DNA of 64,000 bases from Marinicella sediminis (GTDB lineage Bacteria; Pseudomonadota; Gammaproteobacteria; Xanthomonadales; Marinicellaceae), in the NCBI RefSeq assembly GCF_002000055.1, contig NZ_MVBD01000006.1, positions 186,001-250,000 of the forward strand, written 5' to 3'. This document shows, piece after piece, positions 1-64,000 of the stretch (its first letter is position 1; the number at the start of each line of letters is the position of its first letter). The translations under genes were made by a program, and so were the position numbers. The notes beneath the pieces were generated by a model. The model saw nothing but the letters and a program-made list of their open reading frames with translations. It was not told the origin of the DNA and searched no databases.

Positions 1-168
1 AGAAAAGCTGAAGTCGGTACTCAGTGTTGACGGGTTATCTGAGGTGACAAACCAACGCCGGACTGGCGTTGACGCTCCGATATTGGAGCGTCGGCTTCTG
101 CCAACGTTGCCGCGAGGCACATGTGATTGAGGGATCAATCGTGATTACATCGCACAACCAGCGTTCGA
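1..168. other. Left edge, no convincing gene; two adjacent hairpins
   Basis: No recognisable gene is present. One plus-strand frame stays open from base 2 to a stop at 128-130 and could be the 3' end of a gene that starts left of the window, but its translation matches nothing I know. Two adjacent inverted repeats stand out: ACGCC/GGCGT at about 56-70 and GACGCTCC/GGAGCGTC at 71-92 (loop gatatt). Neither is followed by a T run, so they are not classic terminators. Confidence 0.4.
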
Positions 169-2340
169 TCAACCCTCGGCCTTGAGTTTCAGCCGATAAG
201 CGTGGAGCAGGGGTTCGGTGTAGCCCGACGGTTGTGCTTTGCCTTTGAACACCAAATCCAGAGCGGCCTGGTAGGCGGTGTTGTTTGCCAGGTCATCGGC
301 CATGTTGCGGTAGGCCGCATCACCGGTGTTTTGTTCATCGACCACTTTAGCCATGCGGGCGAAGGTGTCTTTGACTTGTTGTTCGCTGCAGATGCCGTGG
401 ATCAACCAGTTACAGATGTGCTGGCTGGAGATGCGCAGGGTGGCGCGGTCTTCCATCAGACCGGTGTTGTTGATGTCGGGCACTTTGGAACAGCCCACGC
501 CCTGATCAATCCAGCGCACCACATAACCGAGGATGCCCTGGGCATTGTTGTCCAGTTCGTGCTGAACCTGCTCTGCGGTCAACGCTTCGGGATCGGTGCA
601 CAAAGGGATGGTCAGAATGTCATTGATGTCGGCTCTTGGCCGGTCTTTGAGCTTATCCTGCACATCGAACACGTCCACCTGATGATAGTGCATGGCGTGC
701 AGGGTGGCGCCATTGGGTGAGGGCACCCAGGCACAGTTAGCGCCGGCTTCGGGGTGTTCGGTTTTGATCTTCATCATCTGCGCCATTTCGTCAGGCATGG
801 CCCACATGCCTTTACCGATCTGCGCTTTACCGGTGAAGCCACATTCCAGCCCAATATCAACGTTCCAGTTTTCATAGGCCTTGATCCATGGCATGGCTTT
901 GATCTCGGCTTTGGGGGCCATCGGACCGAGCAGCATGCTGGTATGGATTTCATCACCGGTGCGATCGAGGAATCCGGTGTTGATGAACACAATGCGGTCT
1001 TTCACTGCACGGATGCATTCTTTGAGGTTGACCGTGGTGCGGCGCTCTTCATCCATCACGCCGATTTTCACGGTGTGGCGCGGCAAGCCCAGGGCATCTT
1101 CCACCGCATTGAATAAGGTGTTGGCAAAAGCCGCTTCTTCAGGGCCGTGCATTTTCGGTTTAACGATATACACTGAGCCAGTGCGGCTGTTGCGCAAGGG
1201 GCCCAGGCCACGCAGATCATGCATGGCGATCAACACTGAGATCATCGCATCCATGATACCTTCAGGCACTTCATCGCCCTCAGCAGTGAGGATCGCCGGG
1301 TTAGTCATCAGGTGACCAACATTGCGACAAAACAGCAGGCTGCGGCCATGCAAGGTCAGTTCAGAACCATCCAGAGCGATCATCACCCGGTCCTGAGCAG
1401 GTACCCGGGTCACAGGTTTGCCGCCTTTGTCAAAGGTGTCGCTCAAATCACCCCTCATCAGGCCCAGCCAATTGCGGTAAACCCCGACCTTGTCTTCACC
1501 ATCAACCGCTGCCACTGAATCTTCAAAATCCTGAATGGTGGTGATCGCCGCTTCCATGGTAAGGTCTTTAACGCCTGCTTTGTCAGTCTTTCCAATCGGC
1601 GAGGTGGCATCAATTTCGATGATTACCCTCAGGCCGTGGTGATTCAACAACAGGGCTGTGGGCTGTGACGCATCACCTTGATAAGCCTGACATTGTGAGG
1701 GGTCTTGCAAAACAGTGATGACACCATTGGCCAACACGGCTTTGAAGGACTGGTTGATCACCTGATAGTCAGTCACTTCATGATGTGAACCGTCCAGCAG
1801 GGGAAAGTGGCGATCCAGAAAATCCCGTCCATAAGCAATCACCCGTTCACCCCGCACCGGGTTGTAACCAGTGGTTTGTTCGGCACCATCGGTCTCCGGG
1901 ATCACATCAGTGCCGTATAAGGCATCATACAAACTGCCCCAGCGGGCATTGGTGGCGTTCAGGGCAAAACGGGCATTGGAGGTGGGCACCACCAACTGTG
2001 GTCCTGCCTGTTCTGCAATTTCGGAATCCACATCGCGGGTGCCGATGGTGAACGCTTCACCTTCTTTGACCAGGTAACCGGTTTTGATCAATTGTTCCAC
2101 ATAGTGTCCGTGATCGAAATGGTCGCGGTTTTCTGTAATCCATTGGTCTAGGTTTGCTTGCAGCTCTGTTCTTTTTTTGAGAAGTTGGTGGTTAACAGGT
2201 GCCAGTTCATGAATCAATGTCGCCATTTTGGACCAGAATTCATCGGTCTGTATGTTCAGTTCAGGCAACACGTCCTGGTTGATAAAATCAGCGAGTAACG
2301 TGTCAACTTGTAGAGCAGAAAGGGTGGTGTATTGAGTCAT
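169..2340 (-). CDS. glcB: Malate synthase G
   Basis: Condenses glyoxylate and acetyl-CoA to malate, the second step of the glyoxylate bypass, in the cytosol. The 723-residue length fits the monomeric G isoform (about 720) rather than the 530-residue A isoform. Characteristic blocks are visible: [43 protein letters not shown] and the C-terminal [18 protein letters not shown], the last being the block that carries the catalytic base in this family. It is transcribed divergently from isocitrate lyase across a 272-base AT-rich spacer, so the two bypass enzymes can share control. Start ATG at 2340. No frame damage is seen. Confidence 0.96.
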
Positions 2341-2524
2341 TTGGAATCCTGTGAGCTGAGGGTTTTAAGACATAACCTTTTTATTTTATAACAGCTTTTT
2401 AGACTAAAAACTCTAATTTCGCAAATAAACCGACGAAAGTATTAAAAAAAATATTTTTTCCAAAAAGCCGTAAAAAAGTGTTTAAAAGTCGTGAAAATGC
2501 TCTTAATATGCATGAACACGTTAT

Positions 2525-2540
2525 TCAAACGTTTGTTTGA
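2525..2540. promoter_or_regulatory. PsrA-like inverted repeat upstream of aceA
   Basis: The sequence TCAAACGTTTGTTTGA is an inverted repeat (TCAAAC-gttt-GTTTGA) and also contains the 10-base palindrome CAAACGTTTG. It fits the form CAAAC-N4-GTTTG that I recall for PsrA, a TetR-family fatty-acid-responsive repressor of gammaproteobacteria. It lies about 75-90 bases before the isocitrate lyase start and overlaps a TTGACT at 2537-2542 that could act as a -35 element. The regulator assignment is inferred. Confidence 0.45.
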
Positions 2541-2612
2541 CTGATGTTATTTAGCCACAGATTTATTAACTTTCGGTTACCAACGTGTGACCAACAATTC
2601 GGACTTTTAGAT

Positions 2613-4208
2613 ATGTCAAATTACCAGACAGAAGTGAAATCAGCAGACGGACTCATCAAAGAACACCAGTCACCCTGGTCAGCCATCAATCCTGAGTACG
2701 TGGCCCGCATGAAGTTGCAAAACAGATTCAAGACCGGTTTGGACATTGCCAAATACACCGCGGCCATCATGCGCAAGGACATGAAGGACTACGATCTTGA
2801 TTCAGCCAATTACACCCAATCACTCGGTTGCTGGCATGGCTTCATTGGTCAGCAAAAAATGATCGCGGTGAAAAAACACCATGGCACCACTGATAAAAGA
2901 TACCTCTACTTGTCCGGCTGGATGATCGCTGCCCTGCGTTCACAATTTGGTCCTTTGCCAGATCAGTCTATGCATGAAAAAACCAGTGTGCCTTCACTGA
3001 TCAAAGAACTGTATGACTTCCTGAAACAAGCCGACGCCCGTGAACTGCGCGGTTTGTTCAAAGAACTGGATGACGCCAGAAAAGCCGGCGATGAAGTCAG
3101 CACCCAGCGCATCCAGGAAACCATCGATAACTACCAGACCCATGTGGTACCGATCATCGCTGACATTGACGCCGGTTTCGGTAACGAAGAAGCCACTTAT
3201 CTGCTGGCCAAAAAAATGATTGAAGCCGGGGCCTGCGCCATTCAGATTGAAAACCAGGTTTCGGATGAAAAACAATGTGGCCATCAGGATGGTAAAGTCA
3301 CCGTACCCCATGCAGACTTCCTGGCCAAAATCCGTGCCGTCAGGTACGCCTTTCTTGAATTGGGTGTAGATGATGGTGTGATTGTAGCCAGAACCGATTC
3401 TCTGGGCGCCGGCCTGACCAAGCAAATCGCCGTGACCAACCAACCTGGTGATTTGGGCGATCAGTACAATTCGTTCCTTGATTGTGATGAAGTTGACATC
3501 AGTGAAACCAGCAATGGCGACGTGGTGATTAACCGCAATGGCCGCCTGATGAAACCCAAGCGCCTGGCCAGCGGGCTCTTCCAATTCCGCCAGGGCACTG
3601 GTGAAGACCGGTGTGTGCTGGATTGCATCACCAGTCTGCAAAATGGTGCTGACTTATTATGGATCGAAACCTCAACCCCACACGTCGGACAAATTGGCGG
3701 CATGGTTAAGCGCATCCGCGATGTGGTGCCAGATGCCAAACTGGTTTACAACAATTCTCCCTCATTCAACTGGACCTTGAATTTCCGTCAACAGGCCTAT
3801 GATCTCATGGTTGAAGCAGGTGAAAACGTCAGTGATTACAGTCGTGATGAGCTGATGGATGTCAAATACGATGACAGCCCGTTGGCCCAGAAAGCCGACC
3901 ACATGATTCAGTCATTCCAGAAAGACGGCTCCAAAGATGCCGGTATTTTCCACCACCTGATCACTTTGCCGACTTACCATACCACCGCCTTGTCTACCGA
4001 CCAGCTGGCCAAAGGATATTATGGTGACGAAGGCATGCTGGCTTACGTGAAAGGCGTGCAACGCAAAGAAATCCGTGAAGGCCTGGCTTGTGTGAAACAT
4101 CAGGACATGGCCGGATCCAACATTGGTGATGACCACAAAGAATACTTCTCCGGCGATGCCGCGCTGAAGGCCTCAGGTGAAGACAACACCATGAATCAGT
4201 TTGACTGA
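2613..4208 (+). CDS. aceA: Isocitrate lyase (long form)
   Basis: Cleaves isocitrate into glyoxylate and succinate, the first committed step of the glyoxylate bypass. The active-site signature KQCGH is at residues 220-224 (Cys222). A further conserved block is WIETSTPHVGQIGGMVKRI. With 531 residues it belongs to the longer class seen in Pseudomonas rather than the 434-residue E. coli type. The frame is open upstream to 2544, but homologous sequence begins at MSNYQTEVKS, so ATG 2613 is preferred; no strong ribosome site precedes it. It is divergent from malate synthase G and followed by a strong terminator. Confidence 0.96.
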   Translation: MSNYQTEVKSADGLIKEHQSPWSAINPEYVARMKLQNRFKTGLDIAKYTAAIMRKDMKDYDLDSANYTQSLGCWHGFIGQQKMIAVKKHHGTTDKRYLYLSGWMIAALRSQFGPLPDQSMHEKTSVPSLIKELYDFLKQADARELRGLFKELDDARKAGDEVSTQRIQETIDNYQTHVVPIIADIDAGFGNEEATYLLAKKMIEAGACAIQIENQVSDEKQCGHQDGKVTVPHADFLAKIRAVRYAFLELGVDDGVIVARTDSLGAGLTKQIAVTNQPGDLGDQYNSFLDCDEVDISETSNGDVVINRNGRLMKPKRLASGLFQFRQGTGEDRCVLDCITSLQNGADLLWIETSTPHVGQIGGMVKRIRDVVPDAKLVYNNSPSFNWTLNFRQQAYDLMVEAGENVSDYSRDELMDVKYDDSPLAQKADHMIQSFQKDGSKDAGIFHHLITLPTYHTTALSTDQLAKGYYGDEGMLAYVKGVQRKEIREGLACVKHQDMAGSNIGDDHKEYFSGDAALKASGEDNTMNQFD

Positions 4209-4232
4209 ACCTTCCACGGTCAAAACCTGATA

Positions 4233-4259
4233 AAGCCTCACTTCGGTGAGGCTTTTTTT
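4233..4259 (+). terminator. Intrinsic terminator after aceA
   Basis: AAGCCTCAC-TTCG-GTGAGGCTT forms a perfect 9-bp stem with a stable UUCG tetraloop, directly followed by a T run. It begins 24 bases after the isocitrate lyase stop codon, so it ends that transcript and separates it from the kinase gene. Confidence 0.93.
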
Positions 4260-4322
4260 GTGTCAGGTGCCTGGTTTGATTATGGTAATATAAAACCAGC
4301 CAGTCACAACAGAACGGTCAGG

Positions 4323-7271
4323 GTGAAAAACACCAAACAAACCAAAATCCTGCTTCAAAAAGCCCTGGGACTTGACACCCGGGAACGCACTGTTTTGCTG
4401 GAAGAAATCAATGACAGCACCATCCGCAGTCAGGTTGAAACACTGCTTGCTGATGAAAATAAGCTGGCCGTTTTCCTGACCAACCACTCCAATGAAGCCA
4501 TACCTGACACAACATCTGGTATAGCGCCCGGCACGCTCATCAACCGCATCCGCATCATCAAAGAATTGGGGCAGGGTGGCATGGGGTCGGTGTATTTGGG
4601 GTTTGACGAAAAACTGGAACGTCAGGTGGCTGTCAAAGCCATTCGTCCGGAACACCTGAAAAACCCTGCCACCCAGCAACGGTTCATCAGGGAGGCGCAG
4701 ATCCTGTCGAAAATCAACCACCCGTCGATCTGTCAATTGTATGACTACATCGAAACCGATCAGGGTGACTTTCTGGTACTGGAATACATCCGCGGCAAAC
4801 CGCTGTATCAAGTGCCTTTGAACACCACCCAGAAACTCAAACTATTGGCCGACCTGGCTGCAGCATTGGCCGTGGCCCACGAGCACGGCATTGTCCACCG
4901 CGACCTGAAACCAGACAACATCATGATCACCGAACAAGGTGAGCTGAAGGTGCTGGATTTTGGCATTGCCCAATCGCTGAGTCAGCCCCGTTCAAGGCAG
5001 CAAAACCCCTCAGACCAGGCCACCAATGACCCACTCACCCAGCATGGTTCACTGGTGGGCACCATCCGTTATATGAGCCCTGAGCAGGCCCGCGGCGAAC
5101 GCATCGACACCGCCAGTGACCTGTATGCGTTGGGCATCATTGCCCAGGAAGTGTTCAGCCACCAGGCGGCCTACCAGGTCATGGAAACCGAACAGCTGCT
5201 GACCGATGTACAGCAGGGCAAGCGTCAAAACAGTGATGACCTGGCTGTTGAGTGGCGACACATCATTGACCAGCTGACTCAGCTCAAACCAGCTGACCGG
5301 CCTGATGCACCCACCGCTGAAAAACTATTCCGTCAGGTACTGGACGCACCCCGGCAGCGACGCCATAAACAGTTGAAATGGGGGCTGGCAGCTGTGTTGC
5401 TGGTACTGCTTGCCGGCCTGTTGTGGCAGTGGCTGCAAATCGGCAACCAGGCCGAACGCACCCTGCTGATCACCGGATACGAGAATCAAATCAATGACCT
5501 GGTCAAACAAGCAGAGCAAATCTACGTCTTACCCACCCATCCGGTCAATGAATCCATTGTCTCCATCCTGCAAGAAGGTGAACAACTGTATCAGACCATT
5601 GCCGAAAATACAGTGCTACAAACCGGGGAAAAAAATCGCTTGTTGGGTTTGATCATGTTACGCGCTGAATACTATGATCAAGCCATCACCTTGCTGGAAG
5701 CCGGCCAAGCAGAAAGCCTGTTGTTGGCGGAGGCCTGGACCAAGCTGTACATCGAGAAGGCCTCAGACTACTCTGATCAGCATGGCTACGAACAAGCCAT
5801 GCAAAACCCAACCCTGCAACAAACATATTTACAACCAGCCCTGAAGTACATCGATCTGGCCCATCAGCAAGCTGGTCAGGCAAATCCTTTGCTGCAAGCG
5901 TTTGCGCTGTCACAAACCGATTCATTGTCCGCAGGGCTGGAAGCGGTCAATCAAATCCTGGCGGAAAAACACTGGAACAAAGATGCGGTCAACCTCAAAG
6001 CACTGATACTTTCCGCCTCCATGGAACACGCCCGTCAACAGGGACAGTGGTCACAGGCCCGTGAGTTTGCCCTGAAAACCGCGGAAACTTACCAGCTGTC
6101 AACCCAGATGGCCCGCAGCTATCCGCCTGGCTACCAGAGTTTATGCTTCACTCATTTTGAACTGATGGCTGACGGCATTCAACGCAGTGGCCTGGATGTT
6201 GAAAAACACACCCTGGCCAGCATTGAGGCCTGTGAACAAGCCCTGGTTACCCAGCCCGAAAACAGCTATCCCAAGTTTTTGTTGTCCCGAATATATCTGC
6301 TGAAAGCGCGTTGGGCCATCGACCAGGGCCAGCCCGCTCATCAAGCGCTGACCCGGGCCAAGGACTGGAATCAACAGGCTGGCCTGGCAGACCTGTTCAA
6401 CAGCAGCTGGAATCAGGCGCTGATACTGGCTACCGAAGCTCAAGAACACATGCTGGCTGGTGACTCAGCCATGGATTTACTGGACCAGTCACTGGGAATT
6501 TTTGAACGGCTGTTAACCGTGGATTCACCATACCGGCCTTATGTGGTCAGTGACCTGTTGTTTGTCCTTGGACAACAAGCCCACGAGTTGGTCCGTCAGG
6601 GGCAAGCTGTCAACGACGTACTGGCCAGGGCCGAAAGCCTGTTCAATGAGACCATGCTGACCCCTGATTTACTGGTCAATGAACAGTGGGGGCTGATCAA
6701 CAACATGGCACAGGTATATCTGGTAGAGTTGCGCCAACAGTTTGAGCAGCAGCAGGACATCACCGAAGCAGGACAACGACTGCTGGCTTTTTTAAACCCG
6801 GCCGACAACCAGTTGCACAACGATCCACACCAACTGACCAACCTGGCCAATACCCATCTGTTGATGGCCGAGTCGCAGCGACAAAGACAAAGACCCCTTG
6901 CTGATCATTTAAAGCTGGCCACTGAATACCTGACTCAGGCCCGGATCATCAACCCGACTGATCACAACATCATGCTCAGTCAGGCGGTGTTGTTGACCTT
7001 GAAAAACCATCAGTCCGGAGGCAACTTTCAGGCAGCCAATCAACTGTTTACCCATTCCATGGCGATCAACCCCAACAACCCCTATAACCTGAACAGCTGG
7101 GCGAGAAGCCTGATGGTACAGGCCGAAAGCAGCACCGAACCTTCTGCCACGCTCCAGCAAGCCAATAACATCACCCAACGCCTGCTCAACACCGACCCCG
7201 GCAACCCAGCCTTTTTGAACACCCTTGACCGTCTGAAACAGTTGGCGGACCAACTGGGCATCATTTTATAA
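4323..7271 (+). CDS. Transmembrane Ser/Thr protein kinase with TPR-like C-terminal half
   Basis: Hanks-type Ser/Thr kinase, signalling at the inner membrane. Numbering from GTG 4323: glycine loop GQGGMGSV near 84-91, ATP lysine in VAVK at 105, catalytic HRDLKPDN from 192, DFG at 212-214, and activation segment GTIRYMSPEQARGE. All catalytic residues are present. One membrane helix (about 353-370) follows. The remaining roughly 600 residues are rich in helical TPR-like repeats and would lie in the periplasm. An earlier GTG at 4260 is in frame, but it sits on the aceA terminator T run, so 4323 is preferred; the start is uncertain. Threonine synthase follows 27 bases later. Substrates are unknown. 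Confidence 0.88.
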   Translation: MKNTKQTKILLQKALGLDTRERTVLLEEINDSTIRSQVETLLADENKLAVFLTNHSNEAIPDTTSGIAPGTLINRIRIIKELGQGGMGSVYLGFDEKLERQVAVKAIRPEHLKNPATQQRFIREAQILSKINHPSICQLYDYIETDQGDFLVLEYIRGKPLYQVPLNTTQKLKLLADLAAALAVAHEHGIVHRDLKPDNIMITEQGELKVLDFGIAQSLSQPRSRQQNPSDQATNDPLTQHGSLVGTIRYMSPEQARGERIDTASDLYALGIIAQEVFSHQAAYQVMETEQLLTDVQQGKRQNSDDLAVEWRHIIDQLTQLKPADRPDAPTAEKLFRQVLDAPRQRRHKQLKWGLAAVLLVLLAGLLWQWLQIGNQAERTLLITGYENQINDLVKQAEQIYVLPTHPVNESIVSILQEGEQLYQTIAENTVLQTGEKNRLLGLIMLRAEYYDQAITLLEAGQAESLLLAEAWTKLYIEKASDYSDQHGYEQAMQNPTLQQTYLQPALKYIDLAHQQAGQANPLLQAFALSQTDSLSAGLEAVNQILAEKHWNKDAVNLKALILSASMEHARQQGQWSQAREFALKTAETYQLSTQMARSYPPGYQSLCFTHFELMADGIQRSGLDVEKHTLASIEACEQALVTQPENSYPKFLLSRIYLLKARWAIDQGQPAHQALTRAKDWNQQAGLADLFNSSWNQALILATEAQEHMLAGDSAMDLLDQSLGIFERLLTVDSPYRPYVVSDLLFVLGQQAHELVRQGQAVNDVLARAESLFNETMLTPDLLVNEQWGLINNMAQVYLVELRQQFEQQQDITEAGQRLLAFLNPADNQLHNDPHQLTNLANTHLLMAESQRQRQRPLADHLKLATEYLTQARIINPTDHNIMLSQAVLLTLKNHQSGGNFQAANQLFTHSMAINPNNPYNLNSWARSLMVQAESSTEPSATLQQANNITQRLLNTDPGNPAFLNTLDRLKQLADQLGIIL

Positions 7272-7298
7272 CCCACAATCACCAGGAACCTTCAATTC

Positions 7299-8528
7299 AT
7301 GAGCCAGCTGAACCCCCGTTTATCCCATTTACAGTGCACCTTGTGCGCCACCCATTTCCCCGTTGACCAACCGATGAACCTGTGTCCACACGACCACCGG
7401 CCGGTACAAATGATGTATGACACCACCGCCATGAAAACTGACCAGTGGTACCACCCTGAACGCAGAGATTTATGGCGTTTTGCCGGATTGCTGCCAATGG
7501 CTGAAGGCTTTCGTTCATTTGGTGAAGGTTATACACCCTTGCTGGATTACCGCGATCAGTCATTGGCTGCCCAGCATGGGTTTTCCTTGTTTGTCAAAGA
7601 TGAGGGCATGGGCCACCCCGGTTTTGGCCAAAACCCCACCCTCAGCTTCAAAGACCGTGGCATGGCCGTGGTGGCCAATATGGCCGCCCATTATGGGCTC
7701 AACAAACTGGTGGTACCAACACAAGGCAATGCCGGTGATTCACTGGCCTGGTATGCCAACCAAATGGGTTTGGCTGCCACCATCATCATGCCGGACGATA
7801 CCCCGGCACCCATCCAGGGTAGTGTCGCCGCACTGGCATACCACAACCCCCACATCAAACTGGACATGGTCAAAGGCACCATCAAAGAAGCCGGACTGAA
7901 AATGAAAGCGGAATACCTGGATCAGGGCTATTTCAATGTCGCCACCTTTCAGGAACCAGGCTGGCGCATTGAGGGCAAAAAAACCATGGGCCTGGAACTG
8001 GCCGAACCCAATGCCCAGTGCGATCAATGGCGATTGCCGGATGTGATCCTGTATCCCACTGGTGGTGGCACCGGCATCCTGGGCATGTGGAAAGCCTTTG
8101 ATGAACTCGAGGCACTGGGAATGATTGGTGATCAGCGGCCGAAAATCATCGCTGTGCAATCAGCAGCCACTCCGCCAGTGAAAAACGCCATTGACGCAGG
8201 CCTGTTTGAACCTGAACCCACACCTGCAGGTCACACCCTGGCAGTGGGGCTGAATGTGGCCGGCGGAATTGGCCACTTCAAAGTGATGGACATCATCCGG
8301 CAAAGTGGCGGCACATCCGTGGCCATCAACGAACGTGATATTGCCCACACACTGCAACAGGTGTGGCAGGATAAACACTGGTGGCTGTGCCCGGAAGGAG
8401 CCGCCTGCTTGGCCGCACTGCCAGAACTGATTGATCAGCAGATGATTAACAGCAAAGATCAGGTGGTGGTGTTCAACACCGGATCTTTTGAAAAGTACCT
8501 GCCTGATGTCCGGCATCTGCTGGGCTGA
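7299..8528 (+). CDS. thrC: Threonine synthase family PLP enzyme
   Basis: Fold-type II pyridoxal-phosphate enzyme, most likely converting O-phosphohomoserine to threonine. The PLP lysine is in LSFKDRG (Lys118). The phosphate-binding loop PTGGGTGILGMW and the block PTQGNAGDSLAWYA are present. The N-terminus carries a small zinc-ribbon-like element (Cys13, Cys16, Cys29), as in the threonine synthase branch that resembles archaeal and plant enzymes. The 409-residue length fits. No homoserine kinase or aspartokinase gene lies nearby, so a related lyase or ammonia-lyase activity cannot be excluded. Confidence 0.8.
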   Translation: MSQLNPRLSHLQCTLCATHFPVDQPMNLCPHDHRPVQMMYDTTAMKTDQWYHPERRDLWRFAGLLPMAEGFRSFGEGYTPLLDYRDQSLAAQHGFSLFVKDEGMGHPGFGQNPTLSFKDRGMAVVANMAAHYGLNKLVVPTQGNAGDSLAWYANQMGLAATIIMPDDTPAPIQGSVAALAYHNPHIKLDMVKGTIKEAGLKMKAEYLDQGYFNVATFQEPGWRIEGKKTMGLELAEPNAQCDQWRLPDVILYPTGGGTGILGMWKAFDELEALGMIGDQRPKIIAVQSAATPPVKNAIDAGLFEPEPTPAGHTLAVGLNVAGGIGHFKVMDIIRQSGGTSVAINERDIAHTLQQVWQDKHWWLCPEGAACLAALPELIDQQMINSKDQVVVFNTGSFEKYLPDVRHLLG

Positions 8529-8539
8529 CAGCAGTCATA

Positions 8540-11116
8540 TCAAACGGAATTGCGGCTGGCATTGATGTTGCCGTACAACGAGCGGGTTACCAGTTTTTCA
8601 TAGATGTGTATCAGCTCACCGGCTTCCTGACCGCTCTGGCGCAATAGGTTGATGCGTTGCAGGGCATATTGCTGAATGGTTAATAACGGCAATACCATGT
8701 CTTCCCGTGCCTGTATGGATTGACGGCGCAGCGGTTTGCCCGGCAACAATTCATCGGTATCTGCCACCTGCTTCAGGGCTTTTTCGGCAGCCTGGTATTC
8801 AGCAAAAATGGTCAACCAAAACTCACCAAATTCCGCATCATCCTGCATGTAAGCCGTCAAAGGCATGAATGATTTACACAGCGACATCATGCTGTTGTCT
8901 ATCAGCGCCCGGAAAAATCCGGAATCCAGATACAGTTGTTGCAAGCGGGTCAGCTGTCCCATTTGAATTTGCCGGGTCAGGGCATACCCCAGACCATAAT
9001 AGCCCAAGACATTTTGTTTCAACTGACTCCAGGCACCGACAAAGGGAATGGCCCGGAGGTCTGAAAAATTCAGTCCCTCTCCCGGGTTACGCTTGGTGGG
9101 CCGCGAACCAATGTTGGTTTTGCCGTAGTATTTCAGGGTACTGATTTTTTCCAGATACGGCACAAATTTCGGGTGGTTTTTGAAAGCCACATAATGTTCC
9201 AGGGAGTCTTTGGCCATGGCCGACAACAACTGTTGACTGTCTTTATCCCAACCGCCGGCACTGTTTTCAAGGGTGTTCGACAGTCCCGCACTCAGTAACT
9301 GCTCCAGGTTGTATTGTGCCGAATGTCGATTACCAAAATTACTGGAAATGGTTTGGCCCTGAATGGTCAGTTGTATGGCTTGATTTGACACGTTGGGGTT
9401 TTGAGCCGCATAGAATTTATGTGCTACACCTCCTCCTCTGGCTGGTGGTCCTCCGCGGCCATCAAAAAACACCACTTTGATGTCATGTTCACCGGCCAAT
9501 TGGGACAGTCTTTGTTTGGCTTCAACAATCGCCCAGTTGGCTGCCAGATAGCCACCGTCTTTGGTGCCATCTGAAAAACCCAGCATAATGGTCTGCTTGT
9601 TTTGCCGCTGCCTGAGGTGTGCCTGATATCTTGAGTTTTGGTACAAAACGGACATGATGTGAGGGGCATTGGCCAGGTCATCAATGGTTTCAAACAAGGG
9701 GATGATGTCCACCGAAACCTGCTGACCAGGCCAGTCTGCCAGGGTGAAAAAAGCCAGTACTTCCATCACATTCAGGGCGCTCTGACAATTACTGATGATG
9801 TAGCGGTTGGCACCCTTCTCGCCATTGTTTCGCTGAACCTGCACCATGGTCTGGATACAGGCCAGGGTGTCCTGGGCCATGGGGTCCTGCAGGCTGAGGG
9901 GTTCCACTGCAGTGTTGATGTCTGCCAGTTGACGAATCTGCTGATCTTCGTTGAGGTCAGCCCAGTCTGCGTCCAGCACAGCCGTTTCTGCAATGATGCT
10001 GAGCATCACCTGATGATGGACCCTGGAATCCTGGCGGACATCAAGGGTGGCAAAGTAAAAGCCAAAGGTATTGACCTGTTGGATCAGTGCATCGATCTCA
10101 TCAACAAACAGCGATTGATGTTTTGCCACCACAGTTTGCCGCAGATCTTTCAGGGTTTGCAACAAGACACTGGCATCAAAGGGTTGTTCTGCGGCCCCTA
10201 AATGGGCCGCATGATACAATTGTTGCTCCAGGTTTTCGATCACCGGTACCACACCAGGAAACGTTAATCGCCGCTTCAGCCGGCGAACCGCCTGATGGTA
10301 GCACCTGAGGATGGCCTGACGAAGTTTGTTGGCCACTTTGGCTGTGATTTCTGCGGTCACATAAGGATTGCCATCACGATCACCTCCTGGCCAAAAACCC
10401 AGTTCAATAAAAGCATGTTCAGGCAAGGCACCACCAGCAAATATGGCTTGTTGAACCCGGCGGTTGATGGTTTGAATGGTGTCATAAAAAACGTGTTCCA
10501 GGTACCAGATCAGGCTCATGGCTTCATCATAGGGCGTCGGTTTTTGTTGATTAAACAGCGGGGTTTTTCCCAACTGCTGTAACAGCTTTTCAATGAATGT
10601 GGTGTCTTTGCGTCCGATGGCCTGACTGAGGTCGGTCATGATTCCCAGCACCGCTCCGGGATAAAACTGCGTCGGGTGTGCCGTGAGCACCACCCGCACG
10701 GTGTGTTTTCCAAGTTGCTCTTGTAGTTGTGACTGTTGTCCACGATAACTGGCCAGTTGCGCCAGGTGTGGTACGGTACCCGGGCCATCCAGTTCATGAT
10801 TTTCCGTGTAAGCCGCTTCTTCCACAGAATCAAACAGCACAATCTGCCGTTCAATGTATTGAATGAAACGAAACAGGGTGCTTAATTGTTGTTGCTGGTC
10901 CTGACCCGCCAGGTGCTGATCGATGAATCGTTCCATGATCTGTTGTGGGCTCAGGGACTGTCGGTATCCATCTACGCAAGCCTGGTGCAACAGGGGTAAC
11001 AACATGCCGGTATGGTAGACCGTGTCAAAAGGCAGGTTGAGGAACAAACTGTTGTACAGTTGGTAGGGGTTCAGTACGGTATTGTGGTATTTGATCAGTT
11101 GGCTGTTGGGGTTCAT
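8540..11116 (-). CDS. ppc: Phosphoenolpyruvate carboxylase
   Basis: Carboxylates phosphoenolpyruvate with bicarbonate to oxaloacetate, replenishing the TCA cycle. The catalytic histidine block LTAHPTQ is near residue 147. The GFSDGTKDGGYLAANWA segment and the mobile-loop FDGRGGPPARGGG are intact, and the C-terminus ends in an asparagine-containing tail (NINASRNSV). ATG 11116 gives 858 residues beginning MNPNSQLIKYHN, close to the family length of about 880. The frame extends upstream to 11179, but those residues look non-homologous. It is convergent with threonine synthase and divergent from the autotransporter gene. Confidence 0.95.
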   Translation of the reverse strand: MNPNSQLIKYHNTVLNPYQLYNSLFLNLPFDTVYHTGMLLPLLHQACVDGYRQSLSPQQIMERFIDQHLAGQDQQQQLSTLFRFIQYIERQIVLFDSVEEAAYTENHELDGPGTVPHLAQLASYRGQQSQLQEQLGKHTVRVVLTAHPTQFYPGAVLGIMTDLSQAIGRKDTTFIEKLLQQLGKTPLFNQQKPTPYDEAMSLIWYLEHVFYDTIQTINRRVQQAIFAGGALPEHAFIELGFWPGGDRDGNPYVTAEITAKVANKLRQAILRCYHQAVRRLKRRLTFPGVVPVIENLEQQLYHAAHLGAAEQPFDASVLLQTLKDLRQTVVAKHQSLFVDEIDALIQQVNTFGFYFATLDVRQDSRVHHQVMLSIIAETAVLDADWADLNEDQQIRQLADINTAVEPLSLQDPMAQDTLACIQTMVQVQRNNGEKGANRYIISNCQSALNVMEVLAFFTLADWPGQQVSVDIIPLFETIDDLANAPHIMSVLYQNSRYQAHLRQRQNKQTIMLGFSDGTKDGGYLAANWAIVEAKQRLSQLAGEHDIKVVFFDGRGGPPARGGGVAHKFYAAQNPNVSNQAIQLTIQGQTISSNFGNRHSAQYNLEQLLSAGLSNTLENSAGGWDKDSQQLLSAMAKDSLEHYVAFKNHPKFVPYLEKISTLKYYGKTNIGSRPTKRNPGEGLNFSDLRAIPFVGAWSQLKQNVLGYYGLGYALTRQIQMGQLTRLQQLYLDSGFFRALIDNSMMSLCKSFMPLTAYMQDDAEFGEFWLTIFAEYQAAEKALKQVADTDELLPGKPLRRQSIQAREDMVLPLLTIQQYALQRINLLRQSGQEAGELIHIYEKLVTRSLYGNINASRNSV

Positions 11117-11271
11117 ACGTCGGTCTATTTGGTGGCATTTGTGGTTTAATATGTTATGCGCTTCATCGGCCCACTGCAATCTTCGCCGGGCATATGCTCC
11201 ATATTAATTGGATGATGATTTGACAAGCGGGGCGTTTCATTAAAAAATAATAAAAAAATGCAGAGGGAATT

Positions 11272-12984
11272 ATGAAAACAGCGGTTGTCTTATTATTGTT
11301 ATTGAGCAGTGAGTTGTTGTACGCAGGAGATGCCGACATCGGCGTCGGGGTGAGACTCTTTCAATCCCGCATCATCACCGGTGATTTGGCGAAAATGGAA
11401 ATCACCATCCGTAACCTGGGTCCGGATGATGCCACCGGCGTCAGGCTCAATGTGGATGTCACTCAAGGCTTATTCAGCGACATCACCACCACCGCATCTG
11501 GCCCCTGCCAAATCTCTGTACCCAATGGCCAGATCCGCTGCCAAAACATCGGCGACTTTCCCATGGGTGCTGAAAAAACCGTGCTCGTCAGGGTCCAGTT
11601 GCAACAACAGGAAAACCCGGACAATCTGGTCCTCAACGCCGAGGTACTGTCACCAGAAAACGACCCCAATCCAAACAATAACAGCCAGCGCATTGTGTTC
11701 CAGGTTAATCCGCTGCCATCAATTGAAGACTATGCTGCCGGCATGTTGACCAACATGCCGGAAAATCGCAAACAACGATTTGCCAGGGCGGCCCGGGTGC
11801 TGGGCGCTTATTGCTCTGGTGACAACTTACACAATGGACTGGATGGGCTGTGTGATGAAATTCTTCAACAAGCGGAATTGGGTGACTTCGAAATGCTCAC
11901 CCGGGTTTTGAGTTGGATGAGGCCCAGGAACGTGGTGCATCAGGCCCGTAATTCAACCAAAGTGGTGGCCGCTCAGTTGTCCAACATCGGTCAGCGCATG
12001 GCTCAATTGCGCGCTGGCACCGGTGGTTTCTCAGTGGCAGATCTGACCATTGACACCGGGACAGGCTCCTTGCCTGTGGCCATGCTTGGCTACCTCAATG
12101 ATCAGCAAACAGGCCAGGCTGAGTCCTTCGTGTCCCCCTGGGGCTTTTTCATCAATGGCAACCTCAACAGTGGCGATTTCGAATACGCCGATGAAGTCAA
12201 TGATGGTTTTGAATATGATTCTGACAGCCTCACCGCCGGGGTTGATTACCGGTTTTCCAATCGCGTGGTACTGGGTGCTGCACTTGGTTACAACCAATTG
12301 GACTCGAACGCCGGGGCAGGAATTGACATGTCCTCGGAAGGGTTAAGTGTTAACCTCTATGGACTGTTCACACCTGCAGATGCCTTCTACATTGATACCC
12401 GGCTGAGCTACGCCACACCTGATGTGAAACAAGTCAGACTTGAAGAATTTGTATTGATTGACGAGGTGGTCAGTGTCAGGGCCGTGGGAGAAACCAATTC
12501 CAGACAGTTCACCGCAGCGGTGAGTGCTGGCTACAATTGGTCGAAAGGCTCCTGGAACTGGTCGCCGTATCTGGGCGCTGAATACGTCAACAACCGGCTG
12601 GACCAATACACCGAATCAGGGGCCTCAGGCTTCAATATTTTCTATGCAGAACAAGATTTCAAGTCACTGAAATACAACATTGGTTTTAACCTGTCCCGGG
12701 CCATCAGTACAGCTAATGGCGTCTGGTCACCACAATTGAGTTTTCAACATAACTATGAAGATCAGGACAATGGCATCATGGAAATGCGGCTGATAGGTAT
12801 GCCGGTAGATGAGCTGTTCAATGTGGAAACCAACTTCACTGAAAGCAGTTACAGTCAGGCCAGCATCGGTCTCACCTGGATTGGCGGCAATGGCAAAATG
12901 TTTTATTTGCGTTACAGCCAGATTTTTGGCCTGGATCAGTTTGACCAACAAACCATCGGCTTTGGTGCCCGATTCGAGTTCTGA
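11272..12984 (+). CDS. DUF11-containing autotransporter-type outer-membrane protein
   Basis: Probable outer-membrane protein. Signal peptide at residues 1-18. A DUF11-like Ig-fold repeat follows (about 22-145: NLGPDDATGVRLNVDV and later SPENDPNPNNNSQRIVFQV). A helical region with two Cys-containing segments leads into a C-terminal autotransporter beta-barrel of about 270 residues that ends FGARFEF, with the terminal aromatic typical of barrel proteins. The passenger is short and is neither a beta-helix nor a protease, so display of a small Ig-like domain is likely. A ribosome site (gagggaatt) precedes ATG 11272. Function is unknown. Confidence 0.8.
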   Translation: MKTAVVLLLLLSSELLYAGDADIGVGVRLFQSRIITGDLAKMEITIRNLGPDDATGVRLNVDVTQGLFSDITTTASGPCQISVPNGQIRCQNIGDFPMGAEKTVLVRVQLQQQENPDNLVLNAEVLSPENDPNPNNNSQRIVFQVNPLPSIEDYAAGMLTNMPENRKQRFARAARVLGAYCSGDNLHNGLDGLCDEILQQAELGDFEMLTRVLSWMRPRNVVHQARNSTKVVAAQLSNIGQRMAQLRAGTGGFSVADLTIDTGTGSLPVAMLGYLNDQQTGQAESFVSPWGFFINGNLNSGDFEYADEVNDGFEYDSDSLTAGVDYRFSNRVVLGAALGYNQLDSNAGAGIDMSSEGLSVNLYGLFTPADAFYIDTRLSYATPDVKQVRLEEFVLIDEVVSVRAVGETNSRQFTAAVSAGYNWSKGSWNWSPYLGAEYVNNRLDQYTESGASGFNIFYAEQDFKSLKYNIGFNLSRAISTANGVWSPQLSFQHNYEDQDNGIMEMRLIGMPVDELFNVETNFTESSYSQASIGLTWIGGNGKMFYLRYSQIFGLDQFDQQTIGFGARFEF

Positions 12985-13419
12985 AGAAAAACCCGCCACA
13001 GGTCCAATGAGTGTGCACATTGAAATCTTAGTGTGGGTAAGAAATCGCAGTCAAGTACACCCATTGGAGCTAGCCATGTTAATCCGCCAATGGTGAATTT
13101 TTCGTGGAATCGGTGAATCCTTCCGATAGGGACTTTTGGCACTGTTCTCTGTCTGGTTCAGCTTGCAAGATATTTGACCCAACAGGATGAGCTGGTGATC
13201 AGCTCGTCCCGCCGACTTTTCAGGCAGCTGATGAAATCAAGGTATTTTGATGCGAATCTGACAGCCTTGGTGCCATGATCGGCATGACGTGAACGTTTCA
13301 ATCAAAAGTCGGGCGCTTGATTACGCGATGTGATCGCCACGGCCTCATTCACCTTTGTCACCAGCAATTGTGAATCTGGACCCGGCATCTTTACACTTAA
13401 TGCATTGACTGAGAGAATT
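12985..13419. other. 435-base gap without a recognisable gene
   Basis: No coding frame on either strand looks real. Short open stretches exist but lack ribosome sites and family resemblance, and no terminator follows the autotransporter gene. The base composition and frame interruptions would suit decayed coding sequence, but I cannot name a parent gene. The last part contains TTGTGA and TACACT separated by 18 bases (about 13369-13398), a weak candidate promoter for the peptidase gene. Confidence 0.4.
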
Positions 13420-15561
13420 ATGAAAATCAATAAACCCAAAACCATGTTGTTGCTGGCCTCCATGTGCCTGGCCATGGGCAGCACACAGGCACAAGAGCCA
13501 GCCAAACAAACAAACAATCCATTGTTGGCCGAATGGACCGGTCCGTATGGAGGGGTCCCGGCCTTTGATAAAATGGACCTCAAATACGTTCCCGAGGCCT
13601 TTGATGTGGCGATGGCCGAAAACCTCGCCGACTATGAAAAAATCGCCAACAACCCGGAACCTGCCACCTTTGAAAATACCATCGTGGCGATGGAAAGTGC
13701 AGGTGAAAAATTGGGTCGGGCTTTTACGTACTTTGGGATCTGGAGCAGCAACCTGTCAAGCCCTGAGGTGAGGAAGCTGCAAATGGAGTATTCTCCAAAA
13801 TTCTCAGAAATGAGGTCTAAAATTTCTCAAAATGAAAAACTGTTTGCCCGGGTCAAAAAAGTCTACGAAGATTCATTGAAAAACCCACTGGACCCTGAGT
13901 CCCAGCGCTTGATTCTGAACACCTATGAAGGCTTTGCCATGAATGGTGCAAATCTGGATGAGTTTTCCAAAAAACGTTATGCCGCCATCAACAAAGAATT
14001 GTCTTCTTTGTATACGCAGTTTGCCAACAATGTGTTGCATGATGAAGAAAACTACGTGACCTTCATCACCGATCAACAGTTATCAGGCTTACCAGAGTCA
14101 TTTATTAAAGCGGCGGCCAAAACCGCAGCCGATAAAGGCAAAGAAGGCCAGTACGCCATCACCAACACCCGTTCTTCCATGGACCCGTTCCTGACCTATT
14201 CAACCGAACGTGAATTACGCAAAAAGGTTTGGACCAATTATTATTCACGTGGTGATAATGGTGACGAATATGACAACAATGAACTGATTGCTAAAATCCT
14301 TAAACTGAGGCGTGAGCGTGTTGAACTATTGGGACACAAAAACTATCCTGAATGGCGTTTACAAAACCGCATGGCCAAGACCCCTGAAAATGCCATGCAA
14401 CTGATGGAAGCTGTATGGCCAGCAGCCATTGGCCGGGTGAAAGAAGAAGTGGCTGACATGCAGGCTGTGGCAGATGAACTGGGCCATGGCATCACCATCG
14501 AACCCTGGGACTATCGTTATTACGCCGAGAAAGTCAGAAAGAAAAAATACAATCTGGACTCCAATGAAGTCAAGCAGTACCTGCAGCTGGACAACCTCAG
14601 AGAAGCCATGTTTTATGTGGCCGGAGAGTTGTTCAACTATACATTCACGGCCTTACCAGAAGGTAAAGTTCCGGTTTATCATGAAGACGTGAACGTGTGG
14701 GAAGTCACCGATAAAACCTCTGGTGAACACATTGGTTTGTGGTACCTTGATCCGTTTGCACGCGCTGGTAAACGCTCTGGTGCCTGGGCCAGCCCTTATC
14801 GTTCACATGAAACCTATAATGGCAAAGTAACTGTGCTGTCTTCCAACAATTCCAACTTCATTAAACCAGCTCCTGGTGAGTCGGTACTGGTGTCCTGGGA
14901 TGATGCCGAAACATTCTTCCATGAATTTGGTCATGCCTTACACTTCCTGGCATCCAATGTGAAATATCCAAGTTCCAATGGTGGTGTTCGTGACTACACC
15001 GAGTTTCAATCCCAACTGCTGGAACGCTGGTTGTCTACTGATGTGGTGATCAACAACTACCTGAAACACCATAAAACCGGTGCGGTGATTCCGGCTGAAC
15101 TGATCGCTAAAATCAAAAAAGCGGCCACTTTCAACCAGGGTTTTGCCACCACTGAATACCTGGCTTCAGCTTTGATTGACATGAAAATCCACATGGCTGA
15201 TCCGGAAAACATAGATGTCGACGCCTTTGAAAGAGATACCCTTAAAGCACTGGGCATGCCTGATGAACTGGTGATGCGTCACCGCACACCTCACTTTGGT
15301 CACGTGTTCTCAGGAGAGGGTTATGCCACGGCTTACTACGGTTATATGTGGGCTGATGTGTTGACCTCTGATGCCGCTGAAGCCTTCGAGCAAGCACCTG
15401 GTGGTTACTATGACAAGGCTGTGGCTGCGAAATTGGTCAAATACCTGTTTGCTCCCAGAAACGCCATGGATCCTGCTGAAGCCTATCGAAAATTCCGCGG
15501 GCGCGATGCTTCTATTGATGCCTTGATGCGCGACCGGGGATTTCCGGTACCCAAAAAATAA
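13420..15561 (+). CDS. M3 family zinc metallopeptidase (peptidyl-dipeptidase Dcp-like)
   Basis: Thimet-oligopeptidase-family metallopeptidase that trims short peptides. The zinc motif HEFGH is at residues 501-505 (FFHEFGHALHF), and the block GYATAYYGYMWADVL lies further downstream. An N-terminal signal peptide (MKINKPKTMLLLASMCLA, cleavage near TQAQ) predicts a periplasmic or secreted form. This resembles secreted Dcp-like enzymes of marine gammaproteobacteria rather than cytosolic oligopeptidase A. ATG 13420 follows a gagag ribosome site; the 713-residue length is normal. A transcription terminator follows. Export suits a peptide-feeding lifestyle. Confidence 0.92.
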   Translation: MKINKPKTMLLLASMCLAMGSTQAQEPAKQTNNPLLAEWTGPYGGVPAFDKMDLKYVPEAFDVAMAENLADYEKIANNPEPATFENTIVAMESAGEKLGRAFTYFGIWSSNLSSPEVRKLQMEYSPKFSEMRSKISQNEKLFARVKKVYEDSLKNPLDPESQRLILNTYEGFAMNGANLDEFSKKRYAAINKELSSLYTQFANNVLHDEENYVTFITDQQLSGLPESFIKAAAKTAADKGKEGQYAITNTRSSMDPFLTYSTERELRKKVWTNYYSRGDNGDEYDNNELIAKILKLRRERVELLGHKNYPEWRLQNRMAKTPENAMQLMEAVWPAAIGRVKEEVADMQAVADELGHGITIEPWDYRYYAEKVRKKKYNLDSNEVKQYLQLDNLREAMFYVAGELFNYTFTALPEGKVPVYHEDVNVWEVTDKTSGEHIGLWYLDPFARAGKRSGAWASPYRSHETYNGKVTVLSSNNSNFIKPAPGESVLVSWDDAETFFHEFGHALHFLASNVKYPSSNGGVRDYTEFQSQLLERWLSTDVVINNYLKHHKTGAVIPAELIAKIKKAATFNQGFATTEYLASALIDMKIHMADPENIDVDAFERDTLKALGMPDELVMRHRTPHFGHVFSGEGYATAYYGYMWADVLTSDAAEAFEQAPGGYYDKAVAAKLVKYLFAPRNAMDPAEAYRKFRGRDASIDALMRDRGFPVPKK

Positions 15562-15583
15562 CCCCATAACGGGTTTAAACCTG

Positions 15584-15617
15584 AAAGCTCCGGAGTCATT
15601 CCTTCGGGGCTTTTTTT
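15584..15617 (+). terminator. Intrinsic terminator after the M3 peptidase gene
   Basis: AAAGCTCCGGAG pairs with CTTCGGGGCTTT through a stem of about 12 bp containing G-U pairs and is followed by a T run. It overlaps the last codons of the convergent RidA-family gene. Confidence 0.75.
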
Positions 15618-16000
15618 ATGGCTGTGACTTCGATTTCAATCTTCATGGCTTCATCCAGTAAGCCTGCTTCAATCATGGTGGCTGCTGGCCTGACCTCAGA
15701 CAGGTGTTTTTGCAACACCGGTGCACAGGCGGCAAAATCCCGTTTGTCAGGTAAGATATAATGTATCCTCACCACATCAGCCAACTCACTATCACAAGTT
15801 TGCAAGGCCTGAATGATGTTCTGAAAACATTGTTCGGTTTGATCCACCACATCATCGCTGATGGTCATGCTGTCATAGTCATAGCCGGTGGTGCCGGAAA
15901 CCAAAACCTGATCACCGACGACCACCACCCTGGAATAGGCGTATTGCTGTTCAAAGGTTGATCCACTGGATATTTTTTTTCTCATTGTTGGGTTCCTCAT
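15596..16000 (-). CDS. RidA/YjgF family protein lacking the catalytic arginine
   Basis: Small Rid-family trimeric protein of 134 residues. The signature region reads RPAATMIEAGLLDEAMKIEI, where the arginine that binds the imine carboxylate in true RidA is replaced by alanine. Imine deaminase activity is therefore unlikely, and this belongs to an Arg-less Rid subgroup of unknown role. Start is ATG 16000, with ATG 15985 as alternative. It stands alone, convergent with the M3 peptidase gene and divergent from the PepSY gene, and is not part of the 3-hydroxyanthranilate operon that holds a second Rid protein. Confidence 0.88.
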   Translation of the reverse strand: MRNPTMRKKISSGSTFEQQYAYSRVVVVGDQVLVSGTTGYDYDSMTISDDVVDQTEQCFQNIIQALQTCDSELADVVRIHYILPDKRDFAACAPVLQKHLSEVRPAATMIEAGLLDEAMKIEIEVTAIKKAPKE

Positions 16001-16090
16001 CAGTTCACAACATTGTACCCAATCTGCTATTCAATGATTGGGTTTGGTCGCTGCATTCATTACAATGGGCTTTTTTCATTTGGATCGAGT

Positions 16091-16780
16091 ATGCGTCTTC
16101 AATTGTTTTTCCGTAAACTGCATAAGTGGGTGGGACTGGTGCTGGTGATCCAGTTGATTTTTTGGTTTACCAGCGGTTTTTTGATGAGCTACATGCCCAT
16201 CGATGAAGTCCGTGGCAACCACATCCTGAAAAATCCAGAGAACAAAACCCTGCCTGTTCTGAGCCCTGATTACACGGGGATCACCCAGCAATTGTCCGAT
16301 CCTGCATTATCTGCAACCCTGAACATGTTGGATAATCTCCCGGTGATTCAGGTCACAACCATCAACCAAACGATGCTGTTTGATGCCATCACGGCAAAAC
16401 AACTTTCTCCACTGTCAGCTGATTGGGTTAAAACACACATCAGCCAACGACTCTCCAGCAAACATCAGGTCCGTTCCCTCAGTTTGTTGACCGAAACACC
16501 TTCAGAAATCCGTGGTCGGCCGGCGCCTGTTTGGCAGGTTAAACTGGAGGGTCCTGAAAATCCGGTGGTTTATCTGTCACCGCAAACCGGACAGGTATTG
16601 GCCACCCGCACAGACCGGTGGCGATTGTTTGATTTTTTGTGGATGCTGCACATCATGGACTACGATGAACGCAATGATTTTAACCATCCCCTACTGTACC
16701 TGACAGCTCTGGCAGCTCTGATGTTCACCATCACAGGAGTGGTTTTGCTGTTTTATACATTAAGAAAAAGACCCGCCTAA
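16091..16780 (+). CDS. PepSY-associated transmembrane protein
   Basis: Inner-membrane protein of 229 residues. The N-terminal segment FRKLHKWVGLVLVIQLIFWF is the PepSY-associated helix, followed by a periplasmic domain resembling PepSY units (PVWQVKLEGPENPVVYLSPQTGQVL) and a C-terminal helix (LTALAALMFTITGVVLLFY). Such proteins often accompany iron-siderophore uptake or membrane reductases, but no such partner is adjacent. The frame is open from 16013, but homologous sequence begins at ATG 16091 (MRLQLFFRKLHKW). The exact substrate or partner is unknown. Confidence 0.82.
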   Translation: MRLQLFFRKLHKWVGLVLVIQLIFWFTSGFLMSYMPIDEVRGNHILKNPENKTLPVLSPDYTGITQQLSDPALSATLNMLDNLPVIQVTTINQTMLFDAITAKQLSPLSADWVKTHISQRLSSKHQVRSLSLLTETPSEIRGRPAPVWQVKLEGPENPVVYLSPQTGQVLATRTDRWRLFDFLWMLHIMDYDERNDFNHPLLYLTALAALMFTITGVVLLFYTLRKRPA

Positions 16781-16852
16781 CACTGACCAATGTGTTCTTT
16801 TTAATCAGTATTTGGTGCTATCATGGTTGAATCACAATAAAGGGGAACAAAA

Positions 16853-17203
16853 ATGAAAAAACTGCTTTTAACGATGGTGGCCTGTTGCGGCTTTTCTGTG
16901 GCCAACGCTCAACTCAGTTGTCAGGACCTGGATGACCTTGCTGGCAGTCTTGATGAACTGGCGGAAGCCCTGGTCGAAGTCGATGACATTGGCTTGAATT
17001 CACCATTGGATGCCACCCTGGGAGATTTATCTGAAGCCCTTTCAGCGGTTGCCTATGTTGAAGAGGATGCACGACTGACTCGTTGGATAGCTGACTTACA
17101 ATTGTCCTGGCAAGAAATGGAACGCGAAGATTTTGAGGTGGCACTGGATGACATCATAGACCGACTGGATGAGTTAGGAGAACGTGATTGCGATGGTTGG
17201 TAA
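16853..17203 (+). CDS. Small acidic secreted protein, unknown function
   Basis: A 116-residue protein with a clear signal peptide (cleavage after VANA, residue 19). The mature part is strongly acidic, predicted all-helical and rich in Leu/Asp/Glu heptad-like spacing, with one cysteine near each end (CQDLDD and RDCDGW) that could form a disulfide closing a helical bundle. It has a good ribosome site (aaagggga) and starts at ATG 16853. I do not recognise a family. It lies between the PepSY gene and ompW, in the same direction as both. Confidence 0.7.
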   Translation: MKKLLLTMVACCGFSVANAQLSCQDLDDLAGSLDELAEALVEVDDIGLNSPLDATLGDLSEALSAVAYVEEDARLTRWIADLQLSWQEMEREDFEVALDDIIDRLDELGERDCDGW

Positions 17204-17328
17204 GCCGGTGATCGCGCCTGACATAAATGAACCGGCTCGATTGCTTAACCTGTCCAGACTCCCTCTGTTCAATGATTCTGGCCTGCTTTGGAAAAAATCG
17301 CTCCCGAGCACAAAGAACTGACTCTGTT

Positions 17329-17370
17329 TTGACAATTGTCAAACACTGCTTTTAACGCTTTTTTTACAAT
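17329..17370 (+). promoter_or_regulatory. FNR-like palindrome and -10 box before ompW
   Basis: TTGACAATTGTCAA (17329-17342) is a perfect 14-base palindrome that fits the FNR/Anr pattern TTGAY-N4-RTCAA. A good -10 hexamer TACAAT lies at 17365-17370, predicting a transcription start near 17377. That places the palindrome centre (17335.5) at about -41.5, the spacing expected of a class II FNR-activated promoter. OmpW is known to be FNR-controlled in E. coli, which supports the reading. Confidence 0.6.
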
Positions 17371-17398
17371 ACAGTTTTCACAACAACAGAGAAAACAC

Positions 17399-18067
17399 AT
17401 GAAAAAAGTATTGGCAGCGACCCTGGCTCTGATGAGTTTTAATGCCCTGGCTGTAGAAAAAGGTGATTGGCTGTTACACATTCGTGGCATCAACATTTCA
17501 CCGAACGATGACAGCTCCCTGATACATGTCGATGGCGCAGGTGTAGCAGGTACTGGAGTGACCGTTGATGACAACCCCAGCCTGGACATTTCCCTGGGCT
17601 ATATGTTTACTGATAACTGGGCTGTGGAACTGTTGGCTGACCTGAGTTCTAAACACACGGCTTCAGCTTATGGCCTTGGTGGTCTTGGCGTTCCTGATGG
17701 AACCGATGTGGTTGACACCAATGTCCTGCCACCTACTGTTTTTCTGCAGTATCAGTTTAATCCCAAAGGCAAAGTCCGACCTTATATGGGTGTTGGTCTG
17801 AACTATACCCTGTTTTTCAATGATGACCTGACCGCACCAGCTCAGGAAGTGTTGGGTGCCAGTAACCTGGACCTGGATTCTTCTGTGGGTGCTGCAGCAC
17901 AATTTGGTATTGACTGGGAATTACAAAATAACTGGTCATTCAATGTCGATGTTAAATACATCCAGATTGATACGGAAGCCACTTTTGATACCGCCATTGG
18001 TCGTGCATCCGTTGATATTGACATCAACCCCACTGTTTTAGGCATCGGATTTGGCAAAACATTCTGA
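17399..18067 (+). CDS. ompW: OmpW family outer-membrane protein
   Basis: Eight-stranded outer-membrane barrel thought to pass small hydrophobic molecules. A signal peptide (MKKVLAATLALMSFNALA) precedes the motif GDWLLHIRGINISPNDDSS, a variant of the OmpW GxxxVRxGxxxxxP element. Later strands include LPPTVFLQYQFNPKGKVRPYMGVGLNY, and the C-terminus is GIGFGKTF, ending in Phe. The 222-residue length is normal. ATG 17399 follows cagagaaaacac. The promoter carries an FNR-like palindrome at the class II position, suggesting induction when oxygen falls. A terminator follows. Confidence 0.92.
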   Translation: MKKVLAATLALMSFNALAVEKGDWLLHIRGINISPNDDSSLIHVDGAGVAGTGVTVDDNPSLDISLGYMFTDNWAVELLADLSSKHTASAYGLGGLGVPDGTDVVDTNVLPPTVFLQYQFNPKGKVRPYMGVGLNYTLFFNDDLTAPAQEVLGASNLDLDSSVGAAAQFGIDWELQNNWSFNVDVKYIQIDTEATFDTAIGRASVDIDINPTVLGIGFGKTF

Positions 18068-18097
18068 TAAACCGAAATAACAATCCTCTTCTTGATT

Positions 18098-18122
18098 AAG
18101 CCCGGGTAATCCCGGGCTTTTT
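18098..18122 (+). terminator. Intrinsic terminator after ompW
   Basis: AAGCCCGGG-taat-CCCGGGCTT is a perfect 9-bp stem followed by a short T run, 30 bases after the ompW stop codon. Confidence 0.9.
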
Positions 18123-18324
18123 GTTCTTATACGCACACTCTACATTTCTGCAAACTCAAAGAGATGTTTCTAAAAAATATTTAATATCAATAACTTGAGT
18201 TCAATAACACAAAGCGTTTAACTCTTTCTTAATGTTTTTTCAACGCGATTTATTGCATTGTTTGTACAATTGAAAGCATCATATCGTTCGGTATGTGTAC
18301 TTTTAAAAACACAAAGGAGATATC

Positions 18325-18948
18325 ATGAAATCAACAACAGACAAGATGAAACAAGCCATTAAATCAACCTTATTTGCTGCTTCCTTGACTGTTACCTCAA
18401 TGGCCACAGCTGGCGGCAATGAGCACTATAAAACAGATGTCAAATTAAAGGATGCCTGGATAGACGGCAAAATTGAATCTGCTTTACTGATCAACCGGCA
18501 CCTCAACAATTTCACCATCGATACCGATGTTAAGAAAGGTAAAGCTTATTTGTCTGGTACCGTGCGTTCCGAAATTGATCGCGACCTCGCTGAAGAAATC
18601 GCCAAAAGCATTGAAGGAGTGACCGCTGTTGATAATGACATCATCGTCAAGAAATCTGAAGAGATGTCAGACAAATGGCATGTCACACACAAACACCAGA
18701 AAGAAAAGACCAGAGAGTTCGGCACCTGGTACGACGATGCCACCACAACCGCATCGATCAAATCTGAGTTGTTGTGGAACGATTCAACATCCGGGCTGGA
18801 TATCAATGTGGACACCGCTTTCGGTGTGGTGACCCTCAATGGAGTGGTCGACAGTGAATCAGAGAAAGAGTTGATTGAACAAATCGCTGAAAATACGCCT
18901 GGCGTAAAAAATGTAGAAAGTGAAATTGAAGTGGACAGCAACTCATAA
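18325..18948 (+). CDS. Periplasmic protein with two BON domains (OsmY-like)
   Basis: Exported 207-residue protein with a signal peptide (cleavage near ATAGG, residue 30) and two BON domains. The first ends at [14 protein letters not shown] (about 45-110) and the second at [14 protein letters not shown] (about 142-205). BON domains are phospholipid-associating modules in osmotic or envelope-stress proteins such as OsmY. The ribosome site aaggagat lies just before ATG 18325. It is bounded by terminators, with DUF1328 next; both neighbours are typical stress-associated small envelope genes. Confidence 0.9.
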
Positions 18949-18968
18949 GCGTTGAATCACAATCCACC

Positions 18969-18997
18969 AGCGGGGTGCCAGTTCACCCCGCTTTTTT
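18969..18997 (+). terminator. Intrinsic terminator after the BON gene
   Basis: AGCGGGGTG and CACCCCGCT form a perfect 9-bp stem with a six-base loop, followed by six T. It separates the BON gene from the DUF1328 gene only 23 bases downstream. Confidence 0.92.
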
Positions 18998-19019
18998 ATC
19001 ACTGTTATCGGAGTTAATC

Positions 19020-19181
19020 ATGCTCAACTACGCACTTTTATTTCTCATCATCGCCATCATCGCGGCCGTTTTCGGTTTTGGAGGTGTGGCAGGCACAGCC
19101 GCCAGCATTGCCAAAGTATTGTTTTTCATTTTTCTGGTGCTGATGGTAATTTCATTGTTTTCTCACGTGTTCAAGACTTAG
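19020..19181 (+). CDS. DUF1328 (YtjA family) small membrane protein
   Basis: A 53-residue hydrophobic protein with two membrane helices flanking the conserved glycine-rich turn [15 protein letters not shown], the hallmark of DUF1328/YtjA. Its role is unknown; members are widespread in proteobacteria and often sit with stress genes. ATG 19020 has the ribosome site cggagt. It follows the BON-domain gene, is separated from it by a terminator, and is itself followed by a terminator. Confidence 0.9.
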
Positions 19182-19207
19182 CCGGTTAACACAAAAGGCG
19201 AATATGG

Positions 19208-19232
19208 ACCTCCGCCCGTTCGGGGGTTTTTT
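19208..19232 (+). terminator. Intrinsic terminator after the DUF1328 gene
   Basis: ACCTCCG-cccgtt-CGGGGGT forms a 7-bp stem with one T-G pair, followed by T residues. It lies between the convergent DUF1328 and MBL-fold genes. Confidence 0.8.
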
Positions 19233-20034
19233 ATGAACCGTACAAGGCCAACGGCGCCGAATAATGTGCTTGCTTCAATAAATCCATGCCACACTCAAGG
19301 TCACTGATCCAATCAAGAAACTGACCAATTACCCGAGCTCCTTTGAAAGCCTGTCCATGTTGTGGCACGATGGCTTCCACATCAAGCTTTTCAACCATTC
19401 TGGCCCAGTGTCTGGCGGCTTTATTTGAACCCATGTATCGCCGATGAAAGCCTTCCATCAATGGAATATGGGCCTCAAAATCAGTCACATATGCGGTTGA
19501 TTCATCCCCTCCAATGGATGCCCCCATGTCACCGGAAAACAATATTTTGCTGACTGGGTCATACAATTGAAAGTTACCGACTGAGTGTAAAAAATGAGCC
19601 GGTAACATAACCAGTTCACTGTCACCAAACGGTAACCGGAAACCCTCATCTGGAATCTGAATGACCCTTTGATTGAAGTCGCCCACTTGTTTATCTACAT
19701 GCGATGAAACCAAATGTGGCAGAAACCGACCCCATAAGCTGGAGACCAGTACACGGCATGCAGAGTTCATCACCCAGCGATCAATCGATGCGATGATGTC
19801 CGGATCCTGATGAGAAGCAAAAATATAGTCCAGCTCTTTCGGGTTGATGTAACGGGTGATGGCGATGTTCAGCGGAATATACGTTAAGTCGCCACCCGGG
19901 TCCAATAATATCGACTGATCACCATTGAGGATGAGGAACTGATTGGCCTGCACCCCTTCGCCTTCAACCAAATCATTGAAAGCCAGGCAGAGGTGTTTGC
20001 CGTGACGAAACAACACTTCAGGCTTGCCTTGCAT
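19231..20034 (-). CDS. MBL-fold oxygen-binding di-iron (ODP) domain protein
   Basis: Metallo-beta-lactamase-fold protein of 267 residues related to the di-iron domain of flavodiiron proteins. Visible elements are SHQDPDIIASIDRW (metal-site HxDPD), LPAHFLHSVGNFQLYDP and LFSGDMGASIGGD. There is no flavodoxin domain, so a separate electron donor would be needed for oxygen or nitric oxide reduction; some stand-alone members act in oxygen sensing. Start is ATG 20034. It lies downstream of the antiporter gene on the same strand, 65 bases away, with no clear promoter between. Exact function is unknown. Confidence 0.8.
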   Translation of the reverse strand: MQGKPEVLFRHGKHLCLAFNDLVEGEGVQANQFLILNGDQSILLDPGGDLTYIPLNIAITRYINPKELDYIFASHQDPDIIASIDRWVMNSACRVLVSSLWGRFLPHLVSSHVDKQVGDFNQRVIQIPDEGFRLPFGDSELVMLPAHFLHSVGNFQLYDPVSKILFSGDMGASIGGDESTAYVTDFEAHIPLMEGFHRRYMGSNKAARHWARMVEKLDVEAIVPQHGQAFKGARVIGQFLDWISDLECGMDLLKQAHYSAPLALYGS

Positions 20035-20099
20035 GAATAACTCCTGGAAACGAAAGCAGTTATTGTAGACAAGCCGGGATGTACTTTATTTGACAAATA

Positions 20100-21929
20100 T
20101 CAAACGATGGGTTGATTATCCTCTTCTTTTTCTGGTATCAAACCAACCAATGTCCATTCAGTGCCAAGCTTTTCAACGCTTTCTTTGCGGGTGAAAACCT
20201 TCAACTGTTTGCCGTCTGCTGAAATTCCAAACATGGGAATCACTCCTTTGCCATGCTGTTCCAGGTATTGTTCATATCCATATTCATCAGACAAAGTGGT
20301 ACTTTTGATTTTGGCACCCTTAGATAACAAACTGGCCAGTTTTGCGTACGTGATGTCCCGATCAAATAAGTTTCTGGCTTTGCCCTCACGGGAAACGCTG
20401 TGCTTGTGTTCATCACGGTTCCTCTCTTCCTCGTTGAGGACAAAAATGTTGGCCACCCCAAACTCCCTTTTATAGCGGGTCGCTGCCAACAGGTTAAGGT
20501 CTTTGTTCATCGATAATGCCAACATTTTACCAATCCCGATCAAATCCAGGTGTTGATCGGCATGTTCTGAAACCACATTGCCATAATAAGTACGGATGTC
20601 TTTCATTCTGGCATCTCTGATATAGCGCCAATGAGAATCTGTCAACAAACATTCAAAACCATGTTTATTCAGCGCTTCAGCAATCGCCACCGCAACCGGG
20701 TTGCTGCCCACCACCAAAATGCCTTTGGACTCAGGATTAGCCACACCCAGCTTTTTTGCCAGATAACCGGCTGTGGCAGACTGGAACACCACGGTTCCAA
20801 TGATCACCATAAAGGTCAGTGAAACCAGCAAATTGGCTTCACTGTAACCTTGTTGTTCAAGCTTCAGGGCAAACAACGCAGAAACCGCAGCGGCGACAAT
20901 CCCCCTAGGCGCTATCCATGACAACACCACACGTTCCTTAAAATTCAGGTCTGAACCCCAGGTTGAAATCAATATTTTCAATGGTCTGGCAACGAATTGT
21001 ACCACCAGCAAAATCACCAGTGACAACCATCCGATATTCAAAAACTCCTGTAAATCAAGTCGCGCGGCCAAAATGATGAACAGCCCTGAAATCAACAACA
21101 CCGTCAAAGATTCTTTGAAATTCAGGATGTCCTCAATGGGGGTGTTTTTGCTGTTGGCCAGCCACATACCCATCACTGTCACAGTCAATAGACCGGACTC
21201 ATGAGCCAAGTGGTTAGACAATGCAAAAACCGCAAAAACCAGGGTCAGGGTGAATACATTATGCAGGTATTCCGGTAACCAATGACGACGCAGAACCACA
21301 CCCATCAAATGCCCACCCAGTGCACCCAACACCAGGCCAACCAGAAAAATCCAACCAAAGTCCAAAAACACACCCATCAGGCCTTCTGCACCTTGCTGGG
21401 ATGATATAATGAAGTTAAACACCAACACCGCCAGTAAGGCACCCAGCGGATCAATCACGATGCCTTCCCAACGCAGCACATTGGCCACTTTTTTGTTGAG
21501 TTTAAAAATTCGCAGCATTGGTACGATCACTGTCGGACCAGTGACCACCACCAACGAACCGAACAACAAAGACAACAACCAGGGCAGATCAAGTAACCAA
21601 TGGGTGGCCACCGCTATGGTCAGCCAGGTCACAATCATGCCCAGCGTAACCATTCTCCTGACCACTGACTCCAAACCGCGGATTTCGCGTAAGTTCAGGG
21701 TCAATGCCCCTTCAAACAGAATCACCGATACCGCCAGAGAAACCATAGGAAATAACAAATCTCCAAAAATCAGGTCAGGGTCAATCAGTCCGGTCACCGG
21801 CTTACCGAGGATGATGCCCAATAAAAGCAGCAGCAAAATGGATGGCAGTTTAAGCCACCAGGCCAGCCACTGGGCCAAGGAGCCCAGTATGCCAATCGCT
21901 GCTATTGACAGCATCAAATGTTCAGACAT
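20100..21929 (-). CDS. CPA1-type cation:proton antiporter with RCK/TrkA-N domain
   Basis: Inner-membrane Na+ or K+/H+ antiporter. About twelve membrane helices occupy residues 1-390, including the conserved LFEGALTL and GIVIDPLGALLA segments (ion-binding Asp). A cytosolic TrkA-N/RCK-like domain follows (GILVVGSNPVAVAIAEALNKHG, a Rossmann nucleotide fold). The C-terminal tail resembles a TrkA-C or KTN regulatory region. The 609-residue length fits antiporters gated by nucleotide. ATG 21929 lies two bases after the TerC stop, so the two are co-transcribed. Which cation is carried cannot be read from the sequence. Confidence 0.9.
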   Translation of the reverse strand: MSEHLMLSIAAIGILGSLAQWLAWWLKLPSILLLLLLGIILGKPVTGLIDPDLIFGDLLFPMVSLAVSVILFEGALTLNLREIRGLESVVRRMVTLGMIVTWLTIAVATHWLLDLPWLLSLLFGSLVVVTGPTVIVPMLRIFKLNKKVANVLRWEGIVIDPLGALLAVLVFNFIISSQQGAEGLMGVFLDFGWIFLVGLVLGALGGHLMGVVLRRHWLPEYLHNVFTLTLVFAVFALSNHLAHESGLLTVTVMGMWLANSKNTPIEDILNFKESLTVLLISGLFIILAARLDLQEFLNIGWLSLVILLVVQFVARPLKILISTWGSDLNFKERVVLSWIAPRGIVAAAVSALFALKLEQQGYSEANLLVSLTFMVIIGTVVFQSATAGYLAKKLGVANPESKGILVVGSNPVAVAIAEALNKHGFECLLTDSHWRYIRDARMKDIRTYYGNVVSEHADQHLDLIGIGKMLALSMNKDLNLLAATRYKREFGVANIFVLNEEERNRDEHKHSVSREGKARNLFDRDITYAKLASLLSKGAKIKSTTLSDEYGYEQYLEQHGKGVIPMFGISADGKQLKVFTRKESVEKLGTEWTLVGLIPEKEEDNQPIV

Positions 21930-21931
21930 GT

Positions 21932-22744
21932 TTATTCCTTCAGAGACTCTATTGCCTGTGGATTATTCCGTAATTTAAGTCGTGACAGTTTTTTCGAGTA
22001 ACGGCCTCTGACAATTTCAGAGATCACCAACACCACAATCACAAAATAGAAGGTGGCCTTACTCATCTGGGTGATTTCGTGGCCAAAGAATTTCAGGTGG
22101 GCAATGTGACCGCCTTCGGACAACAACATGATGCCGACGATGAACAAAATAAACAAACCCAGAATCTCGTACATGCGATTGCGTTGCAGGAAATCTGCTA
22201 TGGTGTCCGCCAGCCAAACCATCAACATGGCACCAATCAGAATGGCCGTGGCCATCACAACGTAATTATCGGTCAGTGCCATCGCACTGAGGATGGAATC
22301 AAAAGAAAACACCACGTTCATGGTCACAATCAATGCCAGGGCTTTGCCAAAAGAAGCCTTTTTCTTGTCTTCCTGGCTTTGGTTGTGTTCTTCCAGCAAC
22401 ATCATGTGCCAGATTTCTTTCACCGCGGTGTAAATAATGAACACGCCACCAAGCAATACCACCACTGCACGGAGGTTAAATGAGCCTTCCACCACGCCCT
22501 GCCAACCAATGGTAAACATCGGTTCGGTAAAGTATGACAACAGCTTTAACAGCAGGAACAACAGAATCAAACGGAACAAAACCGCCATCCAAATACCGGT
22601 TTTGCGCAGCTTGGACTGTCTGTCCGGCGCCACCCGTTTGGACTCAATAATGATATACAGCAGGTTGTCGAAACCCAGCACAGCCTGCAGCATGATCAAC
22701 ATACCCAGGGTCAGTAAATTTTCTATGGTGAACAAGCCTTCCAT
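21932..22744 (-). CDS. TerC family integral membrane protein
   Basis: Polytopic membrane protein of about 270 residues. The TerC signature is present: LGFDNLLYIIIESKRVAPDRQ near the N-terminus and NVVFSFDSILSAMALTDNY in the middle, with paired acidic residues in membrane segments. The family is linked to tellurite resistance and to manganese export or metal loading of exported proteins. The frame opens at 22768, but ATG 22744 follows a gagg ribosome site and starts MEGLFTIENLL, so it is preferred. It is the first gene of a pair with the antiporter. Confidence 0.9.
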   Translation of the reverse strand: MEGLFTIENLLTLGMLIMLQAVLGFDNLLYIIIESKRVAPDRQSKLRKTGIWMAVLFRLILLFLLLKLLSYFTEPMFTIGWQGVVEGSFNLRAVVVLLGGVFIIYTAVKEIWHMMLLEEHNQSQEDKKKASFGKALALIVTMNVVFSFDSILSAMALTDNYVVMATAILIGAMLMVWLADTIADFLQRNRMYEILGLFILFIVGIMLLSEGGHIAHLKFFGHEITQMSKATFYFVIVVLVISEIVRGRYSKKLSRLKLRNNPQAIESLKE

Positions 22745-22822
22745 CTCAAACCTCAGAATTGAAAACAATCATTGTTATCTCAATGCCGGTTATTTTCAAG
22801 TGGAAAAAACAATGTAATGAAT

Positions 22823-23701
22823 TCAAACTTGCTGTCGTTGACTGGTTAACATCACCAATAAGATTCCGCCCAGTACCGCTGCTGCAGACAACACCAGTCG
22901 CTGGCTCAGTGACTCGCCGGCAAATACCACACCGCCGCCGGCTGCCAGTACCGGCACAGACAACTGAAGCACCCCGGCGCTGGTAGCGGTGAGCGAAGGC
23001 AGTACGGTGTACCAGATGGCATAACCCAACCCTGAGGTCAGCGCACCTGAAAAGACCGCCAGTATCACCCCATCAACAGACCAATGTTCGAAACCTGGAA
23101 CCCACAGCAGCAAGGGTAGGGCCAGGGGCACTGACCAGAGAAAATTCCGCGTCGTGTCGGTCAATGGTTGTGCTGAGCCTTGTCCGGCCAGGGTGTACAG
23201 TCCCCAGGCCACCCCACTGAACAGCATCAACACAAAACCGGTCCAGCTGGGAGTTCCCAAAGCTGGCCACAACAAATAACTCAGTCCGGAAAAAGCCAGC
23301 AGCACACCCAGCCATTCCAAGCAACCAGCCCGGTAGCCACCAATGAGTCTGCTGAACAACATTGTCAACTGTACCACCCCGAACAAAATAAGCGCACCAC
23401 TGCCGGTATCCAACATCAGGTATGCCAAAGAAAAGCACACGGCATAAATGAACAGCAACACGGCGCCCATTATGCCCTGCCACCGAGGTGTGATGACCTG
23501 CTTTGAAACAGACTGGGCTGATTTGCTCAGCGCCATCAGTAACACCAACATCAGGGCGCCGGCAATCAGTCGCACACTGGTGAAACCAGCTGCGTCCATC
23601 AGTCCCTGGCCCAGGACCAAACGGCACAACACCGAATTACCGGCAAAAGCCAGTAAAGCCAAAGTGGTGAAGAAAACCAACTTCAGGGTTTTCTGGCTCA
23701 A
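22823..23701 (-). CDS. EamA/DMT-family transporter
   Basis: Drug/metabolite transporter superfamily protein of 292 residues with about ten membrane helices in two EamA repeats (residues about 8-140 and 150-285). Such proteins usually export amino acids or metabolites. Its start codon overlaps the cyclase-gene stop by four bases (ATGA), which makes it the last gene of the 3-hydroxyanthranilate operon. Movement of a pathway intermediate or aromatic amino acid is a reasonable inference, but substrate cannot be read from sequence. Confidence 0.85.
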   Translation of the reverse strand: MSQKTLKLVFFTTLALLAFAGNSVLCRLVLGQGLMDAAGFTSVRLIAGALMLVLLMALSKSAQSVSKQVITPRWQGIMGAVLLFIYAVCFSLAYLMLDTGSGALILFGVVQLTMLFSRLIGGYRAGCLEWLGVLLAFSGLSYLLWPALGTPSWTGFVLMLFSGVAWGLYTLAGQGSAQPLTDTTRNFLWSVPLALPLLLWVPGFEHWSVDGVILAVFSGALTSGLGYAIWYTVLPSLTATSAGVLQLSVPVLAAGGGVVFAGESLSQRLVLSAAAVLGGILLVMLTSQRQQV

Positions 23702-24489
23702 GGTGTCAACTCATACAACATCGGATTGCTGGGCACGGCATTGAGGTTCATGCGAGGCAATTGGAGGTTCAGCAGGTATTCGCCGTCTTTGATTTCGTTC
23801 GGCACGTAAATCATTTCGGTGATGGTTTTGTGCTGAAACTGCAGGTCATTTAATTGGTGATCTCCAGGCTGAATGTTCCAGAACAAACGGTGGTTGCTCA
23901 GCATGCCGTCATCATGCAACCGGTCCACTGATGGCATGTCCACCAGCAGGTGCTCAACCTGGGTTTCTTCTACCAGCCAGCGCATGGCTTCATTACTGAA
24001 AAAAGGAGGGTGTATGTCCTGACCGTATTGATGAGTCAGTTTCGCCGCAGCGTTAGGCAAGGTTCTGATAATCAAAGCTTTTACACCCCTGTGTAAACGG
24101 TTCTTTACAGCCGTCAACTGGTACTTACACAACAATTTATCACCCGGCTCAATGGCTGGCTGATAACTGTCCATACTGACATGAGTAACTGGCTCCAAGG
24201 TCACCAGCAAGGCTTTCATCAACGGCTGTATCACCACTTCATGTGGCGCCAACAACTGGTCGACCACATGAGAAATGCTTTCGGTGTGGGTGCCGTTGCA
24301 GTGTGGGTTGAATGATACTTCGGGCGCATTACAGGAACCGCCTTGTGTGGTGTCACCAATGAACGACCCGGCCTGCATGGGTTTGGCGGAGGCCGAGGCG
24401 GCGCCGAAATGACTGGGTTGCGGTCCGTCAAACAACATCGGTATGGCGATCGATCGCGGGGCCTGATTGAGCTTGACCCGGCGACTCAT
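23698..24489 (-). CDS. Cyclase-family (kynurenine-formamidase-like) protein with altered metal motif
   Basis: Protein of 263 residues in the cyclase fold that includes bacterial kynurenine formamidase. The family metal motif HxGTHxDxPxH appears here as CNGTHTESISH (residues 64-74). The first histidine is cysteine (although His63 is adjacent), Asp is Glu and Pro is Ile. The rest of the fold is recognisable. Its place between the ACMS decarboxylase and a transporter suggests a step in tryptophan or 3-hydroxyanthranilate breakdown, but the altered ligands make formamidase activity doubtful. Stop/start overlaps on both sides indicate translational coupling. Confidence 0.75.
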   Translation of the reverse strand: MSRRVKLNQAPRSIAIPMLFDGPQPSHFGAASASAKPMQAGSFIGDTTQGGSCNAPEVSFNPHCNGTHTESISHVVDQLLAPHEVVIQPLMKALLVTLEPVTHVSMDSYQPAIEPGDKLLCKYQLTAVKNRLHRGVKALIIRTLPNAAAKLTHQYGQDIHPPFFSNEAMRWLVEETQVEHLLVDMPSVDRLHDDGMLSNHRLFWNIQPGDHQLNDLQFQHKTITEMIYVPNEIKDGEYLLNLQLPRMNLNAVPSNPMLYELTP

Positions 24490-25502
24490 CAGACAAACTG
24501 CTCAGCTGACAGGTTCAGCCATTCCAACGCTGTGCCGGCCAACATCCGCGCTTTGATGTCATCATCATAGGGCATGGAAGCAATCAGTTTGCCTGGTTCC
24601 AACTCACCCAGCGGGAATGGATAATCGGTGCCCAGCGCCAGACGCTCATGACCCATTAATTTGACAATGTAATCGAGCACTCCAGGTTCATGCACCAGGG
24701 TATCCAGATAAATCTGCTGCAGGTATTTGCGCGGGTTATGCGGATTGTCCACCGCCACCAGGTCCGGACGGACCTCAAAACCGTGTTCAATGCGGCCTAT
24801 ACTGGCCGGAAAACCGCCGCCGCCATGGGCAAAAGCGATCCGCAGATTGGGCAGTCGCTCCAATACACCTCCAAAGATCATGGAACATATGGCCAGTGAC
24901 GTTTCTGCCGGCATACCAACCAACCAGGGCAGCCAGTAATCTTTCATTTGTTCTTTACCCACCATGTCCCAGGGATGCACAAAAATCGCAGCACCGAGCT
25001 CTTCGGCAGCGGCAAACACCTCAAACAATTCTGGCGCATTGAGGTTCCACTCGTTGACATGGGAACCAATCTGCACCCCAGCCAGGCCCAGTTCTTTGAC
25101 ACAACGCTCGAGTTCTTTGACCGCCAGGTCTGGTGCCTGCATGGGCAAAGTTCCCAGGCCCACAAAACGACGCGGGTTGCTGGCGACTTTCTGCGCCATA
25201 TCATCATTCAGAAATCGTGCCAAATCATGGGTGTCCTGTGGTTTTGCCCAGTAACAAAACATCACCGGCACCGTCGACAGCACCTGTACGTGAACCCCGT
25301 GAACATCACACTCTTTGAGCCTCACTTCAGGGTCCCAACAGTTGGCTTCAACGTCACGAAAATGACGGCCATCCTGCATCATCCGGGCACAACCACAGCC
25401 GGTGTGCTCAAGTTGAACAAAACCACCATAACCATATTTTTCCTGCAGGTTGGGCCAGTTTTCCGGCAAAATATGCGTGTGTATGTCTATTTTCAGCATC
25501 AA
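24489..25502 (-). CDS. 2-amino-3-carboxymuconate-6-semialdehyde decarboxylase
   Basis: Zinc amidohydrolase-fold decarboxylase (ACMSD) converting 2-amino-3-carboxymuconate semialdehyde to 2-aminomuconate semialdehyde. All expected metal ligands are visible: His8 and His10 (DIHTHIL), His176 (HPWDM), His226 (FAHGGGGFP) and Asp293 (GTDYPFP). These positions nearly match those I recall for the Pseudomonas fluorescens enzyme. Length 337. It overlaps the dioxygenase stop by four bases (ATGA) and the next gene by one, in the middle of the operon. It steers the unstable ACMS away from quinolinate towards catabolism. Confidence 0.93.
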
Positions 25503-26041
25503 AGCTCCAATTTGTTGCTGTCAGGCATGACCGTGCCACAGGCATCACAGGTACGGGCCTGCGGGTCATTGAAAAACCGCTCGAAAACCGGAAAGAAGTC
25601 TTGTTCAATGTCCGTCAGGGTAAAGTATTCTTCATACAACAAGTGGTTACAGTTTTCACAGTACCACATCAATCCATCCTTCTCGTTGGTCAATCGCTTG
25701 CGCTCAACCACCAAACCAATGGAGTTCGCATACCGTACCGGAGAGTGCGGCATCCTGGGTGGCAGCAAAAAGATTTCACCTGCCTTGATCGGATAATCCA
25801 CGACCTGCCCATTTTGTTGGGTCTTCAGCAACATTTCTCCTTCCAGCTGATAAAAAAACTCAGGGCCTTCATCATAATGGTAGTCGCGTCTGCCGTTGGG
25901 TCCACCAACCACCATCACAATGAAATCATCCTCTTCAAAGACCTGTTTGTTACACACCGGCGGTTTGAGTTGGTCGCGGTGGTCATCAATCCATTGTTGA
26001 AAATTAAAAGGGGCGCTGGGTGCGGTGTGCTTTTCGTTCAT
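25499..26041 (-). CDS. nbaC: 3-hydroxyanthranilate 3,4-dioxygenase
   Basis: Cupin iron dioxygenase that opens the ring of 3-hydroxyanthranilate to form ACMS. Catalytic iron ligands are His55, Glu61 and His99 ([13 protein letters not shown] and [10 protein letters not shown]). A second, rubredoxin-like site of four cysteines, typical of bacterial enzymes, is at Cys128, Cys131, Cys165 and Cys168. Length 180 is normal. It lies four bases after the Rid gene and overlaps the ACMSD gene, matching the reaction order: dioxygenase, decarboxylase, then (after an aldehyde dehydrogenase not found in this window) the deaminase. Confidence 0.95.
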
Positions 26042-26045
26042 GATT

Positions 26046-26462
26046 TCACTCTTTGATGACTGCTATACATTTTAACTCAATCGCAATCGGTGTCGGCAAC
26101 TTGTTGATTTCTACCGTGGTGCGGCAAGGCTGATTGCTGGCAAAGTACTCGGCATAAACCTTGTTATAGGTGGCAAAATCATCATCCATGTTGGTCAGAA
26201 ACACCGTGACATCAACCAGCTCATCCCAACTGGAACCCGAGGCTTCCAACACCAATCTGACATTTTCAAAGACACTGCGACACTGGGTTTCTATGCAGTA
26301 TGCAGTGATGTTGCCATCTTCATCGAGGCTGACTCCAGGGATGTCTTTGCTGCCTTTTTTTCGGGGGCCAACCCCGGATAAAAACAACAAATTGCCAACT
26401 TTTCTGGCGTGCGGATACAGGCCGACTGGCGGCGGGGCATCATTGGCCATGACTTTGTTCAT
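26046..26462 (-). CDS. RidA-family 2-aminomuconate deaminase
   Basis: Rid-family protein of 138 residues that keeps the catalytic arginine in [20 protein letters not shown], unlike the Rid protein at 15.6-16.0 kb. Its position first in the operon with 3-hydroxyanthranilate dioxygenase and ACMSD points to the 2-aminomuconate deaminase of the meta route (amnD/nbaF type), giving 4-oxalocrotonate and ammonia. Start ATG 26462; no other gene precedes it on this strand, so the operon promoter should lie in 26463-26638, shared with the divergent VOC gene. Confidence 0.85.
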
Positions 26463-26638
26463 ATTTTTATTCTCGCTGTGTGTTCAAGCTGGACTTTGTC
26501 AGAACAGCCGTTCACAATGTTTAGCTTACATTACCCAGACCTGTTTACCACGAACAAGTCTGATCATCAATGTGCTGAGGTGGCTGGTCATGGACCAGTC
26601 ATTCTGCGGTCAGCACCCGTATAAAGAGGAATAACACC

Positions 26639-27025
26639 ATGCTGGGTTACATCACCATTGGCGCCAACGATTTGGATGCTTTATCAGAATTTTACGACAG
26701 CCTGTTCGCCGAAATCAATGTTAAACGCATCATGCCGGGTTCTGAAGAACATGGCTATGTGGTCTGGGCCAAAGATGAAACCGCCACCGGTTTTTCCATC
26801 ATCAGACCCTTCAACGGCGAACCGGCCACAGCCGGCAACGGCAACATGGCAGCCATCTCTGCCGGCACCCCTGAGCTTGTCAAAGCACTGTATCACAAAG
26901 CCCTTGAAACAGGTGGCCGCTGTGAAGGTCAGCCAGGAGACCGGGGAAATGGCTTTTATGCCGCCTACTTCCGGGATCCGGAGGGCAACAAACTGAATGC
27001 GTACTGTATGACCACCAACCCATAA
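26639..27025 (+). CDS. VOC (glyoxalase/bleomycin-resistance) family protein
   Basis: Vicinal-oxygen-chelate-fold protein of 128 residues: N-terminal LGYITIGANDLDALSEFYDSLF, C-terminal YAAYFRDPEGNKLNAYC. The C-terminal Glu expected as a metal ligand is not in its usual place (DPEGNKLNAY), so catalytic metal binding is uncertain. It has a good ribosome site (agagga) before ATG 26639. It is divergent from the 3-hydroxyanthranilate operon and 16 bases upstream of a membrane-anchored hydrolase gene. Substrate unknown. Confidence 0.85.
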   Translation: MLGYITIGANDLDALSEFYDSLFAEINVKRIMPGSEEHGYVVWAKDETATGFSIIRPFNGEPATAGNGNMAAISAGTPELVKALYHKALETGGRCEGQPGDRGNGFYAAYFRDPEGNKLNAYCMTTNP

Positions 27026-27041
27026 TTCACCGGAGCTTTCG

Positions 27042-28865
27042 ATGAAAAGAGTTTTAAAAAAAATCCTCAAATATTTTGCTGTGTTGCTGTTATTGCTGGT
27101 GCTTCTGGGCTCAGCGTTTTTTGTTCATGTCTGGTATTTTAAGCCCTATGACATCAACTTGTTTTTCGGCCGCACGGCTTTACAGTTTGCCTTAAAGAGT
27201 CCCGAAACACTGAGTTCATTGAGGGTGCTGGAAAAGTTCGGCATGGAAGGGCACAACGCTGAATTGAATGACGCCAGTCTGACCGCCGGTGATGAAACTT
27301 TTGCGCACGTGTTGCAGGCCCACGAAACCCTGTTGTCCTATGCCGATGAAGACCTCGATCCAGCTGACAAAATGTCCAAAGATGTGATGTTATCCTTGCT
27401 GAACATTGTGGTTGATGGTCAACGCTTTCGATTCCACAACTATCCCGTGAATCAACTGTTTGGCGTACAAAACGGTTTCCCCTCATTCATGGAAAGCACC
27501 CACCAGGTTCATGATGTGGGCGATGCCGAAGATTACATCAGCCGGTTGTCTAAAGTAGGTATCAAATTTGACCAGGTGCTGGAGGGCCTGAAACACCGGG
27601 AAAACCTGGGCATCTTGCCACCCCAGTTTGTGGTCACCAAAGTATTGGAAGAAATGAACGGTTTCGTCAACACACCTGCTGAAGACAACATCCTGTTCAC
27701 AGCACTGGCTGACAAAATGGAACAAGCCGGTCTGGCTGTTGAAGACCAGCAAACCCTGGCCACTGATGCCAGATCTACCATTGAACAAACCGTATACCCG
27801 GCTTATCAGCGATTGATCGATTACTTTGTCCGGCTGGACAACAAAGTCAGTGAAAATCATGGCGTCTGGAATCTGCCGGATGGCGATGCCTACTACACCC
27901 TTGCCTTGAAATTTTTCACCACCACTGACTACAGCCCATCCTACATTCATGATTTTGGCCTCACCGAGGTGGATCGCATCCAACAGGAAATCCTCGACAT
28001 CCTGGCTGGCGAGGGTTGGGATGTCAGCGGTGGGTTTACCAGCAGCATCGAAAACATGGCCGTTAATCCGCGCTTTTATTATTCTGACTCCGATGAAGGT
28101 CGCGAACAGATACTGGACGATTACAAAACCATGCTGGTGGAAATAGAACAACAAATGGCCAGCCATTTTCATGACTTTCCTGAAGCCGGTATGGACGTCC
28201 AGCGGATTCCGGAATTCAAAGAAAAAACCGCACCAGGGGCTTACTATCAGCGACCGGCGATGGATGGCTCACGCCCCGGGGTGTTTTATGCCAATTTGTA
28301 TGACATCAAAGCCACCCCAAAATATGGCATGAAAACCCTTGCCTACCACGAGGGCATACCAGGTCATCATTACCAACTGGCCATCCAGCAGGAATTGGAA
28401 AACATGCCGTTTTTTCGCAAAATGGTGCCATTCACCGCTTATTCAGAAGGCTGGGCTTTGTATGCTGAACGGGTGGCGTATGAAATGGGTATGTTGTCCG
28501 ACCCTTATGACAACATTGGCCGTCTGCAGGCAGAACTCTTCCGAGCCGTCCGCCTGGTGGTGGATACCGGTATCCATGCCAAACGCTGGAGCCGCGAACA
28601 GGCCATTACATATATGCTGTCCAATACCGGCATGGCGGAATCGGATGTGGTGTCAGAAATTGAACGTTATTTTGTGATGCCCGGACAGGCCACTTCATAC
28701 AAAGTGGGCATGACCAAAATTCTCGAATTACGTGAGCAAGCCAGGCAAGCTTTGGGTGATCGTTACGATGTCAGGGACTTTCATCGGGTGGTACTCAACA
28801 GCGGTTCCGTTCCACTGAACATCCTGGAACAGCTGGTCGATCAGTACATCCAAGAAAACAGCTGA
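27042..28865 (+). CDS. DUF885 family membrane-anchored zinc hydrolase
   Basis: Protein of 607 residues beginning with a basic stretch and one hydrophobic anchor (about residues 10-32), so the catalytic part should face the periplasm. The DUF885 metal motif HEGIPGHHY is at residues 436-444, followed by YSEGWALYAERVAYEMG, which carries the further acidic ligand. The family is related to M1/M3-like metallopeptidases and many members appear to be carboxypeptidases or dipeptidases. It fits the exported peptide-degrading set here, with the M3 peptidase. Co-transcription with the VOC gene is likely. Confidence 0.88.
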   Translation: MKRVLKKILKYFAVLLLLLVLLGSAFFVHVWYFKPYDINLFFGRTALQFALKSPETLSSLRVLEKFGMEGHNAELNDASLTAGDETFAHVLQAHETLLSYADEDLDPADKMSKDVMLSLLNIVVDGQRFRFHNYPVNQLFGVQNGFPSFMESTHQVHDVGDAEDYISRLSKVGIKFDQVLEGLKHRENLGILPPQFVVTKVLEEMNGFVNTPAEDNILFTALADKMEQAGLAVEDQQTLATDARSTIEQTVYPAYQRLIDYFVRLDNKVSENHGVWNLPDGDAYYTLALKFFTTTDYSPSYIHDFGLTEVDRIQQEILDILAGEGWDVSGGFTSSIENMAVNPRFYYSDSDEGREQILDDYKTMLVEIEQQMASHFHDFPEAGMDVQRIPEFKEKTAPGAYYQRPAMDGSRPGVFYANLYDIKATPKYGMKTLAYHEGIPGHHYQLAIQQELENMPFFRKMVPFTAYSEGWALYAERVAYEMGMLSDPYDNIGRLQAELFRAVRLVVDTGIHAKRWSREQAITYMLSNTGMAESDVVSEIERYFVMPGQATSYKVGMTKILELREQARQALGDRYDVRDFHRVVLNSGSVPLNILEQLVDQYIQENS

Positions 28866-28874
28866 TTTCAGCAC

Positions 28875-28908
28875 AAAAAAAGCCAGGTCGTAAGTTCACG
28901 ACCTGGCT
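28875..28908 (-). terminator. Strong terminator between convergent genes
   Basis: AGCCAGGTCGT (28881-28891) pairs perfectly with ACGACCTGGCT (28898-28908), loop aagttc (28892-28897). The run of A on the plus strand at 28875-28880 gives a U tract on the minus transcript, so it mainly ends the minus-strand gene; it may also stop the DUF885 transcript. Confidence 0.9.
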
Positions 28909-28934
28909 GATATGATGGGTCTGGATAAAGGGAC

Positions 28935-30335
28935 TTACTTCAAACCACGCTTTCTTTTGATTTCTTCCATTTTTTGTTGTTGCAACATGTGCTCTTCCAT
29001 GCGGTAACGGGTGGGGGACTTGATGATCACCAATGGTTCCCAACTGCTGTTCGGTAATAAACGGCCCAAACCATCGGTCTTGGCCCACTGGGTGTTGGCC
29101 GCATAAAACACATGATCACCCACCAGGGTGCCATTACCCAAATCTTTGAATTCAGGATGAGATGCTTCGATGGGAAACAGGTTTTTCAGAAACAGGTCCT
29201 TTTCCAGCACATAGCGCATCAGACGAGCTGGCTGAACTCCGCTTTGGATACCAATCAGATCACCGTCATCATAGAACAAATCATTCATGCCGGCAAAGAA
29301 GCCCTTACCACCTTTGATCAATGGCACCACCTGCAAAGATTCCAGATTAATGACAAACAGCCCCAGCTCATAATCGGACACATAAAGCACACTCTCAGCG
29401 GCGTTGCTGGTGATGGCCTTGATGTTTGACAATCCTGGCAGAGCCAGAACTGGCTCCACAGTTTCCTGACCATTTTTCACGCGGAAAAAAGTACTGTCAA
29501 AGGCGTTGATGAAATACAGGTCACCACTGGTTGTCAGGTGCATGGCGGTGAATAATTTAGGCTGATCACTTTTCGCCATTGACATGTTTTTCAGCACTTC
29601 ACCGGTACTTAGCCTGATTTTGGAGATCATCGCCTGACCAAAATTTTGCTGGGTGGTTCCGGTGTAATGAGGCAGTGTGGCAGTCGCCAGCCACAACAAA
29701 TCAGCCGACTGGTCAATCACCAGATCAATCACACCCCAGGGGCCAGTGGCCGGATTCCCGGCTTTGAAGAATTCACTGAATCCACTTTCCTCGTCATATT
29801 GGTAGACCGCACCGGAACGCACGCTGCCCAGCAAAAACCGTTCAGCTTTGGCATCCCACGCCAGGTTCTCAAACAACATTCCTGAATAGTGATGGCTGAC
29901 AGCAAAGGCTTGTTTGCCTTCACCAAAAGCCTGGGCATTCTGTTCCATGCCATCTTCAATGTATTCAAACACCTTGGTGTCTTTGATCAGATCAAACCCG
30001 CTGTGCTCAGTGACCGGGTAGCTCAACCCGGCTTTTTGTAATTCTATCAGGTCGTTATATGCTTCGGTTTTCTTGTCCTGCAAAGCATATGCCTTGGCCA
30101 GATCAAGACGGAATACCGGGTCATAAGGACGCAGTTCAGTCAGCTTTTTCATCACCAGCTCATAGCGGGAATACTGCTCTTCCTGAAGGGTTTTATCTGC
30201 CAGTTCAAGCAGTTGAGGCAGACTGTCAATGGTCGCCAGATCCCTGGCAAAAATCTTTTCAGGGTCCAGGGCCTGAGCATGAATGCCGGCTGTGAACGCT
30301 AACAATAACAAGGTAAATGGTTTTTTCATCATCAT
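28935..30335 (-). CDS. Secreted protein with TPR-like start and beta-propeller-like body
   Basis: Exported 466-residue protein. Signal peptide MMMKKPFTLLLLAFTAGIHA. Residues about 30-100 look helical, like one or two TPR units (LAKAYALQDKKTEAYNDLIEL). The rest resembles an NHL/SMP-30-type beta-propeller that describes interaction with a bound ligand (LLGSVRSGAVYQYDEESG, ALPGLSNIKAITSNAAESVLYVSDYELGLFVI). Three consecutive ATG codons (30335, 30332, 30329) are possible starts. It is divergent from hemE. A gluconolactonase-like activity is possible but not supported by visible active-site residues. Confidence 0.75.
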   Translation of the reverse strand: MMMKKPFTLLLLAFTAGIHAQALDPEKIFARDLATIDSLPQLLELADKTLQEEQYSRYELVMKKLTELRPYDPVFRLDLAKAYALQDKKTEAYNDLIELQKAGLSYPVTEHSGFDLIKDTKVFEYIEDGMEQNAQAFGEGKQAFAVSHHYSGMLFENLAWDAKAERFLLGSVRSGAVYQYDEESGFSEFFKAGNPATGPWGVIDLVIDQSADLLWLATATLPHYTGTTQQNFGQAMISKIRLSTGEVLKNMSMAKSDQPKLFTAMHLTTSGDLYFINAFDSTFFRVKNGQETVEPVLALPGLSNIKAITSNAAESVLYVSDYELGLFVINLESLQVVPLIKGGKGFFAGMNDLFYDDGDLIGIQSGVQPARLMRYVLEKDLFLKNLFPIEASHPEFKDLGNGTLVGDHVFYAANTQWAKTDGLGRLLPNSSWEPLVIIKSPTRYRMEEHMLQQQKMEEIKRKRGLK

Positions 30336-30475
30336 CTGGTTTTTCAAAGTGGTTATAAGACCTCTTTGTTGCTGTGAGGTTCCATACAAACCGCGGCATT
30401 TTAACAGAACTGTTGGTAAATAGCTGTTTATGCCCCGGGTAACTGATAAAATGGGCCTTTTTTTCGGCCTGTCTG

Positions 30476-31522
30476 ATGAAACTCGAAAATGACTTATACT
30501 TGCGTGCATTGCGCCGTGAAAACACAGAACGCACCCCTGTCTGGCTGATGAGACAAGCCGGCAGGTACCTCCCCGAATACCGCAAAGTCCGCGCAGAGGC
30601 CGGAGACTTCATGACCCTGGCGAGCACCCCTGAGATGGCATGTGAAGTCACCATTCAACCTCTGGAACGTTTTCCATTGGATGCGGCGATCATTTTTTCT
30701 GATATCCTGACCATTCCCGATGCCATGGGGCTGGAGTTGTATTTTGAGCCCGGCGAGGGTCCGCGCTTTAACAACCCCATCACCGATGAAGCCGACATCA
30801 AAGCCCTGCCAGTACCCGATGCGGATGACCTGCAATATGTCATGGACGCCATCAGCCTGACCACCCGCACCCTCAATGGTCGGGTACCCTTGATTGGTTT
30901 TTCCGGCAGCCCCTGGACGCTGTTGACCTATATGATAGAAAACGGCGGCAGCAAAACCTATGCCAAATCCAAAGCCCTGCTGTACAAGTCGCCTGAGCTG
31001 GCTCATTTGCTGCTGGATAAACTGTCACGATCGATCATCAAGTACCTGATCGGACAAATCCAGAGCGGTGCATCGGCCGTACAGATTTTTGACAGTTGGG
31101 GCGGGGTCCTCAGCCCGGCTGATTTTCAGACTTTTTCGTTGCACTACATGCAACAAATTGTCGACGGCCTCAAACAGGCTGGTTTCGCTGACACCCCGGT
31201 GGTGTTGTTCAGTAAAGGAGCCAATCAAAGCCTGACAGCCATGTCTGAAACCGGTTGCCATGGCTTGGGGCTTGACTGGACCATCAACATCGATGTGGCC
31301 AAAACCCTGACCGGTGACCGGGTGGCTTTGCAGGGCAACCTGGATCCGGCCACTTTGTACGCCCCAGATGCATACATCGATCAGGCCGTCAAACAAGTGT
31401 TGGATGCCTATGGACCAGGACCAGGTCATGTGTTTAACCTGGGTCATGGGATGCAACCGGACATGGATCCTGACAAAGTCGCGGTATTGGTAGATGCGGT
31501 GCGCCGACACTCGAGTCGCTGA
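30476..31522 (+). CDS. hemE: Uroporphyrinogen decarboxylase
   Basis: Removes four acetate carboxyls from uroporphyrinogen III to give coproporphyrinogen III in haem synthesis. Signature blocks are RTPVWLMRQAGRYLPEYR at the N-terminus and GFSGSPWTLLTYMIENGGSK, with the C-terminal FNLGHGMQPDMDPD. Length 348 is normal. Start ATG 30476. The downstream Rieske gene begins six bases after its stop. No other haem gene is in the window. Confidence 0.97.
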   Translation: MKLENDLYLRALRRENTERTPVWLMRQAGRYLPEYRKVRAEAGDFMTLASTPEMACEVTIQPLERFPLDAAIIFSDILTIPDAMGLELYFEPGEGPRFNNPITDEADIKALPVPDADDLQYVMDAISLTTRTLNGRVPLIGFSGSPWTLLTYMIENGGSKTYAKSKALLYKSPELAHLLLDKLSRSIIKYLIGQIQSGASAVQIFDSWGGVLSPADFQTFSLHYMQQIVDGLKQAGFADTPVVLFSKGANQSLTAMSETGCHGLGLDWTINIDVAKTLTGDRVALQGNLDPATLYAPDAYIDQAVKQVLDAYGPGPGHVFNLGHGMQPDMDPDKVAVLVDAVRRHSSR

Positions 31523-31528
31523 ACAACC

Positions 31529-31864
31529 ATGAAATACAAACTCACCACCCTCATCAATGTACCCATCGACCAATGGTCGGAGCACAGCCTGCAAACCGAA
31601 AACGGGCATTGTTCAGTCATGGTTAAACGTGGTCACACCGAATGGGTGGCATACATCAACGAATGTCCCCATCAGGGGCGCCGCATGGATTATGCAGAAA
31701 ATGCTTTTCTGGAAACCCCGGATAAGCAGCTGGTTTGTCCGGCCCACGGTGCGACCTTTGATGCCGCAACGGGGTTGTGCACCAGCGGACCTTGTGCTGG
31801 CCAGTCACTGACCGCGCTGACCATTGACATTGATGACAAGGACGTGTTTGTTGAGTTCCGTTAA
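31529..31864 (+). CDS. Rieske [2Fe-2S] ferredoxin-like protein
   Basis: Single-domain Rieske protein of 111 residues. Cluster ligands are CPH (Cys46, His48) and CPAH (Cys70, His73). Three further cysteines lie after residue 80 (LCTSGPCAG), around the loop following the second ligand pair. Stand-alone Rieske domains serve as electron carriers for oxygenases or nitrite reductases; no such partner is adjacent. It is six bases after hemE and overlaps the GtrA gene, so the three form one transcript. Confidence 0.88.
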   Translation: MKYKLTTLINVPIDQWSEHSLQTENGHCSVMVKRGHTEWVAYINECPHQGRRMDYAENAFLETPDKQLVCPAHGATFDAATGLCTSGPCAGQSLTALTIDIDDKDVFVEFR

Positions 31865-32240
31865 ACCTTTTCTGGCGCTGATGGTGCGTTACGGTTTGGT
31901 TGGGGTACTGGCCAGTGTGGTGCATGCCGCCATCAGCCTGTTGTTGCATGAAGTGTTTGCCATCGCACCATTCACTGCGCATGCCAGCGGTTTTGCCGGC
32001 GGATTGGTCACTGCCTATCTGGGTCATTATCACTATTCGTTCAAGGATGATGGGCAGCACCGTTCACGGTTTCCCAGGTTCGTGATCACTTCATTGACCG
32101 GCTTTGCACTCCATCAAGGTGGGGTTTGGTGGTTGGTCAGCCAGCTTGGCTGGGACTATTCGACCATGGCTTTACCCGCGCTGATGCTGACAATTCCGTT
32201 GGTGACTTTTCTGTTGTCAAAGTTTTGGGTGTTTCGCTGA
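31848..32240 (+). CDS. GtrA family membrane protein
   Basis: Four-helix membrane protein of about 130 residues of the GtrA type (MVRYGLVGVLASVVHAAISLL; SFKDDGQHRSRFPRF; ending FLLSKFWVF). The family moves prenyl-linked sugars for cell-surface glycosylation. I place the start at TTG 31848 because aagga sits five bases upstream; ATG 31833 and ATG 31881 are alternatives. All but the last overlap the end of the Rieske gene. No glycosyltransferase partner is next to it. Confidence 0.8.
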   Translation: MLSSVKPFLALMVRYGLVGVLASVVHAAISLLLHEVFAIAPFTAHASGFAGGLVTAYLGHYHYSFKDDGQHRSRFPRFVITSLTGFALHQGGVWWLVSQLGWDYSTMALPALMLTIPLVTFLLSKFWVFR

Positions 32241-32420
32241 GGGGTTCTAAAAACGCCACATCAAAGGGCACCAGCTTAAAATCTGGCGGCAAGTTACTTA
32301 AATCGTCTTCATCCCAAAAACAAAACACTTTCATCGGTTTTCCCAAAGCCAAAACCACAGTATGACGCTCAAATGTGGCCACAATCAGGCCATATCATGA
32401 CAGCTTATGGCAATCCAGCA

Positions 32421-32948
32421 TCAGTTGGTTTTTTCGGGTAGTTCAGTACTCAGGATCAAACTTTCAAAATCTTGACCGGGCAGGGTGGTGATGGCTTGTT
32501 TATGCAAACCAATTTTTTCCAGCACCCGGATGGAAGCCAGGTTATCCGGGTTGGTATAGGCCAAAATGACCGGACTGATTTGCTGGTCTGCAGCCCACTG
32601 CATGATCGCCTGACTGGCTTCGGTACAGTACCCACCGTTGCGATACGCTGGTAAGAATGCAAAACCAATGTCCGGCGGGTTGTCGGCATCACGTTTGACC
32701 AGGCCACAAATACCCAGTGGCTGCGGGTCATACTGCCTGGTTACCTTATACAGGCCATAGCCATGGGTCCGGTATGAATGGATCAGTTTGTCCTTTAAAT
32801 AGCCCAGGGCATCATCCAGGGTATGCAGACCGCGGTCTCCAATGAATCGAATGCAGTCCGGGTCATTGAACAATTGATGGATGAACGCAACATCTCCGTC
32901 ATCCAGTTCTGATAAATGTAAGCGCTTGGTAGAAATGATATGTGCCAT
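32421..32948 (-). CDS. GNAT family N-acetyltransferase
   Basis: A 175-residue acetyltransferase of the RimJ/RimL-like branch (TKRLHLSELDDGDVAFIHQLFNDPD). Motif A region (PAYRNGGYCTEASQAIMQWA) and IRVLEKIGLHKQ are visible. The target is unknown and could be a protein N-terminus or a small amine. Start ATG 32948. It is preceded on the minus strand by the VCBS protein gene (15-base gap), so the two are probably co-transcribed. Confidence 0.88.
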   Translation of the reverse strand: MAHIISTKRLHLSELDDGDVAFIHQLFNDPDCIRFIGDRGLHTLDDALGYLKDKLIHSYRTHGYGLYKVTRQYDPQPLGICGLVKRDADNPPDIGFAFLPAYRNGGYCTEASQAIMQWAADQQISPVILAYTNPDNLASIRVLEKIGLHKQAITTLPGQDFESLILSTELPEKTN

Positions 32949-32963
32949 GCTGCCTATTCTATG

Positions 32964-35915
32964 TTATTTGCAACGGTAGCGGTCAATTTGCGTCAATCGC
33001 TGCACTTCCAGACTGCCTGAGCTGAAGCCCTCAACGACCGGTTCCCAGCTGATCAGGGCCCGCTCATCATTCAACAACTCAAAACGCAGATCACCCCACA
33101 ACAACTGACTGTTTTGTTCGCTGCTGTATTCGGGCGGAAACAATCCGCCCTGACCATACTGGGCGATCAAATCCACCACGCCGCCATTGATTTCACCCCT
33201 GGCCAACAGCCAGAATGGTTGCCCGTCTCGGTAAGTGTACCAGGTCAGTAAAAGGGTATCCTGTCCATCGGCTTCTATGACCTGTATCATGTAACCATGG
33301 CCATCCTGTTCTGGGTTATACCAGGAGCCTGTGTGACAGGTATTGATGGTTTTTTCGTTGAGATCGACGGGCTTAAGGGTGGTTAACCTGACCAACTCCA
33401 TGCTGCCCTCACTGAAACCCTGAGGTGAGCCATCCCAGTTGACTTGCAGGGTGTTTTTTCCAGTCATGGTCAAATCCAGGCTGCCCCATAATGCTGTCTG
33501 CATGGCAGCAGGATCATGAGCTGAACCAAATTCCGGCCCACTGGTGATCGCCAGGTTCAGATTGGCGGTATTACCATCCAACACTCCGGCCCCTGATAAC
33601 CACAGAGGCTGGCCCTGATCATAAACGTACCAGGATACCACCACCCCCGGCTGATTGTTGAACAGGATTTCCTCGATCAGAAAGCCATGACCATCCTGCT
33701 CAGGGTTATACCAATTCCCACTGAAGTCGATGTCGGTGCTGGTGTTGATGTAAACCACTTGCCCCTGTGCCTGATTACTGGCAATCACATCAACATCACC
33801 ATCCTCATCCAAATCGACCAATAATTTTTCTGTCAATCCCCTGTTCAGGCCAGGCAATGGAACGCTGGTGTATCCTCCGTTTTGATCATTGATCAGTATA
33901 TCGGGATTAAAATATGCCGTGAAATCCGCAAATCCATCCTGGTTTAAATCAGCCATTTGACCGGGGCTTGATTCTTCAGGGAAAGGCAGCGACCTGAGCA
34001 CCAGTTCACCAGTCTGATTCTCAAATAATAAAGCAGTGGCCACCGGATTATATTGGTATTGAGAAACCAACACATCCAAATCACCATCGGCATCCGCATC
34101 ATATGTGATCAATCCCCGCAACAACCGAAATGAAACAGGCAAAGCAGCCCGCCTGGATGCTGACAAATCAAAACCATTGAACTGCCATTCAACCAATGTC
34201 ATTTCAGCTGAAGATTCATTGCCCTCGACTGTCAACAGTGTCGATTGACCTGTGTTATTGAGGTCAGCAAACACCGGAATCAACTGTTGTGAGAGTTGTT
34301 GACGCAGCTGCAGATTGCCTTCACCGTCATTCAAATATATATGCGTTTCTTCTGATGACAGGAAGCGTCTGAAATAGACCAGTAGATCCATATCACCATC
34401 ACCATCCAGGTCTCCGGTGGCAATGTCAATCAATCGTTCCATCCCCATGTCTTCGACTGACATCTGAAAACCGCCTGTGCTGGTTTGAATGGCTGTCAAA
34501 AAGCCTGTTTCATGACTGGTGACCAAGTCGAGCAAACCATCTCCATTCAGGTCAACCGGTTCAACCAATCGACTTGCAGGAACACCTGTTTCACTGGGCT
34601 GTGCCAATGCAGTACGGCCATTTCCTGACTGGTAGGTCACCTGGCCGCCGTTAACCCTGATCAGGTCCTTATGGCCATCATTGTTGATGTCATCCCAGTG
34701 CATGTCACTGATCTCTCCAATCAGGGTTTGTGCGGTGTTATGCCGCTCATAGACCAATTGGTTGGGAAAAGTCAGTTGCCAACTACCGAATTGTCTTTTG
34801 CCGACAGCGAACACCTCAGGCTGTGATTCACCAGATTGGTCCAGCTGTTGCAGCTTCAGAGAAACTTCACCGGCTAAAACGGGGGATTCAGACACATCAA
34901 AGTAACCATTTTCATTACTGAGCAACAGGGTGTGCCCGGCTTCATTCACATGACTGATGAACACATCCAGTTGCTGATCACCATTGGTGTCCAAGAACAC
35001 CGCATCTTTGACATCAGGCAACGCCGTTTCTGGTGGTGTTTTTGACAGGGTGAACGAACCATCTCCCTGGTTGATGGCCCGGGGATAACCCTGAGATTTG
35101 CCAAAACCTTGTACGTCTGTCAACCCATCCTGATTGATGTCCACAAAAAACACCTGACTGGAGTCATCCCGTTGATCTCCGGTATCTACCAGATTGAGGT
35201 TTTTGATGATGGGTTGCCGGATGAACTGTCCCTGTTGATCATTCAGATAAATATACAAATCTTCGCGCGCGCGCCACAGATCCATAAAGCCATCCTGGTT
35301 GTAATCAGCCACGTGTTCAAAAGCATCATAACTGCGCTGTGGAAAAAACAACTCCTGTGTTGAAAACTGTCCAAAGCCGTCATTCAGCAGATTGATCAAT
35401 CGTGGCGGCCCTTCAAATAAATCAACCGATTTGACCACATCCACATCACCATCGTTATCGAGGTCAGCAGCAAAAAGTCTGACCTGTTCAAATGAGGTGT
35501 TCTGATCCACAAAATGGGTCTTGGTGGTAAAATTTCCAAAACCGTCATTGATCAGTAATTGATTTTCATTACTGACATTGGCATTGGACACCCAAATATC
35601 CAGATCACCATCCTGTTCAACGTCAATCAACAACAACGGTCTGATTTGTAACCGTCTGTTGGCCGAAAAAAATGCCGGGATTTGTGGCGTATTCGGGTAG
35701 GGTTTATAGTCACCAGTGATGGTTTTTTGAAGGATTTTCAAACCCTGTTGTGCAGTGGTTGCCATCACCACTTCGGGTACCCCATCTCCGTTCAAATCAC
35801 CTGCGGTGAGCTGCACAACTTCTTCAGTCAGTGGGTAATGGTCATTGGCCTTCAACAGCGGTTGGGCATTGACCGGGACCAGCCAAACCAACAGCAATAA
35901 AATTCCCTTTTTCAT
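32964..35915 (-). CDS. Large secreted FG-GAP/VCBS repeat protein
   Basis: Exported protein of 983 residues with a signal peptide (MKKGILLLLVWLVPVNA). Residues about 30-720 hold many FG-GAP/VCBS repeats with calcium-loop motifs such as DLNGDGVPEV, DLDNDGDVDVV and DLDGDGDMDLL, forming one or two beta-propellers. The C-terminus has two copies of a roughly 110-residue module opened by WYNPEQDGHG (near 730 and 860). No sortase, PEP-CTERM or autotransporter signal is seen, so surface retention is unclear. Such proteins often serve adhesion or calcium-dependent binding. Start ATG 35915. Confidence 0.88.
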   Translation of the reverse strand: MKKGILLLLVWLVPVNAQPLLKANDHYPLTEEVVQLTAGDLNGDGVPEVVMATTAQQGLKILQKTITGDYKPYPNTPQIPAFFSANRRLQIRPLLLIDVEQDGDLDIWVSNANVSNENQLLINDGFGNFTTKTHFVDQNTSFEQVRLFAADLDNDGDVDVVKSVDLFEGPPRLINLLNDGFGQFSTQELFFPQRSYDAFEHVADYNQDGFMDLWRAREDLYIYLNDQQGQFIRQPIIKNLNLVDTGDQRDDSSQVFFVDINQDGLTDVQGFGKSQGYPRAINQGDGSFTLSKTPPETALPDVKDAVFLDTNGDQQLDVFISHVNEAGHTLLLSNENGYFDVSESPVLAGEVSLKLQQLDQSGESQPEVFAVGKRQFGSWQLTFPNQLVYERHNTAQTLIGEISDMHWDDINNDGHKDLIRVNGGQVTYQSGNGRTALAQPSETGVPASRLVEPVDLNGDGLLDLVTSHETGFLTAIQTSTGGFQMSVEDMGMERLIDIATGDLDGDGDMDLLVYFRRFLSSEETHIYLNDGEGNLQLRQQLSQQLIPVFADLNNTGQSTLLTVEGNESSAEMTLVEWQFNGFDLSASRRAALPVSFRLLRGLITYDADADGDLDVLVSQYQYNPVATALLFENQTGELVLRSLPFPEESSPGQMADLNQDGFADFTAYFNPDILINDQNGGYTSVPLPGLNRGLTEKLLVDLDEDGDVDVIASNQAQGQVVYINTSTDIDFSGNWYNPEQDGHGFLIEEILFNNQPGVVVSWYVYDQGQPLWLSGAGVLDGNTANLNLAITSGPEFGSAHDPAAMQTALWGSLDLTMTGKNTLQVNWDGSPQGFSEGSMELVRLTTLKPVDLNEKTINTCHTGSWYNPEQDGHGYMIQVIEADGQDTLLLTWYTYRDGQPFWLLARGEINGGVVDLIAQYGQGGLFPPEYSSEQNSQLLWGDLRFELLNDERALISWEPVVEGFSSGSLEVQRLTQIDRYRCK

Positions 35916-35981
35916 TCAACATCTCCTTACTACTTATGTTTCAATCAATTCTATCACGTCCATTCTTTGATTATTGTTAAG

Positions 35982-36518
35982 TCAATCGGCAGGTTTCAAT
36001 TGAGCCTGATAACGGGGTTTGCCATGGCGTTTCAGATCATAGGTCAGCACCTGATTATGCGGATCATAACTGAGCATCCAGACATTGGTGGCTGCGGCCG
36101 GAATCATGTCAGCGGTTGCTTCGTCTGCGGCAAAAAACTGTTGCCATCCTGTACCCTGATCGTTCGCCCAGCCGCCATAGTTGGTGATCTCATCCGGCGT
36201 ACCATCATCATGCCGGTGATCATGTTTCAATAATAACCCCTGACGGCTTTTGCTGATCACCCAGGTGCGCGATTGATCATGACCCACTGCAAAGCGTATA
36301 CGGATTTGATGTTGTTCACAGGACTGTATATTGGCTACCAGCAACTGTCCGGCAAAATCATGGTCGGGGTCTGTGGGAAAAGTGCTGTAACCCTCAAATA
36401 CCTGGCCACAAAGGCTGGACAGATTGGTGAAAAAATCGTTCTGTTTTTTGACATGCGGCGGTTTGCTGCAGGCATTGAACAACAGGACTACAGCCATTAG
36501 GGCAATGAGGTTTTTCAT
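35982..36518 (-). CDS. Putative lipoprotein
   Basis: Small lipoprotein of 178 residues. Lipobox LLFNAC, with the lipidated Cys at residue 17, follows a short signal sequence; the second residue after Cys is Lys, so no inner-membrane retention aspartate is present. The body has no family I recognise and contains two further cysteines (LCGQVFEGYS and QSCEQHQI). Its ATG overlaps the tag stop (ATGA), and caggaga serves as ribosome site. It is the last gene of MATE-tag-lipoprotein. Start ATG 36518 is preferred over an upstream ATG at 36545. Confidence 0.78.
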   Translation of the reverse strand: MKNLIALMAVVLLFNACSKPPHVKKQNDFFTNLSSLCGQVFEGYSTFPTDPDHDFAGQLLVANIQSCEQHQIRIRFAVGHDQSRTWVISKSRQGLLLKHDHRHDDGTPDEITNYGGWANDQGTGWQQFFAADEATADMIPAAATNVWMLSYDPHNQVLTYDLKRHGKPRYQAQLKPAD

Positions 36519-37090
36519 GTTTTTTTCTCCTGGCGACAAAAACAATCCACCGTGTGGTCATTCACCAAACCAGTGGCTTGCATCAGCGCGTAACAAATGG
36601 TGGTTCCAACAAATTTAAAGCCCCGTTTTTTCAGGTCTTTACTTAAGGCATCGGACAAGGCGGTGCTGGCCGGCACCTCTGCCATGGTTTGCCAATGGTT
36701 GATGATGGGCTGGCCACCCACAAAAGCCCAAATGTAGTCATTGAAACTACCAAATTCTTCGCGAATTTTAATGAATGCCTGTGCATTGGTAACCGTGGAT
36801 TTGATTTTCAGGGTATTGCGGATGATGGCCGGGTTATTTTTTAATTCAAGTTGTTGCTGTTCATCGAAAGCCGCCACCTGTTGATAATCAAAACCAGCAA
36901 AGGCGCTGCGGTATCCTTCACGTTTATGCAATATGGTGGTCCAGCTGAGACCAGCCTGGGCCCCTTCGAGGGTAATGAACTCAAACCAGGTCCGGTCATC
37001 ATATACCGGGCGACCCCATTCCTCATCATGGTAAAGTTGATCCAGCTCTGAGGCATCGGCGGCCCAGCCGCAGCGAATTCGATCAATCAT
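36515..37090 (-). CDS. tag: DNA-3-methyladenine glycosylase I
   Basis: Base-excision repair enzyme removing 3-methyladenine. The Tag zinc site is present: Cys7 and His21 (RCGWA, YHDEEWG) with a C-terminal His-x3-Cys (DHTVDCFC). The helix containing the catalytic glutamate reads LEGAQAGLSWTTILHKREGYR. Length 191 is normal. The start lies three bases after the MATE gene stop. It overlaps the lipoprotein gene by four bases. Confidence 0.95.
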   Translation of the reverse strand: MIDRIRCGWAADASELDQLYHDEEWGRPVYDDRTWFEFITLEGAQAGLSWTTILHKREGYRSAFAGFDYQQVAAFDEQQQLELKNNPAIIRNTLKIKSTVTNAQAFIKIREEFGSFNDYIWAFVGGQPIINHWQTMAEVPASTALSDALSKDLKKRGFKFVGTTICYALMQATGLVNDHTVDCFCRQEKKT

Positions 37091-37093
37091 TGT

Positions 37094-38422
37094 TCACACC
37101 TCCACCGTTGACCATTTTCGGCCCTGCCACATGTGTACCATGGCCCAGGTGAAAATCAGGCGGTACATGATTTGCCCAATCCATATGGCTGTCAGACCCA
37201 TGCCCAGATAAGGGCCCACCAACCATGCCAATGGTAAAAACAACAACCACTGCAAGGCAAATGAAATTTTCATGGTACTGGTGGTGTCACCGGCTCCGTT
37301 GATGGTATTAAATAACACGATCCCTATGCATTCCACCGCCAGTGAAAGTGCTGCCAGCTGTAATGGCAGTCGAGTTAACTCAATCACTGCAGGTTGGTCC
37401 GGTAAAAACAGCCCCAGCACCCAGTCAGGAAATAACCACACCGGCAACATCAATACAAAAGCTGTCAAGCATCCCAGCTTAACCGTGTCCCAACCCCACA
37501 AATGTGCCGCATCAATGTTCTTTTTACCCAGCGCCTGACCCACCAGGGTGGCTCCACCCAGGCCAAACCCCATGGCCGGCAACAAACCAACCAGCATGAT
37601 GTTGATGATCACATTGGCCCCGGCCAGTTCTGCCGTACCCACCTGGCCAATGATCCAGTACAAAGCCGCGAAACCAGCAGCAAAAAAGAATTGCTGAACC
37701 GAGGAGGGAACGGACGTTTTGATCATTTGCTTAACCGTGACTTTGGTTGGCAAACTCTCTAGAAACCCATATCCTCGGGTGTGTTTCCAGGCACAGTAGA
37801 AATAATAAAACACCGCCAGGGTGATTGAAATACTGGTGCCCAAACCTGCACCGAAAGTACCCAGTGCCGGCATGCCCAGTTTGCCAAAAATCAACACATA
37901 GCTGATGATGATGTTACTGGTGTGTGCAAACAACAGTGCTTTGAGGTACACCTTGGTCATCTGAATGGCGCTCCAGTAGCCCCGAAAACTGAAATGCACA
38001 GCAAGCGAAATCAAACCCATGAAGCGGGCTTGTAAATATGGAGTGCCTTGTTCCATGACCAGAGGGTCAGGATTGAACCAGGCAATCAGATAGGGCGACA
38101 ACACATACAACAACAACGTCATCGGTATGGCAGCCAACAGAATCAATAACAGAGCAGCGTTCAGCGGATAAGCCGCTTCTGCTTGTTTATCTTCACCAAT
38201 GCGGCGGGAAACCATGGCCTGCACACCAGCACTCAGTCCCAACAAAAAAGCCACACACATGTAATTGAGAAAACCGCCCAAACCCACCGCTGCCAGAGCC
38301 GGTGCACCCAGCCTTCCGACCATGGCTGTGTCGACCAGGTTGAGGATGTTCTGCGACATCATCCCCCCAATGATGGGCAGCGACACTGCGAGGATGGCTT
38401 TGGACCGTTTATTATTGAGCAT
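37094..38422 (-). CDS. MATE family efflux transporter
   Basis: Twelve-helix multidrug and toxin extrusion protein of 442 residues. The early segment SLPIIGGMMSQNILNLVDTAMVGRLG and the mirrored second half (GLLPAMGFGLGGATLVGQALGKKN) are typical of the NorM/DinF branch. It would export cationic compounds using Na+ or H+. It is the first gene of a three-gene minus-strand operon with tag and the lipoprotein; the combination of a pump with an alkylation-repair enzyme may be incidental. Confidence 0.93.
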   Translation of the reverse strand: MLNNKRSKAILAVSLPIIGGMMSQNILNLVDTAMVGRLGAPALAAVGLGGFLNYMCVAFLLGLSAGVQAMVSRRIGEDKQAEAAYPLNAALLLILLAAIPMTLLLYVLSPYLIAWFNPDPLVMEQGTPYLQARFMGLISLAVHFSFRGYWSAIQMTKVYLKALLFAHTSNIIISYVLIFGKLGMPALGTFGAGLGTSISITLAVFYYFYCAWKHTRGYGFLESLPTKVTVKQMIKTSVPSSVQQFFFAAGFAALYWIIGQVGTAELAGANVIINIMLVGLLPAMGFGLGGATLVGQALGKKNIDAAHLWGWDTVKLGCLTAFVLMLPVWLFPDWVLGLFLPDQPAVIELTRLPLQLAALSLAVECIGIVLFNTINGAGDTTSTMKISFALQWLLFLPLAWLVGPYLGMGLTAIWIGQIMYRLIFTWAMVHMWQGRKWSTVEV

Positions 38423-38476
38423 GAGGCTATGTTATTACATCTTTACATGGCTGGGCAGTCTTTTTTAGCAGACAAG

Positions 38477-38503
38477 AAAAACGCCACATGGTGTGGCGTT
38501 TTT
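38477..38503. terminator. Bidirectional terminator after the Spy-like gene
   Basis: AACGCCACA and TGTGGCGTT form a perfect 9-bp stem with a three-base loop, flanked by A and T runs on both sides, so it can act in both directions. It lies just downstream of the Spy/CpxP-like gene and upstream of the MATE gene, separating their transcripts. Confidence 0.88.
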
Positions 38504-38529
38504 GCAGAGAAGTATAAAAACAAATGGCT

Positions 38530-38850
38530 TCAGTAGCCTTTCTTTTGCTTGTGTTTTTTGTGTTTTTTCTCAGCCATATGCTTTTCTTTGGTGGCTCGCA
38601 TGGCCAACAACTGTTCCATCTGATCAGCAGTCAGTACTTCAGCCATTTGGGCATCGTAGTCTGCAGCCAGTTGTTTTTTGTACGCCATCATTTTGTCTTG
38701 TTTGGCTTGCTTGATTTCTTTGACTTGCTGAACCTGAGCCTCGGTCAAACCCAACTCTTCTGTCCAACTGCTTTGCTTGTGATTTTTGTGGCCCGGACCT
38801 GCCACAGCAGCCACAGAAACCATCATCAGTAATACCATTAATTTTTTCAT
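38530..38850 (-). CDS. Spy/CpxP-like periplasmic protein, His/Lys-rich
   Basis: A 106-residue exported protein with a signal peptide ending near VAAVAG. It has two LTxxQ motifs (LGLTEAQVQQV and VLTADQMEQLL), the marks of the Spy/CpxP/zinc-resistance family of helical chaperones. Both ends of the mature protein are rich in His and Lys (GPGHKNHK; KHMAEKKHKKHK), suggesting metal binding. It lies 77 bases after the response-regulator gene on the same strand, so it is probably a target or feedback partner of that two-component system, as CpxP is for CpxA. Confidence 0.82.
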   Translation of the reverse strand: MKKLMVLLMMVSVAAVAGPGHKNHKQSSWTEELGLTEAQVQQVKEIKQAKQDKMMAYKKQLAADYDAQMAEVLTADQMEQLLAMRATKEKHMAEKKHKKHKQKKGY

Positions 38851-38927
38851 CTCAATACCTGTTAATTAGTTAAGGGACTTCTATGGTACTGATCGATTTT
38901 TCAAGAATTGTGCAAGAAACAAGGAAA

Positions 38928-39599
38928 TCACCGACTTTCTTCGTACTTATAGCCACAACCGTAGATCGCATGAATCAATTCTTGCTCCGGCTGGATTATT
39001 TTCAACCTGGCACGCAGTTTTTTAATGTGGCTGTCAATGGTACGGTCAGAGACAATCCGACCATCATCATAAACTGCATCCATCAACTGACTGCGGGAAA
39101 AAACCCGGCTGGGTTGGGACATCATTTTCTCCAGCAAGCGGCACTCAACCATGGTCAGCTCAATCCGGGCATCGCCGCAGCTGACTTGTAATCGATCGGT
39201 GTTCAACTCAATCACAGCAGGCACGCATGGCTTGGCTTTCTGACGCAACCAAACTTTGACCCGGGCCACCAACTCCCTGGGGCTGTAGGGTTTACACACA
39301 TAATCATTGGCACCAATCTCCAAACCCAGGATGCGGTCAATTTCATCAACCCTCGCTGTGGTCATGATGATGGGCACATCTGATGTTTTGCGGATATCAC
39401 GGCAAATGTCCATACCATTTTTTCCTGGCAACATGATGTCCAGTAATACCACGTCCACCATGTGTTGCTGAATAAACGGTTCCACTTCATCTCCATGATG
39501 AATCAGGTCCACCTGCCATTGCTCCTGTTGCAGGTAGTCCTTCAATAAGTTGGCCAGGTCTTCCTGGTCCTCCACCACCAGAATGCGGGCGTTTTTCAT
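38928..39599 (-). CDS. OmpR-family response regulator
   Basis: Two-domain regulator of 223 residues. Receiver domain: acidic pair Glu10/Asp11, phosphorylation site Asp54 in VVLLDIMLPGKNG, Lys103 in YVCKPYSP. The C-terminal winged helix (SQLMDAVYDDGRIVSDRTIDSHIKKLR) binds DNA. Its start overlaps the kinase stop by four bases, so production is coupled. The closest functional analogues are CpxR/BaeR-type envelope-stress regulators, judged from the Spy-like neighbour. I saw no clear operator repeats nearby. Confidence 0.93.
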   Translation of the reverse strand: MKNARILVVEDQEDLANLLKDYLQQEQWQVDLIHHGDEVEPFIQQHMVDVVLLDIMLPGKNGMDICRDIRKTSDVPIIMTTARVDEIDRILGLEIGANDYVCKPYSPRELVARVKVWLRQKAKPCVPAVIELNTDRLQVSCGDARIELTMVECRLLEKMMSQPSRVFSRSQLMDAVYDDGRIVSDRTIDSHIKKLRARLKIIQPEQELIHAIYGCGYKYEESR

Positions 39600-41044
39600 A
39601 CCCTGGCCAGCCTGATTTCAATATGAACCCCACCCAGGGATGAGGATGACGCTGTGATTTGTCCGTTGTGGGCTTTGACAATGTTGGCTGCAATCGCCAG
39701 GCCCAGGCCTGAACCACCGGATTTTTTATTGCGAGAAGACTCTTTGCGGTACAAGCGATCAAACATCCGGTTCATTTGTTCTGCATCAAGACCCGGTTTG
39801 GAGTCTTCAATCACCACCACATACTCAGTCGTTTCACGGGTCAACGACACAAGCACAATTCCCCCTTCGTCGGTGTACAACATGGCATTATTCAGGATGT
39901 TATAAAACAACTGACACAAGCGGTTATCATCGCCGAGAATCTGGTGTGGGCGGTCATCAAAATTGAACTTACAACTGATCGACTTTTTCTCAAAAGCCAA
40001 TTTGAAGGCATTCACCGCTCGCTTCAGCACGGTCAATACATCCACTGACTTCATTTCATAACGCATGGTACCCAGGTCTGAAAGACTCAATTCATATAAG
40101 TCATTGACCAGGTGATTCAGGGTGGTGATCTGATGATGCAAAATTCCCAGCGTTTTTTCATCCGCTTGATGAATACCGTCCTGAATGGCTTCAATTTGAG
40201 CCAGGGTAACAGCCAATGGCGTGCGCAATTCATGGGCAATGTCGGCCATCATGTTTTTTTGCGACGTGGCATTGGATTCCAGGGTTTTTACCAAATGGTT
40301 AAAGTGATTTGATAACTGTCCCAGCTCATCATTGCGCCTGATGTTTGAACGCACGCTGAAATCACCCGCGGCCGCTTGTTGTGTGGCACTGGTTAATTGT
40401 TGAATGGGTCGGGTGAAGTATCTGGCGATGGGTAAAGTCAGCAACAAGGAAGTCACTGCCATGATCCCGACCATAATCAACAACAGTTTCTGAATGCCTT
40501 CATTGAATTGGCGGTCTTCTTCAGCATATATTCCTTTGTTGCTTTGAGTGACCAGAAATCCAACCAGTTCATCATCACTGACGATTTTCATATAGTGATG
40601 GTTGTCTTTATCCCATTCAATCGAGCCCACCACTTTTACTTTGTTGGCATCGTAGACAGAATAATTTGGCAACATCCGCTTCATGGTGTACTTAGCTTGT
40701 TGTTTCTGGTGGTGCGGCGGTGGTGGTTTATTGTGACCTTTTGAAGCGCGGTGGGGTGGTGGTTTTTTGTCAGTGACTTTGAAAGCCGAATGAAAAATCA
40801 TCTCTTTCCAGGCTGCCGGGTCATTGCGCAAGGTGTCCCAACTACCTTCCGTACTGTAATGATCTGCCAACAGCTGTATGGTTTTTTGGTTAAACCGGTA
40901 TTCCTGGGATTTTTTGTAGCGGTCAAAGCCACGATCAATACCAAAACGCATCATCAAAGCCATGGAGAAGACCACCAATAAAGTGATCATCAACAACAAC
41001 ACAAAGATTTTATTTCTGATTGAACCGGTTTTCATAAACCGCAT
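39596..41044 (-). CDS. Sensor histidine kinase with His/Pro-rich periplasmic loop
   Basis: Membrane sensor of 482 residues. Helices near 13-32 and 186-206 bracket a periplasmic domain. A HAMP domain follows (205-260), then the phosphoacceptor His271 (MADIAHELRTPL) and the ATPase domain with N, G1 and G2 boxes (GSGLGLAIAANIVKAHNG). Residues 94-112 form a histidine- and proline-rich stretch (KPPPHRASKGHNKPPPPHH), unlike typical CpxA sensors and suggestive of metal sensing. The gene precedes the regulator gene, the reverse of the common order. ATG 41044 is used; ATG 41035 is possible. Confidence 0.92.
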   Translation of the reverse strand: MRFMKTGSIRNKIFVLLLMITLLVVFSMALMMRFGIDRGFDRYKKSQEYRFNQKTIQLLADHYSTEGSWDTLRNDPAAWKEMIFHSAFKVTDKKPPPHRASKGHNKPPPPHHQKQQAKYTMKRMLPNYSVYDANKVKVVGSIEWDKDNHHYMKIVSDDELVGFLVTQSNKGIYAEEDRQFNEGIQKLLLIMVGIMAVTSLLLTLPIARYFTRPIQQLTSATQQAAAGDFSVRSNIRRNDELGQLSNHFNHLVKTLESNATSQKNMMADIAHELRTPLAVTLAQIEAIQDGIHQADEKTLGILHHQITTLNHLVNDLYELSLSDLGTMRYEMKSVDVLTVLKRAVNAFKLAFEKKSISCKFNFDDRPHQILGDDNRLCQLFYNILNNAMLYTDEGGIVLVSLTRETTEYVVVIEDSKPGLDAEQMNRMFDRLYRKESSRNKKSGGSGLGLAIAANIVKAHNGQITASSSSLGGVHIEIRLARV

Positions 41045-41080
41045 CTTGCCACATAATCGTGCAAAAAATGTGATTGGATA

Positions 41081-42400
41081 TTATTTGCCGATACAAAAAC
41101 TGGAAAAAATCTCACCCAACAGATCATCCGAGCTGAAATCGCCAGTGATTTCATTCAATGCGTGTTGTGCCAGGCGCAATTCTTCGGCGGACAACTCTCC
41201 CTGGTTATGCGCCAGCTGTTGTTCAGCCTGATCGATGTGATGCTGGGTTAATTTCAGCTGTTCAACATGTCGAGTTCTGGCGGTGAAGGTGGTTTCATTG
41301 AGCACGCCCAGGCGGGTATGATCTGTGATCGCTTGTCGCAGTTCTTCTATTCCAGTCTGGGTTTTCGCAGATACCCTGATGATGCCATTGAGTGACTGGT
41401 TTGCCGGGTGAAGCACATCACATTTATTGATGATATGCAGGGTATTGGCTTCCTGTTTCAGGGTTTCAGTAATCGCTTGTGAACCATCCATAACATGCAA
41501 CACCAGATCGGCTGATTCTTTCATCTTCAGCGCCCGGTCGATTCCCTGCTGTTCAATCGGGTTGTCGGTTTCATGAATGCCGGCGGTGTCGATCAGCCGC
41601 ACCGGGATACCAGCAATCACCACATCCTCTTTGACCACATCACGGGTGGTTCCGGCCACTTCTGAAATGATCGCCGTGTCTTCTTCTGTCAAACAATTGA
41701 GCAATGATGATTTGCCGGCATTGGGTTTGCCCACGATGGCTATGCTGATACCTTGACTTAAAACCACACCACTCTGGGTTTTTCGCAAGGTATCGCGCAT
41801 GGCTTCATTCAATTGACTCAACTGATCACGCAAGTGCTGATCAGAAAGGAAATCGATTTCTTCTTCCGGAAAATCAATCGCTGACTCCACCCACACCCGG
41901 GTTTCAATCAGCAAGCCTAACAACTCGTTGATGTGCGCTGAAAAAGCCCCTTGAAGTGAGCGTTGAGCCGCCAGTACAGCCTGTTCTGAGCCACTGCTGA
42001 TAACATCTGCAATCGCTTCGGCCTGAACCAGATCAATTTTATCATTGTGAAATGCCCGTTCAGAGAACTCGCCGGGACGGGCCATCCGGGCACCAAGTGC
42101 CAGAACTTCATTGAGCAGCATGTGCATCACCACATGGCCACCATGACCTTGCAGTTCAATCACATCTTCTCCGGTAAAGGATGCCGGCGCGGCAAAATAC
42201 AACAACAATCCTGAGTCTATGGTTTGTTGATGGGTGTTTTTAAAATGAGCAAAATGAGCAAATCGGGGTTTAAGGTCACCCAGACCGGAGATGGCCTGAG
42301 CTATGGTTGTGGCTTCGGTGCCGGAAATACGAATGATGCCAACACCACCGCTGCCTGCCGGAGTGGCAATGGCAGCAATGGTGTCAGCAGATACGGTCAT
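41081..42400 (-). CDS. mnmE: tRNA uridine-5-carboxymethylaminomethyl modification GTPase
   Basis: Works with MnmG to install 5-carboxymethylaminomethyl groups at wobble U34 of tRNAs. The N-terminal folate-binding domain (DTIAAIATPAGSGGVGIIRISG), the G domain with P-loop GKPNAGKSS and the G3 DTAG, and the C-terminal CIGK are intact. ATG 42400 (MTVSADTIAAI) matches the family start; an upstream frame to 42436 would overlap yidC. 439 residues. It is the last gene of rpmH-rnpA-yidC-mnmE, the order usually found next to dnaA. Confidence 0.97.
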   Translation of the reverse strand: MTVSADTIAAIATPAGSGGVGIIRISGTEATTIAQAISGLGDLKPRFAHFAHFKNTHQQTIDSGLLLYFAAPASFTGEDVIELQGHGGHVVMHMLLNEVLALGARMARPGEFSERAFHNDKIDLVQAEAIADVISSGSEQAVLAAQRSLQGAFSAHINELLGLLIETRVWVESAIDFPEEEIDFLSDQHLRDQLSQLNEAMRDTLRKTQSGVVLSQGISIAIVGKPNAGKSSLLNCLTEEDTAIISEVAGTTRDVVKEDVVIAGIPVRLIDTAGIHETDNPIEQQGIDRALKMKESADLVLHVMDGSQAITETLKQEANTLHIINKCDVLHPANQSLNGIIRVSAKTQTGIEELRQAITDHTRLGVLNETTFTARTRHVEQLKLTQHHIDQAEQQLAHNQGELSAEELRLAQHALNEITGDFSSDDLLGEIFSSFCIGK

Positions 42401-42410
42401 CGGAAATTGC

Positions 42411-44093
42411 TTATTTAACGGAGTCCTGCTCGTCAATGCGTTTGGTGATCACCCATTGTTGTGCCAGTGACAATACCGAGTTCACCGCCCAGTAAAGCAC
42501 CAGACCAGACTGGAAGAAAGCAAACAACACTGAGAACGCCACAGGCATAAACTTCATGATCTTTTGTTGCATTGGATCCATGCCCGGAGTCGGTGACAGT
42601 CGCTGGGTCATGATCATCGCCGCCGCATTGATTGCCGGCAACACAAAGTACGGATCTGGGGTTGACAGGTCCTGCAGCCACAAAATAAATGGTGCCTGAC
42701 GCAATTCCACCGATTCCAGCAGCACCCAGTAAAGGGCAATAAACACCGGAATCTGAACCAGAATAGGTAAACATCCACCCAACGGATTGACCTTTTCCTT
42801 TTGATAAAGGCCCATCATTTCCTGATTGAATTTCTGCTTGTCGTCTTTGTAACGCTCTTTCAAAGTCGCAATTCTGGGTTGCAATTTACGCATCCTGGCC
42901 ATGGACTTGTACTGCGCTTCAGACAGTTTAAAGAACAACAGTTTGATCAGTACAGTGAGCAATACGATAGACCAGCCCCAGTTTCCAACCCAACCATGGA
43001 TTTTCTCCAGTACCCAAAACAGTGGTTTGGATATCGCTGTGAACACACCATAATCTACCGTCAGGTCCAGACCACGTGCCACTGCGGGTAATTGTTTCTG
43101 TAATTTTGGTCCCACATACCAACTGGAATTAAATTCTGCGGTGCCATTGGCGTTCACCATTTGTGCCGGAGTCACCATGCGAACACGGTATGGGTGGGTG
43201 CTGTTGGCATTGTATTGCGTCTGGATGTCAGCCTGTGCACTTGAGGGTATGATGCCGGCAAAGAAGTAATGCTGTACCATGGCCACCCAGTTGCCTTCAC
43301 CCAACTTACGTACCAGTGATTCATCACGCATGTCTTCAAAACTGACCGTGTCATAACCATTCTCGGTATCAAAGAATCCCACACCTTTGAATGAATAACG
43401 ACTGGCATCGGTGAAAGAGGGGTCCTTGCCATTCCAGGGATTATTGCGCTGCAATTGCTGGTACTCACTCATCAACCAATTATCACTGGATTGATTGATC
43501 ACTGTTTGTCGTTGTTTGATTTCATAACTGGCCGGATCAATGGTATAGGTTTTGATCAACTGACCTTCTGGCTTTTGATGGGTAAAAGTGATTTCAGTGA
43601 CTTGATCGGTAACCGTAACCTGAGGTGTGTTGGTGGTATAAAGATCATTGTGAGTAAAATTAACACTTTGACTCACCAGTCCGGCTTCTGCTTTAAAAAA
43701 CTGTTCCTGGTAATCCATCAGAATGATGTTTTTCGCTTCATTTTTCTTCAATGGATACGCTTTGAGTTCTGCGTAAACCAATGCGGCTCCTTGTTCCGAA
43801 AACTGTAATTTCAACAGGGGCGTTTCAACCGTACTGATGATGTTGGTATTGGTCGGTCCAGTCACTGAAGGCACATCCTGTTGACCGGTGATGCTCGGCT
43901 GGGGAATGTCCTGATCCTGTGTGGTTTGACTGACCGCAGGAACATCATCCATGACTGTGGTATTAACCGCAGGACTTACTGCCGTCTGGTCAGCTGCCTG
44001 ACTGACTGGTTGACCATAATCTTTGTTCCATTGAATGTACAACATGAAACCCATGAACATGAGGGTAATCAGGTATAAATTTTTATTATTCAT
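42411..44093 (-). CDS. yidC: Membrane protein insertase YidC
   Basis: Inserts membrane proteins, alone or with SecYEG. The N-terminal anchor (LYLITLMFMGFMLYIQW) precedes a large periplasmic beta-domain (about residues 70-330) of the gammaproteobacterial type. Five core helices follow (WGWSIVLLTVLIKLLFFKLS; ILVQIPVFIALYWVLLESVEL), with the conserved arginine region and a basic tail. Length 560 fits. Start ATG overlaps the rnpA stop by four bases. The gene yidD, usually between rnpA and yidC, is absent. Confidence 0.97.
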   Translation of the reverse strand: MNNKNLYLITLMFMGFMLYIQWNKDYGQPVSQAADQTAVSPAVNTTVMDDVPAVSQTTQDQDIPQPSITGQQDVPSVTGPTNTNIISTVETPLLKLQFSEQGAALVYAELKAYPLKKNEAKNIILMDYQEQFFKAEAGLVSQSVNFTHNDLYTTNTPQVTVTDQVTEITFTHQKPEGQLIKTYTIDPASYEIKQRQTVINQSSDNWLMSEYQQLQRNNPWNGKDPSFTDASRYSFKGVGFFDTENGYDTVSFEDMRDESLVRKLGEGNWVAMVQHYFFAGIIPSSAQADIQTQYNANSTHPYRVRMVTPAQMVNANGTAEFNSSWYVGPKLQKQLPAVARGLDLTVDYGVFTAISKPLFWVLEKIHGWVGNWGWSIVLLTVLIKLLFFKLSEAQYKSMARMRKLQPRIATLKERYKDDKQKFNQEMMGLYQKEKVNPLGGCLPILVQIPVFIALYWVLLESVELRQAPFILWLQDLSTPDPYFVLPAINAAAMIMTQRLSPTPGMDPMQQKIMKFMPVAFSVLFAFFQSGLVLYWAVNSVLSLAQQWVITKRIDEQDSVK

Positions 44094-44434
44094 CGACGAT
44101 TCTCGGTTTGTTGCCAGAGTTGATTGAGGCTGGAATTAAGCTGTTGGTTACTGGCCTGGGCTGCGCCAGGTTTTGCCATCACCACATAATCAGCCATCCT
44201 GAGGTTTGACTGGGTGCGGAAGGTTTCCCGGATCAGGCGCTTGATGCGGTTTCTTTTGACTGCTGATTTGTGTACTTTCTTGGAAACCATCAGTCCCACA
44301 CGGGCCATGTTTGCCCCCTGCGTGAAATGCACCAATATGGTGAAGTGTTTGTTGTGTATTCTTTTTGACTTACTAAAAACCCGACTGTAGTCAAGTCGGG
44401 TTAGTAATCTTTTGCCTTTTGGGAAATGTTCCAA
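44090..44434 (-). CDS. rnpA: Ribonuclease P protein component
   Basis: Protein subunit of RNase P for tRNA 5' maturation. The family motif is present as RNRIKRLIRETFRTQ with basic residues, and the N-terminal RLDYSRVFSKSKRIHNKHF. Length 114. It overlaps yidC by four bases. A terminator-like hairpin lies inside codons for the TRLDYSRVF segment (44378-44402). Start ATG 44434, 23 bases from the end of rpmH. Confidence 0.95.
   Translation of the reverse strand: MEHFPKGKRLLTRLDYSRVFSKSKRIHNKHFTILVHFTQGANMARVGLMVSKKVHKSAVKRNRIKRLIRETFRTQSNLRMADYVVMAKPGAAQASNQQLNSSLNQLWQQTENRR
44375..44402 (-). terminator. Terminator-like hairpin inside the rnpA coding region
   Basis: AACCCGACT and AGTCGGGTT form a perfect 9-bp stem (44378-44402, seven-base loop), followed on the minus strand by a U run (44375-44378). 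It sits within the first 20 codons of rnpA. It could reduce readthrough from rpmH into rnpA, making far more L34 than RNase P protein. Confidence 0.6.
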
Positions 44435-44457
44435 GGCACACCTGATTAAACGTGGCT

Positions 44458-44592
44458 TCAGGCAGCCAGTCTTTTTCTGCCTTTGGCACGACGGGCATTG
44501 ATTACCGCACGGCCACCAGCGGTTTTCATACGAGCACGGAAACCATGGGTTCTGGCTCTTTTCAAATTACTTGGTTGAAATGTTCTTTTCAT
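44458..44592 (-). CDS. rpmH: Large ribosomal subunit protein L34
   Basis: Encodes a 44-residue, strongly basic protein beginning [20 protein letters not shown] and ending GRKRLAA, a near-textbook L34. It is the first gene of the minus-strand cluster rpmH-rnpA-yidC-mnmE and lies 296 bases from dnaA on the opposite strand. Confidence 0.98.
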
Positions 44593-44888
44593 GATAATTA
44601 CCTGTTTTTTTAACGCGTTAGGTATGCATCTTGCACACCCTTAAAAAGGTCGAGCATCATACTGTTTTTTCAATTAATTTTCAAGCGCTTTTTTGCTTGT
44701 TATGAAGTTGCCGATGATTTCATTGGTATTTATGACCCATTTCTGGTATTTTCATTGTCTGTCTTTGACACCATGACCCCCTTATCAGGCCTACAGACTG
44801 CACTGATTTGTGCAGCGTATTATATGGGCACAAAGGGTTTTTCTTGGTATACTTTAACGCCTTTTTTTAAGCTGGATAACGAATCAAT
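44593..44888. other. rpmH-dnaA intergenic region
   Basis: No gene. It must carry divergent promoters for rpmH and dnaA. I found no canonical DnaA box TTATCCACA or its complement here, in contrast to the region after dnaA. A good extended -10 element for dnaA lies near 44845-44853. Confidence 0.6.
44845..44853 (+). promoter_or_regulatory. Extended -10 promoter element for dnaA
   Basis: TGGTATACT matches the extended -10 form TGnTATAAT with one change. It lies about 36 bases before the dnaA ATG, giving a short leader. Confidence 0.55.
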
Positions 44889-46187
44889 ATGTGGGAGCAT
44901 TGTCTCAAACGACTGGAAGCAGAAATTGCCAAGAATGAGATATTGCTGTGGATCAGACCGCTGGAAATTTCCATCGATGATGAACACGTCACCCTGATGG
45001 CTTCCAATGATGTGGTCCTGGAGAAAGTTCAGAGTCGTTATCTCAAGTACATTCTGGCGGCCATCAAAGAAGTTTTTGGCCAACAGTTTTCAGCTTCTAT
45101 TAAGTTGCATCAACCGGTGGCTCATCATCCGGTGGTTGAAAACAAACCACAAAATAATCATCAGATCCCTTCCAATCTGGACAGCCGCTTCGTTTTTGAC
45201 ACCTTTATTGAAGGACGCTCGAACACCATCGCATTGGCAGCTGCTTTGCAAACTGCACAAACGCCCAACCCAGAATTCAATCCTTTGTTGTTATATGGCA
45301 GCACCGGTTTAGGTAAGACCCATTTGCTGCACTCAATTGGTAACGAAATTCTGAAAAACAATCCCGATGAAGTGGTCTGCTACCTGCATTCTGAAATCTA
45401 TGTGAATGAAATGGTCAAAGCCATTCAACAAAAGTCCATGGAGCTGTTCAAACAAAAATACCGTTCAGTAACCACCTTGTTGATTGATGACATTCAGTTT
45501 TTCGCCCGCAAGGAACGTACCCAGGAAGAATTTTTTCACACCTTTAATTACCTTTTGGAAGGTCAGAAAAGGGTGATCATCACCTGTGACCGATATCCCA
45601 AGGAAGTCAACGGCCTGGAGTCCCGGCTTAAATCTCGTTTGGGTTGGGGTATTGTGGTACCCATTGACCCCCCTGACTATGAAACACGGGTAGCCATCCT
45701 CAAAGAAAAAGCCAAACATCTGGGGTTCACCCTGCAGGACGAAGTCGCTTTTTACATTGCCAAACAATTGAACTCCAACATCAGGGAACTCGAAGGCGCT
45801 CTGAGTACCCTGAAAGCCAATGCTTTTTTCACGGGTAAGAAAATTGATCTGGATTACACCAAACAGATACTCAAGGAACTGTTCAAAGTGAATCACCAGA
45901 TTGTCTCAGTGGAAAACATACAAAAGGTCACAGCACAGTATTACAATGTAAAATTATCAGAGTTGCTGGGTAAAAGCCGAAAACGCTCAATCGTCAGGCC
46001 CAGGCAACTGGCCATGTTCCTGGCCAAAGACCTGACCGACAAAAGCTATCCCGAAATAGGGGAGTTGTTTGGCGGCCGTGATCACACCACAGTTCTGCAT
46101 GCTTATAAAAAAGTGGCCGAGTTACTGGGTGAAAACAATGACCTCAATGAGGACAAACAAAAGATTGTGAATAAACTGACTGAATAA
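44889..46187 (+). CDS. dnaA: Chromosomal replication initiator DnaA
   Basis: AAA+ protein that opens the origin. Domain I (residues 1-75), a short linker (about 75-98), AAA+ core with Walker A GSTGLGKTH (137-145) and Walker B DDIQFF, and domain IV with the DNA-binding signature GGRDHTTVLHAYKKV. At 432 residues it is shorter than E. coli DnaA (467), mainly in the linker. It heads dnaA-dnaN-recF-gyrB, with DnaA boxes immediately downstream. Confidence 0.98.
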   Translation: MWEHCLKRLEAEIAKNEILLWIRPLEISIDDEHVTLMASNDVVLEKVQSRYLKYILAAIKEVFGQQFSASIKLHQPVAHHPVVENKPQNNHQIPSNLDSRFVFDTFIEGRSNTIALAAALQTAQTPNPEFNPLLLYGSTGLGKTHLLHSIGNEILKNNPDEVVCYLHSEIYVNEMVKAIQQKSMELFKQKYRSVTTLLIDDIQFFARKERTQEEFFHTFNYLLEGQKRVIITCDRYPKEVNGLESRLKSRLGWGIVVPIDPPDYETRVAILKEKAKHLGFTLQDEVAFYIAKQLNSNIRELEGALSTLKANAFFTGKKIDLDYTKQILKELFKVNHQIVSVENIQKVTAQYYNVKLSELLGKSRKRSIVRPRQLAMFLAKDLTDKSYPEIGELFGGRDHTTVLHAYKKVAELLGENNDLNEDKQKIVNKLTE

Positions 46188-46360
46188 GTCTGAATATCTT
46201 GTGGATAACTTGTGAACAGCTTAAACTTGCTATTTCACCCACAAGTTATCCACAGGTAAATCGAGTAGATTTGCTTAAATAAACTGTTTAATATCAAAAG
46301 GATACAGATATATCCAAGAAGATATTCAACACTATAATAACTATTTTTATATATAATACT
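46188..46360. other. oriC: Candidate oriC between dnaA and dnaN
   Basis: Two perfect DnaA boxes face each other: TGTGGATAA at 46200-46208 and TTATCCACA at 46246-46254. They lie within a 15-base perfect inverted repeat (46200-46214 and 46240-46254). About 100 bases of very AT-rich sequence follow, ending in atttttatatataatact before dnaN, and could be the unwinding element. Only two perfect boxes are seen, so this may be a minimal origin or part of one. It could also act as a DnaA-controlled operator for dnaN. Confidence 0.7.
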
Positions 46361-47461
46361 ATGTTATTTAATATCCAGAGAGAAACCCTGTTGGCCCCCT
46401 TAACTCAAATCTGTGGTGTGGTCGAAAAGAAAGGTACTTTACCTGTTCTGAGTAATGTATTACTTAAGTTAGATGATGATCAATTGTTGCTGACAACCAG
46501 TGACCTTGATGTTGAAATGCGATCAGAATGTGTGGTTGATGCCCAGTCACCTGGTGAAGTCACTGTTCCTGCGCAGAAGTTCCTGGATATATGTAAAGCC
46601 CTGCCGGATGGTTCGATCCTGACATTCGCTTACGATTCAGGTCAATGTCTGATTACCTCCGGTGACAGTCGGTTCAGTTTAAGTACATTATCTGCACAGG
46701 AGTTTCCACTGATTGATGACATGGAAAGTTATCAACCTGTCACCATGGGTGCTGTCGATTTACAGCGCATGCTGAAGCAGACTGTTTTTTGTATGGCAGT
46801 TCAGGATGTTCGTTACTTCCTCAATGGACTGTTGTTTGAAGTGCTGAATAACAAGCTGCGTTGTGTTTCAGCAGATGGTCATCGTCTGGCTTTATCAGAA
46901 TGTGATTATGTCAATGAAATTGGTTTGAATAAACAAGTGTTGATTCCACGCAAAGGGGTGCTGGAATTACAAAAGATGATTCGTGACCTGGACCAGGAAA
47001 TCACCATTAACATTGGCCGTAATCATGTGAAAATTGACATTGATAACCTCACCATGACATCCAAGTTAATTGATGGGAAGTTTCCTGATTATGAATCAGT
47101 CATCCCATTGGACATGGAAAATAATTTCATTGCAGATCGTGAAGAACTTCGACAGGCCTTACAACGGGTGGCTATCCTGTCAAATGAACAATACAAAGGC
47201 GTCAAATTTAAAATCACCGCCAACAAGCTGGAGATCATCGGTCACAACCCCGATCAGGAACAAGCGGAAGACATCATCAATGTCAGAACCGACATAGAAA
47301 ACATTGAAACTGCGTTCAATGTCAATTACATTCTCGATGCGACACAAGCCATCAACGAAAAAGACATTCAGTTCAGTTTTAAGGAAGCATTGTCCAGTTG
47401 TCTTATCAAACACCCTGACCGGGCTGATTGCCGTTTGGTGGTGATGCCTTTGCGTATCTAG
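46361..47461 (+). CDS. dnaN: DNA polymerase III beta clamp
   Basis: Sliding clamp of 366 residues with the usual three repeated domains. The N-terminus FNIQRETLLAPLTQICGVVEKKGTLPVLSNVL and the C-terminus LIKHPDRADCRLVVMPLRI (the MPLRI/MPMRL peptide-binding end) are characteristic. Start ATG 46361, directly after the AT-rich candidate origin. recF begins ten bases after its stop. Confidence 0.98.
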   Translation: MLFNIQRETLLAPLTQICGVVEKKGTLPVLSNVLLKLDDDQLLLTTSDLDVEMRSECVVDAQSPGEVTVPAQKFLDICKALPDGSILTFAYDSGQCLITSGDSRFSLSTLSAQEFPLIDDMESYQPVTMGAVDLQRMLKQTVFCMAVQDVRYFLNGLLFEVLNNKLRCVSADGHRLALSECDYVNEIGLNKQVLIPRKGVLELQKMIRDLDQEITINIGRNHVKIDIDNLTMTSKLIDGKFPDYESVIPLDMENNFIADREELRQALQRVAILSNEQYKGVKFKITANKLEIIGHNPDQEQAEDIINVRTDIENIETAFNVNYILDATQAINEKDIQFSFKEALSSCLIKHPDRADCRLVVMPLRI

Positions 47462-47471
47462 CCACTGACCG

Positions 47472-48569
47472 GTGTTCATCAAACAACTCAAACTCAACGG
47501 CTTTCGTTGTTATGATGCCGTAGAGTTGTCTTTTCAGCGCCGGATCAATGTGTTCTGTGGCAGTAATGGTGTAGGCAAAACTTCAGTTTTGGAAGCCATA
47601 TATTGGTTATCTACAGGGAAATCATTTCGCAGCAAACGCAATAAACCGCTGATCCAACACCAACAAACCGAATTCACTGTGTTCTCACAACTGGCAGATG
47701 AAGATGAACATATCAGCCATTCACTGGGAATCAGCTTTAACAGCAAAAATAAAAAACAAATAAAACTCAATCATTCACACATCAACCAACAAAGTGAGAT
47801 TGCTCACCTGGTTCCAGTGGTGTCCATTGACCCTGATTCATATTTGTTTCTGGATAAACCCCCACAATTCAGAAGATCTTTCTTGGATTGGTTGGTGTTT
47901 CACGTGAAACATGAATACCTATCGGTGTGGTCTCAGACCAGCCGTTGCCAGAAACAACTCAATGCATTGTATAAAGAAAAGCAACACCAGCAACTCGGTC
48001 AGTGGGAATCCCAATATCTGAAATACGCATCACAACTTAATCACCTTCGTTCTGAAGTATTTACCATGTTGGAACAACGGGTCCATCATTATATTTCCAG
48101 ATTGATACCAGAGCTCAGTGACTTGGTGTTGACATTTTTTCAAGGTTGGAACAAAGACTTTAGCCTGGAAGAGGTCATCAATCGTGAACGGGAAAAAAAC
48201 CTGATGTATGGCAATCTGAATTCAGGCATACATAAAATGGACATCAAGGCCAAAATGCACCACAGTCTGGCTCATGATGTTTTATCCCGTGGTCAGAAAA
48301 AACTCATTTCCATCACCTTCTATTTAAGCTTTATTGATTTACTCAGTGAGTTTGCCAGTCATTTACCGGTGATTTGTATAGATGATATGGATGCTGAGTT
48401 GGATGGTGATAAAACCAAAATCCTTTGTGATTTCATCAACCAGAGTCCACATCAGGTGTTTATCACCACGGTTGATCACAAACGGATTACCAGTCAACTC
48501 AGTGATGTTGATGTGTTTCACGTGAAACATGATGGTGTGATACAAACCGCAAATGGCATGACGCAATAA
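47472..48569 (+). CDS. recF: DNA replication and repair protein RecF
   Basis: SMC-like ATPase that helps load RecA at gaps. Walker A is GSNGVGKTS near residues 30-38, and a signature SRGQKKL and Walker B ICIDDMDAELD lie near the end. Length 365. The start is GTG 47472 (VFIKQLKLNGFRCY), as no in-frame ATG fits the family N-terminus. A near-DnaA box TTATCTACA lies within the gene at about 47607-47615, one mismatch from consensus. Confidence 0.95.
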   Translation: MFIKQLKLNGFRCYDAVELSFQRRINVFCGSNGVGKTSVLEAIYWLSTGKSFRSKRNKPLIQHQQTEFTVFSQLADEDEHISHSLGISFNSKNKKQIKLNHSHINQQSEIAHLVPVVSIDPDSYLFLDKPPQFRRSFLDWLVFHVKHEYLSVWSQTSRCQKQLNALYKEKQHQQLGQWESQYLKYASQLNHLRSEVFTMLEQRVHHYISRLIPELSDLVLTFFQGWNKDFSLEEVINREREKNLMYGNLNSGIHKMDIKAKMHHSLAHDVLSRGQKKLISITFYLSFIDLLSEFASHLPVICIDDMDAELDGDKTKILCDFINQSPHQVFITTVDHKRITSQLSDVDVFHVKHDGVIQTANGMTQ

Positions 48570-48602
48570 GCTGAATACAGGTTGATCAGGGTGGTTTTTT
48601 AA

Positions 48603-51035
<2,433 letters not shown>

Positions 51036-51037
51036 AA

Positions 51038-51937
51038 ATGAATGACCAAACGACCCACAGAATAGAGCAGATGCTGGATGAAAATCCGGTCTTTTTATTC
51101 ATGAAAGGAACCCCACAGACCCCCATGTGTGGATTTTCCAGCAATACTGTAAAAATCCTTAAAGACCTCATTGGTGATGGTTTTTCCTCATTCAATGTTT
51201 TGGATGATCCGGAGATCAGAGAAGGCATCAAAGCCTATGGTCAATGGCCCACAATTCCACAGCTTTACGTGAATAAGGAATTGATAGGCGGTAATGACAT
51301 CATTTCTGAGATGTTCAACACCGGAGAGCTACACAGTTTATTAAATCTTCCACAACCAGACAGAACACCACCGGTCATCACCATCAGTGATGAAGCCCTG
51401 AATCACATCAAAGAGGGCCTCAAAGACATGGGTGACCATCAACTGTTTCTTTCTGTTGATGATGACTTCAACACCCGATTCAGTCTGGAAATGCCTAAAG
51501 GCTATGAAATAGTTGCTGATGTGGGCGATTTGAAAGTCTATATGGACATTGGTACAGCCCGTCGGGCCAACGGTGTCGAAATCAGTTGGGTGGATGAGCT
51601 GCAGGGATCAGGTTTACGCATTAAAAACCCCAATGAACCACCTGCGGTTCAAGATTTATCGGTAGCCGAATTGCAGGACTGGTTGGATACCGATGTCGAA
51701 GACCCCAAAATTTATGATGTCAGATCAGCCGATAAATTTGCTGAAGGCAGTGTAGATCAGGCCGTCAGACTGGATAAAGAAAGCATCCAGGACATCGAGG
51801 GCATGTCAAAAGACACGCCATTGGTGTTTGTTTGCCAGGTCGGTCAATCATCCATGTCTGCTGCTGAGTATTTCCGCAAAAAAGGCTTTACCAAAGTGTT
51901 CAATCTGACCGGTGGATACAACGCCTGGAATGGTTGA
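51038..51937 (+). CDS. Monothiol glutaredoxin / A-type-like / rhodanese fusion
   Basis: Three-domain protein of 299 residues. Residues 1-105 are a Grx4-type monothiol glutaredoxin with the CGFS site (KGTPQTPMCGFS) that binds a [2Fe-2S] cluster with glutathione. Residues about 112-200 resemble a HesB/IscA A-type domain but contain no cysteine, so it cannot coordinate iron-sulfur in the usual way. Residues about 205-299 are a rhodanese domain whose active loop is CQVGQSS, lacking the arginine normally at its sixth position. Related fusions are known to me in Xanthomonas-type bacteria. It probably serves iron-sulfur delivery or redox signalling. It overlaps the next gene. Confidence 0.88.
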   Translation: MNDQTTHRIEQMLDENPVFLFMKGTPQTPMCGFSSNTVKILKDLIGDGFSSFNVLDDPEIREGIKAYGQWPTIPQLYVNKELIGGNDIISEMFNTGELHSLLNLPQPDRTPPVITISDEALNHIKEGLKDMGDHQLFLSVDDDFNTRFSLEMPKGYEIVADVGDLKVYMDIGTARRANGVEISWVDELQGSGLRIKNPNEPPAVQDLSVAELQDWLDTDVEDPKIYDVRSADKFAEGSVDQAVRLDKESIQDIEGMSKDTPLVFVCQVGQSSMSAAEYFRKKGFTKVFNLTGGYNAWNG

Positions 51938-52370
51938 TCATGTCATCAAAAAAATAACTCAAAAACGCCTGTTGTCAGGCGTTTTTTTGTTGTTGATCAT
52001 TTTCACGCTCAGTGAACGGGTCGTTCAGGATAATGATCCCGCAAAAGGCACCTCAATCAACTCATTGTTTGTTGAACAAGCAGTCAAAACATGGGTGGAA
52101 TTTGAGGCCCGTGTGAAGCGTCTCCTGAGCGATGATGATGAAGGTTCAAGGCACCAAAGATTCATAGTCAATACCGATGGCATAACGGTATTGATTGCGC
52201 ATAACATTGACCTGGCTCCAAGGGTTCCGGTGAGGCCGGGTGATCTGATTAAGGTCAGGGGCAGGTATGAATGGAATGCTCAGGGAGGGGTGGTTCACTG
52301 GACCCACCATGACCCCCAAAACAACATGCCTGGTGGTTGGATTCAGCACCACAAAAAAAAATATAAATAA
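51930..52370 (+). CDS. DUF3465 family protein
   Basis: A 146-residue protein with an N-terminal hydrophobic anchor (RLLSGVFLLLIIF), so probably periplasmic. The family block is clear: FIVNTDGITVLIAHNIDLAPRVPVRPGD followed by GRYEWNAQGGVVHWTHHDP and GGWIQH, likely an OB-like fold. ATG 51930 overlaps the end of the preceding gene by eight bases. A strong terminator-like hairpin lies within its first 20 codons (51962-51988), which may limit its expression. Function is unknown. Confidence 0.82.
   Translation: MVDHVIKKITQKRLLSGVFLLLIIFTLSERVVQDNDPAKGTSINSLFVEQAVKTWVEFEARVKRLLSDDDEGSRHQRFIVNTDGITVLIAHNIDLAPRVPVRPGDLIKVRGRYEWNAQGGVVHWTHHDPQNNMPGGWIQHHKKKYK
51962..51988 (+). terminator. Intrinsic terminator overlapping the start of the DUF3465 gene
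   Basis: AAAACGCCTG-ttgt-CAGGCGTTTT is a perfect 10-bp stem with a four-base loop and a T run. It sits 25 bases after the glutaredoxin-fusion stop, the usual place for an operon terminator, yet falls inside the signal-anchor codons of the DUF3465 frame. Confidence 0.85.
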
Positions 52371-52456
52371 GCCTGAAAAGTGCTTGCCTAATTGAATGAA
52401 TTATTTTATCATGGCGCACCTCGAAACGATCAGGTTTCACATCCATTGTTTCAAAT

Positions 52457-52532
52457 GGGTCGTTAGCTCAGCTGGTAGAGCAGTGGACTTTTAATCCATT
52501 GGTCATAGGTTCGAATCCTATACGACCCACCA
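52457..52532 (+). tRNA. tRNA-Lys (anticodon UUU)
   Basis: A 76-base cloverleaf: acceptor GGGTCGT pairs with ACGACCC, a D-arm GCTC-AGCTGGTA-GAGC, an anticodon arm with the loop CTTTTAA giving anticodon TTT, a T-arm with GGTTCGAATCC, and an encoded CCA end. It stands alone between DUF3465 and yceI. Confidence 0.97.
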
Positions 52533-52856
52533 TCTTCTCAAAACATCATCCCCAGAAACTTCCTCATTCAATTTCAACAGGATTTGTCGTGTTTGCGCTT
52601 GGTTTGTATTCAGCAATTTCAGGTCAGTTAAGCTTGGTTAATAATTAACCAAAAAACCACAGGGATAATAACCACCAAAAAATAACTATTATTTGTATTT
52701 AAATCAATAATTTACAATTGTTTTTGTTGTTGAAAAAAGGCGGCCTGTTTTCATAATCAGCCATGATGGGTCAATTACCTTATAAATGAGAAAATCTCAG
52801 GCACAAAAAAACCGCCGGTTTTTCAACCGACGGTTTGACGTTTCAAGTGATACCTT
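52533..52856. other. 324-base AT-rich spacer after tRNA-Lys
   Basis: No gene is seen on either strand. The region is AT-rich, with short runs and no clear repeats. It ends with the terminator of the convergent yceI gene at about 52804-52840. Confidence 0.6.
52804..52840 (-). terminator. Intrinsic terminator of yceI
   Basis: On the minus strand, AACCGTCGGTT and AACCGGCGGTT form an 11-bp stem (one G-U pair), with a short A-rich loop and a run of T. It lies about 20 bases past the yceI stop. Confidence 0.85.
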
Positions 52857-53417
52857 TTATTGTTTGATGCCTTCAACCGAGACGGTTAACCACAATTTTT
52901 CAAAAGCACCATCAACACTCTTTTTGATGTTGTAATCTGCAAGCTTCAATTCGGTGGTGGCTTCATAACCACGTCGCTCACCTCCCCAGGGATCTTTACC
53001 GGCACCGATGAACTGAACATCAAAGCTGATGTCTTGAGTAACACCATTGAGGGTCAGTTGACCGGTCATGCGTCCATGACCATTTTCACTGGGTGTGAAT
53101 GCTGAACTTTTGAAGGTGGCTGTGGGGTTTACCGCGACATTAAGAAAATCATCACTTCTCAGGTGTTTGTCACGGGCAGTGTGATTGGAGTTGATGCTGT
53201 TGGTTTGCACCGTCATTTCAATACTGGCTTTTGCAGGATCAGATTCATCATAAGTAAAACTGCCACTGAAGTCATCAAAACGGCCGTACAACCAGCTGAA
53301 GCCCAGGTGGCTTATTTTGAATTGTACAAAAGCGTGTGATCCTTTGGTGTCAATCACATACTGATCAGCTGAAACTGGCAGTGCCATCAGCAATAATAGA
53401 AAAAACAATGGTTTCAT
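52857..53417 (-). CDS. yceI: YceI family periplasmic protein
   Basis: Lipocalin-like barrel of 186 residues with a signal peptide (MKPLFFLLLLMALPVSA). YceI motifs are visible: YVIDTKGSHAFVQFKISHLGFSWLYGRF near the start and GQLTLNGVTQDISFDV. These proteins bind isoprenoid quinones or other polyprenyl chains. It follows the cytochrome b561 gene by nine bases, a frequent pairing, and is presumably co-transcribed with it. Confidence 0.95.
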   Translation of the reverse strand: MKPLFFLLLLMALPVSADQYVIDTKGSHAFVQFKISHLGFSWLYGRFDDFSGSFTYDESDPAKASIEMTVQTNSINSNHTARDKHLRSDDFLNVAVNPTATFKSSAFTPSENGHGRMTGQLTLNGVTQDISFDVQFIGAGKDPWGGERRGYEATTELKLADYNIKKSVDGAFEKLWLTVSVEGIKQ

Positions 53418-53426
53418 GGGTACCTC

Positions 53427-53948
53427 TTATGTCATGCGTTTGAGTGTTTCGTCCCGGTCAATGAAATGATGCTTCAAAGCACCCAGGACATGAATAATTA
53501 CCAGTACCATCAAAACATATGATGCATACTGATGTAGCCAACCCATGGTATCGATCTGGCTGGCAGAAAAACGTGAAACAGCCGGGATTTTGAGCCATCC
53601 AAAAAGCTCGGTAGATTGACCGCTGGCTGTGGTGATCAGATAACCCGTGATCAGCAGGGTAGACACGAGTACATAAAAAAGTAATTTGACCAATGATGCC
53701 AAAATCCGTTCTGATCGTTTAATCGAATCAGGAAACACCGCTTTGCGGATGAAGAACAAGCGAAACAGCATCACTGACCAAACCAGTATCAAGACCATTC
53801 CAATGACGATGTGCCATTCAGGCAGGGTTTGGTACCAGGGACTGCCATAGTCCAGCTCAACCATGTACCAGCCTGAAAAAAATAATGTAAGGACAAATAA
53901 CGCGGATAAGGCATGTAACAGACGGGTTGTAAAAGGATATTTAGTCAT
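53427..53948 (-). CDS. Cytochrome b561 family membrane protein
   Basis: Four-helix di-haem cytochrome b561 of 173 residues. Haem-ligand histidines lie in the first (RLLHALSALFVLTLFFSGW), second (WHIVIGMVLILVWSVMLFRLF) and last helices (WLHQYASYVLMVLVIIHVLGALKHHFID). It moves electrons between quinol and superoxide or other acceptors. Start ATG 53948; a longer frame begins with TTG at 53963 inside xthA. It forms an operon with xthA and yceI. Confidence 0.93.
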   Translation of the reverse strand: MTKYPFTTRLLHALSALFVLTLFFSGWYMVELDYGSPWYQTLPEWHIVIGMVLILVWSVMLFRLFFIRKAVFPDSIKRSERILASLVKLLFYVLVSTLLITGYLITTASGQSTELFGWLKIPAVSRFSASQIDTMGWLHQYASYVLMVLVIIHVLGALKHHFIDRDETLKRMT

Positions 53949-53952
53949 TGAT

Positions 53953-54720
53953 TTACCAGTCAAATTCAGTGACCACCGGGGTGTGGTCTGAGGGTCGTTC
54001 CCATTTTCGGGGCTCTACATCAATGTATGATGCGGTGATGGCCTCGGACATCTCATCAGTGGATAATATCAGGTCAATCCGTAAACCCAGGCCTCTGGCA
54101 AAGCCATTCATGCGGTAATCCCACCAACTGAAAAACCCATCTTCGTCGTGCAGGTATCGAAAACTGTCCTGAAAACCTAAATCCAGAATCCGATTCAATG
54201 CTTGCCGTTCTTCAGTGGTACAGAGGATTTTTTCATGCCATTTAACCGGGTCATGAACATCCCGATCATCCGGAGCGATGTTGAAATCTCCTAGCACCAC
54301 GACATCCTCATATTCAGTCTTTTGTTGTTCGATGAATGCCGTTACTTTATTGAGCCAATCCAGTTTATAAGCAAACTTTTCAGTTCCAGGCGCGGACCCA
54401 TTGACCACATACAGATCGATGATCCTTACATCATCCACTGTGGCTGCCAGAATTCGACGTTGTGGGTCATCAAGATCCGGGATGTCTGTGATCACATCTT
54501 CGGGTTGTGATTTGGCCAAAATGGCAACGCCGTTGTAGGTTTTTTGACCAGAGAAAACCACCTGATAGCCTGCCTGCCTGATGGCCTCGAGCGGAAATAC
54601 GTCATCAGTCATTTTGGTTTCCTGTAAAGCCAGCACATCGGGCTGTGCTGTATCCAGCCACTGCAGCACATGATCCAACCGTACTTTCAATGAGTTAACA
54701 TTCCAGGAGGCTATTTTCAT
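53953..54720 (-). CDS. xthA: Exodeoxyribonuclease III
   Basis: AP endonuclease and 3'-5' exonuclease of the EEP fold, 255 residues. Catalytic positions are visible: Asn7 and Glu34 (IASWNVNSLKVR; ALQETKM), GDFNIAP and SDHTPVV with the final histidine. It repairs abasic and oxidised sites. The start is ATG 54720; it lies 151 bases from the divergent ruvC and directly upstream of the b561 gene. Confidence 0.96.
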   Translation of the reverse strand: MKIASWNVNSLKVRLDHVLQWLDTAQPDVLALQETKMTDDVFPLEAIRQAGYQVVFSGQKTYNGVAILAKSQPEDVITDIPDLDDPQRRILAATVDDVRIIDLYVVNGSAPGTEKFAYKLDWLNKVTAFIEQQKTEYEDVVVLGDFNIAPDDRDVHDPVKWHEKILCTTEERQALNRILDLGFQDSFRYLHDEDGFFSWWDYRMNGFARGLGLRIDLILSTDEMSEAITASYIDVEPRKWERPSDHTPVVTEFDW

Positions 54721-54871
54721 GATATTTTTTAAGACAGATAAATAAGGAATTGTAACAAAACGACAATCAAATAAGCATGGCTAAAACATCATTCAGGAGT
54801 TAGTCGGATTATTTTACCCATCAGGCAAACCAATAACATAAAATAAAGGTCACATTGATTATCATTGACAT

Positions 54872-55387
54872 ATGTTGCGCATCATAGGCATTGATCCCGG
54901 TTCCCGGTTTACCGGCGTGGGCATCATTGACACCCAACAACAACAGGTACAGTACGTTCATCATGAAACCATTAAGTGTGGTGATGGTGATTTCCCTGTG
55001 CGCCTGAAAACCATCTTTGAATCGGTCAATGAACTGATCAAACAATACCAGCCCCACGAAATGGCCATTGAAAATGTTTTTATGGCAAAAAACCCCAATG
55101 CCGCATTGAAACTGGGACAAGCCCGCGGGGCAGCGATTTGTGCCACTGTGGTACACGATATTCAGGTGCATGAATACGCACCCAAAGCCATCAAGCAAGC
55201 TGTGGTTGGAAAAGGAGGGGCAGATAAAACCCAGGTTCAGTATATGGTTCAATTGTTATTGAATTTAAACATTAAAGTACAAAATGATGCAGCAGATGGC
55301 TTGGCTGTGGCCATTTGTCATGCCAACAACCGCTGGGCTCAACAGCGATTGGTGGCCAACAACACCAGTAACTGGAGAAAGTTTTGA
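54872..55387 (+). CDS. ruvC: Holliday junction resolvase RuvC
   Basis: Endonuclease that cuts Holliday junctions. The first catalytic acid is Asp8 (IIGIDPGSRFTG), and the family blocks VFMAKNPNAALKLGQARGAA and NDAADGLAVAICH contain the others. Length 171. ruvA starts ten bases later. I saw no LexA box (CTGT-N8-ACAG) upstream. Confidence 0.97.
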   Translation: MLRIIGIDPGSRFTGVGIIDTQQQQVQYVHHETIKCGDGDFPVRLKTIFESVNELIKQYQPHEMAIENVFMAKNPNAALKLGQARGAAICATVVHDIQVHEYAPKAIKQAVVGKGGADKTQVQYMVQLLLNLNIKVQNDAADGLAVAICHANNRWAQQRLVANNTSNWRKF

Positions 55388-55397
55388 GGAGTGAGTT

Positions 55398-55997
55398 GTG
55401 ATAGGACGTTTACAGGGCAGGCTGGTACACGCCGAACCACCGGCTCATTTGATCATTGATGTCAATGGGGTTGGATATGAAGTAGAAGCCCCAACCAGTG
55501 TGTTTTTTGAATTGCCTGAATTAAAACAGGAGCTGACCCTGGTGATTCACCATTTGGTGCGTGAAGATGCATCCATCCTCTATGGGTTCCGCAGTTTTGC
55601 CCAACGTGACCTGTTTCGCACCTTGTTAAAAGTTAATGGCATTGGTGCCAAGTCAGCCCTCGCCATATTATCGACCATGAGTTCGGCAGAATTTGCCCAG
55701 GTCATTCAGGAACAAAACGTCAATGCCATTGTAAAAGTCCCTGGTATTGGCAAGAAGACGGCTCAGCGATTGATCATCGAAATGAAAGACAAAGTGGAAG
55801 TCTCTGCAATCACAGGTGGTGATGCCAATCAACCTCAGGCCAGTCGTTTTGGCATACACAGTGAGGCGGAAAGCGCTCTCCAGGCATTGGGCTTCAAACC
55901 CACCGAGGCCAGCCAGATGGTAAAACAGGTTGCCAAAGATGACATGAGTGTGGAACAGATTATCCGCGAATGCCTGCAATTAAAAGGAGCTGGTTGA
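55398..55997 (+). CDS. ruvA: Holliday junction branch migration protein RuvA
   Basis: Junction-binding tetramer, 199 residues. OB-fold N-terminus ([29 protein letters not shown]), helix-hairpin-helix motifs ([13 protein letters not shown] and [16 protein letters not shown]) and a C-terminal three-helix domain that binds RuvB. The start is GTG 55398 after gagg. The stop overlaps the ruvB ATG by one base. Confidence 0.97.
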
Positions 55998-57025
55998 TGG
56001 AAGATCGTCTCATTGGTGGATTTGCTGAAAGTAATCAGGAGCAGCTGATTGAAGCCAGCATCAGACCTCAAACGTTAAGGGATTACCTGGGTCAAAAAGA
56101 AGTCAAAGACCAAATGGAACTGTTCATCACTGCAGCCAGGAATCGTCAGGAATCACTGGATCATGTGTTGATCTTTGGGCCGCCAGGCTTAGGTAAAACC
56201 ACCATGGCACATGTGATTGCCAATGAAATGGGCGTGCAAATGCGGCAGACTTCAGGCCCGGTGTTGGAAAAAGCCGGTGATCTGGCTGCATTGCTGACTA
56301 ATCTGCAACCGCATGATGTGTTGTTTATCGACGAAATTCATCGATTATCGCCGGTAGTCGAAGAAGTTTTGTATCCAGCCATGGAAGATTTCCAAATTGA
56401 TATCATGATTGGAGAAGGTCCTGCTGCCCGTTCAATTAAACTTGATTTGCCACCGTTCACCCTGGTCGGCGCCACCACCCGGGCAGGATTACTGACTTCT
56501 CCTTTGCGTGATCGTTTTGGAATTGTTCAGCGATTAAAATTCTATGACACCCGTGACCTGACACAGATTGTGGCCCGCTCAGCACAGATCCTGAACATTG
56601 AGGCAGACAAGCCTGGTTGTGTAGAGGTCGCCAGGCGGTCAAGGGGAACACCCAGAATAGCCAATCGTTTGTTACGTCGGGTCAGGGATTATGCCGAAGT
56701 GAAAGGGGAAGGGGTGATCACAGAAGCCATCGCTTCCAGCGCCATGAATATGTTGCAGGTTGATCAGCGGGGTCTGGATGAAATGGATCGGAAGCTTTTA
56801 GAGATCATCACCACACAGTTTGAAGGAGGACCGGTTGGGATCAATTCTCTGGCGGCAGCCTTATCAGAGGAGCGGGGAACAGTGGAAGATGTCATTGAAC
56901 CTTATCTGATTCAACAAGGTTTGATTGCCAGAACGGCCCGTGGACGGATAGCCACTGCCAAAACCTGGGAAACCATGGGTATCAGCCCACCAAAAAACCG
57001 CCACAATCAGGATTTATTTGAATGA
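55997..57025 (+). CDS. ruvB: Holliday junction branch migration helicase RuvB
   Basis: AAA+ motor of 342 residues. Walker [10 protein letters not shown], Walker B FIDEIHR, sensor [18 protein letters not shown], and a winged-helix end. ATG 55997 starts [12 protein letters not shown]. It overlaps ruvA by one base and ybgC by four, so ruv and tol genes appear to be one expression unit. Confidence 0.97.
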
Positions 57026-57426
57026 GCCAGAACAAATACACCCATCAATTCCGGGTATATTATGAAGACACAGATGCAGGAGGCGTGGTTTATCATGCCA
57101 ATTATTTGAACTTTTTCGAACGCACGCGGACTGAATGGTTGCGGTCCAAAGGTTTGTATCAGAGCCAGATGCGGGAACAGGCCAATGTCATACTGGCCAT
57201 CCGCAAAATGGAAATAGACTTTATTTTACCGGCCAGGTTGGATGATTTACTGACGGTCAGCACCGAAGTGGTAGAACACAGCAAGATCGCCATGTGGGTA
57301 GCCCAGGAGATACATGTGGAAGGTGTGTTGATGGCCCGGGCCCGGGTACAGATCGTCAGCTTGAATGCCAGCAAATTTAAACCCATGCGATTTCCCAAAC
57401 AATATTTAGAGGAGTTATTGTTTTGA
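57022..57426 (+). CDS. ybgC: Tol-Pal system-associated acyl-CoA thioesterase
   Basis: Hot-dog-fold thioesterase of 134 residues. The 4HBT motif [28 protein letters not shown] holds the active-site Asp near residue 17. It acts on short-chain or phospholipid-related acyl groups and regularly begins the tol cluster. It overlaps ruvB (ATGA) and tolQ (TTGA). Confidence 0.96.
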
Positions 57427-58085
57427 ACGACAGCGGACAATTTTATTACGAAATCATCATGAGCGCTTCATTACCAGTGAAGGTGGTGATGATCATTTTG
57501 ATTCTGGCATCAGTGTGGTCCTGGTTGATTATTTTTTCAAAGGGAAAAGTATTGGCCACGGCACAAAACAAAGCAAAAAAGTTTGAAGAGCACTTTTGGT
57601 CCGGTGTGGATTTGAATCGTTTGTATGACTCTCTGTCTGGAAAGAAAAACACCGGTTCGGCGAAAATATTCGAAGCTGGTTTCAAAGAATTTAAGCGCAA
57701 AACCCAGGCACAAAGTGGCATTCGCAGTATTGAAGGATCAGACCGTGCGATGCGCGTGGCACTGAACCGTGAAATTGAAAAACTGGAAAGCCATTTACCT
57801 ACCCTGGCGACCATTGGTTCCACCAGTCCGTATATTGGGTTATTTGGTACAGTGATTGGTATCATGTTGTCATTTCATGCTTTGTCAGATGTTACCCAGG
57901 CCACCATTGCTTTGGTGGCACCGGGCATTTCCGAAGCCTTGATTGCCACGGCCATGGGTTTATTCGCAGCCATACCTGCCGTGATCTTCTACAACCGCTA
58001 CAGTGATAAAGTGGAGCGGATTTATGCTCAGTATGATGCTTTCAAGGAAGAGTTTTCAGCCATTTTGCATCGGCAAATTGGATAA
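57423..58085 (+). CDS. tolQ: Tol-Pal system proton-channel subunit TolQ
   Basis: Inner-membrane motor subunit of 220 residues with three helices. The stretch IGSTSPYIGLFGTVIGIMLSFHAL and GISEALIATAMGLFAAIPAVIFYN are the MotA/ExbB signatures. The start is a rare TTG at 57423, overlapping the ybgC stop; the next in-frame ATG (57459) would remove the conserved N-terminal segment. It forms a proton-driven complex with TolR and TolA for outer-membrane constriction. Confidence 0.95.
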   Translation: MNDSGQFYYEIIMSASLPVKVVMIILILASVWSWLIIFSKGKVLATAQNKAKKFEEHFWSGVDLNRLYDSLSGKKNTGSAKIFEAGFKEFKRKTQAQSGIRSIEGSDRAMRVALNREIEKLESHLPTLATIGSTSPYIGLFGTVIGIMLSFHALSDVTQATIALVAPGISEALIATAMGLFAAIPAVIFYNRYSDKVERIYAQYDAFKEEFSAILHRQIG

Positions 58086-58088
58086 ACC

Positions 58089-58505
58089 ATGAGAAGGCCG
58101 CGTAAAGTCAAAGCCGAAATCAATGTGGTTCCTTACATTGATGTGACTCTGGTGTTGTTGATTATTTTCATGATCACCACACCATTGATGAACCTGGGTG
58201 TGGATGTCAATTTACCCGAATCCAATGCCAACACCATCACCATTGAAACCGAACCGGCGGTGATCAATGTCACCGCCAATGGTGATTTATATCTGTCCAT
58301 CGGTGGCGAATACGAATTACTTGATGCCGAAACCCTGCAAAAGAAAATCAGCGCTTTTATTCAAGTGAATGACGAATTACCCATCATGATCGGCGCTGAT
58401 CAGTCAGTCAGTTATGGTCAGGTATATCAGGCCATGGCGATTGCTCAACAGGCCGGTGCAAAGAAAGTTGGATTGATCAGTGAACCTGTGAAGCCGGAAA
58501 ACTGA
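58089..58505 (+). CDS. tolR: Tol-Pal system protein TolR
   Basis: ExbD/TolR-type protein of 138 residues with one membrane helix (EINVVPYIDVTLVLLIIFMIT) carrying the essential Asp, and a periplasmic domain ending in a helix (YQAMAIAQQAGAKKVGLI). It couples proton flow to TolA. It starts three bases after tolQ stops. Confidence 0.96.
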   Translation: MRRPRKVKAEINVVPYIDVTLVLLIIFMITTPLMNLGVDVNLPESNANTITIETEPAVINVTANGDLYLSIGGEYELLDAETLQKKISAFIQVNDELPIMIGADQSVSYGQVYQAMAIAQQAGAKKVGLISEPVKPEN

Positions 58506-58512
58506 GTCACAC

Positions 58513-59325
58513 ATGGCGGTGTTGAGCATGCAACCTGAACAAAAAACCGCACTGTTGTATTCAGTGGGGTTACATGTGGGTATTGTGCTGGTGTTGTTTT
58601 TGTCCACGCAACAAACCTACATCACACCACCAAAAGGAATCGCCATTCAGGCGGAAATTATGGACCTGGATCAATTCATGCAACAGGCGCCTAAACCAAC
58701 TGAACAAAAGCCCAAACCGGTGGTTAAACCACCCGAACCCAAACCGGAACCGGTGACCAAACCGCCTGAACCTAAACCCGAACCGGTCCAACCCAAACCA
58801 GCACCCAGGGTTGAGCCTAAACCTGAGCCCAAAGAGGTGGTGAAACCAACCATTGATACAAGCAAACGGGCAGAAAAAACCGACCGCCAGAAGCGCCTGG
58901 AAGAATTGCGCAAAAAACGGCAGGAAGCCGAAGCCCAGGCACAACAACAGCCTGAAATCAAACCAGCCGAAACACCCGTTGAACAACCAGTTCAAGCAAA
59001 CCCACCAGTGGGTGTTGAAAATGGCGATGCGCAACAAAAGCGCACTTTACTCACCCAATACATGGCAGCCATCCAGTCTGCAGTGACCCGCCAATGGGCC
59101 AGGCCCAGTGGAACTCCGGCTGGCTTGAAGTGTCAGATCAAGGTAAACCAAATTCCAGGGGGTGGGGTGATAGACGTCAGCATTGGACGCCCATGCAACG
59201 CCAGTGCCACAGTGAGAAATTCGATCATCAATGCGGTAAAAAAAGCCGATCCATTACCCTTCAGTGGTTTTGAGGACGTGTTTGATCGAAGAATCAATTT
59301 TAATTTTACTTATGATGGAGACTGA
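58513..59325 (+). CDS. tolA: Tol-Pal system protein TolA with Pro-rich linker
   Basis: Trans-periplasmic link of the Tol motor, 270 residues. An N-terminal membrane helix (ALLYSVGLHVGIVLVLFLS) is followed by a long linker with repeated PEPKPEPV units (about residues 55-110) and a shorter charged helical part (RQKRLEELRKKRQEAEAQ). The C-terminal domain (LLTQYMAAIQSAVTRQWARP, NSIINAVKKADPLPF) is the TolA domain III with two cysteines. The proline repeats resemble TonB more than the Ala-rich linker of E. coli TolA. Start ATG 58513. Confidence 0.93.
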   Translation: MAVLSMQPEQKTALLYSVGLHVGIVLVLFLSTQQTYITPPKGIAIQAEIMDLDQFMQQAPKPTEQKPKPVVKPPEPKPEPVTKPPEPKPEPVQPKPAPRVEPKPEPKEVVKPTIDTSKRAEKTDRQKRLEELRKKRQEAEAQAQQQPEIKPAETPVEQPVQANPPVGVENGDAQQKRTLLTQYMAAIQSAVTRQWARPSGTPAGLKCQIKVNQIPGGGVIDVSIGRPCNASATVRNSIINAVKKADPLPFSGFEDVFDRRINFNFTYDGD

Positions 59326-59328
59326 TAC

Positions 59329-60612
59329 ATGAAACGCCTTTTGGCCATTTGCAGTTTGTTTATTACCCTGAACAGTCAGGCCCAGCTGAACATCACCATT
59401 GATGGTGGCAGTGCGTCAGCTTTACCCATTGCGGTGGTTAATTTTGTCAATAAGAATCAACCACTGAATACCGATATGTCGGAGGTCATTCGAAATGACC
59501 TGGCCAGGTCAGGTCAATTCAAACCCCTGGATCCGGCATTACTGGTCGATCAGCCAGCTTCAGACGCTGACCTGAATTATGGCACCTGGCGTTTATTGGG
59601 TGCTGATTATGTGTCATATGGCGACATCACATACCTGGATGGCGACCGCATGGAAGTGCGTTTTCGGTTGTCTTCGGTTGCTGAACAAAAACAGCTGCTG
59701 GCATTGACTTTACCACTCAACCAATTACAGGCAAGGGCAGGAGCCCATTACATCGCTGACCGCATATATGAAGCCATTTTGGGCATTCCCGGGGTGTTCT
59801 CCACCAAGTTGGCATACGTGACTGCCATCAAAGAGGGTGCCGATTTTAAATATCAGTTAATTGTCGCTGATGCCGATGGTTATGGACCACAATCGCTGGT
59901 GACTTCCAAAGAGCCACTGATGTCTCCTTCCTGGTCTCCGGACGGTAAAAAACTGGCCTATGTGTCATTTGAGCAGGGTAATTCAGCGATTTATGTGCAG
60001 GATCTGAGTACCGGCTCCCGAACCCTGATGACCAATTTCAAAGGCATCAATGGAGCGCCCAAATTTTCACCCAATGGCCGGCAATTGGCGGTGTCACTGT
60101 CAAAAACAGGTAACCCGGAAATTTACATCATCAATGTGTTCGACCGGTCGCTGAGACAAATCACCAATCACTGGTCCATCGATACAGAACCTGAGTGGGC
60201 ACCAGATGGTCAAAGCTTGTTTTTCACTTCAGACCGTGGTGGCCGTCCACAGATTTACGAAACCAACCTGGTGGATCAAAAGGCCCGTCGAGTTACCTTT
60301 GAAGGCGAATACAATGCGCGTGCCAGCGTTTCACCGGATGGTAAATACCTGGCCATGGTCCATGGGAACAACAATGTTTATAAAATTGCCTTGTTTCATC
60401 GCCCGTCGAACACATTACAATTGATCAGTGATGGCTCGCTGGATGAAACTCCCAGTTTTGCGCCCAATGGTGCAATGGTGATGTTTGCCACCCGTGATGC
60501 GTCAGGAAGGGGTTTACTGAAAGCGGTTTCTACCGACGGTCAGACCAGCAATGACCTGGTACTGAGTACGGGTCATGTTCGGGAACCCAATTGGTCACCT
60601 TTGATGCGCTGA
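59329..60612 (+). CDS. tolB: Tol-Pal system protein TolB
   Basis: Periplasmic protein of 427 residues. Signal peptide ends near SQA (residue 18). An N-terminal alpha/beta domain is followed by a six-bladed propeller with repeats such as SWSPDGKKLAYVS and EWAPDGQSLFFTSDRGG. It normally binds Pal and TolA. It is followed not by pal but by an unrelated hydrolase gene, 36 bases downstream. Confidence 0.96.
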   Translation: MKRLLAICSLFITLNSQAQLNITIDGGSASALPIAVVNFVNKNQPLNTDMSEVIRNDLARSGQFKPLDPALLVDQPASDADLNYGTWRLLGADYVSYGDITYLDGDRMEVRFRLSSVAEQKQLLALTLPLNQLQARAGAHYIADRIYEAILGIPGVFSTKLAYVTAIKEGADFKYQLIVADADGYGPQSLVTSKEPLMSPSWSPDGKKLAYVSFEQGNSAIYVQDLSTGSRTLMTNFKGINGAPKFSPNGRQLAVSLSKTGNPEIYIINVFDRSLRQITNHWSIDTEPEWAPDGQSLFFTSDRGGRPQIYETNLVDQKARRVTFEGEYNARASVSPDGKYLAMVHGNNNVYKIALFHRPSNTLQLISDGSLDETPSFAPNGAMVMFATRDASGRGLLKAVSTDGQTSNDLVLSTGHVREPNWSPLMR

Positions 60613-60648
60613 AAACGATGCTGAACACCCGGTTTACTGAGGCATAAG

Positions 60649-61470
60649 ATGAAATCCCTGCTGCTGATTGTGTTGTTGAGTTGTCCAATTGTTCAGGCTG
60701 ACAGCCTGACGCACATGACGGCATTGCAAGGGGTTGATTATATGCCATTGAAATCAGCAGTGAATGGGCATCAGTACCACATCTATGTACAGTCCCCAGC
60801 CCCTCAGGCAGGGGATCAACAACGTTATCCGGTGGTTTATTTGTTGGACGGAGGTAATCTGTTCCCAATGCTGGCTCCCTACCATCACTATTTGCAAACC
60901 ACCGAAGAGCTTTCACCGGTGATCTTGGTTGGAATCAGTTATGGCACCACCGACTGGAAAAAAGGCAATCGGCGCAGTACTGATTTTACCTTACCGGCCG
61001 ATGACCGGGCGCATTACGGCGGTGCGGCGGCGTTTCATCAAATGATGACCGATGAGCTGTTTCCTTTGATCGAACAAAAATACCCCACAGATTCAAGCCG
61101 ACGGATATTAATGGGTCATTCCATTGGCGGGCAGTTTGCCCTTTATGCTGCACAGCACCAACCGCACACATTTGCTGGTTTAATTGCTTCCAATCCAGCC
61201 ATCCATCGCAACACGGCTCAGTTTTTACAAGACCCAGAACCGACATCAGCACAACCCAGGCTGTTTATCATGCAGGCTGATGGTGATGATGAGCGATTTA
61301 AAAAGCCAAGAAAAACATGGTTGGAACACTGGCAACGCAACCCTCACCACTGGATAATGAAAGTCATGACCGTTGAAGGTCATCATCACATGAGCAGTGT
61401 GCCTGCGGCCTATCGCCAGGGTATGCTGTGGTTAAACAACATATTTTCTCAAAACACTGAAACCCAATGA
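60649..61470 (+). CDS. Alpha/beta-hydrolase esterase (IroE/Fes-like)
   Basis: Exported hydrolase of 273 residues. A signal peptide (MKSLLLIVLLSCPIVQA) precedes a fold with nucleophile Ser158 in MGHSIGGQFALY and a C-terminal histidine in VEGHHHMSS. The sequence YPVVYLLDGGNLFP is typical of the esterase D-like proteins, including siderophore esterases. No siderophore genes are nearby, so the substrate could be another ester. Its stop overlaps the OsmC gene by four bases. Confidence 0.88.
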   Translation: MKSLLLIVLLSCPIVQADSLTHMTALQGVDYMPLKSAVNGHQYHIYVQSPAPQAGDQQRYPVVYLLDGGNLFPMLAPYHHYLQTTEELSPVILVGISYGTTDWKKGNRRSTDFTLPADDRAHYGGAAAFHQMMTDELFPLIEQKYPTDSSRRILMGHSIGGQFALYAAQHQPHTFAGLIASNPAIHRNTAQFLQDPEPTSAQPRLFIMQADGDDERFKKPRKTWLEHWQRNPHHWIMKVMTVEGHHHMSSVPAAYRQGMLWLNNIFSQNTETQ

Positions 61471-61892
61471 AAAACACCGTAACCACCCAATGGGTGAATG
61501 ATTACACCTTCGTCAGCACCAACGCCGATCAGCAAAGCATTGTGATGGACTCACCCACCAGCAAAGGTGGTGATAAAATCGGTCCTTCACCCATGGAAGT
61601 GGTGCTGATGGGCCTCAGTGCCTGCGCCGGGATCGATGTCAAACTGATCTTGACCAAAGCCAAACAAACCTTCAGCGACATCCAGGTACAGGTCAGCGCA
61701 GAACGCCGCGAGGAAATTCCCCGCATCTATACCGACATCAACCTGCATTTTGTCATCACGGGTGATGATTTGTCGGAAAAACAGGTGGCCAGGGCCATCC
61801 GTTTGTCAGCTGAAAAATACTGCTCGGTGTCTCACATGTTACAAGCCACGGTAAACATCACCCACACACATGTAATCAAGCCGGCGGTCTGA
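61467..61892 (+). CDS. OsmC family protein
   Basis: Peroxide-reducing OsmC/Ohr-fold protein of 141 residues. Two redox cysteines are present: Cys53 (MGLSACAGIDVKLILTK) and Cys119 (AEKYCSVSHML). The layout resembles the YhfA-like branch rather than classical Ohr. It overlaps the esterase (ATGA) and the small downstream ORF (TGATG), so all three are translationally linked. The natural substrate (fatty or organic hydroperoxide) is unknown. Confidence 0.9.
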   Translation: MKNTVTTQWVNDYTFVSTNADQQSIVMDSPTSKGGDKIGPSPMEVVLMGLSACAGIDVKLILTKAKQTFSDIQVQVSAERREEIPRIYTDINLHFVITGDDLSEKQVARAIRLSAEKYCSVSHMLQATVNITHTHVIKPAV

Positions 61893-62056
61893 TGATTTAT
61901 ACTGTGGAGGCTTTTGTGATCATGGCGTTTGGTATCCCATTGTGGATGACCCTCACTCAGTCCGTTGAAAAGCGTCGCCGAAAGAAGCGCCAACTACAAC
62001 GCATCCGGCAACAATTAGCAAGGCTGAGAAAGCAAACTGAGACACCGCATCATTGA
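61892..62056 (+). CDS. Small membrane ORF, 54 residues
   Basis: A frame of 54 codons starting at an ATG that overlaps the OsmC stop (TGATG). It encodes a hydrophobic helix (FVIMAFGIPLW) followed by a basic, arginine/lysine-rich tail (EKRRRKKRQLQRIRQQLARLR), with the tail expected in the cytosol. Its stop lies at 62054-62056, overlapping the end of the convergent gene at 62050. No family is recognised; coupling and length make it a credible but unproven gene. Confidence 0.55.
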   Translation: MIYTVEAFVIMAFGIPLWMTLTQSVEKRRRKKRQLQRIRQQLARLRKQTETPHH

Positions 62057-62547
62057 GCCGCTTTTTTCAAGGTAAATACTGTTTTCCAGGTACCTGACCA
62101 TTCTGGACGGCTGCCATCTGGGTAGATTTCATCATAGAACGTCAAGGTAAGCTCACCCTCGTCAGTTTCGACAAAGAAGAACTGTTGTCCGGATTCAAAA
62201 CCGGGTACTTTGGCCACGACAGCAGTGGTGACCAACTTGCCTGGAGAATAAAGATAACGCCCGCCATTGAAAACAATGGATCGAAAACCGGCAATGATTT
62301 CCTCATTTGTTGGCTTGGCCAGCACCTGAAAAGGATTTCTGGGTTGGTTTTCCGGGCTCCACATCAGGGCATAGTGATCATCGGTAAAAATGAACAACCC
62401 AGGCTGCACATCGGTTAATGCCGAAGTTCGCTCTGCAGACTGCCACTCAACACCTGTGATGAGCCAGGCACCAGGCAATGGGTTTTTGCTGTTATCGGCC
62501 AGTGACCAGGAGCTGAAAAACAGCAGTAACATAAGGGAATTTTTCAT
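62050..62547 (-). CDS. Exported lipocalin-like protein
   Basis: A 165-residue protein with a signal peptide (MKNSLMLLLFFSSWSLA). The body (PGAWLITGVEW, GLFIFTDDHYALMWSP, GELTLTFYDEIYPDGSRPEWSGTWKTVF) suggests a lipocalin-like or DUF-type beta-barrel that may bind a small ligand. It is convergent with the small ORF and next to an ABC transporter gene on the same strand. Function is unknown. Confidence 0.72.
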   Translation of the reverse strand: MKNSLMLLLFFSSWSLADNSKNPLPGAWLITGVEWQSAERTSALTDVQPGLFIFTDDHYALMWSPENQPRNPFQVLAKPTNEEIIAGFRSIVFNGGRYLYSPGKLVTTAVVAKVPGFESGQQFFFVETDEGELTLTFYDEIYPDGSRPEWSGTWKTVFTLKKAAQ

Positions 62548-62610
62548 AAAATACCAGGCAATGACAAACTACTATACTTTACGTAGATTGTGAGTCCTTT
62601 GCAAGTCTGA

Positions 62611-64000
62611 TCAGGCTCCTTCATCCGTGAATTGCAATTTGGCCAGTTCAGCATACAACTCGCTGTTGCTGATTAATTGCTCATGTTTGCCTTTGGCCAC
62701 CACCCGGCCCTGATCCAAAACGATGATCTGATCGGCCTTGCGGATGGTTGCCAGGCGATGGGCTATCACCAGGGTGGTGCGGTTTTTCATGATGCCGTTG
62801 AGCGCTTGCTGGACCAGTTGCTCACTGGCGGCATCCAGCGCACTGGTGGCCTCATCCAGCAGCAGCACAGGGGGATCAGTGATGATTGCTCTGGCTATGG
62901 ACAATCGTTGTGCCTGTCCACCCGACAGCCTGACCCCTCGTTCACCCAGGTAGGTGTCGTATCCGTCCTGCAGGTTTTCAATGAATTCATCGGCATGGGC
63001 CAGTTTGGCGGCGGCTTTGATCTCTTCATCGGTGGCATCCGGCCGACCATAGGCAATGTTCTCCCGGGCTGAGTTAGAAAAGATGGTGACGTCCTGAGCA
63101 ACCAGGGAAAACTGGGCCCGTAAATCATCCAGCCTGAACTGCTCAATGGGTGTGCCGTCCAATTGAATGGTTCCGCACTGAGGTTCATAAAAACGCATCA
63201 ACAGCTGAAACATTGTTGATTTGCCTGAACCGGAAGGTCCCACCAGGGCCACTGTCTGACCTGGAACCACCTCAAAGCTGATGTCATTCAATACATTCAG
63301 ATCAGGCCGGCTGGGGTAGGCAAATGACACGTTCTCCAGCCTGACATTTCCCAGAATGGTACCGGACATCGGCTTTGGCTGCTCAGGGTCCGTGATGGTT
63401 GAGTGGGTATTCATCAGTTCAATGATGCGTTCCAGGGCACCAGCGGCTTTTTTCAGCTCGCTCCACACCGTTGACAAGGCCCCGACCGAGGTGGCGGCCA
63501 TGATGGCGTACATCACAAACTGACTGAGGGTGCCGGCGGTCATTACACCATCAATCACATCCCGGGCACCCAGCCACAGCACAAAAACGATGCCACCAAA
63601 AATCACAAATCCAACCAGCATGGACATGATGGTGGTCATGCGGATTGAGGCCACAGCAGCCTTGAATGCGCGGTTGATGGCGTTGCTGAATTTACGGTTT
63701 TCCTGGTTTTGCTGGGCAAAGGCCTGAACCGTGTGCATGGCATTGATGGTTTCAGTGGCCAGTGCCGAGGAGTCCGCAATGCGGTCTTGTTCGGCTTTCG
63801 ACAGTTGCTGTATTTTACGTCCGGTGATGACGATTGGGATTACCACCAAGGGAATCAGAAAGGCAATATACATGGCCAGTTTTGGGCTGGAAACAATCAT
63901 CATAAAAGCCGCACCGAAAAAGGTCACTGCACTGCGCAGGGCAATGGAAAAGGTACTGCCTACCACGGTTTCTACCAACGTGGTGTCGGTGTTGATGCGA
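62611..64000 (-). CDS. ABC exporter, membrane-ATPase fusion, 5' end beyond window
   Basis: Half-transporter of the MsbA/LmrA type, running off the right edge. The visible part holds transmembrane segments with cytosolic loop RINTDTTLVETVVGS at the edge and the complete ATPase: Walker A GPSGSGKST, signature LSGGQAQRLSIARA, Walker B VLLLDEATSAL, and H-loop VIAHRLAT. It ends in KLQFTDEGA. The N-terminal helices are missing, so a full length of about 590 is expected. Whether it exports lipid A or drugs is not decided by the sequence. Confidence 0.93.
   Translation of the reverse strand, partial: RINTDTTLVETVVGSTFSIALRSAVTFFGAAFMMIVSSPKLAMYIAFLIPLVVIPIVITGRKIQQLSKAEQDRIADSSALATETINAMHTVQAFAQQNQENRKFSNAINRAFKAAVASIRMTTIMSMLVGFVIFGGIVFVLWLGARDVIDGVMTAGTLSQFVMYAIMAATSVGALSTVWSELKKAAGALERIIELMNTHSTITDPEQPKPMSGTILGNVRLENVSFAYPSRPDLNVLNDISFEVVPGQTVALVGPSGSGKSTMFQLLMRFYEPQCGTIQLDGTPIEQFRLDDLRAQFSLVAQDVTIFSNSARENIAYGRPDATDEEIKAAAKLAHADEFIENLQDGYDTYLGERGVRLSGGQAQRLSIARAIITDPPVLLLDEATSALDAASEQLVQQALNGIMKNRTTLVIAHRLATIRKADQIIVLDQGRVVAKGKHEQLISNSELYAELAKLQFTDEGA

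Follow-up and report, generated by a model that had tools for sequence, protein, structure and literature searches.

A probable class II FNR-dependent promoter upstream of ompW in Marinicella sediminis

Which regulator, and which signal, controls the ompW gene of Marinicella sediminis is the question raised by a perfect palindrome of the FNR/DNR type, TTGACAATTGTCAA, that lies a short distance upstream of it. The initial annotation of this region placed the palindrome at -41.5 of a promoter with the geometry of FNR-activated promoters, by which an outer-membrane pore would be induced at low oxygen. We followed this up in the window, by which we mean the whole stretch of 64,000 nucleotides that was analysed (positions 186001-250000 of the contig), in the 3.99 Mb draft genome to which it belongs (98.3% complete) and in related genomes.

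The palindrome occupies positions 17329..17342 of the + strand and is followed, after 22 bases, by the -10 element TACAAT (17365..17370, +). From its centre at 17335.5 there are 29.5 bases to the first and 34.5 to the last base of this element, and the transcription start, predicted from the -10 element only as the base seven past it (17377, +), puts the centre at -41.5; the annotated distance of 29-35 bases and the position relative to a predicted start are thus confirmed by the coordinates. The gene downstream encodes an outer-membrane beta-barrel protein of 222 aa (17399..18067, +, with its ATG at 17399), and its assignment to the ompW family holds by the match to Pfam OmpW (PF03922, 5.1e-51, 173.8 bits against a cut-off of 24), the score with the NCBIfam OmpW model (5.4e-45) being under the curated cut-off (153.3 vs 287 bits). 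As a palindrome of the TTGAY-N4-RTCAA type at about -41.5, with a gap of 22 to the -10 element, the site has the arrangement of a class II promoter. It agrees with the strict E. coli FNR box TTGATNNNNATCAA at 8 of 10 positions, the fifth position of both halves being different, which is a point against an FNR site. In a promoter scan this -10 element was not paired with any -35 element, as would be expected if an activator is required. Just 5' of the -10 element, at window positions 17352-17364, there is also a TTAAC with a run of T, which recurs in 7 of the 14 ompW loci of the genus.

With regard to chance, the exact TTGAC/GTCAA form TTGACNNNNGTCAA occurs once in the window, compared to a mean of 0.16 in 200 first-order Markov shuffles. 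The pattern TTGAYNNNNRTCAA alone was not significantly enriched (2 in the window, shuffle mean 0.86), and neither was the palindrome alone when one mismatch was allowed (6 seen in the window vs 3.55 expected). The combination of TTGAYNNNNRTCAA and TACAAT after 22 bases, on the other hand, was found twice in the window and not at all in the 200 shuffles. The case is made by spacing and conservation.

An OmpW match was obtained in 45 of the 61 genomes, and the upstream regions of the best 30 matches were compared, comprising 23 loci from the family and 7 from the order outside the family. In 22 of the 23 family loci a 9-10/10 site (TTGAYNNNNRTCAA) is combined with TANNNT at a gap of 21-22, and the remaining locus (L084, genome G014) has an 8/10 site, ATGACAATTGTCAT, with TATAAT at gap 22. 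At most loci of the genus both half-sites have C as their fifth base, and the nine loci of the sister genera read TTGAT-N4-GTCAA or TTGAT-N4-ATCAA. Outside the family, five of the seven loci carry a 10/10 site, three of them with TANNNT at gap 22; the other two have no site, which counts against our reading. When the 14 genus loci were aligned, the 14 columns of the site averaged 1.75 bits, compared to 0.26 in the 60 columns upstream. Because the alignment anchor had been picked by score, the same anchoring was repeated on 300 shuffled sets, in which the site reached a mean of 0.59 bits and a maximum of 0.75. A site of at least 9 together with TANNNT was present in 13 of the 14 real loci, and in a mean of 0.007 loci in the shuffled sets. 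Five of the six -10 columns are invariant across these 14 loci, but only two of the five are independent, as TANNNT was rewarded by the anchoring. The expectation that palindrome and spacing would recur in relatives was accordingly borne out. The four central bases of FNR boxes are normally free, whereas here (17334-17337) they show conservation across the genus, with a mean of 1.63 bits (vs a mean of 0.23 and a maximum of 0.55 in the anchored shuffles), perhaps because a further protein is involved or because high affinity is required. Two genomes, G006 (L086) and G014 (L084), have two FNR-type sites 5' of ompW, 61 and 50 bases apart, respectively.

A further site of this type, TTGATATTTGTCAA as read on the - strand, is located at 20090..20103 and is followed after 22 bases by TACAAT (20062..20067, -), a geometry identical to that of the ompW promoter. 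The gene behind it (19231..20034, -) encodes a protein of metallo-beta-lactamase fold from the ODP family (Pfam PF19583, 6.5e-73; no match in NCBIfam). From the expansion of the Pfam name, ODP presumably stands for oxygen-binding diiron protein, and such a gene would fit an oxygen regulon. Of four ODP genes compared in relatives, those in L075 and L082 have the same promoter, and those in L084 and L086 are without a 9/10 site.

In the genome as a whole, TTGAYNNNNRTCAA was found 107 times (reversed pattern 9), TTGACNNNNGTCAA 22 times (reversed 6) and TTGATNNNNATCAA 31 times (reversed 1). The reversed pattern differs in dinucleotides, and spacing was therefore given more weight than counts. Sequences were retrieved for 65 of the 107 sites, namely the 50 at the head of the list and, beyond the window, the 15 TTGACNNNNGTCAA sites that were not among these. 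Around the first 50, taken in both directions, TANNNT occurred 8 times at gap 22 vs 27 times over the other 37 gaps (8-45); for the later 15 it was seen at gap 21 in three cases, at gap 22 in one and at other gaps in seven, which counts against our reading. Sites with a gap of 21-23 precede hemN, isocitrate dehydrogenase, norC and a nirS-like gene (identified by inspecting the translations, with no profile search), and likewise genes of cytochrome b561-like, UspA-like and CBS-domain proteins (by inspection). Many other genomic sites appear to be intragenic and may be due to chance. The arrangement is also kept in relatives: in all 15 genus loci compared, hemN is preceded by a site scoring 9/10 or better and, at a gap of 21-22, by TANNNT, and norC shows the same geometry in 14 of the 16 loci with upstream DNA. 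In one genome, G013, the motif count is inflated by an array in which TTGACTGAAGTCAA occurs seven times, once with an altered base, at intervals of 127-138 bases (G013:C1:1119684-1120470).

Searches with the HTH_Crp_2 and cNMP-binding profiles had three proteins of the genome in common, L001, L002 and L003; a fourth, weak HTH_Crp_2 match had no match to the cNMP-binding domain. L002 is CRP, scoring over the NCBIfam cut-off. The top PDB match of L003, whose gene adjoins the nirS-like gene, was a DNR, that of P. aeruginosa (3dkw, 1.6e-31). L001 had a solved FNR as its top match (6.7e-36) and has the CRP/FNR architecture, with the cNMP-binding-like and HTH_Crp_2 domains both over their Pfam cut-offs; its score with the NCBIfam Fnr model, under the cut-off (155.8 vs 228 bits), counts against the assignment. 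The E-x-x-S-R motif of the recognition helix is present as EETLSR in 15 of 15 FNR sequences of the genus, and four cysteines are invariant among them. The FNR/Anr homologue that had been sought for this promoter is thus L001.

A site lies upstream of the fnr gene itself at every locus compared in the genus (15 of 15, one of them at 9/10) and in the sister genera (12 of 12), and at none of the three loci outside the family that came from the FNR search, which counts against our reading. Many fnr genes of the genus have the TTGAC/GTCAA form upstream, and that of M. pacifica (L160) carries exactly TTGACAATTGTCAA. These sites are mostly without TANNNT at class II spacing, which suggests that fnr may be autorepressed. 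Of the 20 DNR loci, one of which had only 76 bases upstream, none has a 10/10 site and two have one at 9/10. Moreover, fnr adjoins ompW in six other genomes, three from sister genera (G028, where there is a fragment at the contig end, G029 and G030) and three from two other families (G045, G050 and G054). In G045, where FNR has the ordinary CxxCx5C, hemN, fnr and ompW are consecutive on one strand. Taking E <= 1e-20 as presence of ompW and E <= 1e-30 as presence of FNR, 22 of the 33 family genomes have both, five have FNR only, two have ompW only and four have neither. The exceptions count against our reading: G009 and G025, drafts with a completeness of 88% and 94%, have ompW and lack an FNR-grade match, and G013, G016, G023, G024 and G026 have FNR and lack an ompW-grade match. 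Such absences are weakened by the draft status of many family genomes. Two members of the same genus, G008 and G010, gave no FNR or norC match, only weak matches in the DNR search and no ortholog-grade OmpW match, which suggests that this anaerobic branch was lost in them.

The FNR of the genus (L001:1483-2202, -) has an unusual cysteine arrangement, which likewise counts against the assignment. All 15 genus sequences have CxxCxxC, as CGDCELC, near the N-terminus, and not CxxCx5C, which is present in the 12 sister-genera and the 3 other order FNR sequences aligned (12/12 and 3/3); the distal C121 is invariant and followed by RRxR. A scan of 84,980 species genomes, which required either CGDCELCT without mismatch or another short peptide, matched 31 stretches, 13 of which encode a relative; looser variants would be missed by it. 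The 13 loci belong to Marinicella meishanensis, M. marina, M. litoralis, M. pacifica and M. gelatinilytica, three Marinicella sp. records and five MAGs labelled Gammaproteobacteria or Lysobacterales. In the tree all FNRs of the genus group together (100/100), with a very long stem (2.37), and join the sister genera at 93/100; long-branch warnings apply to this placement, and DNR fell there too. An AlphaFold model had a mean pLDDT of 64.2 with a shallow alignment, and no conclusion was drawn from it. The stretch QGDE is a sigma-contact region of E. coli FNR; at the corresponding place 10 of the 15 genus sequences have QGDER, and the other five have QGEER, KGEER or HGEER. The helix AEETLSR is found in 26 of 30 sequences (15 genus, 11 sister), the exceptions being one sister sequence that is cut short and three order members that differ. 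As to precedent, none of the titles or abstract openings among the literature matches listed describes a CxxCxxC variant of FNR. An FNR lacking one of the four cysteines has been reported (PMC6659574), so cysteine variants as such are known.

Taken together, we consider it probable that the ompW region is a class II FNR-dependent promoter, at which FNR would bind TTGACAATTGTCAA at low oxygen and activate ompW. As oxygen falls, the FNR of the genus would keep its iron-sulphur cluster and dimerise; the dimer would then bind at -41.5, in place of a -35 element, and contact RNA polymerase, whereby ompW would be switched on from the predicted start. The nearby ODP-family gene would be served by an identical promoter.

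The nearest alternative is that the same class II promoter is used mainly by DNR (L003), in which case ompW would respond to nitric oxide in the course of denitrification and not to low oxygen. DNR is present beside the nirS-like gene, norC has sites of the same geometry, and Anr and Dnr of P. aeruginosa are described as sharing an indistinguishable box (PMC6588701). The norC box is mostly asymmetric, with TTGAC-N4-ATCAA at 11 of the 15 loci where a site precedes norC, whereas that of ompW is symmetric; the idea, prompted by the list of sites in this genome, that symmetric TTGAC/GTCAA marks FNR targets and TTGAT-containing boxes DNR targets was, however, rejected because hemN, norC and fnr of relatives disagree with it, and with hemN and fnr sites of mixed form the box does not distinguish the two regulators. 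We nevertheless favour FNR as the main user, since fnr carries such sites, since it adjoins ompW elsewhere, and since three genomes (G011, at 9/10, G050 and G060, the last without TANNNT at gap 22) have a site upstream of ompW and an FNR match but nothing of DNR grade; that DNR is the main user is thus unlikely. As norC shares the geometry, these boxes are probably read by DNR as well, and ompW may answer to both regulators. With an NO-type paralogue present that may share the boxes, the annotated oxygen signal is favoured over NO rather than demonstrated.

Another reader of TTGACNNNNGTCAA, e.g. an HcpR-type protein, seems very improbable. The consensus wyTTGACnnnnGTCAArw has been assigned to HcpR in delta-proteobacteria (PMC1274295), and the conserved central bases of the genus ompW sites would agree with a further reader, but the HTH_Crp_2 search gave FNR, DNR and CRP besides the weak fourth match, and the TTGAC/GTCAA form is also found at many fnr genes of the genus. 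With an assembly 98.3% complete, a regulator gene may have been missed. That the palindrome lies by chance near an unrelated promoter is hardly credible: the palindrome with one mismatch is by itself at chance level in the window, but the conserved site and spacing contradict this reading, as does the peak of -10 elements at gap 22 among the 50 sampled sites.

A more far-reaching proposal, which we hold to be rather doubtful, is that the oxygen switch of Marinicella was rebuilt, with a cluster on CxxCxxC and the distal cysteine, a new basic RRxR segment, the family-specific AEETLSR helix and a change of the ompW and fnr boxes from TTGAT to TTGAC, so that sensor and box would have changed together. 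It is rated lower because TTGATNNNNATCAA is still enriched in all 18 genus genomes (20-64 vs 0-3 for the reversed control), by which a drift of the whole regulon to TTGAC was rejected, and because TTGACNNNNGTCAA is not above its control, or by one site only, in five of them (G001, G002, G003, G011 and G012). In the sequences compared, the drift to TTGAC is visible only at ompW and fnr. The residue before the glutamate of the recognition helix was also tried as an explanation for the fifth-base C and rejected, as the sister genera share the helix and yet have mixed boxes; in PMC1274295 this residue is tied to a base other than the fifth, and a literature search on V208/S212 gave nothing useful.

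Compared to class II FNR promoters, for which a centre at -41.5 is given in PMC4886647, the ompW promoter shares the FNR-type palindrome at that position, a good -10 element and the lack of a reported -35 element at the usual distance, and differs in having C/G at the inner positions (TTGAC/GTCAA) instead of T/A. The HcpR box described in PMC1274295 has the same ten specified bases as TTGACNNNNGTCAA; HcpR is there said to be without the FNR cysteine motif, and an HcpR-type protein was not found in this genome.

These results add to the Marinicella group an ompW promoter that is well supported and probably anaerobic, in which the link between FNR and ompW recurs and the architecture is simpler than that of E. 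coli. FNR-type promoters persist here beside a lineage-specific FNR that departs from the textbook cysteine spacing, and with the Marinicella protein it can be tested directly whether a fixed ligand spacing is needed. OprG of Pseudomonas is a homologue of OmpW, and Anr has the canonical cysteine spacing, in contrast to the CxxCxxC of Marinicella FNR. The gene oprG is likewise an outer-membrane protein gene with an Anr box, reported for all five species compared, and its expression is lower in anr mutants of PAO1 (PMC6588701). As described in PMC4886647, E. coli ompW has FNR at -81.5, where it activates by counteracting H-NS, and at -126.5, where it represses, with CRP at -42.5; the activating FNR site is itself imperfect (9/10). 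An ompW-family gene with FNR sites upstream, at the transition between aerobic and anaerobic conditions, is thus common to both organisms, and the E. coli parallel drawn by the initial annotation stands for control by FNR. It does not extend to the geometry, as E. coli ompW in that account is not a class II FNR promoter and Marinicella has one, simpler class II site; paired sites were seen only in G006 and G014, where they are reminiscent of the E. coli pair. Control of ompW by FNR/Anr is already known in E. coli and Pseudomonas, and Marinicella is a further case, with a geometry different from that of E. coli.
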